From: a virus
IMG/VR virus record: IMGVR_UViG_3300023313_000007
Location: 1 to 60,791 of that record
Strand: one strand, 5' to 3'
DNA length: 60,791 nucleotides
Below the pieces are notes generated by a model. That model did no database searches. It was not told the origin of the DNA and saw nothing but the letters and a program-made list of their open reading frames with translations. Positions 1 to 60,791 of this stretch are shown here, piece by piece; position 1 is the first letter of the stretch; each line of letters starts with the position of its first letter. A program made the translations under genes and the position numbers.

Positions 1-20
1 GGGGGGGGGGCCGGGGGCGG
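1..20. other. G-run at window edge, probable artefact
   Basis: The first 20 bases are ten G followed by only G and C. Nothing else in this roughly 42-45% GC window looks like this, and it contains the only CCGG tetramer I found. It is most likely a sequencing or assembly artefact at a contig end rather than phage sequence. Confidence 0.6.
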
Positions 21-65
21 ATATGTTGTTCTAGTGCTTGTTTATCCGTGGAGCAGGAAGATAGC

Positions 66-611
66 ATGTCTGCGGATGGAAACAAAACTAATAATCCAAA
101 ATCGGACTTGGATACTATGCCTAAGACCACTGGCAGGGTACAGCATCTCGATATTGACTCTGAAGGCCATGATATTGCAGGAAGGTTTACAACCAAGGGA
201 AAGACCCTTGGAGCTAGGATGCACAAGCAGCACACGCTTGACGCAGGGGCAGATGTTTCTAGTAGCCAAGATATTACAGTCCCTCCTAGAGGCAGTTGTA
301 TTATTAGCACAGGACTACACCTAGCCATCCCTAACGGGTGTGTTGGCCTGTTATGGTCTAGGAGTGGATTATCAGTTAAGCATAACCTTGAGGTTGGTGC
401 GGGGTGTATTGACTCTGGATATAGAGGGGAGGTAAAAGTACACCTATATAACCATAGTGATGTTTCTTATTCTGTTCATAAGGGGGATAGAATAGCCCAA
501 CTGATAACAATACCAATAAACCTTAACGAGTATATCCAAGTAGAGTCCCTAGATGATACAGAGCGAGGCAATGAAGGTTTTGGGTCTACTGGAGTAAAAA
601 CACCCCTATAA
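66..611 (+). CDS. dut: dUTP diphosphatase (dUTPase)
   Basis: Trimeric dUTPase, hydrolysing dUTP to dUMP and PPi to keep uracil out of phage DNA and feed dTMP synthesis. All five family motifs are visible in order: DAGADV, WSRSGL, a GCIDSGYRGEV stretch, GDRIAQL and a C-terminal RGNEGFGSTG arm that closes over the active site. The roughly 40 residues before motif 1 are a non-conserved extension. I chose ATG 66 because AGGAAG lies six bases upstream; a GTG at 48 in the same frame is the alternative. It leads the block that ends in the DNA polymerase, fitting a nucleotide metabolism role. Confidence 0.95.
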   Translation: MSADGNKTNNPKSDLDTMPKTTGRVQHLDIDSEGHDIAGRFTTKGKTLGARMHKQHTLDAGADVSSSQDITVPPRGSCIISTGLHLAIPNGCVGLLWSRSGLSVKHNLEVGAGCIDSGYRGEVKVHLYNHSDVSYSVHKGDRIAQLITIPINLNEYIQVESLDDTERGNEGFGSTGVKTPL

Positions 612-637
612 TTGAAGATATTTAATATTAGGTTACA

Positions 638-670
638 CTAGCCGCCCATACATCTAGTACAGGCGGTTAG
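638..670 (+). promoter_or_regulatory. Stem-loop directly before the start of the next gene
   Basis: CTAGCCGCC (638-646) can pair with GGCGGTTAG (662-670), giving a nine base pair stem with one G-U pair and a 15-base loop. It ends two bases before ATG 673, where no good Shine-Dalgarno is visible. There is no T run, so a terminator is unlikely. A translational control element is the simplest reading, inferred from position only. Confidence 0.45.
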
Positions 671-672
671 TT

Positions 673-1095
673 ATGGAAGTACGGAAGGCAGGAACATGCC
701 CTAAGGGTTGCGGTAGGCCAGCAGGGTTTGAGGTAATATCTACAGAAGTTTGGACAGTTTGTAGCTGTGGCTTTAGAAGACTTAGTTATTCTATGGACGC
801 TAAGGGGGAGATTGTACCCCACCCTTATAAACGACATAACGCTGCCCTCCCAGATGCCTCCACGAAGTTGTACCAGTGCCTTCTAGGAGTACAAGAGCTA
901 GTGGAGATTAACACCTCTGGGGTGGCTCAATATGTACACATGCCATCCGCTGATGTAGCAACAAGATTAGCGACACTTGAGGGTAGAGGGTTAGTGTATA
1001 GAACCACCACCATGCGAGGTATAGCAGGGGGCTCTACATGGGTATTATCTGATGCCGCCATAAGATTATTACCAGAATTACCTAAGGAGGATTAG
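673..1095 (+). CDS. Small zinc-finger plus winged-helix-like protein
   Basis: The 140-residue product begins with a probable zinc-binding knuckle (CPKGC near residue 9 and CSC near residue 31). It continues with a segment of winged-helix character: a helix around LYQCLLGVQELVE, then ADVATRLATLEGRGLVYR resembling a recognition helix and wing in marR/PadR-like folds. I do not recognise a named family. A DNA-binding regulatory role is an inference from this layout. It lies between the dUTPase and the CsrA-like gene, and ends just before the next gene's AAGGAGG ribosome site. Confidence 0.6.
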   Translation: MEVRKAGTCPKGCGRPAGFEVISTEVWTVCSCGFRRLSYSMDAKGEIVPHPYKRHNAALPDASTKLYQCLLGVQELVEINTSGVAQYVHMPSADVATRLATLEGRGLVYRTTTMRGIAGGSTWVLSDAAIRLLPELPKED

Positions 1096-1401
1096 ATGGC
1101 TTTAACACTAGGGTTAAATAAGGGGGAACCCCTATTCATTATTATGTCAGAGAATACTAGGGCTATTAGGGTAGCTATAGTAGAGGTTCTAACCCCTACA
1201 AAATTTATAATGTCAGTTCTAGGACTACCTGTTATTATCACTGAAGATAAGGCAGAGCAGATACTACCTAAGGTGTATATTAGTGCGGGGGTAGGAACTA
1301 CAACTTTAGCTAGAGTAGCTATTACTGCGCCTAGAGACATAAAAGTCTATCGAGAATCCGTGTATAGAGAAAAACAAAAGGAGAGTAAATGTATGTACTA
1401 G
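1096..1401 (+). CDS. CsrA/RsmA-like RNA-binding protein with large insertion
   Basis: The 101-residue protein starts LTLGLNKGEPLFI, matching the first strand of CsrA (LxLTRKxGExxxI). It ends ARVAITAPRDIKVYRESVY, matching the CsrA block RIGVxAPKEVxVHREEIY that forms the last strands and helix. Between these lies about 35 extra residues absent from the usual 60-residue CsrA. CsrA dimers bind GGA in mRNA leaders and block or activate translation. The conserved arginine of the REEIY region is present (YRESVY). A strong AAGGAGG precedes the start, and the 3' end overlaps the next gene by 13 bases. Family assignment is by eye; the insertion may alter RNA or partner binding. Confidence 0.7.
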   Translation: MALTLGLNKGEPLFIIMSENTRAIRVAIVEVLTPTKFIMSVLGLPVIITEDKAEQILPKVYISAGVGTTTLARVAITAPRDIKVYRESVYREKQKESKCMY

Positions 1402-1781
1402 AGGATGTAATTAGAGCTGCCCAGTCAGACCCTAACATGGCAGATTTACATGGTAGGTTTAGGGATATGGCGGAGAAAATTAGAGAGATGGTATCCTCCT
1501 CTGCGCCTATAACCCATAAAGACGGAAACAAGAGGTACATGGATTACATATTCTTAGTAGAGGGTGGCAGAGTGTCCAAGATAACTAAGTTATCTACTAC
1601 CCACCTAAATAGGGTACCAGATAGACCACAGGCCAGTAAGACCTGCACAACCTGTCAAGGTGTAGGTAGCCATACTGCCTATGATGAATGTGAGTATTGC
1701 GGAGCCGTGGCTCCCTATTGTAAGGACTGTGATGAGGGGTGGGTAGCAGTATCAATCCCCTGCCAAGATTGCTGTAAATAG
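1389..1781 (+). CDS. Zinc-ribbon protein with DnaJ-like cysteine motifs
   Basis: 130 residues. The C-terminal third carries CTTCQGVG, CEYCGAV, CKDCDEGW and CQDCC, an array like the CxxCxGxG zinc modules of DnaJ but without a J domain. The N-terminal half is helical with no motif I recognise. The start is ATG 1389, overlapping the CsrA-like gene, with AAGGAGAG just upstream, so the two are probably translationally coupled. A second protein with the same type of cysteine array is encoded at 51607-51933. Function unknown. Confidence 0.65.
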   Translation: MYVLEDVIRAAQSDPNMADLHGRFRDMAEKIREMVSSSAPITHKDGNKRYMDYIFLVEGGRVSKITKLSTTHLNRVPDRPQASKTCTTCQGVGSHTAYDECEYCGAVAPYCKDCDEGWVAVSIPCQDCCK

Positions 1782-1798
1782 CTACAAGGAGGTAGTGT

Positions 1799-3583
1799 AT
1801 GTTTGTATTATCTGGGGGAAATGTCTCCAACCTTAATAACTTTGTGTTACCTGTTATCAAAGGGGTAAAAAATGCTAAAGCCAAGTTTATAACCTTCGAG
1901 GATTATAAAACTATGGCCATTCCCAAGGGGAGTGTCGTCTTAGCTTTAGGTAATAAGTCCTTAGAGCTTCTACAGGACGAAGGAGCTATCCCCAAAAATA
2001 GGGCTATGGCCTCCATGCGAGGGCAGGAGATTGTTTTTAATGGTAGCTCGTGGTTCTTCTCCTATGACCCATATATAATTACACAAGACTATTCCAAGAA
2101 GACTCTAGTAGCTTGGGATATTAAGTTAGCCCTAAGGAAGGAGCTCACAGGTAGTACTGCCCCCGAGGTAGGGACTTATAGCTTTGTCGATGACTGGCAG
2201 TTTTTTATTAAGAAGATTGAGGACACCTATGCTAAGACAGGAAAAGCTGTAGCAGTATGTTGTGACACTGAGACTATTGGGCTAAACCCTTATCTTGAGG
2301 ATAAATGGTTAGAGTCTATACAGTTCTGCTTAGAGGAGGGAGTGGCATACTGTCAGAGGTTTAGAACCTTAGCTAACCAGCCCCTAGTTGGAGATACCAT
2401 CTGGAATCAAATTGACTGGATTCTTAATAGCCCTAAGGTAAAAATAGTTGGAGCTAACTTTAAATATGACCTTCGATGGATGCTTGTTAAATGGGACATG
2501 ACTTGCACCAATTATGCTTTTGACACCACTTTAGTAGGGTCACTATTAGATGAGAATAGGTCTAATAGTCTGGAGACCCACGCTAAGGTGTACACCTCTA
2601 TGGGTGGGTATGATGCAACCATGAATACAACCTATGATAAAGGTAGAATGGATTTAATACCAGATGATGACTTTTTAACCTATTCAGCAGGGGATGTAGA
2701 TGCTTGCCTAAGAGTATATGTTGAACTTAGAAAGGAGTTACTCCAAGACCCTTTTTTAACCCGCTTCTATGTCCGACTCTTACATAGAAGCAATATAGCC
2801 TTTATGGATATGGAGTGTTTGGGGGTATGCTTAGATAAAGAATACCAAGGCTCTTTAGCTTTAGAATTGGAACAGGATAGGCTTAATGTTTCTACAGCTA
2901 TGCTAGAGAAATTACCTGTTAAGTTAAGATTAAAACATGCAGATAATCTGAGTATTAGACCTGCCATATTGAAAGACTACTTTTTCGGGGCTAGAGGGTT
3001 AGGGCTACCCCCCAAACTACTAACAGAAAAGACACAGCAGCCCTCTACAGCCCTAGAGCATTTTATGATGTTCTCTGATTGCCCAGAGGCTACGGAATTT
3101 GTATCCCTGTTAAAGAAGTATGGGAGTGCTGGAAAAACATTGTCTACCTATGTTGTAGGGTTCAATAAGCACCTACAGGCTGATGGTAGGTTTCACCCAG
3201 ATTATATGCTACACAAGGGGGACTATAATGGTGCGGCTGACTCTGGGACGGATACAGGCAGAAGTTCATGTAAGTCCCCTGCATTACAATGTCTACCCGC
3301 AGACGCTGAGGTTCTTACTGACCTTGGAGTAATGCCTATGCTCGACATTATAGAAGGGTGTGAGGGCGGTGTACCCGTACAAGTATTAACCCATACAGGT
3401 GAGTGGAAGCCCGTGGTTGGAACCTACAGGAATGGGGTACAGCCTTTACACGAGTTCACATTAGCCGATGGGAAGACCTTACAGTGTACAGGAAATCACC
3501 CAATACTCACCACTAAGGGATTTATACTTGCAAAAGACATTACCAAAGAGCACACCTTTATGGTGAGGGGGACTAATGAATAG
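1799..3583 (+). CDS. polA: DNA polymerase I (family A), N-terminal part fused to an intein N-half
   Basis: Replicative family A polymerase, first piece. Residues about 150-300 form a DnaQ-like 3'-5' proofreading domain: Exo I DTET (near 156), Exo II NFKYD (near 220) and Exo III YSAGD (near 294). The thumb and palm regions follow, up to SPALQ at residue 497. There the polymerase is interrupted by an intein N-fragment of 97 residues, beginning CLPADAEVLTDLG with block B GNHPILT. The gene stops at TAG 3581, inside the intein. The rest of the polymerase is in the next gene, which begins within the last eight bases of this one. AAGGAGGT precedes ATG 1799. A functional enzyme needs joining of the two products, by protein splicing in trans, unless the break is an indel error. 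Confidence 0.92.
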   Translation: MFVLSGGNVSNLNNFVLPVIKGVKNAKAKFITFEDYKTMAIPKGSVVLALGNKSLELLQDEGAIPKNRAMASMRGQEIVFNGSSWFFSYDPYIITQDYSKKTLVAWDIKLALRKELTGSTAPEVGTYSFVDDWQFFIKKIEDTYAKTGKAVAVCCDTETIGLNPYLEDKWLESIQFCLEEGVAYCQRFRTLANQPLVGDTIWNQIDWILNSPKVKIVGANFKYDLRWMLVKWDMTCTNYAFDTTLVGSLLDENRSNSLETHAKVYTSMGGYDATMNTTYDKGRMDLIPDDDFLTYSAGDVDACLRVYVELRKELLQDPFLTRFYVRLLHRSNIAFMDMECLGVCLDKEYQGSLALELEQDRLNVSTAMLEKLPVKLRLKHADNLSIRPAILKDYFFGARGLGLPPKLLTEKTQQPSTALEHFMMFSDCPEATEFVSLLKKYGSAGKTLSTYVVGFNKHLQADGRFHPDYMLHKGDYNGAADSGTDTGRSSCKSPALQCLPADAEVLTDLGVMPMLDIIEGCEGGVPVQVLTHTGEWKPVVGTYRNGVQPLHEFTLADGKTLQCTGNHPILTTKGFILAKDITKEHTFMVRGTNE

Positions 3584-3722
3584 TGATTATGAGGTATCAA
3601 AGAAGGCAGGGTTTAAAGAATCAAAATTAGTAGGCATAAAGAGGGTAGACCCTCAAGAAACATATGACTTAACTATACAAGATAGCCATTCTTTTGTGGC
3701 TAACGATATTGTGGTACATAAT
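3290..3722 (+). mobile_element. Split intein at the polymerase QNIP-like site
   Basis: N-half: Cys1 at 3290-3292 to the stop at 3583, 97 residues, with block A and block B (TGNHP). C-half: ATG 3576 to Asn at 3720-3722, 49 residues, ending SFVANDIVVHN before Thr+1. Exteins join as SPALQ-TIPKHTSW, matching the conserved LQNIP region of family A polymerases. Sizes of about 97 and 49 are those of natural split inteins. The C-half has its own GAGGGG ribosome-site-like sequence. There is no endonuclease. Caveat: dropping one G from the GGGGG run at 3567-3571 would fuse both frames into one 147-residue mini-intein, so an indel must be excluded. Confidence 0.85.
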
Positions 3723-5633
3723 ACAATACCCAAGCATACAAGTTGGGCAAAGCCTTTGCGGAAGGCGTACAATGCCCCAGAGGGGATGGTAATATTATCC
3801 TGTGACTATTCCGCAGGAGAGATGCGGGTGGCGGCAGACTTTGCTAATGAAGAAAATATGCTAAATGCTTTTAATACTGGGGTAGATATTCATTGTGCCA
3901 CCGCAGCAGGATTGATGGGAATGAACCTAGCTGATTTCATGTTACTAAAGGACGCTGACCCCAAAGCTTTTAAGAGCGGTCGCCAAGGCGCGAAGGCTGG
4001 TAACTTCGGCTGCCTTCTAGGGCTATCCTATTGCATTACAGATAAAGGGTCTGTACAGTTGCGTAATATAAAAAAAGACCACAAGGTATGGGACGGGGAA
4101 AACTTTGTCAGTCACGATGGTGTGATTTACCAAGGCGAGCAATGGGTGATAAAGTACCAAGGCTTAGAAGCAACTCCATGCCACAATGTTTGGGTTGAGG
4201 ACGGTACACATGAAGGGAAAAAATGTAGCCTTTACGAGGCCGCCACTAAAAAACTTAACCTTAGAAGAACTAGCCCAAAGATTGAAAGAAAAGGACTTAG
4301 GCACTATAACCCTAGACCTAAGTACTCTACGAAGGGAAAAACGGCACAGAATGGTGGACGGTACTTGCTCCGATTGCGGAGAGACAAAGACCTATTATGC
4401 TTCAAACATAACAAGAGGAATGACCACCACTTGCCGTTGCCAGAGGAATGTAAAGTACCCCAATCTGGTACACGCAAGGGTATTAGGGAATCGTTACGAT
4501 TCTATGGTACAGCGGTGCGAAAGAGATACCCATGTCTCCTCCCACAGATACAAAGGGCGGGGAATAAAATGCCTGTTCAAGTCAAGAGAAGACTTTGTAT
4601 ATTGGGTACTAGAGAATCATTACAGGGACGATTACAAAGGGTTGGAGTTCGACAGGATAGACAACGATGGGCATTACGAGCCAGAAAATTTAAGGCTGGT
4701 ATCCTCGAAAGAGAACAAACGAAACCTGCCCAACAATGTGTACCTAATATACAAGGGGGTTCGGATGTATTGGCAGGATTTCAAAAGTCCTTACAGTCCG
4801 AGAAGAACCCAAGCGTTTGCGAGCAAGGGGATGTCGGGGGAGGATATTATCCTCCGTGCAAAGACATCAGTCCAGAAAAGGTGCAAGAGTTGGAGGCTCA
4901 TGGAATTACGCTTAGAAAAGCTAGGGTCTATGACATCCTAAATGCAGGGGTAAACCACAGATTTACATGCTCTGGGGTATTAGTAAGTAATTGCCTGTAT
5001 GGTATGAGTGCTGGAGGGTATCAAGCCTATGCGGAAGCTACCTACGGTGTTATTATGACTATGCAGGAGGCAGAGGTGGCTAGAGAAAGATTTTTTGGCA
5101 TGTACCCAGCCCTACCAGAATGGCATACTAGAACCAAGAACTTTGCTAGGGCTAATGGGTATGTTCGTTCGCCTTTAGGTAGATTAAGACACCTGCCCTT
5201 AATAACTGCTAGAGATGGGGCTATTAGGTCTAAGGCAGAAAGGAATGCGGTAAACTCCTCAGTGCAGGGTACTTTATCTGACCTTACACAGTTATCCTTA
5301 GTCATCTTGAGGGAGACTTATGGTTTTAAGGACTTACAGCCTCTGATGATGGTGCATGATGATTTAAAATTTTATGTACCTAAAGACGATGCCCTTATGT
5401 GGGCAGATAGGGTATGTAATGTTATGAGTACCCTACCTTTGAAGGAGGAGTTTGATTGGTCTCCTCGTATAACCTTTAATGCTGACCCAGAGGTAGGACT
5501 TACTTTGGCTAGTATGGAAGAACTAGAGACATGCCCTAATTGTGGGGAGCGTAATCTAGTTCATAGGGCTGTAGGAGAGGACTATTGTCTACGCGATTAT
5601 TACACAGGAGATAAACATACATGCGCTCAGTAA
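3576..5633 (+). CDS. polA: DNA polymerase I, C-terminal part with an internal intein
   Basis: Begins with the 49-residue intein C-half, then polymerase palm: motif A DYSAGEMR (catalytic Asp, Glu kept), motif B RQGAKAGNFG interrupted after NFG by a 327-residue intein, resuming CLYGMSAGGYQ. Motif C reads MVHDD where most family members have VHDE. The phenylalanine of the O helix (NFG) is the wild-type dNTP-selective residue. The C-terminus adds a possible zinc ribbon (CPNCG, DYC, HTC) that I do not associate with this family. Both inteins removed, the two genes give an enzyme of about 806 residues, the usual exo plus pol size. The end overlaps the next small gene. Confidence 0.92.
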   Translation: MNSDYEVSKKAGFKESKLVGIKRVDPQETYDLTIQDSHSFVANDIVVHNTIPKHTSWAKPLRKAYNAPEGMVILSCDYSAGEMRVAADFANEENMLNAFNTGVDIHCATAAGLMGMNLADFMLLKDADPKAFKSGRQGAKAGNFGCLLGLSYCITDKGSVQLRNIKKDHKVWDGENFVSHDGVIYQGEQWVIKYQGLEATPCHNVWVEDGTHEGKKCSLYEAATKKLNLRRTSPKIERKGLRHYNPRPKYSTKGKTAQNGGRYLLRLRRDKDLLCFKHNKRNDHHLPLPEECKVPQSGTRKGIRESLRFYGTAVRKRYPCLLPQIQRAGNKMPVQVKRRLCILGTRESLQGRLQRVGVRQDRQRWALRARKFKAGILEREQTKPAQQCVPNIQGGSDVLAGFQKSLQSEKNPSVCEQGDVGGGYYPPCKDISPEKVQELEAHGITLRKARVYDILNAGVNHRFTCSGVLVSNCLYGMSAGGYQAYAEATYGVIMTMQEAEVARERFFGMYPALPEWHTRTKNFARANGYVRSPLGRLRHLPLITARDGAIRSKAERNAVNSSVQGTLSDLTQLSLVILRETYGFKDLQPLMMVHDDLKFYVPKDDALMWADRVCNVMSTLPLKEEFDWSPRITFNADPEVGLTLASMEELETCPNCGERNLVHRAVGEDYCLRDYYTGDKHTCAQ
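4011..4991 (+). mobile_element. Intein in polymerase motif B (O helix)
   Basis: The intein runs from Cys1 (TGC 4011) to Asn (AAT 4989), 327 residues, with Cys+1 at 4992. CLLGLSYCITDKG aligns position by position with the other intein's CLPADAEVLTDLG. Block B is EATPCHNVW. Blocks F/G read VYDILNAGVNHRF and GVLVSN-C, with Ser instead of the usual penultimate His. About 210 residues in the middle are Arg/Gln-rich with no recognisable domain, because that DNA encodes an HNH endonuclease in another frame. The intein frame nevertheless stays open throughout. Splicing would restore NFGCLYGMS, the normal motif B. Confidence 0.9.
4210..4941 (+). CDS. HNH homing endonuclease nested out of frame inside the intein
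   Basis: Reading +1 relative to the polymerase/intein frame, this ORF encodes about 243 residues. They contain a CSDCG...CRCQ zinc knuckle followed by a typical phage HNH/AP2-class domain: a YDSMVQRC helix, YKGRGIKC, LEFDRIDNDGHYEPENLR and a KENKRN tail. GAGGA sits eight bases before ATG 4210; an ATG at 4186 in the same frame is the alternative. It stops at 4941, overlapping the start of intein block F. The protein homology lies in this frame, not in the intein frame. It is presumably the enzyme that spreads the intein to intein-less polA genes. Confidence 0.85.
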   Translation: MKGKNVAFTRPPLKNLTLEELAQRLKEKDLGTITLDLSTLRREKRHRMVDGTCSDCGETKTYYASNITRGMTTTCRCQRNVKYPNLVHARVLGNRYDSMVQRCERDTHVSSHRYKGRGIKCLFKSREDFVYWVLENHYRDDYKGLEFDRIDNDGHYEPENLRLVSSKENKRNLPNNVYLIYKGVRMYWQDFKSPYSPRRTQAFASKGMSGEDIILRAKTSVQKRCKSWRLMELRLEKLGSMTS

Positions 5634-5824
5634 AATCTAAGGTATATTATGTTGGGCTATCCCTTATGAAGTTTGAGGAACTAGGTATATTGATACATGG
5701 AGAACCTATAAATATTTGCCCCTCTAACATGGAGGGGTTCCTGCCTGTATTTAGTTCTTTAGAAGAAGCGGCTAATGCTGGGTGGGGCAAAGATAGTGTT
5801 AGAGCAATACAATTAAGTGATTGA
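5621..5824 (+). CDS. Small protein of unknown function
   Basis: 67 residues starting inside the last 13 bases of the polymerase gene, consistent with coupled translation. No motif or membrane segment is visible; the C-terminal half resembles short phage proteins that repeat SLEEAANAGW-like helices. A second ATG at residue 16 (MKFEEL) is a possible start. It is the last gene before the roughly 87-base leader of the portal gene. I do not recognise it. Confidence 0.5.
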   Translation: MRSVKSKVYYVGLSLMKFEELGILIHGEPINICPSNMEGFLPVFSSLEEAANAGWGKDSVRAIQLSD

Positions 5825-5911
5825 TTTTACTATAGAATAGGTCTTCAGTAGATATATGAGCTATGTAAAGCTATAGTTTTGCCCATACAACTATTATGTG
5901 TGGGGTTTACT

Positions 5912-7651
5912 ATGGGTTCTAAATCTATTGATGGTGCTAGCAGTGTTACCGTTATAGCATCGAAAGATACAGCAATACGAAAGGCTGACGCAGAGCTTCT
6001 GGGAAGTAATGCCAAAGCTGTAGATGATAGATTTGGGGGACTGTATGCTTCTACTAGCAAGTCGAGAGTAATACGACCCCCTTATGACCCGTCAATTCTT
6101 GAGGGATTAGTACAATCTAATAATACTCTAAATCAATGTATTACCGCTATGGAGGTAAATATTGATGGTACAGGGTATGATTTATATTCTAATGATGAAG
6201 TACCTAAGAAGCTGAGTAACACGGATTTAGACGGTTTCTTTGCTGAACCTTACCCTCAAACCTCTATGCTCACTATTCGTAGGGCTTTGCGTAGAGACAT
6301 TGAAACAACAGGTAATGGGTACTTGGAAATTATCCGTAATGCTACAGGCACTATTGTGATGTTAAATAATATCCCCTCTACTACTATGAGGTTAGGTGCT
6401 CTATCCTCCCCTGTTCCTGCGGAAAAGAGTTTAATCCGAAATGGTAAAAAAGTTACATTAACGGTTACTTTGAGAGAAAGAACTTTTGTCCAAATGGTTA
6501 ATAAATCTGCGGTGTACTTCAAGGAGTATGGGTCTAGCCGCCACATGAATAAGGCTACAGGAGAGTGGTCTGAAGCTAAGGTAGCTGCTAAGGATAGAGC
6601 CACAGAGATACTACATTTTACGGCTGTTAAAGATGGTACCTCCCCCTATGGCGTACCTAGATGGATTAACCAAGTACCATCTGTACTAGGTAGTAGAAAG
6701 GCTGAAGAACATAACTTAGAATTTTTTAATAGTGGCGGGCTTCCCCCAGTGTTAGTTACTATTTCTGGTGGTCGTATGATTGCCGATACTAAGAAAGCCT
6801 TAGAATCTTATTTGAATGGGACAGGCGGAAGCCAGCATAGGGCTGCCATATTAGAGGCTTATTCCTCTGGAACATCTTTAGATTCTGCGGGCTCCGTTAG
6901 AATTGGGGTTGAGAGGTTCGGGGCGGAAAGACAGAACGATTCCATGTTTGAAAACTATGATACTAAATGTGAAGAACGCATAAGGGCTTCATTTAGACTC
7001 CCAGAGTTATATGTTGGGCGTAATAGTGGAAACTTTGCCACTTCAAGAGCTTCATCTATGTTAGCAGAGTCACAGGTATTTAACCCAGAAAGAGGGGAGT
7101 TTGATGAAGTCATAAACCTTACCATTATGAAAGAATTAGCTGATGGTAAATATTCCTACGCTTCTCGTAAAAACATCCCCAAAGATGGTACCTTACAAAT
7201 GAAGGGTATAGCTGTAGCTAGAAGTACAGGTGCAGTAAATCCTAAGAATATTGTAGAAACCATAAGTGAAGTAGCTGGGCTTAAATTAGAGTTTGATGCA
7301 GACCAATTAGCTCAAACTGTAGAGAAGAATAAAACCAGTGCCTTAGATGCTATGGCAGGTCTTAATTCATTAGATGCAGGCAAAGGGCAAGACACGCCAA
7401 AACCAGATGCAGCCATTAAGAAGATGGATAAGTCTACTCTAGCTAAAGAGTGGGGAGACTTAGCCTTGGACGAGTCTACCTTAGACCTTGCGGAACAAGT
7501 GGAGCTTAGAGGTATCGTAGAGGGTAATGGTCTCGTTGATGATGCGGAGTTCAGAGGTCAGATTGCTAGCCATGTATTCCCCGATAACCAAGATGATTTG
7601 GAAGGGGCGGCAGATATAGCTTGTATCCTAGCAAGTGTAGCCTCGGCATAA
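5912..7651 (+). CDS. Portal protein (PBSX/XkdE-like)
   Basis: Dodecameric portal through which DNA enters and leaves the capsid. Sequence blocks typical of PBSX-type portals are visible: RPPYDPSILEGL near the N-terminus, a long palm-like core, DGTSPYGVPRW, and EEHNLEFFNSGGLPPVLV, then YVGRNSGNFATSRAS. The C-terminal 120 residues are acidic and less conserved. I took ATG 5912 as start rather than the TTG at 5879. It is followed by a MuF-like minor head protein, a protease and the capsid gene, the standard order, but no terminase gene precedes it in this window. Confidence 0.88.
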   Translation: MGSKSIDGASSVTVIASKDTAIRKADAELLGSNAKAVDDRFGGLYASTSKSRVIRPPYDPSILEGLVQSNNTLNQCITAMEVNIDGTGYDLYSNDEVPKKLSNTDLDGFFAEPYPQTSMLTIRRALRRDIETTGNGYLEIIRNATGTIVMLNNIPSTTMRLGALSSPVPAEKSLIRNGKKVTLTVTLRERTFVQMVNKSAVYFKEYGSSRHMNKATGEWSEAKVAAKDRATEILHFTAVKDGTSPYGVPRWINQVPSVLGSRKAEEHNLEFFNSGGLPPVLVTISGGRMIADTKKALESYLNGTGGSQHRAAILEAYSSGTSLDSAGSVRIGVERFGAERQNDSMFENYDTKCEERIRASFRLPELYVGRNSGNFATSRASSMLAESQVFNPERGEFDEVINLTIMKELADGKYSYASRKNIPKDGTLQMKGIAVARSTGAVNPKNIVETISEVAGLKLEFDADQLAQTVEKNKTSALDAMAGLNSLDAGKGQDTPKPDAAIKKMDKSTLAKEWGDLALDESTLDLAEQVELRGIVEGNGLVDDAEFRGQIASHVFPDNQDDLEGAADIACILASVASA

Positions 7652-7655
7652 ATCT

Positions 7656-8459
7656 ATGGCTATTTCTATAAAGAGTTTTCTAGTGCTAGAAAAAAGCCTT
7701 ACTAGAAAAACAATGGCAGTCATTCTTCAGCAACTAGAATCAGATATTATTAAAATAATAGAACTTTTAAACTCTGGTGATTATACCGAAGCCTCGGTAT
7801 TACTAGAGTCCTTATCCCTACCCAATATACCTACAGGGTACTTAGGGGTCATAGGGGCTTCTGCGGTGGTATTTGGGGCGAGTGGAGTAACCCCTAAGGT
7901 AACTAGGTCATCTCTGGTTAAAAACCAGCCTAGTGCGAATATAGAGGGTCTAACAGCTCTAACTGAACGCATGATAATGGAGATGACGGATAAAGCTGTA
8001 AAAAAGAAACTGCAAGGGGCTATATTATCTAGTATAAAAACAGGCTCAGAGGTATCTTTAACGGACATCCTTACTGAGATAAAGAAGGTTACAAAGAATA
8101 TCTTAGTGTCCGCCAATAGTCTGCATGTCTCTAGGATGGCCTCTTATGGGTTTTTATTAGAAGCCACTGATAAAGGTATTACTCATTACCGTAGGTCAGC
8201 CCAACTAGATGATAGAACTTGCCCTATCTGTGCTTTGTTAGATGGGAAGAAGTTTAGTGTGGCCTCCACGCTAGCAAGGACTCATACCGCCTTAAGTGCT
8301 GAGACCCCAGACGACTTGAAATATCTAGCCCCATTCCCAGACACCTCAAAAGCAGGGGTAGAAAGAATGACAAAATTAACCAATGACGAAATATCCTCTG
8401 AAGGGTTGGAAACCGTGCCTAGCCATTTTAGGTGTAGATGTGTATTGGTTAAGGTGTAA
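7656..8459 (+). CDS. MuF-like minor head protein
   Basis: Head morphogenesis protein of the Mu gpF / SPP1 gp7 type, found at few copies per capsid near the portal. The C-terminal domain shows the hallmark HYRRSAQLDDRTCPICALLDG followed by PSHFRCRCVLV, the conserved cysteine and histidine pattern of the MuF domain. The N-terminal 140 residues are helical and variable. It starts four bases after the portal stop codon. A dispersed palindrome follows immediately after its stop. Confidence 0.85.
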   Translation: MAISIKSFLVLEKSLTRKTMAVILQQLESDIIKIIELLNSGDYTEASVLLESLSLPNIPTGYLGVIGASAVVFGASGVTPKVTRSSLVKNQPSANIEGLTALTERMIMEMTDKAVKKKLQGAILSSIKTGSEVSLTDILTEIKKVTKNILVSANSLHVSRMASYGFLLEATDKGITHYRRSAQLDDRTCPICALLDGKKFSVASTLARTHTALSAETPDDLKYLAPFPDTSKAGVERMTKLTNDEISSEGLETVPSHFRCRCVLVKV

Positions 8460-8467
8460 CAACTATT

Positions 8468-8486
8468 CTTGCACTCCGAGTGCAAG
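8468..8486 (+). repeat. Dispersed palindrome, copy 1
   Basis: CTTGCACTCCGAGTGCAAG is a perfect 9+1+9 palindrome located nine bases after the minor head stop codon. It is flanked by TT on the left and GATT on the right, flanks shared with copies at 16377 and 48020. There is no T run, so it is not a classical terminator. Operator, RNA stem-loop or protein-binding site are all possible. Confidence 0.8.
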
Positions 8487-8529
8487 GATTTCTTGCAGCC
8501 CTTACTAGGTGCTTGTACCTTCCAACCCT

Positions 8530-9108
8530 ATGACTATTAAATGTACTACTATAACTAAGTCTGACCAAGAATTACAGATAGTGTATGGGGAAGTGTACGC
8601 CCCCAATGTCCCCGATTCTGACGGAGATTTTATGGATATTGAAACCATAAGAAAAGCCGCCCATAAATTTATACAAAATAATAATACCCATAACATAGAT
8701 AAACAGCATGAGAATGAACTAACAGGGTCTTATGTAGTTGAATCATTTATTGCCAGAAAGGGAGACCCCGATTTTATAGAGGACGCATGGGTAGTAGGGG
8801 TTCATATCCCAGACCCAACGCTATGGGATGAAATTAAGAAAGGCGAAATTAACGGGTTCTCTATGGAAGCCTCCGTTAGAGGAACTGCCACCACTTTAGA
8901 ACTAGAAATACCAGATGTTATTACAGGCGGAACAACAGAAACTAATGAACATACACACAAGTTCTTCGTCAAATTTGCCGAAGACGGAACATTCCTTGGA
9001 GGGTACACAGATGACCACCAAGGACATACGCATACAATTACTTACGGAACGGAGACAGGTGAATCAGAAGGACATAAGCACTTATTTAGCTTCGTGGAGG
9101 CCATGTGA
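8530..9108 (+). CDS. Prohead protease, XkdF-like (Peptidase S78-2 type)
   Basis: Putative serine protease that processes scaffold and capsid. Diagnostic stretches are IVYGEVYAPNVPDSDGDFM, THNIDKQHENE (probable catalytic His), SYVVESFIA, DAWVVGVHIPD and a KKGEINGFSMEA segment (probable catalytic Ser). The last 60 residues are His-rich (EHTHKFF, HQGHTHT, EGHKHLF), as in other XkdF-like proteins. No clear ribosome site decides the start; GTG 8509 in frame is an alternative to ATG 8530. Its place between minor head and scaffold genes fits. Confidence 0.8.
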   Translation: MTIKCTTITKSDQELQIVYGEVYAPNVPDSDGDFMDIETIRKAAHKFIQNNNTHNIDKQHENELTGSYVVESFIARKGDPDFIEDAWVVGVHIPDPTLWDEIKKGEINGFSMEASVRGTATTLELEIPDVITGGTTETNEHTHKFFVKFAEDGTFLGGYTDDHQGHTHTITYGTETGESEGHKHLFSFVEAM

Positions 9109-9148
9109 GTAGTTGTATAGTTAATAATGTGGATATACGATTGCCGCA

Positions 9149-10273
9149 ATGAAGATAAAAATGGACGCAAGAAAATTAGAGGATGTGGATGTATCCTTTG
9201 TTTCATTAGTGAAACGGGGAGCTAATCGTATCCCTTTTAGAATCATTAAATCACAGGAGGAAGATATGTCACTAGACTTAGGAAGTCTGTTTAGGGCTAA
9301 AAAGGCAGAGGCACCACAAGTCTTAGCCGTAGTTTTAGACAGTGAATCAATCAATACTGATACTGTAAGAAAATTAGAGGAAAAAGGATATGCTAGGCAA
9401 GAATCTGAAGTAGGTGCTACAAGTGTGGTATTCAAGCAAGAAGATTATGCGTCTGACTCTGCTGTGGTAGATATGGGCGAAGGCTGTGCTGTAGTATTAT
9501 CTACAGTTAAAAAGTCCTTCTATAGCTACCCAGACGGAACTAACTTTGATGACAACTTAGCTAAAGGGTCATTTTTTCCTTCTGTAGACATGGCACAGGA
9601 TATTTTAGAAGAAACCATTGCTAATATTATGTATGACAGCGGTGTTGCAGTCCAAGCAAAAACACAAACTTTAGGGGAGGCGGTAGATTCCTTTAAACAA
9701 TATGTTTTAGCCTTGTCGGAAAAATTACCTGCCTCTGCGTTTGAATTGGCAAGTTACATTCGTATGGAACCAGACTCCCAAGATGCAGTTGAAGTATCTG
9801 TAGAGGCTTCAGTAGAAGTGGCTAAAGACGAAGATGCTGTAACTGATGTTCCTAAGGAGGAAGACATGGTAACTAAGATGGATAAACACCAAGGTACTAT
9901 TGAGGGCTTGGAAGAAGAATCTGAAGCAGAGGTTATTGAGAAATCAGTAGATGCTCCTGTGGAAGACCCTCAAGTACAAAAAGAAGAATCTAGTGAAACT
10001 GCTGTTGATGAAAGCTCTAAGGAGTTGATGTCTACAGTCACTAAGATGGCTGGAATGTTGCAAGACCTACAAGGTAAGATTGATACTCTAACACAGGGTA
10101 ACACTTCTTTAGTAGAACAAGTAGAGAAAGCGGAAGCTACTGCTGCATCTGCATTAGAGGCTGTTCAAGGCTCTGTTATCGCAAGTGTTAAAGGTGTAGA
10201 TGAAAGTGTTGAAATCACTAAATCTGAATCTGTAAGCACTTATGATGGCACAGCTTTAGATGCCCTCGGTTAA
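9149..10273 (+). CDS. Probable scaffold protein with an XkdF-type N-terminus
   Basis: 374 residues. The first 35 residues (DVSFVSLVKRGANRIPFRI) resemble a segment normally within XkdF-type proteases. The rest is acidic, Glu/Val/Ala/Ser-rich and partly coiled coil (about residues 285-345), typical of an internal scaffold that is removed before DNA packaging. It directly precedes the major capsid gene. Two in-frame internal ATG codons carry near-identical strong ribosome sites (see 9255 and 9855), so shorter nested products are likely, as for lambda Nu3 inside gene C. Confidence 0.65.
   Translation: MKIKMDARKLEDVDVSFVSLVKRGANRIPFRIIKSQEEDMSLDLGSLFRAKKAEAPQVLAVVLDSESINTDTVRKLEEKGYARQESEVGATSVVFKQEDYASDSAVVDMGEGCAVVLSTVKKSFYSYPDGTNFDDNLAKGSFFPSVDMAQDILEETIANIMYDSGVAVQAKTQTLGEAVDSFKQYVLALSEKLPASAFELASYIRMEPDSQDAVEVSVEASVEVAKDEDAVTDVPKEEDMVTKMDKHQGTIEGLEEESEAEVIEKSVDAPVEDPQVQKEESSETAVDESSKELMSTVTKMAGMLQDLQGKIDTLTQGNTSLVEQVEKAEATAASALEAVQGSVIASVKGVDESVEITKSESVSTYDGTALDALG
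9255..9268 (+). promoter_or_regulatory. Internal in-frame ribosome binding site 1
   Basis: AGGAGGAAGATATG: a perfect AGGAGG five bases before an in-frame ATG (9266) within the scaffold gene. Starting here would remove the first 39 residues. Better than the visible site of the full-length start at 9149. Confidence 0.6.
9855..9868 (+). promoter_or_regulatory. Internal in-frame ribosome binding site 2
   Basis: AGGAGGAAGACATG: the same arrangement as at 9255, one base different, before the in-frame ATG 9866. The product would be the C-terminal 135 residues, which contain the coiled-coil part of the scaffold-like protein. Confidence 0.55.
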
Positions 10274-10296
10274 TAAAAAAGGAAAAGGAGACTTTT

Positions 10297-11283
10297 ATGT
10301 CAAATAGTAACTTGATTCAAAAGGCTGACTTAGCGGTAGCTGACCTCGCAACAAATGGTGGTCTGTTAAACCCAGAGCAGTCTAATGCGTTCATTCGCAA
10401 GTTGTTGGTACAGCCAACGCTATTAAATGCTACTCGTACAGTAGTTATGAATAGCCCACAAAAAGAAATCAACAAGATTGGTTTCGGTAAACGCATTTTG
10501 CGTGCAGGTGCTTCTGGTGTCCCATTGGCTAACGCAGCTATTGCTGGTGCTTTTGATGGCGTAGCTGAAGCTGCTGCTAGAGCAAAACCAACTACTGAGA
10601 AAGTAACGCTTAATACTAAAGAAGTATTGGCTGAAATTCACTTACCTTATGATGTTATCGAGGATAATATTTCTCGTGGTGTTGTAGGTGTTCAAGGCGA
10701 CTCTGGTGCTACAGGTACTCAAGGTGGCATGAAAGACGCTATCATGGAAATGATTGCTGAACGCGCTGCTTTGGATTTGGAAGAACTAGCTATCCTAGGT
10801 GATGCTACTTCTCTTGACCCATTCTTGGCTCTTAGTGATGGTTATCTTGTTAAAGCTGTTTCTAATGTGGTTGATGCTGGTGCTGCAACAATGAACAAAG
10901 GTATCTTTAAAGCTGGTGTAAAAACTATGCCAGACCAATACCTTCGTAACCGCTCAGCATTGCGTAACTATATCTCTATTGATAATGAAACAGAATATCG
11001 TGACACTCTTGCTATGCGTGAGACAGCATTAGGTGATGCTAACTTGCAAGGCAATAACCGCTTGTACGCTTTCGGTACTGGTATTGAGCCAGTAGCTCTT
11101 ATGCCTGCTAACAGTGGTTTGTTGTGTGACCCACAAAACTTAATCTTTGGTATTCAACGCGATATTTCTATCGAAGTTGAGAAGGATATTAGGTCACGGT
11201 CATATATTATTGTTCTTACCGCTCGTGTAGACTTCGCTATTGAAGAACCTACTGCTGTAGTTAAGTACACTAATATTGCTTAA
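10297..11283 (+). CDS. Major capsid protein (PBSX/XkdG-like)
   Basis: 328 residues, with the N-terminal block NPEQSNAFIRKLLVQPTLL, NKIGFGKRIL, and the long E-loop/spine region AEIHLPYDVIEDNI...IAERAALDLEELAILGD seen in PBSX-type HK97-fold capsid proteins. The C-terminus ends in DFAIEEPTAVVKYTNI. AAGGAGA lies upstream. Arg codons are mostly CGT/CGC and codon choice looks optimised, unlike the AGA/AGG-rich neighbours, as expected for the most abundant phage protein. A strong terminator follows. Confidence 0.88.
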   Translation: MSNSNLIQKADLAVADLATNGGLLNPEQSNAFIRKLLVQPTLLNATRTVVMNSPQKEINKIGFGKRILRAGASGVPLANAAIAGAFDGVAEAAARAKPTTEKVTLNTKEVLAEIHLPYDVIEDNISRGVVGVQGDSGATGTQGGMKDAIMEMIAERAALDLEELAILGDATSLDPFLALSDGYLVKAVSNVVDAGAATMNKGIFKAGVKTMPDQYLRNRSALRNYISIDNETEYRDTLAMRETALGDANLQGNNRLYAFGTGIEPVALMPANSGLLCDPQNLIFGIQRDISIEVEKDIRSRSYIIVLTARVDFAIEEPTAVVKYTNIA

Positions 11284-11315
11284 TAGCTAACCCCTTAGTT
11301 TCTAAGGACTTATAG

Positions 11316-11347
11316 CCCTCTACACCTAACGGTGTGGGGGGTTTTTT
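11316..11347 (+). terminator. Rho-independent terminator after capsid gene
   Basis: An 11 base pair stem (CCCTCTACACC / GGTGTGGGGGG with two G-U pairs) with a TAAC loop is followed by TTTTTT. It ends the head transcript before the endonuclease gene. Confidence 0.9.
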
Positions 11348-11379
11348 GTTGATACCTAGTAGGGCAATAAACTAAAAGT

Positions 11380-11407
11380 TTGACCTACTTGCTGTAATCA
11401 CTATGGT
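11380..11407 (+). promoter_or_regulatory. Possible promoter for the endonuclease gene
   Basis: TTGACC, 16 bases, TATGGT. Transcription would begin at about the ATG at 11414, making the message leaderless. The box lies just after the capsid terminator, so an independent promoter is plausible. Weak evidence. Confidence 0.35.
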
Positions 11408-11413
11408 GTACGA

Positions 11414-13054
11414 ATGAAAATGACCAAAAGCACCTACCTCCAATGTTTCCATCTAGTACATGGTGACACTTATGATTATTCCCCCACTAAATACTCTAGG
11501 GCGCATGACTATATCCTTATAAGGTGTAAAACTCACGGTTACTTCTCCCAAAAAGCCTATGCTCACAATCAAGGGCAGGGATGTCCTAAGTGTAAAGGGG
11601 CTAAGATACAAAAGGCTCAAAGGCAATCCTCCGTGGCCGCTGTAAAGGTCTTAGAGGAGGTACACAAAGGAAAATACGATTATAGTAATGTGGAGTACAT
11701 TAACTCCAGCTCTAAGATAGTAATACGATGCCCCCTACATGGAGAATTTACACAGACTTATGCCTCCCACCAACAAGGTAGGGGTTGCCCCCAATGTGGC
11801 AGGGATAAGACTGCTACTAAAGGAACAGTCAATCAAAAAGTCATACTGGATAGGTTTAAGGGTAGGCATGGAGATGTATATGACTATTCGTCTATGGTGT
11901 ACACCTCTGGAAGGACTCCTGTAAAGATACAATGCAGAGAGCATGGAGACTTTTTACAAACCCCTAACGACCATAGCCGAGGGGCAGGATGCCCTCTATG
12001 CAAGGCCAGTAAGCTTAGTAAGTCTCAGCTATTCACCCATGCAGACTGCCTAGCTAAATTCATGGCAGCGCATAATGGCAGGTATAATTATTCTAAGGTG
12101 AAGTATAAAAGGAGTACTGATAAGGTAACTATAATTTGCTCTAAGCATGGAGAGTTTAAGCAAACCCCTGTATCTCATTGGTCTGGCAGAGGGTGCGCGT
12201 CCTGCTCCCACTCTGGAGCTTCTGAGTCTGAACTTAGGTTTAGAGCCGCAGTGCAGTCGGTATATAAAGGCACTATACACTGTGGGGATAAAACCCTCCT
12301 AGATAAAAAGGAATTAGACTTATATCTACCAGAGGTACAATTAGGTATTGAATTTGACGGCACATACTGGCACTCGGGCGATAGGGTTAAATCCAGAAGA
12401 CAACATTTAGATAAATTTAACGAGGCTAGAAGTAAGGGGGTTAGAGTTTTGTTTATTAGGGAGGATGAATGGGATAATAAACCCGAGATAGTCCTCAGTA
12501 TTATCCGTAATGCTACAGGAGGTAATAGTACTAAGATATACGCTCGTAAATGTGAAATTATGGAGTTGGGTACTAAGGATTACCTAGCCTTTTGTAATGA
12601 AAACCATTTACAAGGAGCGGTGGGAGCCTCTAAGAAACTAGGACTATATTACGAAGGTAATCTTGTAGCTTTAGCAGGGTTTTCCAAGAGTTCTAAATAT
12701 GGATATATGCTAGCTAGGTTTTCCGTGAAACTAAATACCTCTGTAGTTGGTGGGCTGAGCAAACTTATGACAGCCTTCGGGGAGCCTGTATATACCTACT
12801 GTGATAAAAGAATGTTCGGAGGGTTAGGATATTTGTCCGCAGGGTTTGAAGTAGTAGAATTTGGTGATACCCCAGATTTATGGTTTACCAAACAGGGCAA
12901 GGTACTTAGTAGGGCTGCTATGACCAAGCCTGCCATGCAAAAAAGATGGGGTATCTTGGAGGAAGGTACGCAAGAATCTATTGCTGCCTCTCATGGGTGG
13001 GACGCTATAAGGTACTGTGGAAATATGCTATTAAAGTGGTATAGACCTAAATAA
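11414..13054 (+). CDS. Free-standing homing endonuclease, zinc-repeat plus Vsr-like nuclease
   Basis: 546 residues. The N-terminal 270 residues are four copies of a zinc-binding repeat of the form HGDxYDYS...KIxCxxHGxFxQ...HxxGxGCPxC (copies begin near residues 13, 77, 148 and 216). Then comes a Vsr/EDxHD-type nuclease core: LGIEFDGTYWHSG (catalytic Asp and His region) and GVRVLFIREDEW. The C-terminal 170 residues (KIYARKCEI onward) are a DNA-recognition-like domain often attached to these enzymes. It is inserted between the capsid and next virion gene, behind a terminator, a usual place for homing genes. Confidence 0.8.
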   Translation: MKMTKSTYLQCFHLVHGDTYDYSPTKYSRAHDYILIRCKTHGYFSQKAYAHNQGQGCPKCKGAKIQKAQRQSSVAAVKVLEEVHKGKYDYSNVEYINSSSKIVIRCPLHGEFTQTYASHQQGRGCPQCGRDKTATKGTVNQKVILDRFKGRHGDVYDYSSMVYTSGRTPVKIQCREHGDFLQTPNDHSRGAGCPLCKASKLSKSQLFTHADCLAKFMAAHNGRYNYSKVKYKRSTDKVTIICSKHGEFKQTPVSHWSGRGCASCSHSGASESELRFRAAVQSVYKGTIHCGDKTLLDKKELDLYLPEVQLGIEFDGTYWHSGDRVKSRRQHLDKFNEARSKGVRVLFIREDEWDNKPEIVLSIIRNATGGNSTKIYARKCEIMELGTKDYLAFCNENHLQGAVGASKKLGLYYEGNLVALAGFSKSSKYGYMLARFSVKLNTSVVGGLSKLMTAFGEPVYTYCDKRMFGGLGYLSAGFEVVEFGDTPDLWFTKQGKVLSRAAMTKPAMQKRWGILEEGTQESIAASHGWDAIRYCGNMLLKWYRPK

Positions 13055-13141
13055 GCCTTGAAAAGTAAGGTTGCCTAGAGTTGTAGGTGGTCTTACTATA
13101 CCGCACACATATATGGAATAACTTATATAAGGAGATATATC

Positions 13142-13420
13142 ATGGTAATGAAATCTGTAACTCCCGATACTAATCGGGGAGAAGCTATCAGTGAACTACA
13201 AGGTCTAACAACTATCGTAGTTGCAGGTGCCGCAGCACTAACTAACATTGCAGTAGCTGGGTTGGGTATTAAAGACACTCTACAATCTGTGGTTCAATAT
13301 ACAGGCGGTGTGCCCTCTGTAGTTTTGGACGCAAGTATTACCGCCGCAGGTGTTATCCAAACTGCTGTTACAATTACTACAGGTAACACTTTGGTAGTAC
13401 AGTTTTACAAGAAGCCTTAA
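13142..13420 (+). CDS. Small virion protein, possible capsid decoration protein
   Basis: 92 residues, mostly beta-prone, with no named motif (VVAGAAALTNIAVAGLG, ITTGNTLVVQFYKKP). A very strong site (AAGGAGATATAT) precedes ATG 13142, and it has its own terminator right after, so it should be made in quantity. Position just downstream of the capsid gene suggests head decoration or a head fibre base. That role is inference. Confidence 0.55.
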   Translation: MVMKSVTPDTNRGEAISELQGLTTIVVAGAAALTNIAVAGLGIKDTLQSVVQYTGGVPSVVLDASITAAGVIQTAVTITTGNTLVVQFYKKP

Positions 13421-13437
13421 ATCAATATGAGGTATTA

Positions 13438-13465
13438 TAGGGCTGTGTAGTGCAGCCCTATTTTT
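13438..13465 (+). terminator. Rho-independent terminator
   Basis: TAGGGCTG pairs with CAGCCCTA across a TGTAGTG loop, followed by TTTTT. It separates the decoration-like gene from the connector genes. Confidence 0.88.
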
Positions 13466-13481
13466 ATAATAGGAGAGGACT

Positions 13482-13748
13482 ATGAAATCACTAAAATTAG
13501 TAAATGTAGACAGACTACACATCGAGGATGCGATGTATATTGCAGGCAAAACTTATACAGTATCCCCTGCGGTAGCTGAGATATTGGAAGCCGCTAAATC
13601 TGAAGAAGGTAACGCCTACTTCGCCCCTTCAGAAGATGAGGCTAAACCCTCTAAATCTGTAGAGGCTAAAGCTGAGAAGAAAGAAGAAAAGAAAGAAGAT
13701 AAAGTCAGCAAAGAGTCTAAAGGTTCATCTAAAACTGCAAAAGTATGA
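13482..13748 (+). CDS. Small protein with Lys/Glu-rich tail
   Basis: 88 residues. The first 50 form a compact domain (KLVNVDRLHIEDAMY, KTYTVSPAVAEIL). The rest is low complexity with alternating Lys and Glu (EKKEEKKEDK). Similar small proteins lie between capsid and connector genes in many siphophages, sometimes at the head-tail joint, but I cannot name this one. AGGAGAGG precedes the start. Confidence 0.5.
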   Translation: MKSLKLVNVDRLHIEDAMYIAGKTYTVSPAVAEILEAAKSEEGNAYFAPSEDEAKPSKSVEAKAEKKEEKKEDKVSKESKGSSKTAKV

Positions 13749-13760
13749 TAGGAGGGTGGT

Positions 13761-14366
13761 ATGCCCAGTAGACTTATAAGCACCGACCAATTAGTTATTA
13801 GAACTGGTCAAAGAGATGTTGGAGAAATTACTGATGTCTTGGAAGTAATGTCCTTGGCTGCCACCCTATACCTAGAGGGCGAGCTATTAACTGCGTTTGA
13901 CGCAAATACCGCCACAGATAAATTTTATTCCCAGTACCCCCTAAACCAAGACCATTTAACCCTATCCCTAAACAATGGGTTTATTGATACTGCCTCAGTG
14001 GTGGTTAGCTATGCTGCATCTATGAGAGAGCTAAATACTAATGCTATTGTAGTAGACCCTGCATTATATGATGTAAGCAATGACGGGTTAATCATCCTAT
14101 ATTCTGGTTTAACCTATCCTATGTATTATAAGGTTTCCTATGCCTATGGGTTTACTACCCAAGCAGGGGGACTATATACAGTAACAGAGGTTCCAGAATG
14201 GCTTAAAGAATTAGCCACCCAGTATGTAATATATCGAGTTAATACAATGTCCCCTTTTAGAAAAGTACAAAAAAGCGAGGTTAAATCTGGTGAGCCTGTA
14301 CTATTGCGGTCAATGCTAGAAGCTCATGCGAGAGTGTATCCTCATGCTATTAAACCTATCCTATGA
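13761..14366 (+). CDS. Head-tail connector (adaptor) protein
   Basis: 201 residues. Order and length match the adaptor that docks under the portal (gp6/gp15/XkdH position). N-terminal helices (DVGEITDVLEVMSLAATLYL) are followed by a beta-rich part (DHLTLSLNNGFIDTASVVV, ALYDVSNDGLIIL) and a helical C-terminus (WLKELATQYVIYRV). No sharp motif. It overlaps the tail completion gene by four bases. Confidence 0.6.
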   Translation: MPSRLISTDQLVIRTGQRDVGEITDVLEVMSLAATLYLEGELLTAFDANTATDKFYSQYPLNQDHLTLSLNNGFIDTASVVVSYAASMRELNTNAIVVDPALYDVSNDGLIILYSGLTYPMYYKVSYAYGFTTQAGGLYTVTEVPEWLKELATQYVIYRVNTMSPFRKVQKSEVKSGEPVLLRSMLEAHARVYPHAIKPIL

Positions 14367-14821
14367 CAGGGAAAACCCTTAATACTGCGAATATTAGAGA
14401 AGCATTATTACGCACAGCCAAGTATGCTAAGAGTTTAGAAGATGTGTCTGACCTTGTACAAGAAGTGGGGAAAATGCAGTTAGAATTTGTTAGGGGAAGG
14501 TTTTTAGAGCAGATAGATTCCAATAATAAACCTTGGGAAGAAAGTGCGGCCTCTAAAAAGCGTAGAAAAAGGGGCGGAAAGCCCTCAACATTATTTGATT
14601 CTGGCAGTCTATTTAGAAGCATCTATGTTAGAACATCTAAGAATCAAGTAACTATAACCAGTAACTCCCCTTATGCTATGCTTCATCATCATGGGGGTAA
14701 GGTTAGATTAGGGAATAAAACCGTAACCTTGCCCGCAAGACCCTTCCTAAATGTAGGGGCGGGAGATAGTAGACTTATAACAAATTTCCTGCGGAAGACT
14801 TTAAGAGAGAGGATTAAATAA
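14363..14821 (+). CDS. Tail completion protein, Mu gpG-like virion morphogenesis family
   Basis: 152 residues with the family pattern: RGRFLEQ, PWEESAASKKRR, GKPSTLFDSGSLFRSI, SNSPYAMLHHHGG, and LPARPFLNV near the end. These proteins join head to tail or finish the tail top. It starts by overlapping the connector gene (CTATGACAGG) and ends overlapping the tail terminator gene. Confidence 0.75.
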   Translation: MTGKTLNTANIREALLRTAKYAKSLEDVSDLVQEVGKMQLEFVRGRFLEQIDSNNKPWEESAASKKRRKRGGKPSTLFDSGSLFRSIYVRTSKNQVTITSNSPYAMLHHHGGKVRLGNKTVTLPARPFLNVGAGDSRLITNFLRKTLRERIK

Positions 14822-15267
14822 TGGCTGGCGTTAATATCGTATCCCAAGTGGTGCAATCCACTTTAGCAACCCTAAAAACTGTAACATCAGTTAATCCAGA
14901 TGCCTTGTTTTATGTTTATACTGACCAAGACTTTCTAAATAATACTGACCATTACACTTACCCCATAGTAGGGGTGTGGTACGAGGGTATGGCCTCTAAC
15001 CCTAGCTCTAAAGGGGGTAATGGTCTCGCGGCTACTATGAATATAAGCATCTATGTCCTTGGTGCTCCAACCACTTTTTCTAAAACCCTAGAGGATAAGC
15101 ATGATATTACCTTAGTCTTAGATGAAATTAGGACGGCATTTCGCAATACTAGAGCCCCTACTGGACACTTTTGGGAATTTGTGTCTGAAGCCCCTTACCC
15201 TTATGATGAGGACAACAACTTTGTCTATATTCAAAGATGGAGAACTAATGCTATTCTCACAAGTTAG
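14821..15267 (+). CDS. Tail terminator-like protein
   Basis: 148 residues of the size and fold pattern of lambda gpU / gp37-like proteins that cap the tail tube: TYPIVGVWYEGM, AATMNISIYVLG (beta strand) and DITLVLDEIRTAFRN (helix), ending with FVYIQRWRTNAI. The one-base overlap ATAATG links it to the gene before. Family call rests on context more than motifs. Confidence 0.6.
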   Translation: MAGVNIVSQVVQSTLATLKTVTSVNPDALFYVYTDQDFLNNTDHYTYPIVGVWYEGMASNPSSKGGNGLAATMNISIYVLGAPTTFSKTLEDKHDITLVLDEIRTAFRNTRAPTGHFWEFVSEAPYPYDEDNNFVYIQRWRTNAILTS

Positions 15268-15308
15268 TAGGCTAGCTATATCAAAAAGGTGGAGGTAATG
15301 TTGCGACT

Positions 15309-15494
15309 ATGAAAGTTAAACTTATCAAAGAAATAGAGTTTAAGGGTGTTTTATGCCCTATAAACTCCGTAGTAGAGATGAGGGATTCTTCCGCAGAAGT
15401 CCTTATCGCTAATGGTTCTGCTGTAGAAGACATTTCAGCAAAACAAAGCTCTTATAAGGGCAAACATACTAAGAATAATGGAAATAGGAGATAA
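15309..15494 (+). CDS. Small basic protein of unknown function
   Basis: 61 residues. The first 45 resemble the short gpFI-like or head-completion domains (VKLIKEIEFKGVLCPINSVVEM, AEVLIANGSAVE), also seen near N-termini of the 13482 product type. The C-terminal 15 residues are basic. GGAGG lies 14 bases upstream, rather far. No certain function. Confidence 0.45.
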   Translation: MKVKLIKEIEFKGVLCPINSVVEMRDSSAEVLIANGSAVEDISAKQSSYKGKHTKNNGNRR

Positions 15495-15496
15495 TC

Positions 15497-16270
15497 ATGC
15501 CTGCAACTAATGGTGTAGTATCAAATTATTACTCGGGGCAAGGCGTAGTTCTGATGGCAAGCAGAGATGCCGCTGGAAACCCTACTGGGTTTACTAATAT
15601 CGGTAACTGTTCTGCTTTATCAGTAGCTATTGCTACTACTGTGGTAGAGCATAAAGAAGCTTCTTCTGGTGCTAGAGGTATTGATTTACGCCTCACAACT
15701 GAAGTAAAGGCATCTGTGAATGTTACAATGGAGAGCTTTAATACTGCCAACTTAGCGTTAGGTCTATACGGCACAGAAACAGCTCAAGCTGGCGCATCTG
15801 TAGTGGCTGAAATCGTCACAGCACCTGCATCCGTATTAACTAACCAAACAGTTGCTTTGGCACATATTGGTGTTAGTGCAGTGGTTGTTAATGGCCCCGC
15901 AGGTACTCCTACTTATGTATTAGGAACAGACTACACTATTAACCCAGAAGTAGGTTCTTTGAATATCTTAGCTACAGGTGCTATCACCGCAGGCGAGTTA
16001 TTGGAAGTTGATTATACCTATGCTGCTTATGACCAAGTAGATGCCTTGACCACTGCACAACCAGAGAGATGGTTGCGTTTTGAAGGCTTGAATACTGCTG
16101 ATGGTAATCGTGCTGTTACCGTTGATGTATTCAAATTTACTGCTGACCCTCTACAAGAGTTAGCTCTTATTGGTGATGCCGTAGGACAGATTCAATTAGC
16201 AGGTGGCGCACTTGCAGATAATACTAAAATCACTGGTTCTAAGTATTTCCGCCAACGCGCTTTGGTATAA
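15497..16270 (+). CDS. Major tail tube protein
   Basis: 257 residues. Features of a siphovirus tube protein: an N-terminal strand and loop (VVSNYYSGQGVVLMAS), NIGNCSALSVAIATTVVEHKEA, TEVKASVNVTMESFN, and an inserted domain (about residues 95-180) containing the VLGTDYTINPEVGSL motif found in many phage tail proteins. It lies before the tail chaperone and tape measure, has the optimised CGT/CGC codons of an abundant protein, and is followed by a strong terminator. Confidence 0.8.
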   Translation: MPATNGVVSNYYSGQGVVLMASRDAAGNPTGFTNIGNCSALSVAIATTVVEHKEASSGARGIDLRLTTEVKASVNVTMESFNTANLALGLYGTETAQAGASVVAEIVTAPASVLTNQTVALAHIGVSAVVVNGPAGTPTYVLGTDYTINPEVGSLNILATGAITAGELLEVDYTYAAYDQVDALTTAQPERWLRFEGLNTADGNRAVTVDVFKFTADPLQELALIGDAVGQIQLAGGALADNTKITGSKYFRQRALV

Positions 16271-16305
16271 TACTTGAAATAGTATTTACTAGGTTATACA
16301 ATTTT

Positions 16306-16333
16306 GGGGTTGTCTTCGGGCAGCCCCTTTTTT
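16306..16333 (+). terminator. Rho-independent terminator after tail tube gene
   Basis: GGGGTTGTC pairs with GGCAGCCCC around a stable TTCG tetraloop, followed by six T. A strong terminator limiting readthrough from the highly expressed tube gene. Confidence 0.92.
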
Positions 16334-16376
16334 GTGGGCATGAGTAAAGTACTAAGTAATAATAGATTTGTAATTT

Positions 16377-16395
16377 CTTGCACTTCGAGTGCAAG
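16377..16395 (+). repeat. Dispersed palindrome, copy 2
   Basis: CTTGCACTTCGAGTGCAAG differs from the copy at 8468 by one base next to the centre; the pair becomes T-G, which still pairs in RNA. It ends 19 bases before ATG 16415 and shares TT...GATTT flanks with the other copies. Confidence 0.75.
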
Positions 16396-16414
16396 GATTT
16401 AATGGGAGAGGTGT

Positions 16415-16852
16415 ATGGCTTTAGCCGATTTAGTTCAAAAATCAGAGGTTATTAAAGTTGGTGATGCGGGGGAATTTACAGTACATCCCCTAACTGTAGA
16501 AGGACTGGCTGTATTACTAGCCAATCATAGAGAGCAGATAGAATCACTATTCTCTGGCACTGCTGATGTATCTACCCTCATATCTGAAGCCCCAGAATTT
16601 GTGAGCTCTGTTATCGCTATTTCTTCTAGGGAAGAAGGAGATGCCATTTATGATGTGGCTAAGTCCTTGCCTGTCTGTACCCAAGTAATTGCATTAAATG
16701 CTATCTGGGGGCTCACTGTATATGACCCAAAAGAATTCATGGCAGTAGTCCAGCACCTATTGTCATTGATGGGAGTGGAGCAGGAAGAAAACAGCTCGCC
16801 AAACCTCAAGATAACGGAAAAACCAACGGCTACGACTGGAAGCAACAGCTAG
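16415..16852 (+). CDS. Tail assembly chaperone (gpG-like)
   Basis: 145 residues. It acts on the tape measure during tail assembly. Size, the beta-rich N-terminus (AGEFTVHPLTVEGLAVLL) and the helical remainder fit the lambda gpG class. It sits directly upstream of the tape measure gene, with an open -1 frame running from within its 3' end to the tape measure start (see next entry). GGGAGAGG precedes the ATG. Confidence 0.78.
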   Translation: MALADLVQKSEVIKVGDAGEFTVHPLTVEGLAVLLANHREQIESLFSGTADVSTLISEAPEFVSSVIAISSREEGDAIYDVAKSLPVCTQVIALNAIWGLTVYDPKEFMAVVQHLLSLMGVEQEENSSPNLKITEKPTATTGSNS

Positions 16853-17052
16853 TAGAAAATATATCTGAACTTATATCTTGTGGACACTCCAAATCGGAGG
16901 TGATGCAATACACCCTATCTGAAGTAGAAGTGTTTTGTGCTACCGTAAGGGCTAGAAAGGATAGAGAAGGTGTACAAGCTATGCTTTTTCACAGACTAGC
17001 AGCCCACGGCGAGAAAGAAGATATAGATAAGGTTATAAAGGGGTTGCCGTAA
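16820..17052 (+). CDS. gpT-like extension reached by -1 frameshift
   Basis: In the -1 frame relative to the chaperone gene, an open stretch encodes NGYDWKQQLVENISELISCG, a helical middle and ends in KVIKGLP, with stop TAA at 17050 overlapping the tape measure ATG. This is the G/GT arrangement of lambda-like tails. The shift must occur between about 16723 and 16852. The best candidate is GGAAAAAC at 16816-16823, where tRNA-Lys on AAA can re-pair with AAA one base back. It is not a perfect X-XXY-YYZ heptamer. Confidence 0.75.
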
Positions 17053-20000
17053 TGTCAGAAAACTTTGAGATTTCGCTATCCGTAAAATCTACGGTAACTA
17101 AAGATTTACAGCAAGTATCAAAGGCTTTCACCTCCCTATCTGATGCAGTAGACAAAAAAACTAAAGGTATAGCTAATACTTTTAGTAAACTTAAAGCCCC
17201 CATTACGGGGGTTATTAAAGACATTAGAGAAGTATCTAAAGCTGTTTCTAGTATTAAGACTACCAATAACTTAGGCACCCTAGCTACAGACTTAAAAGAT
17301 GTAGGAACTTCTGCTAATAGCATATCTAAACCTTTACATTCTATAAAAACTGAGTTGGGAGGATTAGGTAAAGCGTCTAACCTAGGCTCTCTAAAAACCT
17401 CTGTAGGGTCAGTTAGCACCTCTGTAACTTCCTTGCGAACCAAGGTATCTAATTTATCTGAGGCTATTCGCTCCTTAGGAAAAGGTCACAGCCTTGCCAC
17501 CTTCTCAACCACCTTAACTAAGATAAATAACAAGGTAGGCACCTTAAATACTAAAATGAAGGCTGTTAAAACTGCTTCTAATGGGGCGGCTAAGGCTATT
17601 GATAATGTTGGCAAAGCCTCTTTTGGAAAAACTAAAGATAGTGCTATGGCTTTAGCTGCATCCTTCGGGCAAGCTAAAACATCAATATCTGGGTTAGACA
17701 AGGCTTTAACAGGGATTACTAAAAAGGGTGCGTCTGCGGCCAACTCAATGGAAAAACTGGCGGATGGGGCAGCGAGAGTGTCTCGCACCACTAAAGGTCT
17801 TACTACCGCAGTAGATAGAACCAATAGGTCTGTACGCAAACTCTCATCTAATGAGCGGTTAAATAAGATGGAGAGAGGGCTACAAAATAATCATGCCGCC
17901 GCCCTAGGGTTTAAAGAAGGGATTGACCAAGTAGGCTTCTCATTATTCAAGACACAACAATCTCTAACGCTAATCGCATCCCTTACAGGTGCCGCCTTTG
18001 CCGTATCTAAAGCCTTAGAATTTGGTAGGGCTATGTCAGAGGTAGCAACTTTATTAGACGGAGGAAAAGCTCAACTAAGAGAGTACAAAGACCTCATATT
18101 AGATATGTCTAGGGCTTTAGGGTCTGCGCCTGTAGAAACAACTAAAGCTATGTACAAAGTTTTGTCTCTAGGGGCTAGGGACTCTGCGGAGGCAACGAAG
18201 GCGTTAGCTGTATCCTTGCGAGCAGCTAGGGCAGGAGCTTCTGAATTAGCTCCTACAGTAGAGCTGTTAATGTCTACGGCTAATGCGTATGGTATATCTA
18301 TAAATGATTTAGAGGCGGTTTCAGATACCTATTTTACTATAGTTAAAGGTGGTAATACCACCATGTCAGAATTAGCCACATCTATGTCTGATGTTACCCC
18401 TACAGCAGTAGCTATGGGGGTCTCCTTAGATGAAACGGCGGCATTCCTCCAAACTATGACACTAAACGGGGAAACTACATCTAAGGCTACCAATAAACTT
18501 AGAGGGGTAATGACTGCCTTAATTAAGGATACCCCAGAGCTAAATAAAATATTTAGTGCTACAGGAGGGGCAGAGGCCACTATTAGGACTAAGGGGTTAG
18601 CTGCTGCTATGAAATTAGTGACTGCGGAGACTGGTGGCTCTGTAGCGGCACTTAAATCCCTATTAGGTACAGACGAGGCAGTAGGAGCCTTCACCCTAAC
18701 ACAAGCTGAAAACTACAGGATGCTAGGAGAGGCTGCAACATCCCTAGCGGAAAAAACTGGGGCTATGGCTGCCGCCAATAAAGCATTCCTAGCAGAAGAC
18801 TCTGCCAGATGGGATATAGCCACCAATTCTATCAGTGTTTCTTTAACTTCTATGGGGGAAATTATTGTAAATAATCTACTTCCTACCCTAGAGCTACTAG
18901 CTGAGACTATACAATCCGTGGTAGATGTATTTACTTCTATGCCTATCCTAACTGACCTCATATTTACAGCCTTTAGAGTACTGGTTGGGATTATGGCAGC
19001 TAAACTCATATCTACTATAGCCTCAACAGTCTTAGGCTTTAAGAAACTAGCAGTTGTTGAGGTAGAAGCGGCTGCGGGGGCAAAAGCCTTAACTGTAGCA
19101 TTAGTGCCTGCTGTGGCACCTCTATCTATGGCAGGCAAGGTTGCCAAAGGTGCCGCTATAAGCCTTGCTTCTGTGGTGGGAGTATTTAAAGGACTGTTTA
19201 AAGTAGTCTCCGTATTTTTGAGAGCTAACCTATTAGGTCTTGCACTAACAGGGTTTTTATTCTTAGGGGACGCATTAGATGCCCTAAGAGATAAATTTCC
19301 TATGTTAGCCAAAGCTATTGGTTTGTCTTCCAGAGAGGAGATAGCTGCCCAAGAAGAAAAGGATAGGGTCTACAAGGCTTCACAAGAAACTATTAAGTCC
19401 TATTACAAAGACCATAAGACTGAGTTAATGGCCGATAAGACCCTATATGCAGCGTATGTAAAATACATGAAGGACAAGACTGTAGAAAATGCTGATGCCT
19501 TTCTAACCTTAAAAAGAGCTAAACAGGATGAGGCTAAAGCTAGTATTGCGGCTATAAAATCCAAACATGACGCGGATACTTCTTCTAGCAATGCCCAGTT
19601 AATTAAACAAATAGCTCTATATGGTGTGGCGGCTATAGCTGTGGAGGACTTTGGTAAAAGAGTGGCTGCTGCTGCTAAATCAGAGTTATCAACCTCTTTA
19701 ACCCGAGATAGAAATGCTCTAAAATTTCTTATCACTGACATGAAATCCTTAGATAAAGATACCTACACTACTAAGCTAGTGGGGGATTTGAATATCTTAG
19801 GCAAAAAGTATAAAGGTCTTGCAGATATTGCTAAAAAGGAATTTGCTAATATATCCCTTTCTGCGGGTACTGACCTAGCAAAATTTAAGGATGTGGCTAG
19901 TAACCATTTATCTAAATTTATATCCGATACCAATGCGTATATATCCCAATTAACTACGGTGTATTCCCAAGCTTCCAATAAACTTAAAACTTTGGAGAAT

Positions 20001-21269
20001 GATAGGCTAACAGCAGCTTCCAATGCGGCCTCTGTTATTGCAGGCATAGAGAGCACTTTCTTATCTTCAAATGACCGTGTAGATATTGCTCGTAAAAAGA
20101 GTGCAGGTATAAGTAGGGAACTAGCCAAAGCTAGAGTAGAAGCCGCTAAGTTAGGTGCAACTATAGATACCTCTAAAGATGCTACTGTTAGGCAAAAGGC
20201 TGCTAATGATTTAGAAACCTTAACTAAGAAAACTAAAGCCTTAGTGTCAGCCCAGAAAGCCAGAGACCCTAATGCTTTTAAAGGGCAAGAAGGATTACTA
20301 AAATCAGTAGGGACAGCCTTAATAAAGGCTAATGAATCAAAAGCTAAGTTTGTAGATGCAACTTTTGCCACTAAGCTAACCAAACAGATTAAGTTAGTTG
20401 ATAAACTTAAAGAAAGTATTATTGAAGTTCAGAAAGCTGCTGATAATAGGGAGGTTAATATTAGGCTTAAAATTGCCACGGTGCAGGAAGCAGGTGGCAA
20501 AGGCATAAAACAGATACAAGAAATAATATCTGATATGCAGTCAGAGATAGACGGTGTATCTAATGTAGCTGTGCATGTCCCTATGCGACTAGCGGCTGAA
20601 TCTAAAGACTCTTTAGCGCAAGAGGTATTGCACACCGCTGAGAATTTAAGTTTACAAGATGAAGTAACCGTTAGTGTTACTGCGGGGAAATCTGTAGATG
20701 AATTAACTAAGGAAATTGATGCCAAAGTATTTGAGTCTGCGGGTAGGGTTACGGCTGCCCCTATTAAGGTAGATGCTGAAAAAAGTGCTATGACAGAAAT
20801 GCAAAAGATTAGAGAGAAATTTGCCAGTATGAACCCTATGTTGGTTAAGGTTAAATTTAAATCCCAATTCTCTGAGGGTGGGTTAGTTTCTTCACTGAAA
20901 GCTTTTGCTACTGGAGGGTCTGTATCTGGGGAAGGTACAGGCACAAGCGATTCTATTCCTGCCATGTTATCTAATGGGGAGTTTGTAATGACTGCCGCGT
21001 CTGTTAGGCAGTATGGCCTAGGGTTTATGGATATGGTTAATAATATGTCATTACCTACCCCTGCATTCGCGGCGGGGGGATTAGTAACTCCTCCTGCTCC
21101 TGTTAGGCAACATTTCTCTAGGGGAGGGTCTGTAGCTACAGCACCTGCAAATGATACCGTCAATTTGAACTTAAATGTTGGTGGGGGTAGCTTCGCCGTC
21201 CAAGGAGCACGAGACCAAGTTAATGGGCTTGTTGATGCTCTACGGTCTGTAGGACAAGGTGCATTATGA
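17052..21269 (+). CDS. Tail tape measure protein (TP901 family)
   Basis: 1405 residues. It sets tail length and is injected ahead of the DNA. The N-terminal 280 residues are Ser/Thr/Lys-rich helical coiled coil. Residues about 315-520 are the TP901-type core (FGRAMSEVATLLDG, APVETTKAMYKVLSLG, VSLDETAAFLQTM). Hydrophobic stretches lie near 640-740. A long Ala/Lys coiled coil follows, and the C-terminus has the typical Gly-rich GGLV repeats with SIPAMLSNGEFVMTA. One such repeat pair occurs near residues 1277 and 1345. At about 3 bases per 1.5 angstrom of helix, it predicts a tail of roughly 200 nm. Confidence 0.92.
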   Translation: MSENFEISLSVKSTVTKDLQQVSKAFTSLSDAVDKKTKGIANTFSKLKAPITGVIKDIREVSKAVSSIKTTNNLGTLATDLKDVGTSANSISKPLHSIKTELGGLGKASNLGSLKTSVGSVSTSVTSLRTKVSNLSEAIRSLGKGHSLATFSTTLTKINNKVGTLNTKMKAVKTASNGAAKAIDNVGKASFGKTKDSAMALAASFGQAKTSISGLDKALTGITKKGASAANSMEKLADGAARVSRTTKGLTTAVDRTNRSVRKLSSNERLNKMERGLQNNHAAALGFKEGIDQVGFSLFKTQQSLTLIASLTGAAFAVSKALEFGRAMSEVATLLDGGKAQLREYKDLILDMSRALGSAPVETTKAMYKVLSLGARDSAEATKALAVSLRAARAGASELAPTVELLMSTANAYGISINDLEAVSDTYFTIVKGGNTTMSELATSMSDVTPTAVAMGVSLDETAAFLQTMTLNGETTSKATNKLRGVMTALIKDTPELNKIFSATGGAEATIRTKGLAAAMKLVTAETGGSVAALKSLLGTDEAVGAFTLTQAENYRMLGEAATSLAEKTGAMAAANKAFLAEDSARWDIATNSISVSLTSMGEIIVNNLLPTLELLAETIQSVVDVFTSMPILTDLIFTAFRVLVGIMAAKLISTIASTVLGFKKLAVVEVEAAAGAKALTVALVPAVAPLSMAGKVAKGAAISLASVVGVFKGLFKVVSVFLRANLLGLALTGFLFLGDALDALRDKFPMLAKAIGLSSREEIAAQEEKDRVYKASQETIKSYYKDHKTELMADKTLYAAYVKYMKDKTVENADAFLTLKRAKQDEAKASIAAIKSKHDADTSSSNAQLIKQIALYGVAAIAVEDFGKRVAAAAKSELSTSLTRDRNALKFLITDMKSLDKDTYTTKLVGDLNILGKKYKGLADIAKKEFANISLSAGTDLAKFKDVASNHLSKFISDTNAYISQLTTVYSQASNKLKTLENDRLTAASNAASVIAGIESTFLSSNDRVDIARKKSAGISRELAKARVEAAKLGATIDTSKDATVRQKAANDLETLTKKTKALVSAQKARDPNAFKGQEGLLKSVGTALIKANESKAKFVDATFATKLTKQIKLVDKLKESIIEVQKAADNREVNIRLKIATVQEAGGKGIKQIQEIISDMQSEIDGVSNVAVHVPMRLAAESKDSLAQEVLHTAENLSLQDEVTVSVTAGKSVDELTKEIDAKVFESAGRVTAAPIKVDAEKSAMTEMQKIREKFASMNPMLVKVKFKSQFSEGGLVSSLKAFATGGSVSGEGTGTSDSIPAMLSNGEFVMTAASVRQYGLGFMDMVNNMSLPTPAFAAGGLVTPPAPVRQHFSRGGSVATAPANDTVNLNLNVGGGSFAVQGARDQVNGLVDALRSVGQGAL

Positions 21270-21646
21270 TAAGTTTAGGTGGGACAGTATTATCCCCTCA
21301 CATGCTTTGGAGCGATGAGTATGACCACTCCCCTGTAGCCCAGTCCAAGAAGATGACTATTGGGGGCAGTATGGTTCTATATAACACCCAAGTTATAGCA
21401 GGGCAGAATATTACTTTGCAGGCATTATCAGATAGAGGTTGGCTGACTAAGGCTATGATAGACTCAGTTAAGGCTATGGCTAGTGTTGTTGGGGCTACTT
21501 ACACTTTGGTGACGCACAATGGGAACTACACAGTAGCCTTTAGGCATTTCGATTCCCCTGCTGTAGTGGCCTCACCTATTTTGGCAAAAGATGTTTATAC
21601 GGCTGATGATTATTTCACCGCCACAATAAAGTTAGTTACAGTATAG
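21266..21646 (+). CDS. Distal tail/tail-tip protein, unnamed family
   Basis: 126 residues beginning ISLGGTVLSPHMLWSDEYDH, then QVIAGQNITLQALSDRGWL and MASVVGATYTLVTHNGNYT, ending in a strand-rich YFTATIKL. This pattern (LGG...LxWxDE...DRxWLT...GATYTL) recurs in small proteins behind the tape measure of many phages with PBSX-like heads. I read it as a distal tail or adhesion-hub connector. It overlaps the tape measure by four bases (TTATGA). Confidence 0.6.
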   Translation: MISLGGTVLSPHMLWSDEYDHSPVAQSKKMTIGGSMVLYNTQVIAGQNITLQALSDRGWLTKAMIDSVKAMASVVGATYTLVTHNGNYTVAFRHFDSPAVVASPILAKDVYTADDYFTATIKLVTV

Positions 21647-21655
21647 GAGTTTGGA

Positions 21656-22654
21656 ATGGCTATTTTAGCAAATGAATTGGTTATGTATAAGGCAGCGTCT
21701 ATGAATGACACCCCTACTAATGGGGGCTTACTAAGTAATGCTGTAGTAACTACCGCAGCAAAAAATAATGTATTTCCCGATGTGTCTCAAGCGGATAAGT
21801 TGGCGGGTGTTACTAACCTAAGAAAAGTATTCTACAAAGTAGATAATGCTGCAAACCTCACCCTTCAAAACCCTTTCGTGTATGTTGAGAAAATTACCAA
21901 CGGCGATGATGCGCTGTATATCCATGCAGGAACAGCTAATGATACCCAAGCCGCTTTAACAGGTACTGAGAGATTATATGGAGCAGGAACTCTTACTAGC
22001 GCAGTTTTAGCGGGGGATACTACCTGTTCTATGTTATTAGAAGATGCAGCGGTAACATCTTTTGCTGATGGAGATTTAGTTAGAATATCTAATCAGCCAG
22101 ATGTAGCTACGGCGGGTACAACAGAGTACCTTACTATTGCAGTGGGTGGGGTATCATTACCTACAGGAAACACCGTTACGCTAACCTTCACTACTGCGTT
22201 TGCTAATGGGTTTGCCTTAGGGGATAAAGTAGCAGCCACTATGCCGTTATCTAATGTAGCTGCTACCGCGACTACCCCCAATATCACCAGTGCAGCAGGC
22301 ACTTTTGCGGGGGTAGCAAACCCTGTAACCCTTAATAACCTAGCTACGATTGATGACACTTGGACTATAGCTTTTACCTCCGCTACAGCCTTTTCAGTGG
22401 TTAGCTCAACTCTAGGTGCTGTAGGTGCAGGTAATACTTCCGCAGACACATCTCCTAATAACCCTGATTATGGTCAGCCTTATTTCACATTACCCTTTGC
22501 AGGGTTTGGGGGTACTTGGGTAAGTGGTGACACCTTAGTATTCACCACCTCATCTGCATCTGCTGCTATATGGTTGAAGAAGATTGTACCTGCTGGTGCT
22601 GCCTCTTTGACAGCAAACACTGCCGTAGTAGCTATTGAAGGTGAAAGTGCCTAA
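21656..22654 (+). CDS. Tail-tip structural protein
   Basis: 332 residues, Thr/Ala/Gly-rich and beta-strand dense, starting AILANELVMYKAASMNDT. A conserved-looking N-terminal domain (FPDVSQADKLAGVTNLRKVF) is followed by beta-rich immunoglobulin-like stretches. Virion protein by context (tail operon, no enzyme motif). AGGAG precedes the ATG. The 3' end overlaps the next gene. Confidence 0.55.
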   Translation: MAILANELVMYKAASMNDTPTNGGLLSNAVVTTAAKNNVFPDVSQADKLAGVTNLRKVFYKVDNAANLTLQNPFVYVEKITNGDDALYIHAGTANDTQAALTGTERLYGAGTLTSAVLAGDTTCSMLLEDAAVTSFADGDLVRISNQPDVATAGTTEYLTIAVGGVSLPTGNTVTLTFTTAFANGFALGDKVAATMPLSNVAATATTPNITSAAGTFAGVANPVTLNNLATIDDTWTIAFTSATAFSVVSSTLGAVGAGNTSADTSPNNPDYGQPYFTLPFAGFGGTWVSGDTLVFTTSSASAAIWLKKIVPAGAASLTANTAVVAIEGESA

Positions 22655-23819
22655 TAGCCCCCTCACAGCTTCGGTATCGGCAAGCTTTTCTAAGGCTAGT
22701 GCCAACAAAATAATGACACTGGAGAAGCATGATGCTTCTCCTTCATTAGATACTCAAGAATATGTGCGGCTATACACTACTGCTAATGACCCTATGGTTA
22801 TGGTCAGCTCGGGTAACTTCAAGGCTAGTGGTAGTGGTATTGCTGAGATAACTGAAACTTTGGTGTTTGGGTTCTCTGATACGGTAGCTATATCTAAACC
22901 ATCCGCAGTAGTTACGATTACACAGCTTGGGGATGCGTATGATGGTCTAGGCTCCCCCCTAGCGTCTCCCTCGTTTACTTATGACCCTAGTACCTTAACC
23001 ATTAGGGCTAGCGAAAAAGTATTTGCAGTAGTGTCTGTTACCTACAGCTCTGCATACAGTTTATATCTAGTCACTCTGCCTAATTTAACCGATGATATTG
23101 TCATGGCAGCTATGTCCGTAATAGAATTAACATCTACTACGCTAACCTTGGCAGCGAAAGCCCCCTCTGTGGATAAAGTAGCAGAGGCTACTAGAGTTCC
23201 AATCGAGGTTGTATCTACGGGGTGGGTGTATGACTCTGCGGCAGCTATAGCACAGGCGTATGCAGAGGTATTGGTGTACACTGATACCTCCCCTTCCTTA
23301 GACTTAGTGGCAGGAAGTAAAACCTCGGGCAATCTTAACCCAGAATATTTAACCAGAGATACTGATGTCCCTAGAAGTAGCGTATTGCAGTATTCTAACT
23401 CCTTCTCTGTTCCTGTGGCTGAGCCTGTAACCTCTATATCTTCTTCCTTTGATTATGTATTGGTGGGCGAGATAAGCACCCCCCAAGGAACTATAAATGG
23501 GTTATCCCATTATATTCAGTCAGGGTACAGTTCGGTTAGAGTTGGTGTGTGGGTAGGCACTAACGGAGACAGTAGGTACGATAGGACAATATCCGTATCC
23601 CCAGATGACCAAATAATCTTTGTAAATGGCAAGAGTTATGCGCTACCTGTAACAGCAACTATTATGTATAGCTACGAAACTACGAGATATAGATACAAAC
23701 TTTATTTTGATATGCTTACTACCCCCATACCCCCTATGGGTTTGGGTGTAACAGACAACTTTAGGGGGAGGGCAGGGGTTTTAACCCTTAATCCCCCTAG
23801 TAATTCGGAGAACTCCTAA
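22635..23819 (+). CDS. Baseplate/tail structural protein
   Basis: 394 residues, beta-rich. It contains one copy of a domain of the form ITETLVF...SKP...VTYSSAYSLY that recurs in the products of 25664 and 27238. The start is uncertain: TTG 22635 gives the full overlap with the previous gene, and no good ribosome site is visible. The C-terminal part (SRYDRTISVSPDDQII, YSYETTRYRYKLYFDM) is also strand-rich. No enzyme motif. Confidence 0.5.
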   Translation: MKVKVPNSPLTASVSASFSKASANKIMTLEKHDASPSLDTQEYVRLYTTANDPMVMVSSGNFKASGSGIAEITETLVFGFSDTVAISKPSAVVTITQLGDAYDGLGSPLASPSFTYDPSTLTIRASEKVFAVVSVTYSSAYSLYLVTLPNLTDDIVMAAMSVIELTSTTLTLAAKAPSVDKVAEATRVPIEVVSTGWVYDSAAAIAQAYAEVLVYTDTSPSLDLVAGSKTSGNLNPEYLTRDTDVPRSSVLQYSNSFSVPVAEPVTSISSSFDYVLVGEISTPQGTINGLSHYIQSGYSSVRVGVWVGTNGDSRYDRTISVSPDDQIIFVNGKSYALPVTATIMYSYETTRYRYKLYFDMLTTPIPPMGLGVTDNFRGRAGVLTLNPPSNSENS

Positions 23820-24097
23820 TGAGTGCGGCTATACGAGACTACACGGAAGTATCTAGGGAATATGGGGTTGTGACTGTGGCAGAGTCGGGGCTATACAGTG
23901 TCGGGTCTCAGCCCGCAGACGAGGCATCATTGAACATAGATTATGTTACTAAGGTAACTTTAGTGGACGCGGCAGGGGCTTCTATAGTACTAAACTTTGC
24001 TGCCCCTCCTGTAGCCATAGGAACTTTACTTATTAAAGAAAATCTTGATGCAAGTGGGTTGGCTAACTTAGCAACCTCTAGGCAGTCTTTCCCTTAA
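23819..24097 (+). CDS. Small tail protein
   Basis: 92 residues, start codon overlapping the previous stop (TAATGAG) and stop directly abutting the next ATG. The composition is beta-rich (GVVTVAESGLYSVGS, VTKVTLVDAAGASIVLNF). Translationally coupled part of the tail-tip operon; function not recognisable. Confidence 0.5.
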   Translation: MSAAIRDYTEVSREYGVVTVAESGLYSVGSQPADEASLNIDYVTKVTLVDAAGASIVLNFAAPPVAIGTLLIKENLDASGLANLATSRQSFP

Positions 24098-25606
24098 ATG
24101 GCTACGCTCTATAGTAATTATACCTTATTAAGCCCCTTCTCTCAGATAACAGATTGGAACTTAATAGCCTCTTATAAACAACCTGTGGGAGCATCATACC
24201 CTAATGGTGTTTATACCGTCATAGAGAGTTTAGCCCCTTATTCCGTGCGCGACCCTTATGTAGCTTTTCAATACTACTTCTACCATAGTATAGCTAGAAC
24301 CTTAACCAATGGGAGCACTGCGGTAGCCTCCATAAAAGGTAGAACTACTGCTGACGGGTTAGTGACTACAGACACTACGAACCAAAGCCCCAACACTAAC
24401 TATGGGTTTGATTTAGAGCTTAGATGGATAGACCCTGTAACCTTTGTAGATAATAGGACTTTAGCCTCTGTAGGTATTGCTGAACTTGGGGGTACAGGGT
24501 CACATTATTTACTGGGGGCATGTATTACTGATGCAGGTTATTTGGAAGCCTATGTCTACACCTATAATAGCGTGGGGGAAGTACACCACTTAACTTTATC
24601 TTTAGGAGGGACGGTAGTAGTCTCTCTTTTACCCCTTGCGACAAAAGCTCAAACTGTCCTATCTGTGGCGGGGGGGTATTACACAGGTGCAGGCAAGATA
24701 GAGTCGTACTACACCATTACAAACAGCGTAACTACCTCAGACTTACCTCCCAATGCGCCTGCGGGAACAGCATATACGGACACCAATACCGTTACTACTG
24801 AGGCATACCACTCAGTATTGGCTGGAGGATTGGAAACAAACACTTTAATAGAGACTAATGTAGTAGTTTACACTACGACAGGAGTTACTGGTGGGTCTTC
24901 AAGCACCACTGTCACAGGGGATACCTCCAATGCGATATTTGCGCCAGCCTTAGATATTGCCTTTATAGATAATGAATGGTACATGGCTATTAACCACGGG
25001 GGAGATGTAGCCTTAGCAGGGCTAGGGTCTGACGGTAAAAGTCTTAGGGGGGTAACGACCAAAACTTCGGTGCTGCCCATATTCCCATCTTTTTACCGCC
25101 CTATATTTGGGTATCAACGCCGTTACAATGAATGGTGGGATTCTAGGTCTGATGCTGAGGGGGGTATGATGTTTAGGTTTAAGGGGGTAACTATATCAGA
25201 CTCCCTTCCAGATTATGTACCTAAGATAACTTACAATATAGGGGATGCAGTTACTGGAGGGATAATATGTTTGGTAAATGGTACCCACCTAATACCCCCA
25301 AATCCTAATGTCCCAGAATGGGGTATTAGAGATAAATGGGTCTATTATGGCTACGCAGGATTTCACGGGGCGTTCCAGACCAATGCCACTGTTACGCCTA
25401 TAACATATACTCAAGCTGCATACCTAAACCCAGATAAGGCTGGGGTTTGGGAATCTATCCCAGACCACACATGGAAAGCTGATGCCACAGGGTATAACTC
25501 TGATGTGGCTATTTATAATAGAGCAGATACTCAGTATTATAAAGAATACCCTACTGATGCCGACCCCACAGTTACAGTATCCCCTAGTCAGTTAATGGAA
25601 GTTTGA
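24098..25606 (+). CDS. Large tail-tip protein of unknown function
   Basis: 502 residues, aromatic and beta-rich, starting MATLYSNYTLLSPF, an opening shared with the fibre gene at 28326 (MARLYSNN). Long Thr/Ser/Val tracts lie between about residues 200 and 275, and a compact Trp/Tyr-rich region follows (GYQRRYNEWWDSRSDAEGG). No catalytic motif seen. Position suggests a baseplate or receptor-binding component. Confidence 0.5.
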   Translation: MATLYSNYTLLSPFSQITDWNLIASYKQPVGASYPNGVYTVIESLAPYSVRDPYVAFQYYFYHSIARTLTNGSTAVASIKGRTTADGLVTTDTTNQSPNTNYGFDLELRWIDPVTFVDNRTLASVGIAELGGTGSHYLLGACITDAGYLEAYVYTYNSVGEVHHLTLSLGGTVVVSLLPLATKAQTVLSVAGGYYTGAGKIESYYTITNSVTTSDLPPNAPAGTAYTDTNTVTTEAYHSVLAGGLETNTLIETNVVVYTTTGVTGGSSSTTVTGDTSNAIFAPALDIAFIDNEWYMAINHGGDVALAGLGSDGKSLRGVTTKTSVLPIFPSFYRPIFGYQRRYNEWWDSRSDAEGGMMFRFKGVTISDSLPDYVPKITYNIGDAVTGGIICLVNGTHLIPPNPNVPEWGIRDKWVYYGYAGFHGAFQTNATVTPITYTQAAYLNPDKAGVWESIPDHTWKADATGYNSDVAIYNRADTQYYKEYPTDADPTVTVSPSQLMEV

Positions 25607-25663
25607 TAATCGACTTAAATGTAGGGTGGTTATAGTGTCGCGTAAAAGTTAGGAGCTACTAAT

Positions 25664-27241
25664 ATGCCAAATTTCTCAAATGTAAATTCCACAGCTCTAA
25701 ACAATGCTGCTGGAGGTGTTGTTAAAGTAGTGGCAGCTACCGCATTGGTATCGGGCATAATGGTAGCCTCATCTATTAACCTAAATTACACTTCAAAAGT
25801 TAGTGCTAGTGTGACCCTTCCACTGGGGGTAACTACCAAAGTGTCGCCCAAGGCAATCACAGTATCCTATGACATCCTTGCAAACATACCTGTAGGTTCT
25901 TCTACTACCTTAGCTATGGGCAGTTCAGTGTCCTCTAGTGTAGCATTAGACTATAGCACCCTCCCTATCGTTAAAAGCAGCGTCACCTTAGACTATAGTG
26001 TCCTCACTAAAGTAACCTCTAGCACCGTAGTAACAGCCAATTCATTAGTACCTGTCAGTGCAGGGGTATCTATGCCCTTTGATACCACAGTACCTGTAGC
26101 CCAATCCATAGCTTTAGTGGCGGACATATTAGCCCTTAACCCTGTGGCTAATGACACCGCATTATCTTGGGTTATGACTTCCCAAGCTTCCGTTAATGTT
26201 ACAAATGCTATACAGCTATTAGTGGGTAATAAGACTATCCCTATTATGTCCGCAGAAGTTAGTGCTGATGAAGGTTCTATGGGTTGGAGAGGTAGCATAT
26301 CCCTAACTAATCCTAATGATTATCTAGCTCTGCCTCTAAACACTCTATTCATCCTAGACCTACAGGGGGAGCAGTACACTTTAGTCGTAGACTCTAAGGG
26401 GGTTAATAGGTCATTCAACCAAGAGACTTATAATATCCAAGGGGTTAGCCCCGCTAACTTACAGTCCAAGCCAAGGGTTGCAGCTTTAACAAGACAGTGG
26501 AATACCCCGACCCTAGCCTCAGCTTTGGTAGGTAGTGTTTACACAGGAGTGATACATTGGAATGCCGTTGATTGGGTTATCCCTGCTAACAGGTATCAAG
26601 TGTCTAATTCTGACCCAACCACTGTAGTAAAATCTATTGCTGCGGCAGTTGGTGCTGTAGTCGATGCTCTACCTAATGGGGATTTGGTGGTTAGACCTAA
26701 ATTCCCTGTATCCCCAGAGAAGTATGCAATAACTACCCCAGCCCACATCTACACAGATTTGGTAGATAACCTGTCTATATCTGAGTCTTACAAAGTGTCT
26801 GCATTTAGTAATGACCTTGTGTTATCAGATGTGTCTTCTAGCTATAGTGATACTGTGGAGTATGTCCCAGACCCTCTAGTGGTAGGAAAAGGTATCCTTA
26901 AAGTGTATTTAACTCCTGTTAGGAGTAACTATGCTGTAAGGACGACCAAGTTTAACATTTCATTAGCCTCTACAGGCACTTCTTTAGAAGCCCATACCGA
27001 GACTATCGAGTTCTTAGATGGGGCAGCTTCTGTGTCTAAACCGATACAATCTATTAGTTCTGTAGTGTGGGGGGATGTTGATTTGGGAGGAGTGACATTT
27101 ATAAATGGAGCTACTAGCTTGTCGTCATTAACAGCTAGTAGCTCTTTAGCCACGGTTACATACACCACAATGGTATCCACCTATAGCGTTACTGGTGGCA
27201 GCTTAGGTGAGAAAGCACAATTCTTAGTAGAGGTGACATGA
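25664..27241 (+). CDS. Baseplate hub-like protein
   Basis: 525 residues. The first 170 consist of degenerate strands repeating a V-x-S-S-V-x-L-D-Y-S pattern (SSVALDYSTLP, SSVTLDYSVLT). The middle (about 185-400) resembles hub proteins: MSAEVSADEGSMGWRGSIS, LQGEQYTLVVDSKGVNR, KPRVAALTRQW and VVRPKFPVSPEKYA. The C-terminus is a copy of the ITET...SKP...VTYTT domain. It overlaps the next gene by four bases (ACATGATGG). Confidence 0.6.
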   Translation: MPNFSNVNSTALNNAAGGVVKVVAATALVSGIMVASSINLNYTSKVSASVTLPLGVTTKVSPKAITVSYDILANIPVGSSTTLAMGSSVSSSVALDYSTLPIVKSSVTLDYSVLTKVTSSTVVTANSLVPVSAGVSMPFDTTVPVAQSIALVADILALNPVANDTALSWVMTSQASVNVTNAIQLLVGNKTIPIMSAEVSADEGSMGWRGSISLTNPNDYLALPLNTLFILDLQGEQYTLVVDSKGVNRSFNQETYNIQGVSPANLQSKPRVAALTRQWNTPTLASALVGSVYTGVIHWNAVDWVIPANRYQVSNSDPTTVVKSIAAAVGAVVDALPNGDLVVRPKFPVSPEKYAITTPAHIYTDLVDNLSISESYKVSAFSNDLVLSDVSSSYSDTVEYVPDPLVVGKGILKVYLTPVRSNYAVRTTKFNISLASTGTSLEAHTETIEFLDGAASVSKPIQSISSVVWGDVDLGGVTFINGATSLSSLTASSSLATVTYTTMVSTYSVTGGSLGEKAQFLVEVT

Positions 27242-27753
27242 TGGCAGCATTAACAACTAGCTTGGTAGTAAATTTTGGGGGCAACACCTCTGGGATATTA
27301 AGTGCGGAGATAGACTCAAGACCTACAGGAAGGAATAAGGGTAATACCTCCTTCGTACCATCTGATACTGTATATTTTTTAGTGTACACTACTGCCAATG
27401 TTGCAAAAAACCCCATCACCTTAGATGCCTCTTACGGTGCTCCTTTGAAAGTAGGTACAGGCACAGAGGTCATTACAGAAACCTTAACCTATACTGGCAG
27501 TAATGTAGCAACCACCTCAAAGCCTATTAAGTCTGGCTTCTCTAGTTTGTGGTTAGGGAATAATGTCGGTGCAGTTACTACAAGTAATGAGAATGAGGTG
27601 CGGGTAGCGGTACTAGACCCTCTAAAAAAAGCAGGGGTACTACAGGTAACTTATACCACATCATTTGACATTTATTCTATAGCATCCCCTCTAACTATGA
27701 ATGGTTTGGCTAACTTCTCTATAGTAGTAATTATTAACGGTACAGCCACATGA
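27238..27753 (+). CDS. Tail-tip protein with recurrent beta domain
   Basis: 171 residues, essentially a single copy of the domain found at the C-terminus of the preceding protein (VITETLTYTG, TSKPIKSGFSSLWLG, VTYTTSFDIYS). Starts ATGATG overlapping the previous stop, ends overlapping the next. Probably a structural subunit of the same complex. Confidence 0.55.
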   Translation: MMAALTTSLVVNFGGNTSGILSAEIDSRPTGRNKGNTSFVPSDTVYFLVYTTANVAKNPITLDASYGAPLKVGTGTEVITETLTYTGSNVATTSKPIKSGFSSLWLGNNVGAVTTSNENEVRVAVLDPLKKAGVLQVTYTTSFDIYSIASPLTMNGLANFSIVVIINGTAT

Positions 27754-28052
27754 TGCTGCACGCTATAAGAGGAACTGGCGGGTCTATAGGAACGCCCATA
27801 GTTGAACCCTTATTATCCACCCCATCCGCCGCCTTAGCTAGGGCAGAGTCAGAGTTTGGGACGACTGCCCACGATAAGCAGAAGGTTAATATAACTGCCC
27901 TATACAGGACTGGGTTATCCTTGGGAGACTTGGTAGAGGTGCATGATGTATCCCAAGCAAATTCTTGGAAGGGTAAGTTGCTTAGTATCAGTCATAGGGT
28001 GGATGGTGGAACTCTTGTTAGTCACCTAACCGTGGATAGATTAAATGTCTAA
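27750..28052 (+). CDS. Hub C-terminal-like small protein
   Basis: 100 residues containing ALARAESEFG and LSLGDLVEVHDVSQANSWKG with LLSISHRVDGGTLVSHLTV. This resembles the last domain of phage hub proteins of the gp27/late-control type, here as a separate gene. Four-base overlap with the preceding gene and eight-base overlap with the next keep the hub block coupled. Confidence 0.55.
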   Translation: MMLHAIRGTGGSIGTPIVEPLLSTPSAALARAESEFGTTAHDKQKVNITALYRTGLSLGDLVEVHDVSQANSWKGKLLSISHRVDGGTLVSHLTVDRLNV

Positions 28053-28278
28053 CCCCCTACAAGAGCTAGTATCCCTAGTAGCCAAAGAGACTACCTATTC
28101 TGGGGTAGTATCCCTAGTGGCTAAAGGCACTGCCTCAGTAGTTACTGCATCTGGAGTTAAAGAGGTCGCGGTACCTGCTACTACCTCTATATCCGTGGGG
28201 AGTACTGTAACCATATCTAACGGTAATATTACGGGGGTAGTATTAGCAGGGGTTGGAAGTATAACATACACCGTTTGA
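28045..28278 (+). CDS. Small beta-rich tail protein
   Basis: 77 residues, nearly all beta (SGVVSLVAKGTASVVTASG, VTISNGNITGVVLAGVG). The pattern would suit an OB-fold or small spike domain at the tail tip. A short GCACT-CA-AGTGC palindrome related to the dispersed repeat follows its stop. Confidence 0.5.
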   Translation: MSNPLQELVSLVAKETTYSGVVSLVAKGTASVVTASGVKEVAVPATTSISVGSTVTISNGNITGVVLAGVGSITYTV

Positions 28279-28325
28279 ATACCCGCACTCAAGTGCAAAG
28301 TTAGTACCATTTTTGGAGTTATATC

Positions 28326-31300
28326 ATGGCTAGATTATACAGTAATAACGCATCGACAACCTTGGCATCATATTTACCTGCTACAGCCCGTGCTACTAGA
28401 ATACCTTTAGTAGAGGCTGCTCAGTTCCCAGAGATAGTAATTGGGGGATATGACCAATCTGTCGCTACCCCAACCCCTTTATCCTTAGGGGGTGCCAACT
28501 TAGTAGATTTATGGGAGGACGGCACATCGGGACTGTTCAGTCTTACTGATGCAGGTACATTTTATAAAACTTTCTTAAACAGCAGCAACACTTTATATGC
28601 GCCGTATATACAGTATATAAATGCTAATGGTGATAGCACCTTAGGGTTTGTTAATGGCAACAATGAAATTGTTATCAATCCTTCCTTTATGTCCACTGAG
28701 AGTAGTGGGTATTATCATGCCCCTAGCACTCCGCCAGTTGTAGCACCTTCGAGCATTGCATGGGACGGGACTAACTACATAGGGTCTATTGGGTCTGCTC
28801 TATACTCCAGCCCAACAGGGTTAGACCCTTGGACTCGTATAGCTAGCACCAATACCTTTTCTGTGGCTTCTAAAGGTCTGTACCATTTCCCAGCTTTAGC
28901 TTCCCCTTACATTGCCCTATCTACTGATGCCTCTAAGGTGTATTTCTCTGCTGATACGATTACATGGACAGCCGCAACCACCGCCACCACAGCTACGATT
29001 TATGATATTACGGTGGTAGGGACTACCTTATATATGGTGACTAATGGTTTAGGTTTATGGTCTAGTACTGATAATGGGGCTGTATGGACGCAGGTAGTGA
29101 CAGGAACTACATTTGATACTCAATCCACTTACACTGCCTCCATAGAATCTACAGGCACAGGTATCACTGCCCTAGGAAGGAGCACTGGCAATACCGCCGT
29201 AGGGGTAACTACTACAGATTTAGTAACATGGAGTGTATCGGGATTACCCCCTATACCTTATCTATATGGTCTAACTACCGTAGGGGCTAATCTATTAGCC
29301 TTTGGGGGGAACGCTAATCTAACAGCCCCGTTAGCCTATTACTCTACAGATAGTGGGGTTACTTGGACTGCATCCACCCTACCAGCCGTAGTAGACAGTA
29401 CCTTTATGGGAAGCATGGGTAATCAAGGTGGCACAGCCCAGTACCTAGTAGGTTATTCGTCAGAGGTTTTGAAATCTACAGATAGTGGGGTTACTTGGGT
29501 ATCAGATAAAACCCCTATAACAGGACTTCATAGCCCTAGTAAGGGGGTAATCTTAACTGGAAATAAAGTTTTAGGGCGCACTTTTGGTGCTGCGTTTGAT
29601 TATAAATTTGTGCCAGTATTTACTACTAATACCTTGGTAGGGTCTAACACAGGTAATGGTAAATCTGTAATTTGGGACGCATCTGGCGGGGTATGGCAAG
29701 CCAATACTTACTCCTATGATTATGTTGGAGGTATCATATCTAATGCCCCTGTAGGGGGGTTCACAGACATTATTTGGTCTGGGGCTATAAACCTTTGGAT
29801 TGGCGTTGGTGCAGGGGCAGTAATAGCCACCTCTGCGGATTTGGTGTCATGGACTACTGTAAGTGCTCCTGTTGGAATTACGGCAAACCTATTAAGCCTT
29901 GGGTTTGATAGAGGTGTTTTATTTGCAGGGGGAGTAGCCACATTACTACGCTCTTTTGATGGGGGGCTAACTTGGGAGAATACTACTGCGTCTACTGTGA
30001 TGTATTCGGGGTATAATATAGTAGGTATCCACGGGGATAGGTCTCAGAATAAGATTCTGCTAATACTAGATGTAGTAGGAACACCTAATACTGCCCATGC
30101 CGTCACCGAGATGGGAGAGGACTTTATTACCCTAGGTACTGATACCTCTGGTAATGCTACGGTGCATGTTAAAGGCATTTCTCCAGCGGATACGGTAATT
30201 GTGTATGGGGGTACCTTAATAAAAGACATTGTAATCAGAAACCCTAAGGTACATACATCCTCCATAACTTTAGAAGACCCTGTAACTAAGGATAGAGAAG
30301 TTGTGCAGGTAGATTACCATAAGAATGGGGTAATGTTATTCACTAGAGGAACAGAGGGGACGACAGCATTAGCTTGGAATGCAGGAGTAATCATGGAGCA
30401 GCGCGGAACTAAGACCAGTTTTTCCGCCTTCCCTAGTAGGAGTGATGCCTCTGGTACTGCCGTAGTTTTGGGAGACACTGACCCTCTAAAAAGTATAGCC
30501 AGAAGTGCGGTAGCTTTAGGGTTTGAGGCTTCTAGCCATAGAAATAATACCGTCACAATAGGGTATAGTGCCTATACTGGATATGAGAGGGACATAGCTA
30601 TAGGGGCGCAGTCTTTGGCGTATAATGCTGCGGGGTCTGCGCCAGAGGGGGCTATCGCTATAGGGTATAATTCCTATGGGTACTACTACGCCCCAGTAGC
30701 TATAGGAAGTGACTCCTATGCCTATTCTAATGCTATTTCTATGGGAAACCGAGCTAGGGCAGAAGGGGCATACTCAACAGCTCTAGGGTACCGTTCTAGT
30801 TGTACCAGTGGAAATGCTGTAGCTATAGGCAGTAACAGTGTAAGTGGGGGCAATTCTTCTGTGGCTGTAGGGCGTTCTACCACTGCCACAGGGTATAGGT
30901 CTATATCTATATTAGGTGGAGCAACCTCGGGTTCTCATGCTATAAGTATTGGTGGAGGTGCGTTGGCAGGGGCTTATGATGTGGATGTAGGGAATACCTT
31001 TAAATCTATTGGCGGAGCTTTGGCTATTGGGTCTAGTGTAGTTAATCCTATCCCAGACACTACTAGGTTAGGTGGCGGTATTATGGTACAGCAAAGTAAA
31101 GTCACCACTAGCCATGTTAAGGAGTTTTCTGGGGCAGAAGTAGTCCTAGCTACTGAAAAGCTAGACTTAGTGGCTCTAACACCCCCAGTAGCTACTATTG
31201 TTATCCCTACAGGTGCGGTATTTGTACCATCTAGTGTTATTATTATGGTGGCGGATATGACAGGGGTTCTAACAACTCAAGCTACCGTTGAAATATCTAC

Positions 31301-31505
31301 ATCCACGGACAATATAACCTTTACCCCTCTAGCAGCAGCGGCTTTGACTACAGGACTAACCGCCCCTAGAAAAGTACAGGATATTGCTATACCTCCTACC
31401 ACGGATGCCGTGACATATTTACGAGCTTCGGTAACAGTGGCAGGTTCCGCTACCTTGCTATATACCGCTAGGGTGTATTTTAAGGGAATATTAGTTCAAG
31501 AATAA
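28326..31505 (+). CDS. Tail fibre with Asp-box propeller and YadA-like head repeats
   Basis: 1059 residues. Residues about 150-560 hold several Asp-box motifs (STDNGAVWT, STDSGVTWT twice, SFDGGLTW), typical of sialidase-like beta-propellers. Residues about 720-905 are YadA-head-like left-handed beta-roll repeats of the form AIGxxSxAxGxxSxALGxxS (AIAIGYNSYG, STALGYRSSC, AVAIGSNSVSGGNSSVAVG). The C-terminal 150 residues are beta-rich and may trimerise. Probable receptor-binding fibre; the propeller may bind or cut host glycan. The combination looks modular and recombined. Confidence 0.75.
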   Translation: MARLYSNNASTTLASYLPATARATRIPLVEAAQFPEIVIGGYDQSVATPTPLSLGGANLVDLWEDGTSGLFSLTDAGTFYKTFLNSSNTLYAPYIQYINANGDSTLGFVNGNNEIVINPSFMSTESSGYYHAPSTPPVVAPSSIAWDGTNYIGSIGSALYSSPTGLDPWTRIASTNTFSVASKGLYHFPALASPYIALSTDASKVYFSADTITWTAATTATTATIYDITVVGTTLYMVTNGLGLWSSTDNGAVWTQVVTGTTFDTQSTYTASIESTGTGITALGRSTGNTAVGVTTTDLVTWSVSGLPPIPYLYGLTTVGANLLAFGGNANLTAPLAYYSTDSGVTWTASTLPAVVDSTFMGSMGNQGGTAQYLVGYSSEVLKSTDSGVTWVSDKTPITGLHSPSKGVILTGNKVLGRTFGAAFDYKFVPVFTTNTLVGSNTGNGKSVIWDASGGVWQANTYSYDYVGGIISNAPVGGFTDIIWSGAINLWIGVGAGAVIATSADLVSWTTVSAPVGITANLLSLGFDRGVLFAGGVATLLRSFDGGLTWENTTASTVMYSGYNIVGIHGDRSQNKILLILDVVGTPNTAHAVTEMGEDFITLGTDTSGNATVHVKGISPADTVIVYGGTLIKDIVIRNPKVHTSSITLEDPVTKDREVVQVDYHKNGVMLFTRGTEGTTALAWNAGVIMEQRGTKTSFSAFPSRSDASGTAVVLGDTDPLKSIARSAVALGFEASSHRNNTVTIGYSAYTGYERDIAIGAQSLAYNAAGSAPEGAIAIGYNSYGYYYAPVAIGSDSYAYSNAISMGNRARAEGAYSTALGYRSSCTSGNAVAIGSNSVSGGNSSVAVGRSTTATGYRSISILGGATSGSHAISIGGGALAGAYDVDVGNTFKSIGGALAIGSSVVNPIPDTTRLGGGIMVQQSKVTTSHVKEFSGAEVVLATEKLDLVALTPPVATIVIPTGAVFVPSSVIIMVADMTGVLTTQATVEISTSTDNITFTPLAAAALTTGLTAPRKVQDIAIPPTTDAVTYLRASVTVAGSATLLYTARVYFKGILVQE

Positions 31506-31516
31506 GGAGATATGAC

Positions 31517-32329
31517 TTGATTTCATTTCTAGGAGGGCTTCCACGCTCTAGTTCTACGGTGCTGTCGGCATTACTTAACCAAAACCCTGCATTTCATGCT
31601 AGTGGCACTAGCCCTATGGTTGAGTTAATGCTAGCGGCAAGAAAAGTGAGAACCAAATCCATAGACTTTAGGGCTATGGATAAGGGTGAAACAGATAGGA
31701 AGATGGTTAATTCTCTTAGAGGCATACTTAATGGGTGGTATGAGGATAGATGCGAACCCTATTGCTTTGATAAGTGTAGAGGATGGTTAGAGCATTATCC
31801 CTTGTTATGCGCTTTAATGGAGTCTCCTAAGGTCATTGTACCTATACGAGATATACGAGGGGTGGTAGCTAGTATGGAGTCTAGGAGATTAAAAAATCCT
31901 ATGATGGAGACCAAAGGAGGGGATAGCCCTTTTGACGGGGTTACTATACAAAGTAGAGTAGACCAGTACCTCACCAAACCCCCAGTAGGTATTGCTGTGG
32001 AGAGATTATTCGAGGTTTCTAGGTCTGGGGCGTTGAACAATATGTTAGTTATTAGGGCAGAGGATTTAGGACTGAACCCAGAGGCTGAGCTACACAGGGT
32101 TTATGCTTTTTTAGGATTAGAATGGTTTGATGGTCATTACTATGAGGGTATAGCGTCAGCCCCTAATGAACACGACCATGTACATGCCCCCTATGGAGAG
32201 CATACCGTTAGAGATACAGTACAACCCCCTGCGGAGAATTGGGACGAAGTTTTAGGCTCGGATGTTAGTGAGGATATTAAATCTAGGTGTGGGTGGTTTT
32301 ACGAGACCTTCTACCCAGAGAGGTGTTAG
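31517..32329 (+). CDS. Sulfotransferase family protein
   Basis: 270 residues with the 5'-phosphosulfate loop of PAPS-dependent sulfotransferases at the start (FLGGLPRSSSTVLSALL) and a 3'-phosphate-binding-like segment VIVPIRDIRGVVAS. Later parts (LVIRAEDLGLNPEAEL, VYAFLGLEWFDGHYYEG) match the family tail. TTG start with AGGAGA six bases upstream. It would transfer sulfate from PAPS to a sugar or protein. Lying among tail fibre genes, its target may be virion protein or host surface glycan; that is inference. Confidence 0.8.
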   Translation: MISFLGGLPRSSSTVLSALLNQNPAFHASGTSPMVELMLAARKVRTKSIDFRAMDKGETDRKMVNSLRGILNGWYEDRCEPYCFDKCRGWLEHYPLLCALMESPKVIVPIRDIRGVVASMESRRLKNPMMETKGGDSPFDGVTIQSRVDQYLTKPPVGIAVERLFEVSRSGALNNMLVIRAEDLGLNPEAELHRVYAFLGLEWFDGHYYEGIASAPNEHDHVHAPYGEHTVRDTVQPPAENWDEVLGSDVSEDIKSRCGWFYETFYPERC

Positions 32330-32331
32330 GA

Positions 32332-32598
32332 ATGGCTATTAAATTTGATTATACAGATAAAGCTGGAGTAGTTCATGTAGGGGCTATTGCTAGAGTAAGT
32401 AGGGTTAGGACTTCTACCAGTGGTATCACTGGGATACTTCTAATCCATGATGCTATTGACCCTACAGGCTCCCCTATAGATAAGATTACTGTGGACATGC
32501 CGTTTACTACTACGGTAACAGGGACTAAGAACTTTGTTAAAAGAGCGTATGAGGCTATCTTAGCAGAAGGTGTATTCCCAAATCCCACCAATATATAG
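32332..32598 (+). CDS. Small protein of unknown function
   Basis: 88 residues starting MAIKFDYTDKAGVVHVGAIA, beta-rich with VDMPFTTTVTG and a final helix (KNFVKRAYEAIL). Three bases after the sulfotransferase stop, with TTAGGA before the ATG. Similar short proteins occur near phage fibre genes; no function assigned. Confidence 0.5.
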   Translation: MAIKFDYTDKAGVVHVGAIARVSRVRTSTSGITGILLIHDAIDPTGSPIDKITVDMPFTTTVTGTKNFVKRAYEAILAEGVFPNPTNI

Positions 32599-32655
32599 GT
32601 TTGAGTTTGGTGATAGGTGGGGATAGCTTTGCCAAAACCCAATTAGGAGATTGTT

Positions 32656-32973
32656 ATGCCTTTAGTAAGTATGGAAACCACCCCATCTATCCCAGTTTAT
32701 ACGATTTTAGACACCCTTAATGCTATTTCTGGAGTAGATGTAAATACTTCTCATGTGTCTGGGTCTCCTTCGGCAGTACAAATAGAGCCAACACCTGCGG
32801 CTACAACGGTAGAAGTGCAGGCTAGACTGTCCCCAACTTCTTCATGGGTGACGATTCAATTAGTAGCAGCAGCTACAGCTACAGCTACAATAGTCCCCTT
32901 TTCTGTTAGATACAATTTCATTAGAGCTATTCGCGTAGGGGCTGGTGATGTTGTAGTTATGGCGCAAGACTGA
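32656..32973 (+). CDS. Small beta-rich virion-type protein
   Basis: 105 residues: PVYTILDTLNAISGVDV, PAATTVEVQARLSPTSSW and RYNFIRAIRVGAGDVVVMAQ. The pattern suits a small tail or capsid beta-sandwich. TTAGGAGATTGTT supplies the ribosome site. The last base of its stop codon is the first base of the next ATG. Confidence 0.5.
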   Translation: MPLVSMETTPSIPVYTILDTLNAISGVDVNTSHVSGSPSAVQIEPTPAATTVEVQARLSPTSSWVTIQLVAAATATATIVPFSVRYNFIRAIRVGAGDVVVMAQD

Positions 32974-33293
32974 TGGCTATTGAGCAGGGAGACCTGCAAG
33001 CAATAGTAGCTATGCTTAGAGATGATAACGATAGGCATAGACGAGAGACTTTAGATGCTGTTAAGACTATGATAAAAAAGCATGAAGAAGCCGAGGTAGC
33101 CTTAATAAAAAAGACTATTCAAGGTGAGCTTCACGAAAGTCACGGAGAAGAACATAAGTTTATCCAAACTTGGATGCACCGTATGGATTCTATGGGTGAC
33201 GGGTTCTTTGCATCCATTGGTAAGAGTCTAGCCACCCTTGTGTTTATTGGTTTTGCAGCAGCAGCCTTAGCATCACTGGGAGGCAACAAATGA
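32973..33293 (+). CDS. Small membrane-anchored coiled-coil protein
   Basis: 106 residues. Charged, helical N-terminal 80 residues (DDNDRHRRETLDAVKTMIKK) and a C-terminal hydrophobic helix (LATLVFIGFAAAALASLGG) that should insert in the membrane. It overlaps the next gene by four bases. The pairing with a multi-pass membrane protein suggests an accessory membrane complex, perhaps lysis- or exclusion-related; unproven. Confidence 0.55.
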   Translation: MAIEQGDLQAIVAMLRDDNDRHRRETLDAVKTMIKKHEEAEVALIKKTIQGELHESHGEEHKFIQTWMHRMDSMGDGFFASIGKSLATLVFIGFAAAALASLGGNK

Positions 33294-33685
33294 CTCCTAC
33301 TATTATGATATACACTGATTTATTAGTAGTTTTTGCTTTACTGTCTGTGTTATGGCGTATGTCTGTATTCGCTAAGAAAGTGAGCGACCATGTTGTCTCC
33401 TTACAAGGCAGTCCTAATAGAATTATTGAACGCTCCCATCTGTACAATCATATATGGATAGTTGGGTTTGGGTTATTCTCAGTGGTTATATCTATATTTC
33501 TACAGATAGCTCATGTGTATTATCAAGATATTATTCATAACGAAGAAGGCGTGGTTATTCTTGAGACGGTGAATAATATATTCTTAGCCCTAGTATTCTC
33601 CTCGTATGGTATGGCAGTAAAACATATCACTCTTGAGGAGACCGAAGGCACCAGTACTTGTTATTATAAATCAGATAAACAGTAG
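33290..33685 (+). CDS. Membrane protein with three predicted helices
   Basis: 131 residues with hydrophobic segments near residues 5-24 (IYTDLLVVFALLSVLW), 52-73 (IWIVGFGLFSVVISIFLQIA) and 92-112 (NNIFLALVFSSYGMAV). No family recognised. Coupled to the preceding membrane-anchored gene by overlap. Candidate inner-membrane effector or secondary holin. Confidence 0.5.
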   Translation: MTPTIMIYTDLLVVFALLSVLWRMSVFAKKVSDHVVSLQGSPNRIIERSHLYNHIWIVGFGLFSVVISIFLQIAHVYYQDIIHNEEGVVILETVNNIFLALVFSSYGMAVKHITLEETEGTSTCYYKSDKQ

Positions 33686-33691
33686 AATATA

Positions 33692-33720
33692 TTGCTCATA
33701 TAGGTAGGTGCTACTATGGT
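33692..33720 (+). promoter_or_regulatory. Possible promoter
   Basis: TTGCTC, 17 bases, TATGGT, about 45 bases upstream of the gene at 33765. The -10 matches that of the box at 11402. Only moderately close to consensus. Confidence 0.35.
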
Positions 33721-33764
33721 GGGCGGTAAATAATCGTTACCTTTAAGGTGACTAGGAGAGTAAA

Positions 33765-34184
33765 ATGGCATTACAATATTCAGTAGCAGTAAGAAATGCT
33801 CAGTTAAACGCTTGGGAAGCCACTATTGGTACATCCCCTATCTTTCGTCTTTATGACGGTGTTAATCCAGTAGATTGCGCTTCTGCACCTACAGCTAATG
33901 AGATTGCTAACGGTACACTTCCTGCCGATTGGTCAAACGCAGCAGCTTCTGGTGCTAAGACTATTTTAGGTGGCCCTTTTACAGTTACAGGTCTGGCTGC
34001 CGCAGGTGCAGGTACAGCCGTTTTAGCTTACCGCATTTATGATTCAGCGGGTACTGTTTGCCATGAGCAAGGCACTGTTACCGTTACTGGTTCTGGCGGC
34101 GATATGACTATGGATAATGTTTCTGTAGCTAACGCACAAACCGTTAATGTTAATACTTTGACTCGTACAGCATCTAACGCATAA
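33765..34184 (+). CDS. Virion-associated protein, paralogue A
   Basis: 139 residues. ALQYSVAVRNAQLNAWEATIG and a C-terminal RIYDSAGTVCHEQGTVTVTG with GSGGDMTMDN. The same layout recurs in the product of 34576 (FRMYDNAVLANSSHIL, GSGADMELNDN), so the two genes are paralogues separated by an HNH gene. Well-optimised codons (CGT, GGT) and its own terminator suggest high expression, consistent with a structural protein. Confidence 0.6.
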   Translation: MALQYSVAVRNAQLNAWEATIGTSPIFRLYDGVNPVDCASAPTANEIANGTLPADWSNAAASGAKTILGGPFTVTGLAAAGAGTAVLAYRIYDSAGTVCHEQGTVTVTGSGGDMTMDNVSVANAQTVNVNTLTRTASNA

Positions 34185-34195
34185 GTATCAAAACT

Positions 34196-34223
34196 AGGGG
34201 GGCTTAGGCTCCCCTTATTTTAT
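34196..34223 (+). terminator. Rho-independent terminator
   Basis: AGGGGGGC pairs with GCTCCCCT (one G-U pair) around TTAG, followed by TATTTTATAT. It closes the transcript of the first paralogue. Confidence 0.8.
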
Positions 34224-34239
34224 ATAGTAAGGGGTTATT

Positions 34240-34575
34240 ATGTTTGCTTTTGTTGGGCAGTTAATCCGCAATAACTCATTCACTGTGAAGAAAGTTCGCA
34301 GGGCTTGGGCTACGCGAAAATCAATGAACAAGTTTAGAAATACACATACAGAATGTGAATGGTGTGGTAGGGCTAATAGACTACAGGTTCACCATATCAT
34401 ACCAGTGAGTGTGTCCCCAGATTTAGCAGGTAATCCCAGTAACATGATGATGCTATGTGGTAAGGGCTGCCATTTACGCTTTGGGCATAACGGTGATTTC
34501 CGTTCTCGTTATGTGGATAACATCAAAGACCTATGTTCAGCTAAGCGTGTTATCAAGACAGTTAAGGGGCTATAA
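34240..34575 (+). CDS. HNH endonuclease
   Basis: 111 residues with a compact HNH motif: CEWCG (zinc knuckle), LQVHHIIPVS, NPSNMMMLCGKGCH. The N-terminal 35 residues are basic. It lies precisely between two paralogous structural genes; its stop abuts the next ATG. A free-standing homing endonuclease is the simplest interpretation. Base and codon use are like the following 4 kb and unlike the upstream fibre genes. Confidence 0.8.
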   Translation: MFAFVGQLIRNNSFTVKKVRRAWATRKSMNKFRNTHTECEWCGRANRLQVHHIIPVSVSPDLAGNPSNMMMLCGKGCHLRFGHNGDFRSRYVDNIKDLCSAKRVIKTVKGL

Positions 34576-34992
34576 ATGGCTTATTCAATTTCAACAGCAG
34601 CAGCTAACACAGTGTTGGATACATTACTTACAAACTTCGCTAATGGAGTGATTGAGGTGAGAGATGGTGTTCGTCCTATCGACAGCGATACAGCAGCGAC
34701 AGGGGTTGTACTCGCTACTATCCCATTGGGTGCAACGCCATTTAATGCGGCTGCATTACGCAGTGCAGCACTTGCTACGCCTGTGAGCGATTTAACAGGG
34801 GATGCGAATGGTAGTGCAACATGGTTTCGCATGTATGACAACGCTGTACTAGCAAATTCTAGTCATATCCTTGATGGTGATGTTGGTATTGTAGGTAGTG
34901 GTGCTGATATGGAATTGAACGACAACTTGGGCGGTACAGCTATCACCACAGCAGATAAGGTGACAGTTGATACAATGGCTGTGTCTGTATGA
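34576..34992 (+). CDS. Virion-associated protein, paralogue B
   Basis: 138 residues, related to the product of 33765 in its C-terminal half. Beta-rich (GVIEVRDGVRPIDSDTA, NGSATWFRMYDNAVL, VGIVGSGADMELN). It overlaps the sulfotransferase gene downstream by four bases (GTATGAAT). Likely structural; no enzyme motif. Confidence 0.58.
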   Translation: MAYSISTAAANTVLDTLLTNFANGVIEVRDGVRPIDSDTAATGVVLATIPLGATPFNAAALRSAALATPVSDLTGDANGSATWFRMYDNAVLANSSHILDGDVGIVGSGADMELNDNLGGTAITTADKVTVDTMAVSV

Positions 34993-36503
34993 ATAGTGTC
35001 GAATTAAAGCAGCACATTGCGAGTGCTGAGATGTACTTGCAAGAAGGTAATATGTTTGCAGCAGAGCATGGTTTTAATATCGTGCTTGAGAATGATGCAG
35101 ATAATAAAGATGCTTTGGTTGGGCTTGCTCATATTGCTCATGCGAATGGGCATGACACTACAGCTAGGGCGAACAAGCTTCTTGAGTTGTACGGCGATGA
35201 ACCACCTGTTGTAGCCGTATGTGGTACATTACTTGATGACAGAGAGTTAATAGCACGCTCATACAATATGAATTGTAAAGATGCGAATGTTGCTATTGCC
35301 TATGCAAAGATATTGATTTCAGAACATCGTTCAGTTGATGCTTCGATTGTGCTTAAAGAGATTGGTACAGGTGATAACTTAGAACTCAAGCTTGCAGTGG
35401 CAGAGTTATTGGTTGAGTGCTCAGAGATTGAAACATCATGCAAGCTGCTTGAGACTATTCTCAAAGAACGCCCCGATAGTTGGATTGCATATTGCCATGC
35501 CTTGCCGTTATTCGACCATGCAAAGAATGACACATGCAACGCCGATACAGTGAAAGCTATTATTGCTCGACTGTCTACACCAAAGGATAAGCTACCTATG
35601 CTAACCAATGGCTTAGGACGCTTGCTTGATAAGCGTGGTGATGTTGACGGTGCTTGGAAAGCTTACGATGCGTCTAACGCGATTGTGAAGCCTTTACGCA
35701 CTAACTATCCAGACTATCGTGCCATCGAAGAACGCTATGAGAAAACATTTACAGCAGACTTCTTTGATGAGTTGCCTAAAGCTTCTGATAGTCCAATGAT
35801 ATTTGTGTTTGGTATGCCGAGAAGTGGCACAACATTAACTGAGCAAATCTTGGGCAAGCATTCGGATATTACAGCGTTGGGTGAATTGATGGCTGTACCC
35901 AAGTCGGGCAACATTTTTGGTGAGTTGTGGCAGCAGGGTAGTGACGATGTTCCTGCAAACCCCGACGAACTGGCAGAGCAATATCTTAAAGAGCATGTTC
36001 GTTCATTCGATACAAAGTATGCAGTGGATAAGATGCCTGCAAACTTCAAGTTCATTCCATTGATTTATGCAATGTTTCCTAACGCCAAGTTTGTTTATTG
36101 TAAGCGTGATGCTTTGGATAATTGCTTCTCGTGTCTGACTACACTGTTTGCTAATCGGCATGACTATAGCTTTGACCAAGTTGAATTGGGGAAAGAATAC
36201 AACCATCATCTATGGCTCATGCACAAGTGGCGTGAGTTGTTGCCGCGTGGAACTATCCATCAAGTCAATTACGAAGATATGGTTGCAGACCAAGAGGGCA
36301 CGACACGCAAGCTTCTTGACTACATTGGTGTGGATTATGAAAAAGATTGTAAGGACTTTCACACATTGAAACGCAATGTGCGTACGGCTTCATTGGCACA
36401 GGTTGTAAAGCCTATGTACACAACAAGCGTGAGCCGCGCAGAACCCTACAGAAAATACTTAACAGATTTAATTGAGGTGCTTAATGCCAACTCCAAGATT
36501 TAG
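34989..36503 (+). CDS. TPR-domain sulfotransferase
   Basis: 504 residues. Residues 1 to about 260 form helical TPR-like repeats (AEHGFNIVLENDADNKDALV, VDGAWKAYDASN). The C-terminal part is a sulfotransferase domain: IFVFGMPRSGTTLTEQIL (5'-phosphosulfate loop), KFVYCKRDALDNCFSC (3'-phosphate loop) and HQVNYEDMVADQEGTTRKLL. This two-domain layout is known in bacterial TPR-sulfotransferases acting on proteins or glycans. Its Arg codons are CGT/CGC and CTAG is scarce, indicating a different recent origin from the flanking fibre genes. Confidence 0.88.
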   Translation: MNSVELKQHIASAEMYLQEGNMFAAEHGFNIVLENDADNKDALVGLAHIAHANGHDTTARANKLLELYGDEPPVVAVCGTLLDDRELIARSYNMNCKDANVAIAYAKILISEHRSVDASIVLKEIGTGDNLELKLAVAELLVECSEIETSCKLLETILKERPDSWIAYCHALPLFDHAKNDTCNADTVKAIIARLSTPKDKLPMLTNGLGRLLDKRGDVDGAWKAYDASNAIVKPLRTNYPDYRAIEERYEKTFTADFFDELPKASDSPMIFVFGMPRSGTTLTEQILGKHSDITALGELMAVPKSGNIFGELWQQGSDDVPANPDELAEQYLKEHVRSFDTKYAVDKMPANFKFIPLIYAMFPNAKFVYCKRDALDNCFSCLTTLFANRHDYSFDQVELGKEYNHHLWLMHKWRELLPRGTIHQVNYEDMVADQEGTTRKLLDYIGVDYEKDCKDFHTLKRNVRTASLAQVVKPMYTTSVSRAEPYRKYLTDLIEVLNANSKI

Positions 36504-36834
36504 AACAAGAGCCGAAGTCCGTACAGCTTATCCACTAGCACAGTTGTTTGATGATTTGGTTGTGTATATTACCAATAGCAAACTTGAGAATGCAAAGTCG
36601 CGCACTGTAACCAAGACACAACTAAAGAACTTCGTTAAGGCTGCTAAGGCTTACGCACTAGGTACACCAAGCGGTAAGCTTGATAGGTATGATGTGTTCA
36701 GTGTCCTTTTTCAAGAAATTGATAAATGTACAAATGGCAAACCAACAACAGGTGTAGCAAGTATTCTACATACATGGAATTTAGACAAGGATACGGTGCT
36801 ATATATGTTCAGTTCGTATTATGGGGGTAAATGA
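36484..36834 (+). CDS. Small helical protein of unknown function
   Basis: 116 residues: PTPRFRTRAEVRTAYPLAQL, basic helix KNFVKAAKAYA, then KLDRYDVFSVLFQEIDKC and LDKDTVLYMFSSYYGG. Overlaps both neighbours (sulfotransferase upstream, structural gene downstream), so it belongs to the same acquired block. No family recognised; a chaperone or adaptor for the sulfotransferase or fibre is conceivable. Confidence 0.5.
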   Translation: MPTPRFRTRAEVRTAYPLAQLFDDLVVYITNSKLENAKSRTVTKTQLKNFVKAAKAYALGTPSGKLDRYDVFSVLFQEIDKCTNGKPTTGVASILHTWNLDKDTVLYMFSSYYGGK

Positions 36835-38216
36835 TGGCTAAGTATTTTGGTATTGTAGGTGCAGCAGCAACAACACTGATGCCAGGCTTTGTAACTCCTG
36901 GCGCGGCAACACCCAAGACTGCAAACACAGCCCTTACAAAGAACGCGGCATGGAAAGACCATCTTATCCTTGCACCAACGCAGAACACAGCTTTAACCGC
37001 TCCTGCAAATGCAGGTGGGGGTATGACTGTATCCTCGACAACACAGCTTATGAGTGGTATTGCAACAGGTGCAGCAACATTCTATTCGGTGGGTAGTTTC
37101 TGTTTGGGTGCTGCATATACGAAGGCAACTAAAGTACAGATTGATAAGTTTCGTGGTTCATTAAAACGCTCTGCAAGTCATAAGTATTTCATTGATGCTT
37201 ATTCAGTAAATGGTGCAGGTACAGCTTCAACGCGAGTTGCTTCTGTTCAGTTGGGAACATACGCAGGTAGCCCATCTGGTTGGCTTAATCCTTCTGCAAG
37301 TTTCACGCCGAACTCAACTAAAGTTGTAACTGTTCCCGCAGGTGGGCATTTAGTTATGCGTGCAGTGGGGAATGGCGGCACATCAAGTGGCATTAAGTTC
37401 ACTACAGGTTGGACAGCAGGGCGTTTACAAGCAGCATATATCCTAATCACTACAGAAACCGCAGCCGTGACAGGTGACCCGAATGTTATCCGTGACCGCT
37501 ATAACGACAGTGCAGGCAACCCAGTTCCAGATGGTGTAAAGGTGTATGAGTATGATGCTTCGACTATGCAGCCAACAGGTAATGTAGGTGTGATTGGTGG
37601 TGCAGCAGTAGGTGTTCCCGACCCATTGATTGCACCTACTGCTACAGGTGTGGGTGAGGTTGTGTTCACGCATACCGTTGCAGACTTAACAGAGTATTTT
37701 TATGTTATCCCCGACATGGCGAATGGTGTTGCTTGGGCAGCTACAACAGCCGTTGCATTGGGTGCTAAGATGAACCCTGCCAATGTGGGCAAGCTTACAG
37801 CAGTGTGTACGGTTGCAGGTACGACAGGAGCAACAGAGCCAGTGTGGTTTAATCTAGGCTTGGTTAAAGGTTCAACGGTTGTTGATGGTACAGTGACTTG
37901 GACAATGGAAGATACAGAAACAATCTGTACGGCAAGTATTCTGTCTCGTCAACAATGGCATTGGACTACAGGTAAGGCAGTGTTAAATGCTTCTGATGCA
38001 GTAGCCGCAGGTAGAAACACAAACGATTACCTCTACCCACTAATAGCTGATGAGTTGTTATATGCTTATTGTACAACAAGTGGCACAACAGGGGCTACAG
38101 AGCCAACATGGGCATCATTACTAGCAACAGCAGGTAGTGCAGCCGCATTGGTTGGAACACTTGTAACTGATGGCACTGCGGTGTGGACAATAGGTATAGA
38201 GAGTGAGTATCAATAA
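36831..38216 (+). CDS. Tail fibre-type protein with carbohydrate-binding-like repeats
   Basis: 461 residues. The C-terminal part carries two repeats with the pattern C-T-x-x-G-T-T-G-A-T-E-P-x-W ... DGTxxWT (CTVAGTTGATEPVW and CTTSGTTGATEPTW), common in phage fibre and spike proteins. Residues about 60-210 form a beta-sandwich-like domain. Starts ATGATG overlapping the previous gene and abuts the next. Codon use matches the acquired block. Confidence 0.62.
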   Translation: MMAKYFGIVGAAATTLMPGFVTPGAATPKTANTALTKNAAWKDHLILAPTQNTALTAPANAGGGMTVSSTTQLMSGIATGAATFYSVGSFCLGAAYTKATKVQIDKFRGSLKRSASHKYFIDAYSVNGAGTASTRVASVQLGTYAGSPSGWLNPSASFTPNSTKVVTVPAGGHLVMRAVGNGGTSSGIKFTTGWTAGRLQAAYILITTETAAVTGDPNVIRDRYNDSAGNPVPDGVKVYEYDASTMQPTGNVGVIGGAAVGVPDPLIAPTATGVGEVVFTHTVADLTEYFYVIPDMANGVAWAATTAVALGAKMNPANVGKLTAVCTVAGTTGATEPVWFNLGLVKGSTVVDGTVTWTMEDTETICTASILSRQQWHWTTGKAVLNASDAVAAGRNTNDYLYPLIADELLYAYCTTSGTTGATEPTWASLLATAGSAAALVGTLVTDGTAVWTIGIESEYQ

Positions 38217-38623
38217 TGGCTATTTGGTATGCTAGACAACAGGGGAACGCAGCAGGTGGTTGGAGTGCTGCAAACCCTGCCGCTCAAGGTGGGCTTCTAG
38301 CTAACGCTAGCGGCTCGCTTGGATTATTTGGGGGAGTGGCTACTGCCGTGGTTATCCCTCCTGTAGCTAGGACTATAACTGTAGTATTGTATGACCATCT
38401 AGGGTCCTTATTACTAGGGCAGGACTGTAAAGTTATGCAGCCTACCGCATCTGGGTCTTCTGAGGTTACTATAGGTCTGTCTACCTCAGACCTTACTACA
38501 GGGGTGCTATCATTCACTAGAACTATACCCCCCACAGACCATGTACCTTTATATTTCACAGGGGCATACAGTGTGTTAGGTGTTGAGTACACCTACCGCT
38601 CTGAAATGCTGACACCCGCGTAA
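38216..38623 (+). CDS. Small fibre-associated protein
   Basis: 135 residues, opening MAIWYARQQGNAAGGWSAAN, followed by beta-rich ARTITVVLYDHLGSLLLGQD and TTGVLSFTRTIPPTDHVPLY. One-base overlap on both sides (TAATGG). Codon use switches back to the AGA/CTA-rich type inside this gene, making it the right boundary of the foreign-looking block. Likely structural. Confidence 0.5.
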   Translation: MAIWYARQQGNAAGGWSAANPAAQGGLLANASGSLGLFGGVATAVVIPPVARTITVVLYDHLGSLLLGQDCKVMQPTASGSSEVTIGLSTSDLTTGVLSFTRTIPPTDHVPLYFTGAYSVLGVEYTYRSEMLTPA

Positions 38624-41600
38624 TGGCTATCGGTGATGGATTTTTTCGCAACCCTAATAATGGGGTTGCAGGTAATGGCAACTGGGCTAACCCTCAGCAG
38701 CTAAATACAGGTAATGCCGCTTTAAGTGCTGACAGTTCCTCCACACAAGCAGGGGATGTTAGTTCTTTAGCATTAGTAGTCGCCACAGTTGCGTCTATAG
38801 TATCAGTACAGGCTGGTGATATATCTACTGCGGTTGCAGCTAACAACCCTATTCATAGTGGCGTATCTTCCCAACAGCAAGCAGATATATCCTCCGCAGC
38901 AGCGAGTCTAAGTTCCATTGGATTGGTGGTATCGGCACAATCTGGAGATACCTCCCTAACCGTAATTGCTAATATTGCTAAAGGGGGGCTAGTACTAACC
39001 CAAGCAGGTAATACCAGTCAGACTGCCGCTACCTTAACCCCAGCATCTATAGACATAAGCACTGCCCAGACTGGTGATATATCTAGCTTAGGAAGCACCA
39101 GTACACCCACAGCTACTGTAATATCAACCCAATCTTCTGATATTGGTTCTGCATCCTTAGTAGTAGGGGTTACTTCTGGTGTTGTAGCCTCCACCCAAGG
39201 AGGGGATAATAGCTCTATTTTAGCCTCATCGGGGGCGGTAAATGTAGTATTAAACACTACTCAAGCAGGGGACAATTCTAGTGAGACTGCATCGACACTA
39301 ATCCAATCTGGTGTAGTTATACCTCAATCTGGGGATACTGCTAGTATCGTATCATTAGCCCAGCCAGTTAATGCTGCCAGCACTCAAGTGCAAGGAGCGG
39401 ATGCTAGTGTTATTGTAGGGGGCAATACCCCATCCCTAGACCAAGGGTTATCACAAGGGGCAGACACCACAGTAATAACCACCACTACTGCAACAGTTCT
39501 TGCTAACTTAAATATCACTCAAGCAGGGGATAGTTCTTCTGAGAGTGCTAGTGTTATTACCCAGTCTGGTCTTGTCGCTACCCAGTCCTCAGACACCTCA
39601 GTTGCCACCGCCACCAATAGTCAAACTGCAATATCTTTGGTAGCTGCCCAGTCGGGGGATACCCCTTTCAGTGCTGCCTCTAGCCATGTAGTTGTTACTG
39701 CCTCTAGCTTTCAAGTAGGGGACACGGCTACTGCGTCAGCCTCTAGCACTAATAATATAAGTTCTACAGCCCTACAAGGCGGTGATTATTCTTCTGAGTC
39801 TGCGTCCACCATCATCCAGTCTGGGGTTTCTAATATTCAGTTGGGAGATACAGGTACAGCTACGGTAACAGCTCCTTTAACCCAGCTAACTATAGATAGT
39901 CTTCAAGCAGGGGACTCTAGTGTTGCCTCCGCCACTATCTTTACCCCCAGTAATTTTTCTGGATTATCTGGGTGGTTGGATGCTGCGGCAATCCCTGTAG
40001 GTGGTCTAGGTACTGATGCCGTTCCCCCTATGGCTGCTAACTCACAAGCTGGGGTATTTGTATCTTCATCCTCCAGTACTACCCAAGCTTTTACCGCCTT
40101 TGATGATGATGTCTTAACTGCTTGGACATCTTACGCTTATTCTGCAAGCTATTATGTGCAAGTAGACTTTGGTGTTGTCACGCCTATAGCCGCCGTTACG
40201 ATTTCGTTACAAGGTACTTATAGAACTCCTAAAGACTTTACGATACAAGCTTATAACCCTACCACTTTAGTATGGGACATTTTACACTCAGTTGTTGGGG
40301 ATACTTCTGCATGGGTAGCCTATACCACTAAGACTTTCACTTTCAATACTGTAGCCAATGGGTACACTAGATTTAAGTTAGATGTCACAGGTAATAACAA
40401 TTATTTAGGGTCTAACTCTACTACTATTTCAGAGTTGGAGTTCTTATCTCCAGTCGGTTTGACTGATGGTGATGGGGTGGCTACTTGGGTAGGCTCGGGA
40501 GGGACTCCAGATGCAACACAAGCAACGGTATCGCTACAGCCTAAGTTTTATACTGACCAATTAAATGGTCTTCCTGCGGTAAGGTTCACATCTTCTGCCT
40601 TAAATTCCCTAATACCGTTTAATACTCAGAGTATGGAGTTTTTCTTTGTACAGCGTAATAACGCGGGGGCATACAGAGGACTTACCTTAACCGACAACGC
40701 CGTAACGACTAACCAAGTGTATAAAACATTTGATGCAGGGCTATGGAGTGATGCTAATGGGTTAGTGTACCACCTTGGTGACGGTACGAACTTTGTAAGT
40801 AGGTCATACACCCCCAGAGCTGCCATTGCTGAGGCTACCCCTAATGTATGTAACATATCTTTGGGAGCTGGGTTAGCCAAGTTATTCCACAATGGGGTGG
40901 AATCTGTATACCCCTATTATGATACCTTACAATCTACAGGTAATCTTAGGGTAGGGGATTTAACTAACTCAAATAGGCATGATTTACACGAGATTATTAT
41001 TTATAATCGCACTCTTTCTCAAGCTGAGAGGGATACCGTAACAACTTATCTATATGGTAAATGGCTAACAGGTGCCACGATAACAAATATAGCTAGCCAG
41101 CAGGGGGGAGACACCTCTAATGCTAATATCGCTGCTATAGACCAGACTGGATTGGTGTCCTTGTCGGCAGGGGATGTTGCTAGCACTACGGCAATGCCAG
41201 TTATTGTTGCTCTGTCCTCCGCAGTTCAAGCAGGCGACACCAATTTGGGAGCATTATCTCAAATAGGGGTAGGGGGGATAGCCTCTGCCCAGATTGGAGA
41301 TGTTGGTATCACTCATGCACCAGTCTCAGCATTGGTCGCTATAGCTATAAGTACCCAAAGTGGAGATACCTCCTTAGAGGCTGCCGTCACAGTAGCCCAA
41401 GCTGGTGTGGTGTCTGTGTCTGGAGGGGATACTGCTAACACTACGGCGTTAATAAGTTCGCCTAATGCTGAGGCAATTTCCACTCAGTTAGGAGACATAG
41501 TAAATACTTCACTAAGTCTTCAAGCATTAGCAGGGGTTACGGCTACACAGGCGGGGGATTCATCTATCACCCTAGTAGCTAGCCGCTCATCGGCTGTTGT

Positions 41601-42735
41601 TATAGCCCAACAAGGGGCTAACACTAGCCTCGAAACCTCTAAGGTTATTGTTGATGCAGGGGTTGTAAGCACTCAAGCAGGGGATTCTAATAGTACGGTA
41701 TCCTCACTATTATCTTCTGTAGCTATAACCTCTGTAAGTTTAGGGGATATAGGCACTATTACGGCTACCCCTAGCACCGCAGCAGGCATAGCTACCCCTC
41801 AAGGGGCTGATGTAAGCTCAGAGACTGCTACAGCTATAGCGCAATTAGGTGGTGTCTCTACTCAGTCCTCAGATACTACTGTTATTGCTACCATTTCTGG
41901 AGCCGTTATAGCAGGAGCGCAGGTAGGAGATGCCTCAATAGTAATTGGCTCACCTATCGGCTCTATAGCTATGGTTGCCGCCCAATCTGGGGACACTTCA
42001 ACTGCCTATATAGCTAGTGGTGTAGATGCTTCTATAAACACCGTCCAAGCAGGTGATGGGGCTTCTGAGACTATCATTGCCCTTGTACAAGCGGGCATAG
42101 TGTCGGTGCAGGCAGGGGATAGTACTTCTATCTCAGCATATTTCAGATTAAGTGCTAACAATGATGCTACCCAAGCAGGGGACACCTCTGTACTTACATC
42201 CTACAGCTCTAATACGATAGGAGTTAATAGCACTCAAGCAGGGGATGTATCTACAGAATCCTCAACTACTGTTTCTCAAGCAGGAAGTATATCTACAGCA
42301 CTGGGGGATATTTCTACCACCGTTGCAGTAAATACTACTACCTTAGGGGGCAGTGTACCCCAAGCTCCAGACACCAGTGAGACTACGGTCTTAGGTGTAT
42401 CTGGCGCACAAGGGGTACAGACACAGTTAGGGGATATTGCCACCGAATCGGCTAATGCCATTGTACAAGCTGGCGTTGTCACTATTCAACAAGGGGATAC
42501 CTCGGCATCATCCGCTGCCCACTTTGGAAATGAACTTATTGCAGCACAAGCAGGAGATATATCTACAGATTTGTCTGCTACTTCTCAAGCAGTGTCCCGT
42601 GAGATTATTACCCTTATAGCACCTATAACAGAGCTTGTTTGGCAGTCTTCTTACATAAAAGAGTCGGAGGGTCTAACCTCCGCCGTAACAGAGCAGGTAG
42701 AGTTTATAGCCCCTGCATACATAAAGGTGGTTTAA
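38623..42735 (+). CDS. Giant QAGD-repeat fibre with embedded discoidin-like and lectin-like domains
   Basis: 1370 residues. Two tracts (about residues 40-445 and 815-1325) are dozens of imperfect repeats of about 20-22 residues built around TQAGDxSSxxA, predicted to form a long beta-rich shaft. Between them lie an F5/8 type C (discoidin)-like domain (about 470-610, with AFDDDVLTAWTS, YYVQVDFGVVTPI and ISELEFLS) and a concanavalin-like domain (about 640-815: LNGLPAVRF, FFFVQRNN, LFHNG, HEIIIYNRTLSQ, YLYGKW). The N-terminus FFRNPNNGVAGNGNW likely attaches it to the tail. It is probably a receptor-binding fibre for host carbohydrate. Confidence 0.72.
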   Translation: MAIGDGFFRNPNNGVAGNGNWANPQQLNTGNAALSADSSSTQAGDVSSLALVVATVASIVSVQAGDISTAVAANNPIHSGVSSQQQADISSAAASLSSIGLVVSAQSGDTSLTVIANIAKGGLVLTQAGNTSQTAATLTPASIDISTAQTGDISSLGSTSTPTATVISTQSSDIGSASLVVGVTSGVVASTQGGDNSSILASSGAVNVVLNTTQAGDNSSETASTLIQSGVVIPQSGDTASIVSLAQPVNAASTQVQGADASVIVGGNTPSLDQGLSQGADTTVITTTTATVLANLNITQAGDSSSESASVITQSGLVATQSSDTSVATATNSQTAISLVAAQSGDTPFSAASSHVVVTASSFQVGDTATASASSTNNISSTALQGGDYSSESASTIIQSGVSNIQLGDTGTATVTAPLTQLTIDSLQAGDSSVASATIFTPSNFSGLSGWLDAAAIPVGGLGTDAVPPMAANSQAGVFVSSSSSTTQAFTAFDDDVLTAWTSYAYSASYYVQVDFGVVTPIAAVTISLQGTYRTPKDFTIQAYNPTTLVWDILHSVVGDTSAWVAYTTKTFTFNTVANGYTRFKLDVTGNNNYLGSNSTTISELEFLSPVGLTDGDGVATWVGSGGTPDATQATVSLQPKFYTDQLNGLPAVRFTSSALNSLIPFNTQSMEFFFVQRNNAGAYRGLTLTDNAVTTNQVYKTFDAGLWSDANGLVYHLGDGTNFVSRSYTPRAAIAEATPNVCNISLGAGLAKLFHNGVESVYPYYDTLQSTGNLRVGDLTNSNRHDLHEIIIYNRTLSQAERDTVTTYLYGKWLTGATITNIASQQGGDTSNANIAAIDQTGLVSLSAGDVASTTAMPVIVALSSAVQAGDTNLGALSQIGVGGIASAQIGDVGITHAPVSALVAIAISTQSGDTSLEAAVTVAQAGVVSVSGGDTANTTALISSPNAEAISTQLGDIVNTSLSLQALAGVTATQAGDSSITLVASRSSAVVIAQQGANTSLETSKVIVDAGVVSTQAGDSNSTVSSLLSSVAITSVSLGDIGTITATPSTAAGIATPQGADVSSETATAIAQLGGVSTQSSDTTVIATISGAVIAGAQVGDASIVIGSPIGSIAMVAAQSGDTSTAYIASGVDASINTVQAGDGASETIIALVQAGIVSVQAGDSTSISAYFRLSANNDATQAGDTSVLTSYSSNTIGVNSTQAGDVSTESSTTVSQAGSISTALGDISTTVAVNTTTLGGSVPQAPDTSETTVLGVSGAQGVQTQLGDIATESANAIVQAGVVTIQQGDTSASSAAHFGNELIAAQAGDISTDLSATSQAVSREIITLIAPITELVWQSSYIKESEGLTSAVTEQVEFIAPAYIKVV

Positions 42736-42736
42736 T

Positions 42737-43015
42737 ATGGCTAAGGTTTATGCAGGGGATATTGGAACGCTTATACGGTTAGATGTTGGCACAGATGTTA
42801 CAGGGTCAGTCGTTGAAATACGGGTAGATTTTGAAGGCTCTAGCTTGACATGGGCAGCCACTGCAAATGGTAACTTTGTAGAGTATGTCACTAAGGGAGA
42901 TGCTACAGATATAGCCTCAGCAGGTAAGTACAAGCTACAGGCGCATGTTAATAAGGGTGCTTGGATTGGTTTGGGGGAGACCGTCACATTAAAGGTGTAT
43001 GGAGCTTTCAGATGA
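42737..43015 (+). CDS. Small tail/fibre accessory protein
   Basis: 92 residues of the pattern VYAGDIGTLIRLDVGTDVTG, TWAATANGNFVEYVTKGD, AGKYKLQAHVNKGAWIG and GETVTLKV. This resembles upper-baseplate (BppU-like) beta-sandwich proteins frequent near phage fibres and lysis genes. The stop overlaps the next ATG (CAGATGA). Confidence 0.55.
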   Translation: MAKVYAGDIGTLIRLDVGTDVTGSVVEIRVDFEGSSLTWAATANGNFVEYVTKGDATDIASAGKYKLQAHVNKGAWIGLGETVTLKVYGAFR

Positions 43016-43458
43016 AAATAATCCTAGTAGAGGGCAAAACAACTTGGGTCGGGCGGATTATAGATTGGGTGACTAATTCTAAATATAGTCATGCAGGTAT
43101 TGTAATAGGAAAGACTTTCTATGATGCCTCAGAGTCTAGGGGGTCAGTAGGGTCAGACCATACCGTTAAGGATTACCAAGGAAGGGGTATGAAGGTCTAT
43201 GATTTGGGAAAAACAGACCCTAGGACTATCGCTTGGATAAAAAGCCAAGTAGGAAGGGATTATGATTATGTGGGTATTATTGGGTGGATATTTAATTATC
43301 AACGAAATAGTAATGTTTACTGTTTTGAGTGGGTATTAGAAGCCTTGTGTATGGATAGGTACGGTTCTCCAGAGTACGGATGGGGGTCAGTAGGTGCTAA
43401 TGATATAACCCACTTCCTTGAGGCGTACCATAAAGATGCAAAGATAAAGGAGCTATGA
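43012..43458 (+). CDS. Permuted papain-like (NlpC/P60 or YiiX type) hydrolase
   Basis: 148 residues. The pattern WVTNSKYSHAGIVIG with FYDASESRGS, and later GRDYDYVGIIGWIF and VYCFEWVLEAL, matches phage members of the circularly permuted NlpC/P60 superfamily: His in SHAGI and Cys in YCFEW are the probable catalytic pair. Such enzymes act on peptidoglycan peptides or lipids. It precedes the amidase, in a lysis or entry context. Four-base overlap with the next gene. Confidence 0.68.
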   Translation: MKIILVEGKTTWVGRIIDWVTNSKYSHAGIVIGKTFYDASESRGSVGSDHTVKDYQGRGMKVYDLGKTDPRTIAWIKSQVGRDYDYVGIIGWIFNYQRNSNVYCFEWVLEALCMDRYGSPEYGWGSVGANDITHFLEAYHKDAKIKEL

Positions 43459-44075
43459 TGGCTAACATTGTTTTATGCGCAGGACATACCCCAGAGGCTA
43501 CTGGCGCAGTAAATGCGAAATATAACCTTAATGAATATTCAGAAGCTCTAGTTATTGTTGAATGTATGGTAGATATTCTTAAAGATTTGGATTACCAAGT
43601 AACTACCATGACAGGTAAATTAAGAGATAAAGTTGATTTTATAAATGAGTACAAGCCAGACCTAGCTTTAGATATACATTTCAATGCTGATTATGACCAC
43701 TTAGACCCCTATGATAATGATGATACTAGAGGGTGTGGCTGTATGGTTATGTATTGCCCGAAACAATCTAGGTATGGTGGGGTTGAGCCACTAAACTATA
43801 ATAGGAAAGAACAAGCTATAACTATGTCTAGGGTTATGTCTAATGTTATTAAAGCCAAAGACTTAGGAGGTAGGCAAGGGTGGTACTGGGGTAGTAACCC
43901 TCCTAAAGATAAAGATTATTTCCTACGCAAAACTACATGCCCCGCATTTATACCAGAGCTAGGGTATATAGATAATAATAAGTTTTGTGAAGATTGGCTA
44001 TTAGCTAATAGACATTATGAGTTAGCTGAGGCTATAGTCCGTGGTATTCTAGTTCACTTTGAGGAGGATATTTAG
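43455..44075 (+). CDS. Endolysin, N-acetylmuramoyl-L-alanine amidase (Amidase_3)
   Basis: 206 residues. Zinc-dependent amidase cleaving the lactyl-peptide bond of murein. Visible ligands and catalytic residues are CAGHTPE (His), the following Glu of NEYSEA, LDIHFNAD (His) and FIPELGYIDN (Glu). No signal peptide, so it depends on the holin for access to the cell wall. It heads the lysis cassette, followed by holin-like and spanin genes; ATGATG start overlaps the gene before. Confidence 0.88.
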   Translation: MMANIVLCAGHTPEATGAVNAKYNLNEYSEALVIVECMVDILKDLDYQVTTMTGKLRDKVDFINEYKPDLALDIHFNADYDHLDPYDNDDTRGCGCMVMYCPKQSRYGGVEPLNYNRKEQAITMSRVMSNVIKAKDLGGRQGWYWGSNPPKDKDYFLRKTTCPAFIPELGYIDNNKFCEDWLLANRHYELAEAIVRGILVHFEEDI

Positions 44076-44345
44076 ATGTCAGAAATTATTAAGGAAGGGG
44101 AAACCCTTACAGATATTGCTTTGGAGTCTTCTAAGTGGAGGCACCGCCGTAGAATGGCGTATGCTTCTATCATAGGTATATTGACTATCGCGGTATTGTC
44201 TTTGGTTCGGTCTTCCTATATCCCAGATGAAAGGCTAACCGCCGCCTCAGATGTGCTTGGTTGGGTGCTAATTGCTCTCGCGGGTATTGTAGTGGCGTAC
44301 TTCGGCAATAATGCTATGGAAGCTTCTATGAAGAAGGGCAAATAG
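44076..44345 (+). CDS. Holin-like protein, two membrane segments
   Basis: 89 residues with hydrophobic helices near residues 27-44 (MAYASIIGILTIAVLSLV) and 61-78 (GWVLIALAGIVVAYF), a cytoplasmic-looking charged N-terminus and a basic tail (EASMKKGK). Directly behind the endolysin and before the spanins. The class II holin topology fits; identity as the holin is inferred from position. Confidence 0.65.
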   Translation: MSEIIKEGETLTDIALESSKWRHRRRMAYASIIGILTIAVLSLVRSSYIPDERLTAASDVLGWVLIALAGIVVAYFGNNAMEASMKKGK

Positions 44346-44690
44346 ATGCCCCACCACCACCACGATGAAGAAGTACCTACCCGTATGGCATGGGTGTCTT
44401 CTACTACAGGAGTTCTTGTGAGTATAAGTACTATGGTAGGGTTTATTGTAGGAGCGTTACTTTGGATGCAATCAACCTTCGTAGATGCCTCGGAATTTCT
44501 TGAGGTACAAGCTTCCATCATACAGATGGAGATAAACGCTTCTAAGAAAGAGTTGAGAGCATTAAAGCGTGAGTATAGAAGGGCTAGCCATAAGGAAAAG
44601 GCTGCACTAGAAGATGATATGGATAAGGTTAAGGACGATATTGCTGAGCATGAGTCCGAAAAAAGGGAGCTATTTGATGCAGCAGATTAA
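44346..44690 (+). CDS. Single-pass membrane protein with coiled-coil tail
   Basis: 114 residues. MPHHHHDEE at the start is native. One hydrophobic segment (about residues 20-42) is followed by a charged coiled coil (KKELRALKREYRRASHKEK). Could be a second holin or antiholin, or another spanin-like part. Its end overlaps the i-spanin gene by 14 bases. Confidence 0.5.
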   Translation: MPHHHHDEEVPTRMAWVSSTTGVLVSISTMVGFIVGALLWMQSTFVDASEFLEVQASIIQMEINASKKELRALKREYRRASHKEKAALEDDMDKVKDDIAEHESEKRELFDAAD

Positions 44691-45036
44691 ATACTACGGG
44701 GTGGAACTATACCACTTCTGTAAACTACACTTAACAGCAGTTTTGGGGGTAATCATACTGATACTGCTATCCATGTTTGGGCGTAAGGCGTTCTTAGTCA
44801 CGCAATTACAATTACGAAATAGACTAAGCGATGCTGCTAAAGATGAAGATGTTATACGAGAGCGTTCTAGGGCTGCGGCTAGAGAGTCAGTGCGTAATTA
44901 TAAGACTCAAGATAAAGTGTCGTCTAAACAACTACACAAGGCTATGGATGCTCAAGAGCAAGCTGCAAGGTTGCACTTACGAAAAGACCCACAGCTTCCA
45001 GATGCTAAGCTACTGGAGTTACTTAATAATGATTAA
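44677..45036 (+). CDS. Inner-membrane spanin (Rz-like)
   Basis: 119 residues: one N-terminal membrane anchor (LTAVLGVIILILLSMFG) and a charged helical periplasmic domain (LRNRLSDAAKDEDVIRERSR). Start ATG 44677 with GGGAGC upstream. The o-spanin gene begins inside its last eight bases, as is common for spanin pairs, which join inner and outer membranes in the last step of Gram-negative lysis. Confidence 0.7.
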   Translation: MQQIKYYGVELYHFCKLHLTAVLGVIILILLSMFGRKAFLVTQLQLRNRLSDAAKDEDVIRERSRAAARESVRNYKTQDKVSSKQLHKAMDAQEQAARLHLRKDPQLPDAKLLELLNND

Positions 45037-45466
45037 GGTGTGGTGTATCTTGGGGCTACTATTGAGTGGCTGTGCTTCTATGGATGTAGGCAAGAGGTTA
45101 GATGCGATAAATGCACAACCATACTTGGCTGACTATATAGCGGTTAAACCTTATCAGCATGTTGAGTTAGCTCCGCTGATTAAGATGCAAGATACATCTG
45201 CCTCATCGCTCGTGTTACGGCATGAGCAGCATAAGCTGGATAGGGAGACCGTTAGGAACCTAGACAGTGCCTTAGCTGCCAAGACCAAGCAATTAGAGTT
45301 GCTGCGTGATGCGATGAAAAACATAGAGGTAGCGGACAGGGCTACCCAAAGGTCTAAGGTTCATCTTGAAGCAGCCTTAGAACAAGAGCAGAGGACTGCT
45401 AGTATAAATGACCTAAAACATTCCCTATTTGAGATTATACTAGGTGTACTATTTATCCTAAAATGA
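45029..45466 (+). CDS. Outer-membrane spanin-like lipoprotein
   Basis: 145 residues. A signal peptide with lipobox LLLSGC puts the acylated cysteine at residue 15. The mature part is helical (ALAAKTKQLELLRDAMKN) and the last 15 residues are hydrophobic (EIILGVLFILK), which is unusual for an o-spanin. Longer than typical Rz1. Partner of the overlapping i-spanin gene. Confidence 0.65.
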   Translation: MIKVWCILGLLLSGCASMDVGKRLDAINAQPYLADYIAVKPYQHVELAPLIKMQDTSASSLVLRHEQHKLDRETVRNLDSALAAKTKQLELLRDAMKNIEVADRATQRSKVHLEAALEQEQRTASINDLKHSLFEIILGVLFILK

Positions 45467-45469
45467 TGG

Positions 45470-45498
45470 TTGACAAGTGATACTAATGGGTGTAATCT
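45470..45498 (+). promoter_or_regulatory. Sigma70-type promoter P1
   Basis: TTGACA, 17-base spacer, TAATCT. The first 12 bases TTGACAAGTGAT are identical in P2 (51001). It lies between the spanin stop and the AAA+ gene, marking the start of the early/replication region. Confidence 0.75.
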
Positions 45499-45525
45499 CC
45501 CGCTCATAATTAGGAGGGAGTACCT

Positions 45526-46680
45526 ATGCTAACAACAGCCATTGAATCAGAATTACCTATTATTGAAATAACAACCACAGACCTTGTTTATCTTGTAGAG
45601 ACCTTAAATGCCATATTAGGACTACAATTTAGTAGATTTAATCCTGCTGCCCCCATAAAAGAGAAATACACCTATCATATAGGTACCCTAAAATCACCTA
45701 ACCTAGAAGCATTATACCCAAGGTTATTAAAAGCTGGGTGTAGTTTAATTCTAGTTAATTCTGAAGCACCAAGCTTATCTGCTTTTAATGCAGGGTCTAT
45801 AGCTCCTACCGTGGAGGCTTTATGGGAGCTTCTTAAAGACCACATAGGGGAGGATAAGAAAGATGAAACCCTAAATCTTTTAAAAGGTAGTACCTTAAAG
45901 GATGTGGGGGAATATATTAGACTGTCCAAAGGGTTGTATGGAAAAGTAGAGTACCAAGGGTTAAAAGAATTATCCCTTAGAAATACTAGCGTTGCTAAGG
46001 GCGTTGAGAGTGTAAGTACCTTATTAGAATTTTACTCCCCACCACAATCATTACAGGACTGGCTGGAAGTAGATGGTAAATTTTTCAAGGACAGCCCCCA
46101 CAAATCTTTGGTACCTAGAGGTTTAATGTTTTATGGGGAAGCGGGGACAGGTAAAACACTGGGAGCTAAGTATCTAGCCAACACCTTAGGAGTGCCTTTA
46201 TATCGTTTAAATATGGGCGAGATGATGGGCAAATATGTAGGAGAATCAGAGGGGAATATGGAAACCGCTTTAAGGTATGTTATTAAAGAGTCCCCCTCGG
46301 TATTACTTATTGATGAAGTAGAAAAGGTGTTTAATGACAAAGATGATAATGGGGTACAGTTTAGACTACTATCTCAATTATTATGGTGGTTACAAGAGCA
46401 TAATAGTAGTGTTTTAACGATTATGACCACCAATGATTATAGTATCCTCCCCCCAGAATTATATCGAGAGGGTCGGATAGATAAGAAATTCAAATTCAGC
46501 CCCTTAAATGCTTCTGATGCAGACTCTTTCGCAAAAAGGTATTTAACCACCTTAAATATTGTTGAAGGAGGTACTATATCTATTGCCTTACATGAGGACA
46601 GCACTTACACCCCTGCTACAATAGTACAAAGGGTTCTACAGGCTGTTAAGTTATTTATTATTGACAAGGGCGGAGTATAA
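45526..46680 (+). CDS. AAA+ ATPase
   Basis: 384 residues. The C-terminal half is a classic AAA domain: Walker A GEAGTGKT (residues about 205-212), Walker B VLLIDEVEK, sensor 1 TIMTTND and arginine-finger region EGRIDKKF. The N-terminal 190 residues are a partner domain I do not recognise. Related proteins sit at the front of replication modules in several siphophages; clamp-loader, helicase-loader or remodelling roles are possible. GGAGGG precedes ATG 45526. Confidence 0.8.
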   Translation: MLTTAIESELPIIEITTTDLVYLVETLNAILGLQFSRFNPAAPIKEKYTYHIGTLKSPNLEALYPRLLKAGCSLILVNSEAPSLSAFNAGSIAPTVEALWELLKDHIGEDKKDETLNLLKGSTLKDVGEYIRLSKGLYGKVEYQGLKELSLRNTSVAKGVESVSTLLEFYSPPQSLQDWLEVDGKFFKDSPHKSLVPRGLMFYGEAGTGKTLGAKYLANTLGVPLYRLNMGEMMGKYVGESEGNMETALRYVIKESPSVLLIDEVEKVFNDKDDNGVQFRLLSQLLWWLQEHNSSVLTIMTTNDYSILPPELYREGRIDKKFKFSPLNASDADSFAKRYLTTLNIVEGGTISIALHEDSTYTPATIVQRVLQAVKLFIIDKGGV

Positions 46681-46726
46681 TATAGTCTCCCCCATCTTTA
46701 AGTAATACACGGAGGTATTCCTATAA

Positions 46727-47134
46727 ATGATTAACGATAAGAAAGTATCTTATAAAAAAGTTGTAATATGCCCTTACTGTAATGATAAAGCCCTATTAGT
46801 TAGCAGTGAAGTTATTTATGGAACCCATTGGGGGAATATCTGGCTATGTAAGCCCTGTAATGCCTATGTTGGGTGTCATAAGACTGGAGACGGAAAATCA
46901 CCCTTAGGAACCCTAGCTAATAGAGAGTTAAGGTATTACCGACAAACCGCTCACAAAGCCTTTGACCCCCTATGGCTAGGGGATACATCCCCTATGGGTC
47001 GAAAAGAGGCGTACAGTTGGCTCAGTGAGCGATTAGGGACACATAAAAGGGACACACACATAGCTAGGTTCGGCATAGAGCTATGCAAAAGGGTAATACG
47101 AGAAGTAGAAGCTAGAAATACAGGAGATAAGTAA
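46727..47134 (+). CDS. Zinc-finger protein, DUF3268-like
   Basis: 135 residues with CPYCNDKALL and CKPCNAYVGCHK forming a four-cysteine ribbon, followed by helical PLGTLANRELRYYRQTAH and SWLSERLGTHKRDTHIARFG. This arrangement is that of the DUF3268 zinc-finger family of phages and prophages, usually near replication genes. Function unknown. CGGAGGT precedes the start. Confidence 0.75.
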   Translation: MINDKKVSYKKVVICPYCNDKALLVSSEVIYGTHWGNIWLCKPCNAYVGCHKTGDGKSPLGTLANRELRYYRQTAHKAFDPLWLGDTSPMGRKEAYSWLSERLGTHKRDTHIARFGIELCKRVIREVEARNTGDK

Positions 47135-47135
47135 T

Positions 47136-48140
47136 ATGGCATATCTGATTGAGGAATCACCTCTAGTAGTGTCCCCAACATTAGCAGTGGTGTTAGGGTT
47201 AAAGAAAGCGCACCTAGTTCAGCAGATACAATACTGGACTACGAAATCAAGTAACATTCAAGATGGGCATACATGGGTGTATAACACCTATGATGAGTGG
47301 TTGGAACAATTACCATTTTATAGTAGAGCAGTATTCTCCCGAGATATTCTAGCATTAGAGGGGCTAGGTGTAGTAATAGCAACATCTAAGTACAATAAAA
47401 TGAAATCAGATAGAACTAAATGGTACCGCATAGATTATGAAAAATTAGAGAATTTGGTTAAAACAACCATAGTATCAAAACGAGACTATCCATCGGCTCA
47501 TAATGAGACTAACGATAGTCTCAAAATGAGTCACTCTAACCATGATACTAACACAGAGACTAACCAAGAGATTACTAAGCGAGCCAATCCTACGGATATG
47601 GCTTTAGAAACTTCTCTAAAGAGTGGTAAGAGAATTAAGAAGAAATTAACAGGTAATAGTTGTGAATCAGTTGTATTACAATTTAGTAAATCTAAAGAAA
47701 AGGATAATAGTAATATTACTCCTAGAACACCTACAGGTATGGGGATGTTTTGGAAAAGAGTATTAGCTGATACCTATGGTATAAAAATGGGTGCAACATT
47801 TTCTAAAAAAGAACTAGGACAATGTAAATTATTACTTGCTCGTATTCCCAGTGATGAACCATGTTTAGAGACTACTATCAAGAATTGGTCATCCTTTGCA
47901 TCTTACTTAGAATCTGAGGTAGGTGTTAAAAATACCCCCAACACACCTGTATTAGGGGTTTTACTTACTTATGCTTCTTACATTGAGGCATGGTACGATA
48001 ATTTTACTACAGATAATTTCTTGCACTCCGAGTGCAAGGATATTGATAACGCAGTACCACCCACTACCGTAGAGTATAAAAAAACTAAGAGCATGACTTT
48101 GGAAGAAATGGAGGCGATAGATGAAGAACTTAATAGCTGA
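47136..48140 (+). CDS. Phage replication initiator, winged-helix (DnaD-like) type
   Basis: 334 residues. The N-terminal 110 residues match phage replication proteins with a winged helix: LVQQIQYWTTKS, TWVYNTYDEWLEQLPFYSRA, LEGLGVVIATSKYNKMKSDR and KWYRIDYEKL. The middle is Ser/Thr/Lys-rich linker, and the C-terminal domain (LLLARIPSDEPCLETTIKNW) is helical. Likely binds the origin and recruits the helicase. Codons near 48020-48038 coincide with a dispersed palindrome, encoding FLHSECKD. Confidence 0.7.
   Translation: MAYLIEESPLVVSPTLAVVLGLKKAHLVQQIQYWTTKSSNIQDGHTWVYNTYDEWLEQLPFYSRAVFSRDILALEGLGVVIATSKYNKMKSDRTKWYRIDYEKLENLVKTTIVSKRDYPSAHNETNDSLKMSHSNHDTNTETNQEITKRANPTDMALETSLKSGKRIKKKLTGNSCESVVLQFSKSKEKDNSNITPRTPTGMGMFWKRVLADTYGIKMGATFSKKELGQCKLLLARIPSDEPCLETTIKNWSSFASYLESEVGVKNTPNTPVLGVLLTYASYIEAWYDNFTTDNFLHSECKDIDNAVPPTTVEYKKTKSMTLEEMEAIDEELNS
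48020..48038 (+). repeat. Dispersed palindrome, copy 3 (inside a gene)
   Basis: Identical to the 19-base palindrome at 8468, with TTT before and GAT after. It lies within the coding sequence of the replication initiator, 120 bases before its end, so it cannot be explained as an intergenic terminator. Confidence 0.8.
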
Positions 48141-48738
48141 GGACTCATCCTTACCTCCACATCTTTCAGACCATGTGGCTAAATATCCAGAGTGCTACGC
48201 CTCTAAGGTATTATCCCCCGAAAAACATTACAGATTAGTGTCAGAACTGGAGCATATTGCCTCTGATGCTAATATCCCTAAACATCTGATATACAGTAAG
48301 GCTGCTGATTTCTGTAACACTGATGAGCTACAGTGGGTTAGAGACTACCCTAGTCTTCCTATGGGGTCAGATGGTGGTATATGCTATGTTGGGGGTTGTG
48401 GTGACATAGGGGTACGCATGTTTGCTATGGCAGGTGTTCTTCTCCGTAATTTTATTAGAGCCAGAGTCTTTACCGTGCAAGAAGTGTTAGCTGCGGAGAA
48501 AAGTAATAATCCTATCATAGCAACAGCATTACTTATCCCAAATTTTTATTACACTTCCAAATCTGGGGGCAAAATACCAGACTGGCAAGTTTCTATGCTT
48601 TTAGGGCTACTATACTCCCGCTACGCTAATAGCTGTAAAACTATTATTTATGTAGAGGATTTAAATAGATTAAAAGCTGACTATGGAGAACCTTTTTATA
48701 GTCATATCACTACACACTTCAAGATAATTAAAGGGTAA
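48121..48738 (+). CDS. Possible helicase loader-like protein
   Basis: 205 residues, overlapping the initiator by 20 bases. The C-terminal half (LIPNFYYTSKSGGKIPDWQV, LLGLLYSRYANSCKTIIYV) has the look of the ATPase fold of loaders in the DnaC/RecA class, with IIYVEDLNRLKADYG resembling a sensor region, but no Walker A is present. Its place between initiator and DnaB fits a loader. Function not proven. Confidence 0.5.
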   Translation: MKNLIAEDSSLPPHLSDHVAKYPECYASKVLSPEKHYRLVSELEHIASDANIPKHLIYSKAADFCNTDELQWVRDYPSLPMGSDGGICYVGGCGDIGVRMFAMAGVLLRNFIRARVFTVQEVLAAEKSNNPIIATALLIPNFYYTSKSGGKIPDWQVSMLLGLLYSRYANSCKTIIYVEDLNRLKADYGEPFYSHITTHFKIIKG

Positions 48739-48747
48739 GGGGTTTAT

Positions 48748-50991
48748 ATGTCAGCAGGGATGAAATTATTACATAGTATTCTAGCCACAGGCGAAGTTAA
48801 GGGGTTCCTTCAGTTGGGGGTATCTTCTGAGCACTTTGGTGTTAATGAAGTAGACATATACGACACTATCAAGTCTCACATCCAAAAATATGGAACCATA
48901 CCAGCTATCAGCACTATTGAGCAGAAGTATGGCCTTAGCGTGGTTAAACCTGCTGAGCCTACACTGTACTATGTTGACGAGTTAAAGAATAAATATCTAC
49001 ATAGAGAACTTAAAACCTCAATACTTACGGCCAGTAACCATCTCAAAGATATGAACCCATCCGAGGCATTGGAGAAACTAACCTCAGATTTACTATCCCT
49101 ATCTTTAAATGCTAACCAAAATAAGATAATGGATTTTCGTGAGTCTAAAGACATTCTTATGAGCCTATACAAGAAGGCTTTTGCTGATGATGGGTCTTCT
49201 GGTTTGTCTTTTGGTTGGGAATATTTAGATGATATGACAGGAGGGGTTTCTGGGGGCGATGTAGTCTCTATTGTTGGGCGGCCTGCAATGGGAAAAGCCC
49301 AACCATTAACGGCTAAGATAAAGATGGCTAATGGCACTTGGAAGACTATGGGAGACCTAGATATTGGTGATTCTTTAGCCTCTATTGATGGGAGGGAATC
49401 CAAAGTTACAGGGCTACACCCTCAAGGAGACAAGAAAGTATATACTATGGTATTCCAAGATGGAAGAACAACTGAATGTTGTGCAGAACACCTATGGGAA
49501 GTCACATTTCGTAAATGGCAAGAGCCTAGAGTGGTACAAACAAAAGACTTGATAGGGATGTTAAAAAACCCCCAATACAAGAAAAGATTATCCATACGCC
49601 TAGTTTCTGGAGATTTTGGTACAAAGAAAACACCTGTAGACCCTTGGTTGTTGGGATTCCTACTAGGTGACGGGGGGTTCACAGATAGCAGTGTTATGTT
49701 CTCCACAGCAGACCATGAGGTAGTATCCAAAATTAAGAGTATAGTGGGAGAATCTAATGTAGTATTTAGAAGTAATTATGATTGGGCTATTAGTGGATAT
49801 ACTCCTATTATAGAAGCCTTGAGGTACTTTAGATTGTGGGGTAAAAAATCAGAGTGTAAGTTTATCCCTAAGATTTATTTGGAAGGAGACAGAGACACGA
49901 GACTACAGGTCTTACAAGGTCTAATGGATTCTGATGGATGGGTAGAGAAGACGGGGGCAACAGTATTTGCAAGCACTAGCAAAGACCTAGCGGTAGGGGT
50001 TCAAGAGTTGGTACGGTCTTTAGGAGGCATTGCAAAAATACGATATAAAGAGAATAATCATTTAGGTTCTTTTGTAGTTAATCTAAGACTACAAACACCT
50101 AAGGATTTATTTACTCTGCCTAGAAAACAAGACAGGTGTAAGGACAGTGCTAGCCATGCAGGAAAACCATATACCTTGAGTTTAAGGTTAGATGACATCC
50201 TAGAGCAGGTAGCCCCTAAGCCTTGCCAGTGCATCACTGTCAGCCACGCCAGTAGCCTGTATATAACAGATGATTATATTGTCACACACAATACATTCCT
50301 ATTATTATTTATGGCTTTAAACGCTTGGAAGAAAGGGGGGGTGCCTATCCTATTTGTGTCTATGGAGATGAAGCCAGAGGTAATATTCCAAAGGTTAGCA
50401 ACTATGTTTACAGGAGTTCCTTTAACACACCTAATGAAAGGGGATTTATCAACAAAGGATTACAAGGACTTTTTCAAAACTATTACAGGGTTAGTAGACA
50501 ATGACGCTCCATTTTATGTTGTTGATGGTAACTTAAGCTCTACCGCAGAGGATATTTGGGTATTGGGTCGGCAGCTAAAACCAGACGCATTATTTATTGA
50601 TGGGGCTTATCTTGTCCGACACCCAGACACTAGACTAAATAAATATGCGAGGATTGAAGCTAACTGTGAAATATTTAAGACATCTCTAGCAGGAGACTTG
50701 GATATACCTGTGTGCCTGTCTTATCAGTTTAACCGTGAAGCCGTTAAGACCAAGAAAGACGAGACAGCAGGCTTAGAGCATATCGCAGGGTCAGATGCTA
50801 TTGGTCAGCTATCTAGTGTTGTATTGGGGTTAATGCAATCTGAGAATGTGGAAACCTTATCCTCTAGGGTGGTAGATATTCTGAAAGGCCGTAATGGTGA
50901 ACAAGGACAATTTCCTATTCATTGGGATTTTCAAACCATGAATTTCACTCAGAAAAATCCTTTAACCTTAGAGGATATGGATGTGCAATGA
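48748..50991 (+). CDS. dnaB: Replicative DNA helicase (DnaB-like) with intein
   Basis: 747 residues, 415 after splicing. The N-terminal 130 residues form the helical DnaB-N domain. The RecA-type ATPase starts GLSFGWEYLDDMTGG, with Walker A GRPAMGK-T split by the intein, ILFVSMEMKPEV (H1a), LKPDALFIDGAYLV (Walker B) and CLSYQFNREAV. The C-terminal motif RNGEQGQ is present. It unwinds the fork ahead of the polymerase, loaded by the neighbouring proteins. Without splicing the Walker A is destroyed. Confidence 0.92.
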   Translation: MSAGMKLLHSILATGEVKGFLQLGVSSEHFGVNEVDIYDTIKSHIQKYGTIPAISTIEQKYGLSVVKPAEPTLYYVDELKNKYLHRELKTSILTASNHLKDMNPSEALEKLTSDLLSLSLNANQNKIMDFRESKDILMSLYKKAFADDGSSGLSFGWEYLDDMTGGVSGGDVVSIVGRPAMGKAQPLTAKIKMANGTWKTMGDLDIGDSLASIDGRESKVTGLHPQGDKKVYTMVFQDGRTTECCAEHLWEVTFRKWQEPRVVQTKDLIGMLKNPQYKKRLSIRLVSGDFGTKKTPVDPWLLGFLLGDGGFTDSSVMFSTADHEVVSKIKSIVGESNVVFRSNYDWAISGYTPIIEALRYFRLWGKKSECKFIPKIYLEGDRDTRLQVLQGLMDSDGWVEKTGATVFASTSKDLAVGVQELVRSLGGIAKIRYKENNHLGSFVVNLRLQTPKDLFTLPRKQDRCKDSASHAGKPYTLSLRLDDILEQVAPKPCQCITVSHASSLYITDDYIVTHNTFLLLFMALNAWKKGGVPILFVSMEMKPEVIFQRLATMFTGVPLTHLMKGDLSTKDYKDFFKTITGLVDNDAPFYVVDGNLSSTAEDIWVLGRQLKPDALFIDGAYLVRHPDTRLNKYARIEANCEIFKTSLAGDLDIPVCLSYQFNREAVKTKKDETAGLEHIAGSDAIGQLSSVVLGLMQSENVETLSSRVVDILKGRNGEQGQFPIHWDFQTMNFTQKNPLTLEDMDVQ
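49297..50292 (+). mobile_element. Class 3 intein with LAGLIDADG endonuclease in DnaB Walker A
   Basis: 332 residues from Ala1 (GCC 49297) to Asn (AAT 50290), Thr+1. Ala replaces the usual Cys/Ser nucleophile. The W-C-T signature of class 3 inteins is visible: Trp in block B (AEHLW, intein residue 67), Cys in block F (CITV, residue 312) and Thr before the terminal His-Asn (IVTHN). Two LAGLIDADG motifs, LLGFLLGDGGF and LQGLMDSDGWV, keep both catalytic Asp residues, so homing may be active. Confidence 0.88.
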
Positions 50992-51000
50992 CATTACCTA

Positions 51001-51029
51001 TTGACAAGTGATGTAAAGGGTGCTACTAT
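51001..51029 (+). promoter_or_regulatory. Sigma70-type promoter P2
   Basis: TTGACA, 17-base spacer, TACTAT. Shares TTGACAAGTGAT with P1. It begins nine bases after the DnaB stop and drives the block of small genes. Confidence 0.75.
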
Positions 51030-51054
51030 TCTCGGCATGGACAAGGAGGTCGCA

Positions 51055-51264
51055 ATGCAATCATCTAACAACATTGATATTACTGCTAACATGAATGAAA
51101 TCGAAAAAGGTATTTATGCCAGTTATTTAGACTGGTTAAATAACTATCTAACTACAGTTAGTTTTGCCGAAGCCAATAACATGGATATTGATATAGCCAC
51201 CCGTATTATTGATTTAGGCCGCTCTATTTTAGTTAGACATGAGAGGGCTCTAGGTAATGAATGA
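51055..51264 (+). CDS. Small early protein of unknown function
   Basis: 69 residues from ATG 51055, preceded by AAGGAGGTCGCA. Helical and acidic: NMNEIEKGIYASYLDWLNNY and DIDIATRIIDLGRSILVRHE. First gene after promoter P2, so probably made early and in quantity. No family recognised. Confidence 0.55.
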   Translation: MQSSNNIDITANMNEIEKGIYASYLDWLNNYLTTVSFAEANNMDIDIATRIIDLGRSILVRHERALGNE

Positions 51265-51607
51265 CAACACTTTAACCTTACTAAAATCTGAGTTACATAG
51301 GCTAAGGACTAACCCCAGAATACCTACCCAACAGATACCAAATTTTATGCTTATATATATGGAGGAGCTTATGGCCGAAGAAGAAACCTTACTTAACTCA
51401 GAGGCTTACATTTTCTTGAACGAGTGGGCAGAAACTTTTGAACACACTGAGGGTCAGGTCTATGAGCCTAATTTCAAATACCCTAAAATAGTTATAACCC
51501 CCTACTCTCACTATTATCAGTTTTCTGATGGGTCTGTGGTAGTAGTTGAATATGATGGTGTTATGACCCCTCTGCGCGATGTTGGGGATATTAAGGAGAT
51601 GCTTTGA
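51257..51607 (+). CDS. Small early protein of unknown function
   Basis: 116 residues, overlapping the previous gene by eight bases and sharing its last base with the next start. Mixed alpha/beta: LTLLKSELHRLRTNPRIPTQ, NFMLIYMEELMAEEET, and an aromatic C-terminal part (YSHYYQFSDGSVVVVEYDG). No motif identified. Confidence 0.5.
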   Translation: MNDNTLTLLKSELHRLRTNPRIPTQQIPNFMLIYMEELMAEEETLLNSEAYIFLNEWAETFEHTEGQVYEPNFKYPKIVITPYSHYYQFSDGSVVVVEYDGVMTPLRDVGDIKEML

Positions 51608-51933
51608 TGTATATAGTCAATATTGATACTTGTGGGGCTTGTGAGGGTGCAGGCCATTGCTCTGACCTATGTACCACATGTAACGGTAGTGGTGAAGGAA
51701 TGTATGATGGTAGTTATTGCTCTACTTGTGGGGGTTCTGGAGAGTGTGACGATACTTGTACTATCTGTGAGGGGTCTGGAAAATCTACACCAGAGCATTA
51801 TTACATTTACAATGTTAATGCTACAGAAGAACAATATGAGGTGTTACCCGAACATTTAGTGAAGTGGCAGCGAGAGCACATATACACAGATGTTGAGTAT
51901 GAAATAGAACTTATACCAGAGCAAGGAGCCTAG
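51607..51933 (+). CDS. DnaJ-type CxxCxGxG zinc protein
   Basis: 108 residues. Residues 8-60 contain CGACEGAG, CTTCNGSG, CSTCGGSG and CTICEGSG, the four-module zinc array of DnaJ, with no J domain. The rest is acidic (VNATEEQYEVLPEHLVKW). A DnaJ-like decoy that competes for DnaK clients or binds a phage protein is conceivable. The ATG overlaps the preceding TGA; a TTG one codon earlier is possible. Confidence 0.65.
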   Translation: MYIVNIDTCGACEGAGHCSDLCTTCNGSGEGMYDGSYCSTCGGSGECDDTCTICEGSGKSTPEHYYIYNVNATEEQYEVLPEHLVKWQREHIYTDVEYEIELIPEQGA

Positions 51934-51934
51934 T

Positions 51935-52234
51935 ATGAAACGAAAAGCAGGAAGATTTGTCCCCATCAAAGATGAAGTTGTTAAAGAGTGGCTCCAGATG
52001 CGTATGAAAGGCATAACTACTACCGTTATCGCTAAAAAGTATAAGGTTAATACCTCTACTGTTATTAGAAAAACGCGGGATATGTTAGGTGGAGCAGATT
52101 TATTTAATAAGAAAACTTCAGTTAGCTCTAAAAGAGCAAGACTTCACCCAATCATGTATGCGTTAGGAAGTTCAAGCGGATGGGTTAGTCGTACAGATTA
52201 TGACTATGGCACTAAATATATGAGTAGGAGTTAA
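51935..52234 (+). CDS. Helix-turn-helix protein
   Basis: 99 residues. VVKEWLQMRMKGITTTVIAKKYKVNTSTVIRK is a clear homeodomain/resolvase-type helix-turn-helix at residues about 13-45. The C-terminal half is basic with no motif. Candidate regulator of early genes or of the host. One base after the preceding stop; CAAGGAG before the start. Confidence 0.65.
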   Translation: MKRKAGRFVPIKDEVVKEWLQMRMKGITTTVIAKKYKVNTSTVIRKTRDMLGGADLFNKKTSVSSKRARLHPIMYALGSSSGWVSRTDYDYGTKYMSRS

Positions 52235-52236
52235 AG

Positions 52237-52665
52237 ATGAAGCAACATAAACATTGTAAATTGATTAAAGCTTGGGCTGATGGTGCTGAAATTCAATATC
52301 GCAGCCGAATAGATTGGCATAATGCTACTCCACCATATTGGGAGGACAGCTTAGACTATCGCATTAAACCAAAAGAATTTGAAATGACCAAAGACGATTG
52401 GAAGCGTGTGATTGATGAAGGTTTTTATGTGAGGTACAATGGTGTTGCAGAAATAACTAAACTTAATGTTATTTTAGAGCCTGCTGCTTGCGAGGTTGTA
52501 CGCGAAGTTGGATTGCGCCAGCCGCACTTTCAAGGTGATAAACACCCTACAGGCAATGTGATGGTTATTACTAACTACGGCAGAGGTTTGATTGAAGGTT
52601 ATACTGAATTGGCTAGTGATGCTAACTGGGAAAGCGTCACTGAATACATTGTGTTAGGAGATTAA
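52237..52665 (+). CDS. Small early protein, tandem duplicate 1
   Basis: 142 residues. Nearly the same ends as the product of 52669: QHKHCKLIKAWADGAEIQ at the start, EMTKDDWKRVID in the middle, RQPHFQGDKHP and a final TEYIVLGD. The family is common in phages (N-terminal part resembling short proteins with HKHxxLIKAWADGAxIQ), function unknown. Host-like CGT/CGC codons distinguish it from the polymerase region. Confidence 0.6.
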   Translation: MKQHKHCKLIKAWADGAEIQYRSRIDWHNATPPYWEDSLDYRIKPKEFEMTKDDWKRVIDEGFYVRYNGVAEITKLNVILEPAACEVVREVGLRQPHFQGDKHPTGNVMVITNYGRGLIEGYTELASDANWESVTEYIVLGD

Positions 52666-52671
52666 ATTATG
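52635..52671 (+). repeat. Repeated gene-end/ribosome-site segment, copy 1
   Basis: About 36 bases including GTGTTAGGAGATTAAATTATG recur exactly at 53088-53124. They encode the last residues of each duplicate and supply the AGGAG site and ATG of the following gene. A relic of the tandem duplication. Confidence 0.75.
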
Positions 52672-53118
52672 AAACAACATAAACATTGTGAACTAATTAA
52701 AGCATGGGCAGATGGGGCAGAAATACAAATACTTTACGGCGACAATGACTGGTGTGATTGCAGTAACTCTATATCATGGATTGATAACGCCAAGTATCGT
52801 ATCAAGCCCAAAGAATATGAAATGACCAAAGACGATTGGAAGCGTGTGATTGACGACGGGTTTCTAGTGTATAATTCAGCACGAACAGACTTTGTAGCTT
52901 TTCGTGAGGAAATACTCAGTTACTTAGATACTCCTATTAAGGTTGTACGCCAAGCAGGTATTCGCCAACCACACTTCCAAGGCGATAAACACCCAGAAGG
53001 GTGTACACTTGTTGTTGCTAAATGCGGGGGCTCTTACGATGCTTTTTACGATGAAACTCACTATGCAGGTGATTTGGACTGGTCAGAAGTCACTGAATAC
53101 ATTGTGTTAGGAGATTAA
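52669..53118 (+). CDS. Small early protein, tandem duplicate 2
   Basis: 149 residues, paralogue of the preceding product with the same beginning (QHKHCELIKAWADGAEIQ) and the same middle and end motifs; the segments between have diverged (ILYGDNDWCDCSN versus YRSRIDWHN). Its ribosome site lies in the last codons of the first copy. Confidence 0.6.
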   Translation: MKQHKHCELIKAWADGAEIQILYGDNDWCDCSNSISWIDNAKYRIKPKEYEMTKDDWKRVIDDGFLVYNSARTDFVAFREEILSYLDTPIKVVRQAGIRQPHFQGDKHPEGCTLVVAKCGGSYDAFYDETHYAGDLDWSEVTEYIVLGD

Positions 53119-53124
53119 ATTATG
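53088..53124 (+). repeat. Repeated gene-end/ribosome-site segment, copy 2
   Basis: Exact repeat of 52635-52671. It provides the ribosome site for the unrelated gene at 53122, so the duplicated cassette ends at that gene's ATG. Confidence 0.75.
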
Positions 53125-53523
53125 TTTGATACTTATCAAGTAAGAGCAGTGACAGAGCATGTTACTAGAAAGGTGCATGAACATAGAGCACCAACAGATG
53201 AGTCCGTAAAACTTCTTCGAGAAATGGAAGCGCAAGCTAAATCTGAAGTTGTGGACTCTATTCATCTAAAAGACAACACTTTCGATGCAAAACTCTACAT
53301 CTCAAAAGAGCTTATGTCTCTGCAACGCCGTTACACTATTAGATTTAAGCTAAATAATGAGAAGTTTGAGGTTGTTAAGTTGTTTGATGAGCTTAACTTT
53401 GACGCATTCGATGCTCTTAGTGAAATTCACAAAGCAATGTCCGATAAAATATCGGCTATTATTTTAGATAAATCCATAGGTGACCTTCAAAGAGGCGGTT
53501 TGAAGGTTTCTAGCCATGAATAA
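53122..53523 (+). CDS. Small early protein of unknown function
   Basis: 133 residues, helical: DTYQVRAVTEHVTRKVHEHR, VKLLREMEAQAKSEVVDSIH, and MSLQRRYTIRFKLNNEKFEV. No motif recognised. It overlaps the pentapeptide-repeat gene by eight bases. Confidence 0.5.
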   Translation: MFDTYQVRAVTEHVTRKVHEHRAPTDESVKLLREMEAQAKSEVVDSIHLKDNTFDAKLYISKELMSLQRRYTIRFKLNNEKFEVVKLFDELNFDAFDALSEIHKAMSDKISAIILDKSIGDLQRGGLKVSSHE

Positions 53524-53923
53524 ACAAGAGGTTGAGGTTAATAAAGATAATCTAAGTGGTGCTACCTTAAGTGATGCTAATTTAAGAAACGCTGATTTAA
53601 CAGCCGCTAATCTAATGGGGGCTAATTTAAGACACGCCAATTTAAGACGCACTAATTTAAGACACGCTTGTTTAGAACTATCTGATTTAAGAAATGCTGA
53701 TATACGATATTCAATAGGTAATGGTGATGAGGTAAAAACAATACAAACAGAATATTATCATATTTCATACACCAATAAAGAAATGGCTATAGGCTGCAAA
53801 CAATACACTATTGAGGAATGGTTTAATTTCAGTGATGAAGAATTAAACAATATGGGCTTAATAGCACTTGAGTTTTGGAAAAAGTGGAAACCAATTCTTA
53901 AAAGTATTATGGAGGTTGAATAA
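53516..53923 (+). CDS. Pentapeptide-repeat protein
   Basis: 135 residues. Residues 10-63 are about ten pentapeptide repeats A(D/N)LxX (SGATLSDANLRNADLTAANL and onward), which build a right-handed quadrilateral beta-helix able to mimic DNA in gyrase-protection proteins such as Qnr/MfpA. The remaining 70 residues form a small C-terminal domain (TIEEWFNFSDEELNNMG). The repeat block is short, so function is open. Confidence 0.75.
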   Translation: MNKQEVEVNKDNLSGATLSDANLRNADLTAANLMGANLRHANLRRTNLRHACLELSDLRNADIRYSIGNGDEVKTIQTEYYHISYTNKEMAIGCKQYTIEEWFNFSDEELNNMGLIALEFWKKWKPILKSIMEVE

Positions 53924-54306
53924 TGAAACATATTTTAATATCAGCAATAATTTACACAGTAGTCTTGTTAATTGTATTCGGCGGAGTGCCACCGTTTTAT
54001 GATTTACCTCCAGTGTTTAGGGTCTTATCGCTAGCGGCGAGTGGTTTACTTATTACTCTTATATATTTCATAATGAAGGGGTTAACTATGAATGGGGAAA
54101 GTGAATTTGAAAAATCGTTTAAGTGCCATACCACAGTTAAGGTCAAGCGGTCTAACAAGCGTGGTTATTTGGTTGAAGCAGTCTGTATGCGTGATGATTA
54201 TACCTTAGAGTTCAATGCGTTTTCTTTTAATAAAGACTTAGATATTGCAGAAGCAAGCGCAATTAAGAAAGCAGAAGTTAGATGCAAGGCTTACACTAAT
54301 GAATAA
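53923..54306 (+). CDS. Small membrane protein
   Basis: 127 residues: two hydrophobic helices (residues about 3-22, ILISAIIYTVVLLIVFGG, and 33-52, VLSLAASGLLITLIYFIM), then a soluble tail (SFKCHTTVKVKRSNKRGYLV). One-base overlap with the previous gene. It could be an exclusion or inner-membrane host-takeover protein; unproven. Confidence 0.5.
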   Translation: MKHILISAIIYTVVLLIVFGGVPPFYDLPPVFRVLSLAASGLLITLIYFIMKGLTMNGESEFEKSFKCHTTVKVKRSNKRGYLVEAVCMRDDYTLEFNAFSFNKDLDIAEASAIKKAEVRCKAYTNE

Positions 54307-54571
54307 ACGAGAAGTGAATATCGAAGCAGCTAAGATGTTAGCTAGTTCGGCATTTCTAGGTATTGCATCTTACAAGTATTCAAAGGTTGACATATTCAAT
54401 AACCCTGCCGACTGCTTAGCAGTGGTGAAGATGTTGAGAGAGCAATATGATGTAGTATCCGAGTCATTTGATGGGCTAGGGTGCTTTGTATTAAACTCAA
54501 AAGGTGGCTATACGCATGTTACTGAGTTCAAAGGATGGCTCCTTACTCAGAAGCTGTTGCTGCGGCAGTGA
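54299..54571 (+). CDS. Small early protein of unknown function
   Basis: 90 residues beginning inside the last eight bases of the gene before. Helix-rich with NIEAAKMLASSAFLGIASY and AVVKMLREQYDVVSESFDGL. No motif. Confidence 0.45.
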   Translation: MNKREVNIEAAKMLASSAFLGIASYKYSKVDIFNNPADCLAVVKMLREQYDVVSESFDGLGCFVLNSKGGYTHVTEFKGWLLTQKLLLRQ

Positions 54572-54583
54572 TGGATGTAAGCG

Positions 54584-54781
54584 ATGAATAGCTATGGTGA
54601 TGGGACTAAATACAGAGGTGTTGGCACTACGACATTGGTTGATGGCAACCAAAGCGAGCTTGCATACAGGCTGCTAATTGCACTGCACGATGCAATCAAT
54701 CGACCGAAGGGTGTCGTGCCTGCCAGTGCTGAAGCATTCTATGACCCTCAAACTTACTATGCCGATGTTCTGGAGTGGTGA
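54584..54781 (+). CDS. Small early protein of unknown function
   Basis: 65 residues: GDGTKYRGVGTTTLVDGNQS then a helix ELAYRLLIALHDAINR. A weak GGATG-type site only. Coding status likely from codon use and tight packing, function unknown. Confidence 0.4.
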   Translation: MNSYGDGTKYRGVGTTTLVDGNQSELAYRLLIALHDAINRPKGVVPASAEAFYDPQTYYADVLEW

Positions 54782-54829
54782 TGATATTTGACCTACTGAC
54801 AGGCTAGAGCTTTAAGAAAGGAGGAATAA

Positions 54830-55057
54830 ATGAAATTGTGCAAAGATTGCAAATATAGTATGTATAAACAATGTCACGCCCCTCAGAATTATAAAGACTC
54901 TGTTGATTTAGTTACGGGGGAAAAAGGCCTAGAACTTAGTAGCTTTATAATGTGTGGGGCTCATAGAGAGCTTAATTGGATAGACTCATTACTTTATAGA
55001 AGTTGTGGGAAGCGAGGTAGATGGTTTAAGGCAAAAGAAGATGAGGTAGTAGGTTAG
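54830..55057 (+). CDS. Cysteine-rich small protein
   Basis: 75 residues with CKDCKYSMYKQCHAP and FIMCGAHRE, likely a four-cysteine zinc site, plus a basic end (SCGKRGRWFKAKEDE). Similar CKDC...C...C small proteins are widespread in phages and prophages. A strong AAAGGAGGAATAA precedes the start. Confidence 0.6.
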   Translation: MKLCKDCKYSMYKQCHAPQNYKDSVDLVTGEKGLELSSFIMCGAHRELNWIDSLLYRSCGKRGRWFKAKEDEVVG

Positions 55058-55088
55058 ATGGACATGCCTAGTATCAAGGAGAAATGAT

Positions 55089-55298
55089 ATGACTAAACAA
55101 GAAGCTGTTAAATTTGCGTTGTATATTTTAGGTGAAGCTTATAGGTCAGACTGGCAATGGGCTGACGGTCGGCAAATGCAGAGTGAATTTGAGTACATTA
55201 GTTCTATTTTTGATATGGACTCAGTGCCAAGTGAAGAAGACATTATGGCTAGGTTCGATATTGATAAAGGTGATTTCGGTTATGGTTGGAAGCTATGA
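55089..55298 (+). CDS. Small early protein of unknown function
   Basis: 69 residues, acidic and aromatic: KFALYILGEAYRSDWQWADG, SIFDMDSVPSEEDIMARFDI. AAGGAGA precedes the ATG. Overlaps the next gene (CTATGA). Confidence 0.45.
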   Translation: MTKQEAVKFALYILGEAYRSDWQWADGRQMQSEFEYISSIFDMDSVPSEEDIMARFDIDKGDFGYGWKL

Positions 55299-55570
55299 GT
55301 GGTGGACATTTTGAGTACAAACAATATTACATTAGAGATATTGCAGAAACCATTAAAGATGAAATCCTATTGAATGACGACACTGATGAATATGGCGGAG
55401 ACAGGTACAAGTATTCAGATGAAACGATTGCTGAGTTTAAGAAAGGTGTTGCGTTATTAGAGAAGGCTGCAATCTATGCACAGCGCATAGATTGGTTGTT
55501 AAGTTGTGATGATGGGGAGGATAGTTTCCATGAACGATTGAAAGAAGAATTACAGGAGTTAAATAAATGA
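55295..55570 (+). CDS. Small acidic protein of unknown function
   Basis: 91 residues: SGGHFEYKQYYIRDIAETIK, then Asp/Glu-rich (NDDTDEYGGDRYKYSDE) and helical. This opening (GGHFxYxQ) is shared by many uncharacterised phage proteins. Four-base overlaps at both ends. Confidence 0.55.
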   Translation: MSGGHFEYKQYYIRDIAETIKDEILLNDDTDEYGGDRYKYSDETIAEFKKGVALLEKAAIYAQRIDWLLSCDDGEDSFHERLKEELQELNK

Positions 55571-55722
55571 GAGAAGATTTATTGGAATTATTGCAAGCTA
55601 CAAGCAGGCTAGAAGGATTTGTTATTGCTAAGTCTGGCTTAGAAAGACCTAAACAGGTTGGGGATGACCTAGAATTGATTACTAGAATTGTATTAAAGCT
55701 TATTGATACGGAGGCTAAATGA
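55567..55722 (+). CDS. Very small protein (51 residues)
   Basis: Open from ATG 55567 (overlapping the previous TGA) to TGA 55720, which overlaps the next ATG. The product begins REDLLELLQATSRLEGFVIA and is helical. Both flanking ATGA-type junctions support it as a real gene; function unknown. Confidence 0.5.
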   Translation: MREDLLELLQATSRLEGFVIAKSGLERPKQVGDDLELITRIVLKLIDTEAK

Positions 55723-56024
55723 ACCACGCAGAAAACACAGCAGTAAAATATCGTTTGGCATTTCCCTATCCAATGGCTCTATGCCAAGATTACACTATCC
55801 AACAATATTCAGAGTTCGAGGGTGTAGCGTCTTATACCGAGTGGCTCAACTCTGTAAAAGAATGCTTACGCACTATCGACAAGCCTATTCAAATGGACGC
55901 TAAGCGTCTTAATCGTAACAAACTTGCAGTATCATTACATAAGCTAGTATCTGAGTTACCAGCATATACAGATGAGGAAGTTATTGAGGCTCTTAATAGT
56001 ATTATTGATGGGGGAGAGCTATGA
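55719..56024 (+). CDS. Small early protein of unknown function
   Basis: 101 residues: PYPMALCQDYTIQQYSEFEG, SYTEWLNSVKECLRTIDK, then a helical C-terminus (AVSLHKLVSELPAYTDEEVI). ATGA overlaps with both neighbours. No motif. Confidence 0.5.
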   Translation: MNHAENTAVKYRLAFPYPMALCQDYTIQQYSEFEGVASYTEWLNSVKECLRTIDKPIQMDAKRLNRNKLAVSLHKLVSELPAYTDEEVIEALNSIIDGGEL

Positions 56025-56377
56025 ATAAAGAATACCACAAAGCAAAGATTAAGTTCCACTTAGAGAGGATAGCCAAGCATGAGAGAGAGCTTAGAGAATT
56101 AGCTAATAGACGACAGACCACACCCTATCAATCCAAACTAGCCACAGAGGATTTAACCTCTACACCGAAACGAGACCCATACAAAAGCATGTGTAAAAAA
56201 TGCGGAGGGGTTATGGCAAAAGCCTCTTACATTAAAAATACGCCTATACAAGGTTTGGATGATTTTATAGGACAAGATACCACAAATACTAGAGGGCAGA
56301 CCATGCACTATGGAGGTGGAGGCACATTGATTAAGGATGGTATGAAGTGCATACTTTGTGGTTGGAGTACGACATGA
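56021..56377 (+). CDS. Zinc-ribbon protein
   Basis: 118 residues. A basic helix (KIKFHLERIAKHERELRELA) is followed by CKKCGGVMAKASY and CILCGW, a four-cysteine ribbon with a Gly-rich loop between (HYGGGGTLIKDGM). Nucleic-acid binding is likely. Overlaps on both sides. Confidence 0.55.
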   Translation: MNKEYHKAKIKFHLERIAKHERELRELANRRQTTPYQSKLATEDLTSTPKRDPYKSMCKKCGGVMAKASYIKNTPIQGLDDFIGQDTTNTRGQTMHYGGGGTLIKDGMKCILCGWSTT

Positions 56378-56556
56378 CTATAGTTCAGATTGATTATGTA
56401 AAATTTTATGCAATGAGCCAAGAAGACATCTTAGTGTATCTACAGGAGCGAGGGTTTGATGTGGAATTAGACTTCCTAGCCCACCTAGATGAGCAACATA
56501 GAGTTATGGTGTACTCCCAAGAACCACAACATTATGAGGTACCCACTGATGATTGA
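56374..56556 (+). CDS. Small early protein of unknown function
   Basis: 60 residues from ATG 56374 (overlapping the previous TGA): QIDYVKFYAMSQEDILVYLQ, helical and acidic. Its end overlaps the next gene by eight bases. Confidence 0.45.
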   Translation: MTIVQIDYVKFYAMSQEDILVYLQERGFDVELDFLAHLDEQHRVMVYSQEPQHYEVPTDD

Positions 56557-56701
56557 AAATAAAAGAGTATCTGCACGAGCCAATGCCGTCATACATTGGG
56601 CAAAAGAATGGAGCCTTGAATACCCCCAAGCATTAGTTAAATTTAATGCGCAAGATAAGAAATGGGTAAAAAAGCAGGTAAATAGATTTCTGGGAAAGTG
56701 A
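56549..56701 (+). CDS. Very small basic protein (50 residues)
   Basis: From ATG 56549: ENKRVSARANAVIHWAKEWS, then AQDKKWVKKQVNRFLGK. Basic, helical. The short overlap with the gene before supports coupling. Last gene of the small-gene block. Confidence 0.45.
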   Translation: MIENKRVSARANAVIHWAKEWSLEYPQALVKFNAQDKKWVKKQVNRFLGK

Positions 56702-56776
56702 CATGGCCAGACTTAGTTTTCCCCCCTATAAATCTTTTGAATTTACCTAGAGGAGACAGACCTCATAAATATAGGG

Positions 56777-56805
56777 TTGACAAATGATGTTAAACCCTAT
56801 ACCAT
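56777..56805 (+). promoter_or_regulatory. Sigma70-type promoter P3
   Basis: TTGACA, 17-base spacer, TACCAT, with TTGACAAATGAT close to the P1/P2 opening. Located 29 bases before the ATG at 56834, in a 132-base gap that holds nothing else obvious except a C-run at 56721-56726. Confidence 0.7.
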
Positions 56806-56833
56806 ATCGCACTATAACACGGAGGTAGCACCT

Positions 56834-57259
56834 ATGAGCACTACAACTACTATGAAAGAAGTACAGGTATCTTGCGATACCCCTACAATGCAGACCCTTG
56901 TAGATTCCTACGGGGATATTTCTACGATTATCAAAGCCCATGAGAAGGATAAAGATTATGTAACTGCTAAAGCGGCACTAAAGACTGTAAAGGAGGATAT
57001 TCTTAAAACCCTAACTGTTCAAGATTCAGAACAAGCGGTTCTAAGTGGAGAAGAACACTCCCTAAAGATTGGGGCAAAGACCAAGGTTAGAAAAGTATCA
57101 GATATTTATAAAATTAAGGCTATGCTAGGAGAACAGGCATTTATGTCTTTGGTATCCCTAAAACTAGGAGACTTGGACGATTACCTAACCCCAGAGCAGC
57201 GAGCAGAGGTATTAACAGAGTCATTCTCTGGAGCTAGAAAGATTACAGTAGTATCTTAA
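56834..57259 (+). CDS. Conserved-type phage protein upstream of primase
   Basis: 141 residues from ATG 56834 with GGAGGTAGCACCT before it. Helical: STIIKAHEKDKDYVTAKAAL, GEEHSLKIGAKTKVRKVSDI, LDDYLTPEQRAEVLTESF. Small proteins of this kind often accompany primase and ssDNA-binding genes; no function known to me. Confidence 0.55.
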   Translation: MSTTTTMKEVQVSCDTPTMQTLVDSYGDISTIIKAHEKDKDYVTAKAALKTVKEDILKTLTVQDSEQAVLSGEEHSLKIGAKTKVRKVSDIYKIKAMLGEQAFMSLVSLKLGDLDDYLTPEQRAEVLTESFSGARKITVVS

Positions 57260-57263
57260 CTCT

Positions 57264-58229
57264 GTGGATATAAATAAAGTAAAACTTTTATACTCATTGT
57301 TAGGAAGCTCCCCCCCTACGATAAGGGGGGACTGGATAGTAGGAAACTGCGCTTTTGCTAAGTTTAGGCACTCTAGTGGGAAGGACTCAAACCCCTCCTT
57401 TGGGATAAAACTAGAGGCTTCTGGAGTACCTAGGTTTCACTGCTTTAGCTGTAATAGCAGTGGGGATATATTAGACTTAGCTATGGAGTTATCGACATTA
57501 TATAAAGGGGTAAAAACTACACTACCTCTAAAGGGCATAATGGAACTATGTACTGGAGCGGTAGATGATGTTGTATTAACAGAGTCCAGTGTCCCAGACT
57601 ATACCTTAGCCGTAAAAACACCTAAGATAGACTATGACTTCCCAGAATGGTGGCTTGATAGGTTTAGTAAGGTATTAGAGTCTGAACTAGCGTGCGCATA
57701 CCTAGAGACCAGAGAGATTACTGTAGCGGTAGCAGAGGAGTTAGATTTACGCTGGGATGACAGTCAGCGTAGAGTCTGTTTCCCCTATAGAAATTTAGAG
57801 GGACTACTTGTAGGTATGAATGGTAGAGCAATATCAAATACTGCTAAGTTAAGGTATTTTCAGTATTCCTATGAGAGTAATACTAATGTCCATGTTTGGT
57901 ATGGTGAGGATACTATGAATTTAGACACCCCTCTGGTCGTCACTGAATCGGTGTTTGATGCTGCTAGTATAAAAAGAGTGTACTCTAATGTTGTAGCTGC
58001 CTTCTCATGCTCCTTTAGCAAAGAAAAGGCATTAAAGTTAGGGGATGCCTTAGAGATTATAACCCTATTTGATACAGGTAAGGGGGGAGACATAGCTAGG
58101 GCTAATATGAAGAAGTATCTACCGAAGGTGGTAACTCACCAACTTATACCCTCAGCAGACGATGCAGGGGATATGACTGAAGATGCTGTAAGGGATATGT
58201 TAGAACCCTATCTAAAATTAAAAGATTAA
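57264..58229 (+). CDS. DNA primase with CHC2-like zinc and TOPRIM domains
   Basis: 321 residues, GTG start. The N-terminal 75 residues resemble a DnaG-type zinc domain: GNCAFAKFRH, NPSFGIKL and FHCFSCNSSGDILDLA. The TOPRIM domain follows: RVCFPYRNLEGLLVGMNGRA, VVTESVFDAASI (Glu) and ITLFDTGKGGD, where the usual DxD reads D-T-G. It makes RNA primers for lagging-strand synthesis, cooperating with the DnaB helicase. Lacks the C-terminal helicase domain of T7 gp4. Confidence 0.82.
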   Translation: MDINKVKLLYSLLGSSPPTIRGDWIVGNCAFAKFRHSSGKDSNPSFGIKLEASGVPRFHCFSCNSSGDILDLAMELSTLYKGVKTTLPLKGIMELCTGAVDDVVLTESSVPDYTLAVKTPKIDYDFPEWWLDRFSKVLESELACAYLETREITVAVAEELDLRWDDSQRRVCFPYRNLEGLLVGMNGRAISNTAKLRYFQYSYESNTNVHVWYGEDTMNLDTPLVVTESVFDAASIKRVYSNVVAAFSCSFSKEKALKLGDALEIITLFDTGKGGDIARANMKKYLPKVVTHQLIPSADDAGDMTEDAVRDMLEPYLKLKD

Positions 58230-58233
58230 AAGT

Positions 58234-58262
58234 TTGACAATAGCGGTAACATTAGCTAAAGT
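58234..58262 (+). promoter_or_regulatory. Sigma70-type promoter P4
   Basis: TTGACA, 17-base spacer, TAAAGT, four bases after the primase stop. It drives the ssDNA-binding protein gene through a structured leader of about 75 bases. Confidence 0.65.
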
Positions 58263-58292
58263 TTCACCACTTGCACTAACACTGCAAAATAA

Positions 58293-58329
58293 GCCAAATG
58301 ATTTTGGCATACAAGCTATATGATATAGC
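58293..58329 (+). promoter_or_regulatory. Two adjacent hairpins in the ssDNA-binding protein leader
   Basis: GCCAAA-TGAT-TTTGGC (58293-58308) and GCTATA-TGA-TATAGC (58315-58329) are perfect palindromes with loops sharing TGA. The second ends two bases before the AAGGAG ribosome site. They suit translational autoregulation by the encoded ssDNA-binding protein, or a DNA operator/origin. Confidence 0.6.
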
Positions 58330-58344
58330 ATAAGGAGTAGGAAG

Positions 58345-59037
58345 ATGGCAGTTTCATTTTTGAAGAAAGGGGCAGATGCCCAGAAGGTATTGGTTGCGGA
58401 ACAAGCAGCCCAAGATTTACGAGACAAGGATAAAGGAGCCTTTCGTTTTTGGATTCCCAAAGGGGCGGAAACTAGCGTCACTTTCTTGGATGGGGATTTA
58501 GACGAGAATGGACTACTGGATATTCCAGTTTTCTATGAACATAATTTAAAACTTAATGGTAAATGGGGCAATTTATTTGTTTGTACCAGAGATTCAGAAC
58601 CTTGCCCATTATGTGAGACAGGAAACACCCCGTCTTGCTGCGCAGCTTTAACAGTAATTGACCATTCTTCTTATGTGTCCAAGAAGGATAATAAGACCTA
58701 TGCAGATAATGTTAAACTTATGATTATTAAGTCTGGTACTCGTAAGGATTTACAGCGTCTAGCTGTAAAACGACAAGGACTAACAGGATGTACCTTTGAT
58801 GTGTCTCGTAAAAATGAGGACAAGTCACCTGCGGTGGGAGATTTATTCGACTTCAGCCAAAAACTAAGCCCAGAAGACTTAGAGGCTAAATGGGGAGATA
58901 AGTCTAAGCCCTTAGACTACGCAAAAGAGATTGTGTATATGGAGGCAGATGAAATTACTAAGTTATTAGGTATGGATAGCTCACCAGCAATGGCAAGTTC
59001 AGCTAACACCCCCACCTTTAACGATAACGACCTGTAA
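58345..59037 (+). CDS. Single-stranded DNA-binding protein (gp32-like)
   Basis: 230 residues. Like T4 gp32 type proteins it has a basic N-terminus, a core with a zinc site (CPLCETGNTPSC), a long OB-like domain (FVCTRDSEPC, LTVIDHSSYV, VKLMIIKSGTRKDLQRLAV), and an acidic C-terminal tip (FNDNDL) for partner binding. Coats ssDNA at the fork. Located between primase and helicase genes. Confidence 0.75.
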   Translation: MAVSFLKKGADAQKVLVAEQAAQDLRDKDKGAFRFWIPKGAETSVTFLDGDLDENGLLDIPVFYEHNLKLNGKWGNLFVCTRDSEPCPLCETGNTPSCCAALTVIDHSSYVSKKDNKTYADNVKLMIIKSGTRKDLQRLAVKRQGLTGCTFDVSRKNEDKSPAVGDLFDFSQKLSPEDLEAKWGDKSKPLDYAKEIVYMEADEITKLLGMDSSPAMASSANTPTFNDNDL

Positions 59038-59049
59038 TATAATCCTGTG

Positions 59050-59080
59050 GTTGTGGGGGGAATACTCCCCCACAACTTTA
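59050..59080 (+). terminator. Rho-independent terminator after ssDNA-binding gene
   Basis: GTTGTGGGGG pairs with CCCCCACAAC around a seven-base loop, followed by TTTAT. The short T run makes it moderate in strength. Confidence 0.75.
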
Positions 59081-59102
59081 TAAGAATACATGGAGGTATA
59101 TC

Positions 59103-60791
59103 TTGAATAGTAAGACCCCACTTTGGACTGGAGCATGTGCTGTATTTAAGGACACTAAAGCCTTAAGGGATAAACATACCCATATTTCAAGATTTGATGA
59201 TGCGTACACTAATTATAAAGTTAAAGATGGTAATATTTATTTACCTAGAGAGTCCTACCCTATGGGGGAGGATAAGAGATGCACAGGTATGCCTGTGTCC
59301 TACCCAGACCCATTACTAGGGGCTAGGAATAAAGAGCAGGAAAGGTTGTTAGCTGAGAGCTTAAAACTATTCGCAAAGGATGAATCTCATATTCTACAAG
59401 CCTCTACAGGCATTGGTAAGTGTCATGGGGTAGATACCCCTATCCTTATGTATGATGGAACCCTTAAGGTAGTACAGGACATTAGAAACGGGGATACCGT
59501 TATGGGAGCGCACTCTGACCTCAAAGTAGTTTCTGGAGTCACTACAGGAACAGAGAAGATGTACAAAGTTACCCCTACAACAGGAGACCCTTTTACTTGT
59601 AACTCCAGCCATATCCTAAGCCTAAAGTCCTTATCTTGCCCTGTAGAGAATAACACCCTTAATATTAGCCTAAAGGACTACCTAGATACTTCTGATAGTT
59701 TTAAGACAGACTGGAAGCTCTGGAGTACTGGGGTAGAATTTAGTCACAGTACTTCAACCCCTGCTGACCCCTATGCTTTAGGATTGTTACTAACAGGGTG
59801 CAAGACCCAGCACTGTACTCAGTTGTGTGGTACGGAGGTAGTATCTACAGCCTATGCCTACCTAAGCGAGCATACGGCCTCTACTGGGGGCATCCCCTAT
59901 GAATATAAGACCTCCACCAGAGAGACAAGGTTACAGGTACTAGCAGGTATTATTGATATGCTAGGAGCCCCTGTAGGATGCAGTTATACTGTCTATGTGC
60001 CAGACCCTATATTAGCCTCTGATATAGTATTTTTAAGTAGAAGCTTAGGATTATCTTGTGCTATTAGTGCAGCCACTATTACCCTAGATGGAGATGTACA
60101 AGAGATACCTACACTGCTTACCAGAACCCCCCACCTATCTGATGAAGAATACTCCACCACAGCCTTTAAAGTTACAGCTTTAGGAGAAGGGGAGTATTAT
60201 GGTTTTTGCGTACAAGGAGATGGGCTGTACCTATTAGGAGACTTCACCGTAACTCACAATACTTTTTTAGGTGTAACTATTGCTCAATCTTTAGGGTTAA
60301 AAACTCTAATAGTAGTGCCAAAACAAGATATTATGTATCAGTGGAGAGATGCCTGTAAGAAATTTTTAGGACTAAAATCTGAAGATATAGGGTATATACA
60401 GGCAGACACTTGTGATGTCCTAGGAAAGACTATTGTACTTGGGATGGTACACTCCTTATGTAAAGATAAGTACCCCTCACATATTAAAAGGGAATTTGGA
60501 TTAGTAGTCTATGATGAAATACAGGTTATGGGGGCTGAAGGGTTTAGCTCAGCCTGTGGAATGTATAACTCTAAGTACCGATTAGGGCTGTCTGCCACTC
60601 CTTATAGGTCAGATGGGAAAGAGCACATCTTTAAAGAGCATATTGGGGAGATAAAGGTTGTCAGCTCCTCCTTAACTCTAGTCCCTAAGATTATAACTAT
60701 GCCAAGCTCGTTTAAATTGCCTAGAAGGGTTAAAGAAGTTAGAGATAAGTTTACAGGCAGAATGACACGAGTACTAGCCCCTATCCCTGTA
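59103..60791 (+). CDS. SF2 DNA helicase (UvsW-like) with intein, runs off the window
   Basis: Starts at TTG 59103 with GGAGG upstream; open to the window edge (563 residues seen). Residues 1-106 precede Walker A ASTGIGK-T, which is split by a 280-residue intein. After it come motif Ia IVVPKQDIMYQW, motif II VVYDEIQVM, motif III GLSATPYRSDG, so this is a superfamily 2 helicase of the UvsW/SSL2-like class used in recombination-dependent replication. The C-terminal RecA domain lies beyond the window. Confidence 0.85.
   Translation, partial: MNSKTPLWTGACAVFKDTKALRDKHTHISRFDDAYTNYKVKDGNIYLPRESYPMGEDKRCTGMPVSYPDPLLGARNKEQERLLAESLKLFAKDESHILQASTGIGKCHGVDTPILMYDGTLKVVQDIRNGDTVMGAHSDLKVVSGVTTGTEKMYKVTPTTGDPFTCNSSHILSLKSLSCPVENNTLNISLKDYLDTSDSFKTDWKLWSTGVEFSHSTSTPADPYALGLLLTGCKTQHCTQLCGTEVVSTAYAYLSEHTASTGGIPYEYKTSTRETRLQVLAGIIDMLGAPVGCSYTVYVPDPILASDIVFLSRSLGLSCAISAATITLDGDVQEIPTLLTRTPHLSDEEYSTTAFKVTALGEGEYYGFCVQGDGLYLLGDFTVTHNTFLGVTIAQSLGLKTLIVVPKQDIMYQWRDACKKFLGLKSEDIGYIQADTCDVLGKTIVLGMVHSLCKDKYPSHIKREFGLVVYDEIQVMGAEGFSSACGMYNSKYRLGLSATPYRSDGKEHIFKEHIGEIKVVSSSLTLVPKIITMPSSFKLPRRVKEVRDKFTGRMTRVLAPIPV
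59421..60260 (+). mobile_element. Intein in helicase Walker A with degenerate endonuclease
   Basis: From Cys1 (TGT 59421) to Asn (AAT 60258), Thr+1, 280 residues. Block A CHGVDTPILMYDGTLK, block B TCNSSHILSL, C-terminus GDFTVTHN. LAGLIDADG motifs are decayed: ALGLLLTGC and LAGIIDMLGA have both lost the catalytic Asp. Splicing residues are intact, as needed for helicase function. Confidence 0.85.

Follow-up and report, generated by a model that had tools for sequence, protein, structure and literature searches.

The polymerase gene polA of a 60.8-kb phage record carries an intein that encloses an HNH endonuclease gene in a second reading frame, and about 170 other phage inteins were found to be built alike, so that the design is widespread and not peculiar to one sequence. 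We consider it likely that the element is a mobile phage intein with an overprinted, separately translated homing endonuclease, a reading in which splicing, translation and cleavage are inferred.

An intein with a nested HNH gene in polA

The window (the whole stretch of DNA that was analyzed, 60,791 nucleotides of IMG/VR record IMGVR_UViG_3300023313_000007) contains the following features.

3576..5633, + strand: polA C-terminal ORF (685 aa), carrier of the intein (Pfam DNA_pol_A, 7e-42)
3723-4010 and 4992-5633, + strand: extein parts of this ORF
4011..4991, + strand: intein of 327 codons in PolA motif B, junction NFG/CLYGM (N-block profile E=4.6e-30; PDB intein/Hint fold matches)
4011..4283, + strand: N-terminal half of the predicted Hint splicing domain, residues 1-91, with Cys1 and TxxH at residues 55-58 (pLDDT >87; conserved columns)
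4284..4850, + strand: intein-frame filler, about residues 92-280, overlapping the HNH gene (pLDDT <50; predicted disordered)
4851..4991, + strand: C-terminal half of the predicted Hint domain, residues 281-327, VLVSN followed by Cys+1 (pLDDT mostly >90; invariant residues)
4197..4201, + strand: Shine-Dalgarno (SD)-like GAGGA, 8 nt before ATG 4210 (sequence and SD scan)
4210..4941, + strand: HNH endonuclease gene, +1 to polA, 243 aa, with a longer form from ATG 4186 possible (PHROG 374, E=8e-29; AlphaFold pLDDT 87)

The intein begins with Cys1 (TGC at 4011), ends with the final Asn (AAT at 4989-4991) and interrupts the sequence NFG/CLYGMSAGGY, which is motif B of family A polymerases. The polA frame runs without a stop through all 327 intein codons, and the residue criteria for a class 1 intein were met (C1, T55-x-x-H58, N327 and Cys+1). 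Invariant residues of the C-terminal part are Y307, D308, N311, G313, R317 and N327; the penultimate residue, 326, is Ser in place of the common His. AlphaFold gave a confident Hint domain from residues 1-91 and about 281-327, and nearly all of residues 92-279 had a pLDDT of <50; the model thus predicts a complete Hint fold at the intein ends with a disordered middle. The top matches of this model in the PDB were inteins, NpuDnaE and gp41-1 among them, and a hedgehog Hint domain, at an E value of about 2e-3 owing to the disordered filler. The intein frame had no match in Pfam or NCBIfam, and a sequence search of solved structures returned none for either the intein or the HNH protein.

The HNH frame is open from 4168 to the stop codon at 4939-4941, and the gene lies wholly within the intein. 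Two starts are available, ATG 4186 (251 aa, without SD) and ATG 4210 (243 aa, GAGGA at 8-nt spacing), of which the latter is likely the one used. The protein matched PHROG 374 ("HNH endonuclease," E=8e-29) and PHROG 3377 (E=3e-21) but nothing in Pfam, and its confident AlphaFold model (pLDDT 87) found no solved relative in a PDB fold comparison. Its conserved residues are D148-R149, N160 and N172. The motif thus reads D-R where classical HNH enzymes read D-H, with R149 invariant in 22 relatives. Given this Arg in place of the classical first His, and without cleavage data, catalysis is unproven and can only be inferred.

The original prediction, made from the sequence alone, had proposed most of this layout. 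Its intein at 4011-4991 in motif B with good terminal splicing blocks held (intact ends, Hint model), as did the HNH protein of about 243 residues at +1 over 4210-4941 with its own GAGGA (ORF, PHROG 374, 8-nt spacing), the lack of an endonuclease in the intein's own frame (no Pfam or NCBIfam match) and a filler without recognizable domain (no family match, disordered in AlphaFold).

Upstream of this intein, at 3297-3722, the window polA is split inside a first intein into two ORFs (1799-3583 and 3576-5633, 8-nt overlap). The N-half of that intein ends the first ORF and the C-half begins the second, with no endonuclease between them; it is apparently a split intein. A related polymerase (L332) is split at the same intein, and another (L333) has an unsplit intein there. 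Both carry an additional intein at DTGR/C that is missing from the window.

Occurrence of the layout in other phages

A tblastn search recovered the same intein/HNH layout in phages of Streptococcus, Gardnerella and Salmonella, in APSE and in other phages. For a census, viral and genome contigs were searched with the intein N-block alone, which avoided selection for the layout; loci from earlier searches are also included in the set. Among 202 distinct starts, 191 had a recognizable C-end, and the remaining 11 were fragmentary, had a broken frame or were weak second matches. The HNH frame lay at +1 in 141 of the 191 and at +2 in 27; 23 were mini-inteins without HNH. The HNH was in the intein frame in 0 of the 168 intact full-length inteins that carry one, so that the canonical in-frame design was not met. 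An in-frame endonuclease of another type was considered and rejected: there was no family match, and no census intein of >200 aa lacked an HNH. Among relatives with both ends intact, we found neither a frameshift placing the HNH in the intein frame nor a stop in the intein frame, either of which would have refuted the original prediction. One further locus (L249) is a frameshifted copy of another sequence in the set (L016), and L274 is broken by a frameshift.

The carriers included PolA at motif B, PolA at GGKL/CEN, and SNF2/DEAD-type helicases, the same design being seen within helicase genes of the latter type in L275 and L142. Four polA genes (L252, L255, L258 and L327) have two inteins each, with the HNH at +2 in motif B and at +1 at the later site. 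In L267 (3501-4682) and L293 (3501-4953) the intein frame is not open, and N-intein, HNH and C-intein are separate ORFs; these look like overprinted inteins that have become fractured (split). In L047 (2416-3732) the 5' part of polA is lost, and the HNH frame is fused to an unrelated sigma-factor-like N-terminal ORF. In the Jersey-type locus L027 (2439-3245), frameshifts connect the intein N-block to the HNH frame, possibly through sequencing error.

An assembly or sequencing frameshift that masks an ordinary in-frame HNH intein is all but excluded as an explanation. Nothing was found in its favor, and two compensating errors would be needed. A second UViG (3300013233_000123, IMG/VR) overlaps the window with 11.6 kb identical, which argues against a hidden frameshift, with the reservation that this contig possibly represents the same virus and the same sample. 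The same offset recurs across more than 100 different contigs, isolate genomes and prophages, and the public record of APSE-1 annotates the layout, with HNH gene P46 inside the DNA polymerase gene P45.

Selection and stop avoidance in the overlap

Substitutions were analyzed in six equal-length groups of relatives; the pairs are not independent, and the figures are descriptive. The window has no close intein-bearing relative, and selection was therefore measured in the other groups. Within the intein N- and C-blocks, substitutions fell mostly at position 3 of the polymerase-frame codons, and mostly likewise in the exteins, with the exception of the 307-aa group (five pairs), which showed no position-3 excess there. 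In the overlap, the fast position moved to the HNH third position, i.e., intein position 1 in the +1 groups (49 to 54%) and intein position 2 in the +2 groups (60 to 61%). This switch at the overlap, and the reversion beyond it, occurred in both kinds of groups. Over the 274 pairs of the largest group (42 sequences), amino acid identity in the overlap was 0.715 for the HNH, 0.410 for the intein frame and 0.405 for the unused frame.

The HNH frame in the relatives is under ordinary purifying selection. The filler is not selected as protein, since identity in the intein frame equals that in the unused frame; within the overlap, the intein frame is held only against stops, and residue conservation there does not exceed that of the unused frame. 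A hidden domain in the filler was likewise rejected (no conservation in relatives, no predicted fold). The criterion for an overprinted pair was met, with both frames open, purifying selection on the HNH and stop avoidance in the intein frame. The proposal that both frames are constrained thus held in part, for the HNH frame as a protein and for the intein frame only as a stop-free stretch.

The openness of the intein frame had been called improbable by chance, and this held. The HNH protein and its codon set were kept fixed, synonymous codons were re-dealt, and stops in the intein frame were counted. For the window, the shuffles gave a mean of 12.3 stops, and 0 of 300 were stop-free; the unused third frame of the overlap really contains 18 stops. 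None of the 168 intact full-length inteins had an intein-frame stop in the overlap, against shuffle expectations of 8.7 (+1) and 3.5 (+2) stops per locus among the relatives. At +1, a stop in the intein frame arises only where an HNH codon has T in third position and the next codon begins with AA, AG or GA. Before these dinucleotides the window HNH has 0 NNT and 24 NNC codons, compared to 42 NNT and 34 NNC elsewhere (Fisher p=1.7e-7), and the representative +1 genes together have 0 NNT versus 1872 NNC. HNH relatives outside inteins, which usually have several stops in each of the other two frames, show 1424 NNT versus 1079 NNC (1424/2503 NNT) in the same context. Met followed by an A-starting codon, forbidden at +2, occurred in 0 of 44 cases in +2 genes versus 133 of 327 in HNH relatives outside inteins. 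An intein frame open by chance is ruled out by the codon shuffles and the missing stop-making codon contexts.

The exchange of NNT for NNC is always synonymous, and because all +1 stops need the third-position T, every one of them can be removed silently and the +1 offset is easily maintained, whereas some +2 stops cannot be removed in this way. This might explain why +1 is the commoner offset, although the number of captures is too small for a test of this idea.

Expression, mobility and comparison with known inteins

In the favored reading, the polymerase frame would be translated across the entire insert, and the intein ends would fold as a Hint domain and splice themselves out (the fold is predicted; splicing is inferred from conserved residues), with the disordered middle as a linker thrown away with the intein. 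The mRNA would also yield the HNH protein, translated separately from an internal start with its own SD and ATG (signals shown, translation inferred). It would then cut or nick the intein-free polA of co-infecting phages, for which the alleles are shown and cleavage is inferred, and repair of the cut gene would copy the intein into the intein-free allele, which is also inferred. Against this reading stand the absence of splicing, translation or cleavage data, the D-R motif, the Ser before the last Asn and the lack of a clear SD at APSE-type loci.

Start signals were scanned in the relatives. Of the 44 loci in the 309-aa group, 38 have an ATG at intein nt 145, and 28 have an SD-like site ahead of this position, such as AGGAGG at 9 nt in the Gardnerella phage; the ATG is partly fixed by conserved intein residues, and its conservation is therefore weak evidence. 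SD-like sites precede 17% of the ATG/GTG triplets in the HNH frame versus 7% in the third frame, and the scan found no clear SD at APSE-type loci. The HNH ORF lengths in the scan leave out 27 of the 141 +1 loci, which lack the motif used. Stops listed for the HNH frame in the census matches are no sign of decay, because these matches begin ahead of the HNH ORF.

An alternative is programmed frameshifting from the polymerase frame, which would produce the HNH only as a fusion to the N-intein. In its favor, APSE-type (+1) loci lack a good SD, and their HNH frame opens shortly after the N-block; frameshifting is not excluded there. A -1 slippery heptamer lies near the entry in 6 of the 27 +2 loci but is missing from the other 21, and the window and many +1 relatives have an SD and ATG (+1 slippery sites were outside the systematic scan). 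Overall, we regard this alternative as unlikely.

Less likely still is that the HNH frame is a dead relic, neither made nor active in the window, with the intein alone of importance. Loss of the HNH is common (the 23 mini-inteins and the remnants L004, L266 and L327), a stop interrupts the HNH frame in two loci (L005 and L028), and D-R invariantly replaces D-H. Against this, the window HNH keeps 243 open codons, every conserved family residue and the stop-avoiding codon pattern, and the HNH frame is under purifying selection in the relatives. We therefore retain an overprinted, separately translated endonuclease as the preferred interpretation.

A tree of HNH proteins from inside and outside inteins showed one +2 clade, two main +1 clades separated by free-standing proteins, and one extra singleton (L286). 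This topology implies at least three captures. In the first of the +1 clades, the window grouped with L318 and L194, then with L145 and L247. The tree is a quick one with many weak forks and an arbitrary root, and two rows labeled as free (L047 and L100) are actually intein-derived. It supports only three or four captures, too few for the lack of in-frame cases to be read as selection against that arrangement.

Motif B is uninterrupted (NFGLLYGM) in the three closest relatives of the window polymerase (L332-L334), and intein-free polymerases with 91% and 96.7% identity were found in Streptococcus and Jersey-type phages, respectively. Since intein-free alleles exist in close relatives, the insertion is patchy and mobile. 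For homing, the presence/absence polymorphism is shown and cleavage of the intein-free site inferred.

Canonical full-length inteins have an in-frame endonuclease (PI-SceI, LAGLIDADG; Ssp GyrB, HNH). Like them, the present inteins have Hint ends, encode an endonuclease between blocks B and F and are inserted, with patchy occurrence, at a conserved site of a replication enzyme; unlike them, they do not include the endonuclease in the intein protein: it is read at +1 (or +2), and the intein frame gives only a disordered filler. Split inteins whose halves flank a free-standing endonuclease are known from fractured genes; there, as proposed for the window, the endonuclease is produced apart from the splicing domain, but the window intein is a single continuous polypeptide. 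In the ShiLan element, a phage DNA methylase carries an HNH in another frame, without a detectable splicing domain (PMC11855218). It resembles the window in its second-frame HNH within an insertion across which the host frame stays open, whereas the window HNH is enclosed by a complete Hint domain and does not meet the ShiLan-type criterion of no splicing domain. The design itself recurs in the HNH genes inside PolA inteins of APSE-1 (P46 at +1) and Jersey-type phages (+2), although the APSE insertion site and the Jersey offset differ from the window. Over 160 Jersey-type records contain most of the intein region, and many are named "intein-containing DNA polymerase precursor."

The original prediction knew of no well-described nested overprinted example. 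This held only in part: the design is the rule in this phage intein family, and the APSE-1 P45/P46 annotation and ShiLan's out-of-frame HNH without intein (PMC11855218) amend the claim. No statement of the overprinted design of APSE or Jersey was found in the literature searched, excluding two possibly relevant papers on non-canonical inteins. Both are cited by PMC11855218: Gorbalenya 1998, "Non-canonical inteins" (NAR 26:1741), and a preprint by Gosselin et al. (bioRxiv 10.1101/2025.01.02.630785) on a "non-canonical architecture" in actinophage inteins. These two may possibly describe the out-of-frame design, and novelty as a variant of known inteins is reserved. A bolder interpretation, toward which we lean by a small margin, is that of a large phage intein family in polymerases and helicases, always with a second-frame endonuclease, with at least three independent HNH captures and shaped by a genetic-code rule (at +1, NNT to NNC alone frees the host frame of stops), a class not previously described as such.

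In textbook inteins, the endonuclease is one of the domains of the intein itself; here, splicing and homing functions share DNA and not protein, and the endonuclease can therefore be expressed and decay independently of the host enzyme. With many aligned cases and two offsets, these inteins constitute a natural system for studying how overlapping genes are maintained. Where annotation calls a single ORF per locus, the endonuclease of a whole intein family is overlooked, and names such as that given to the Jersey-type records conceal a second gene.
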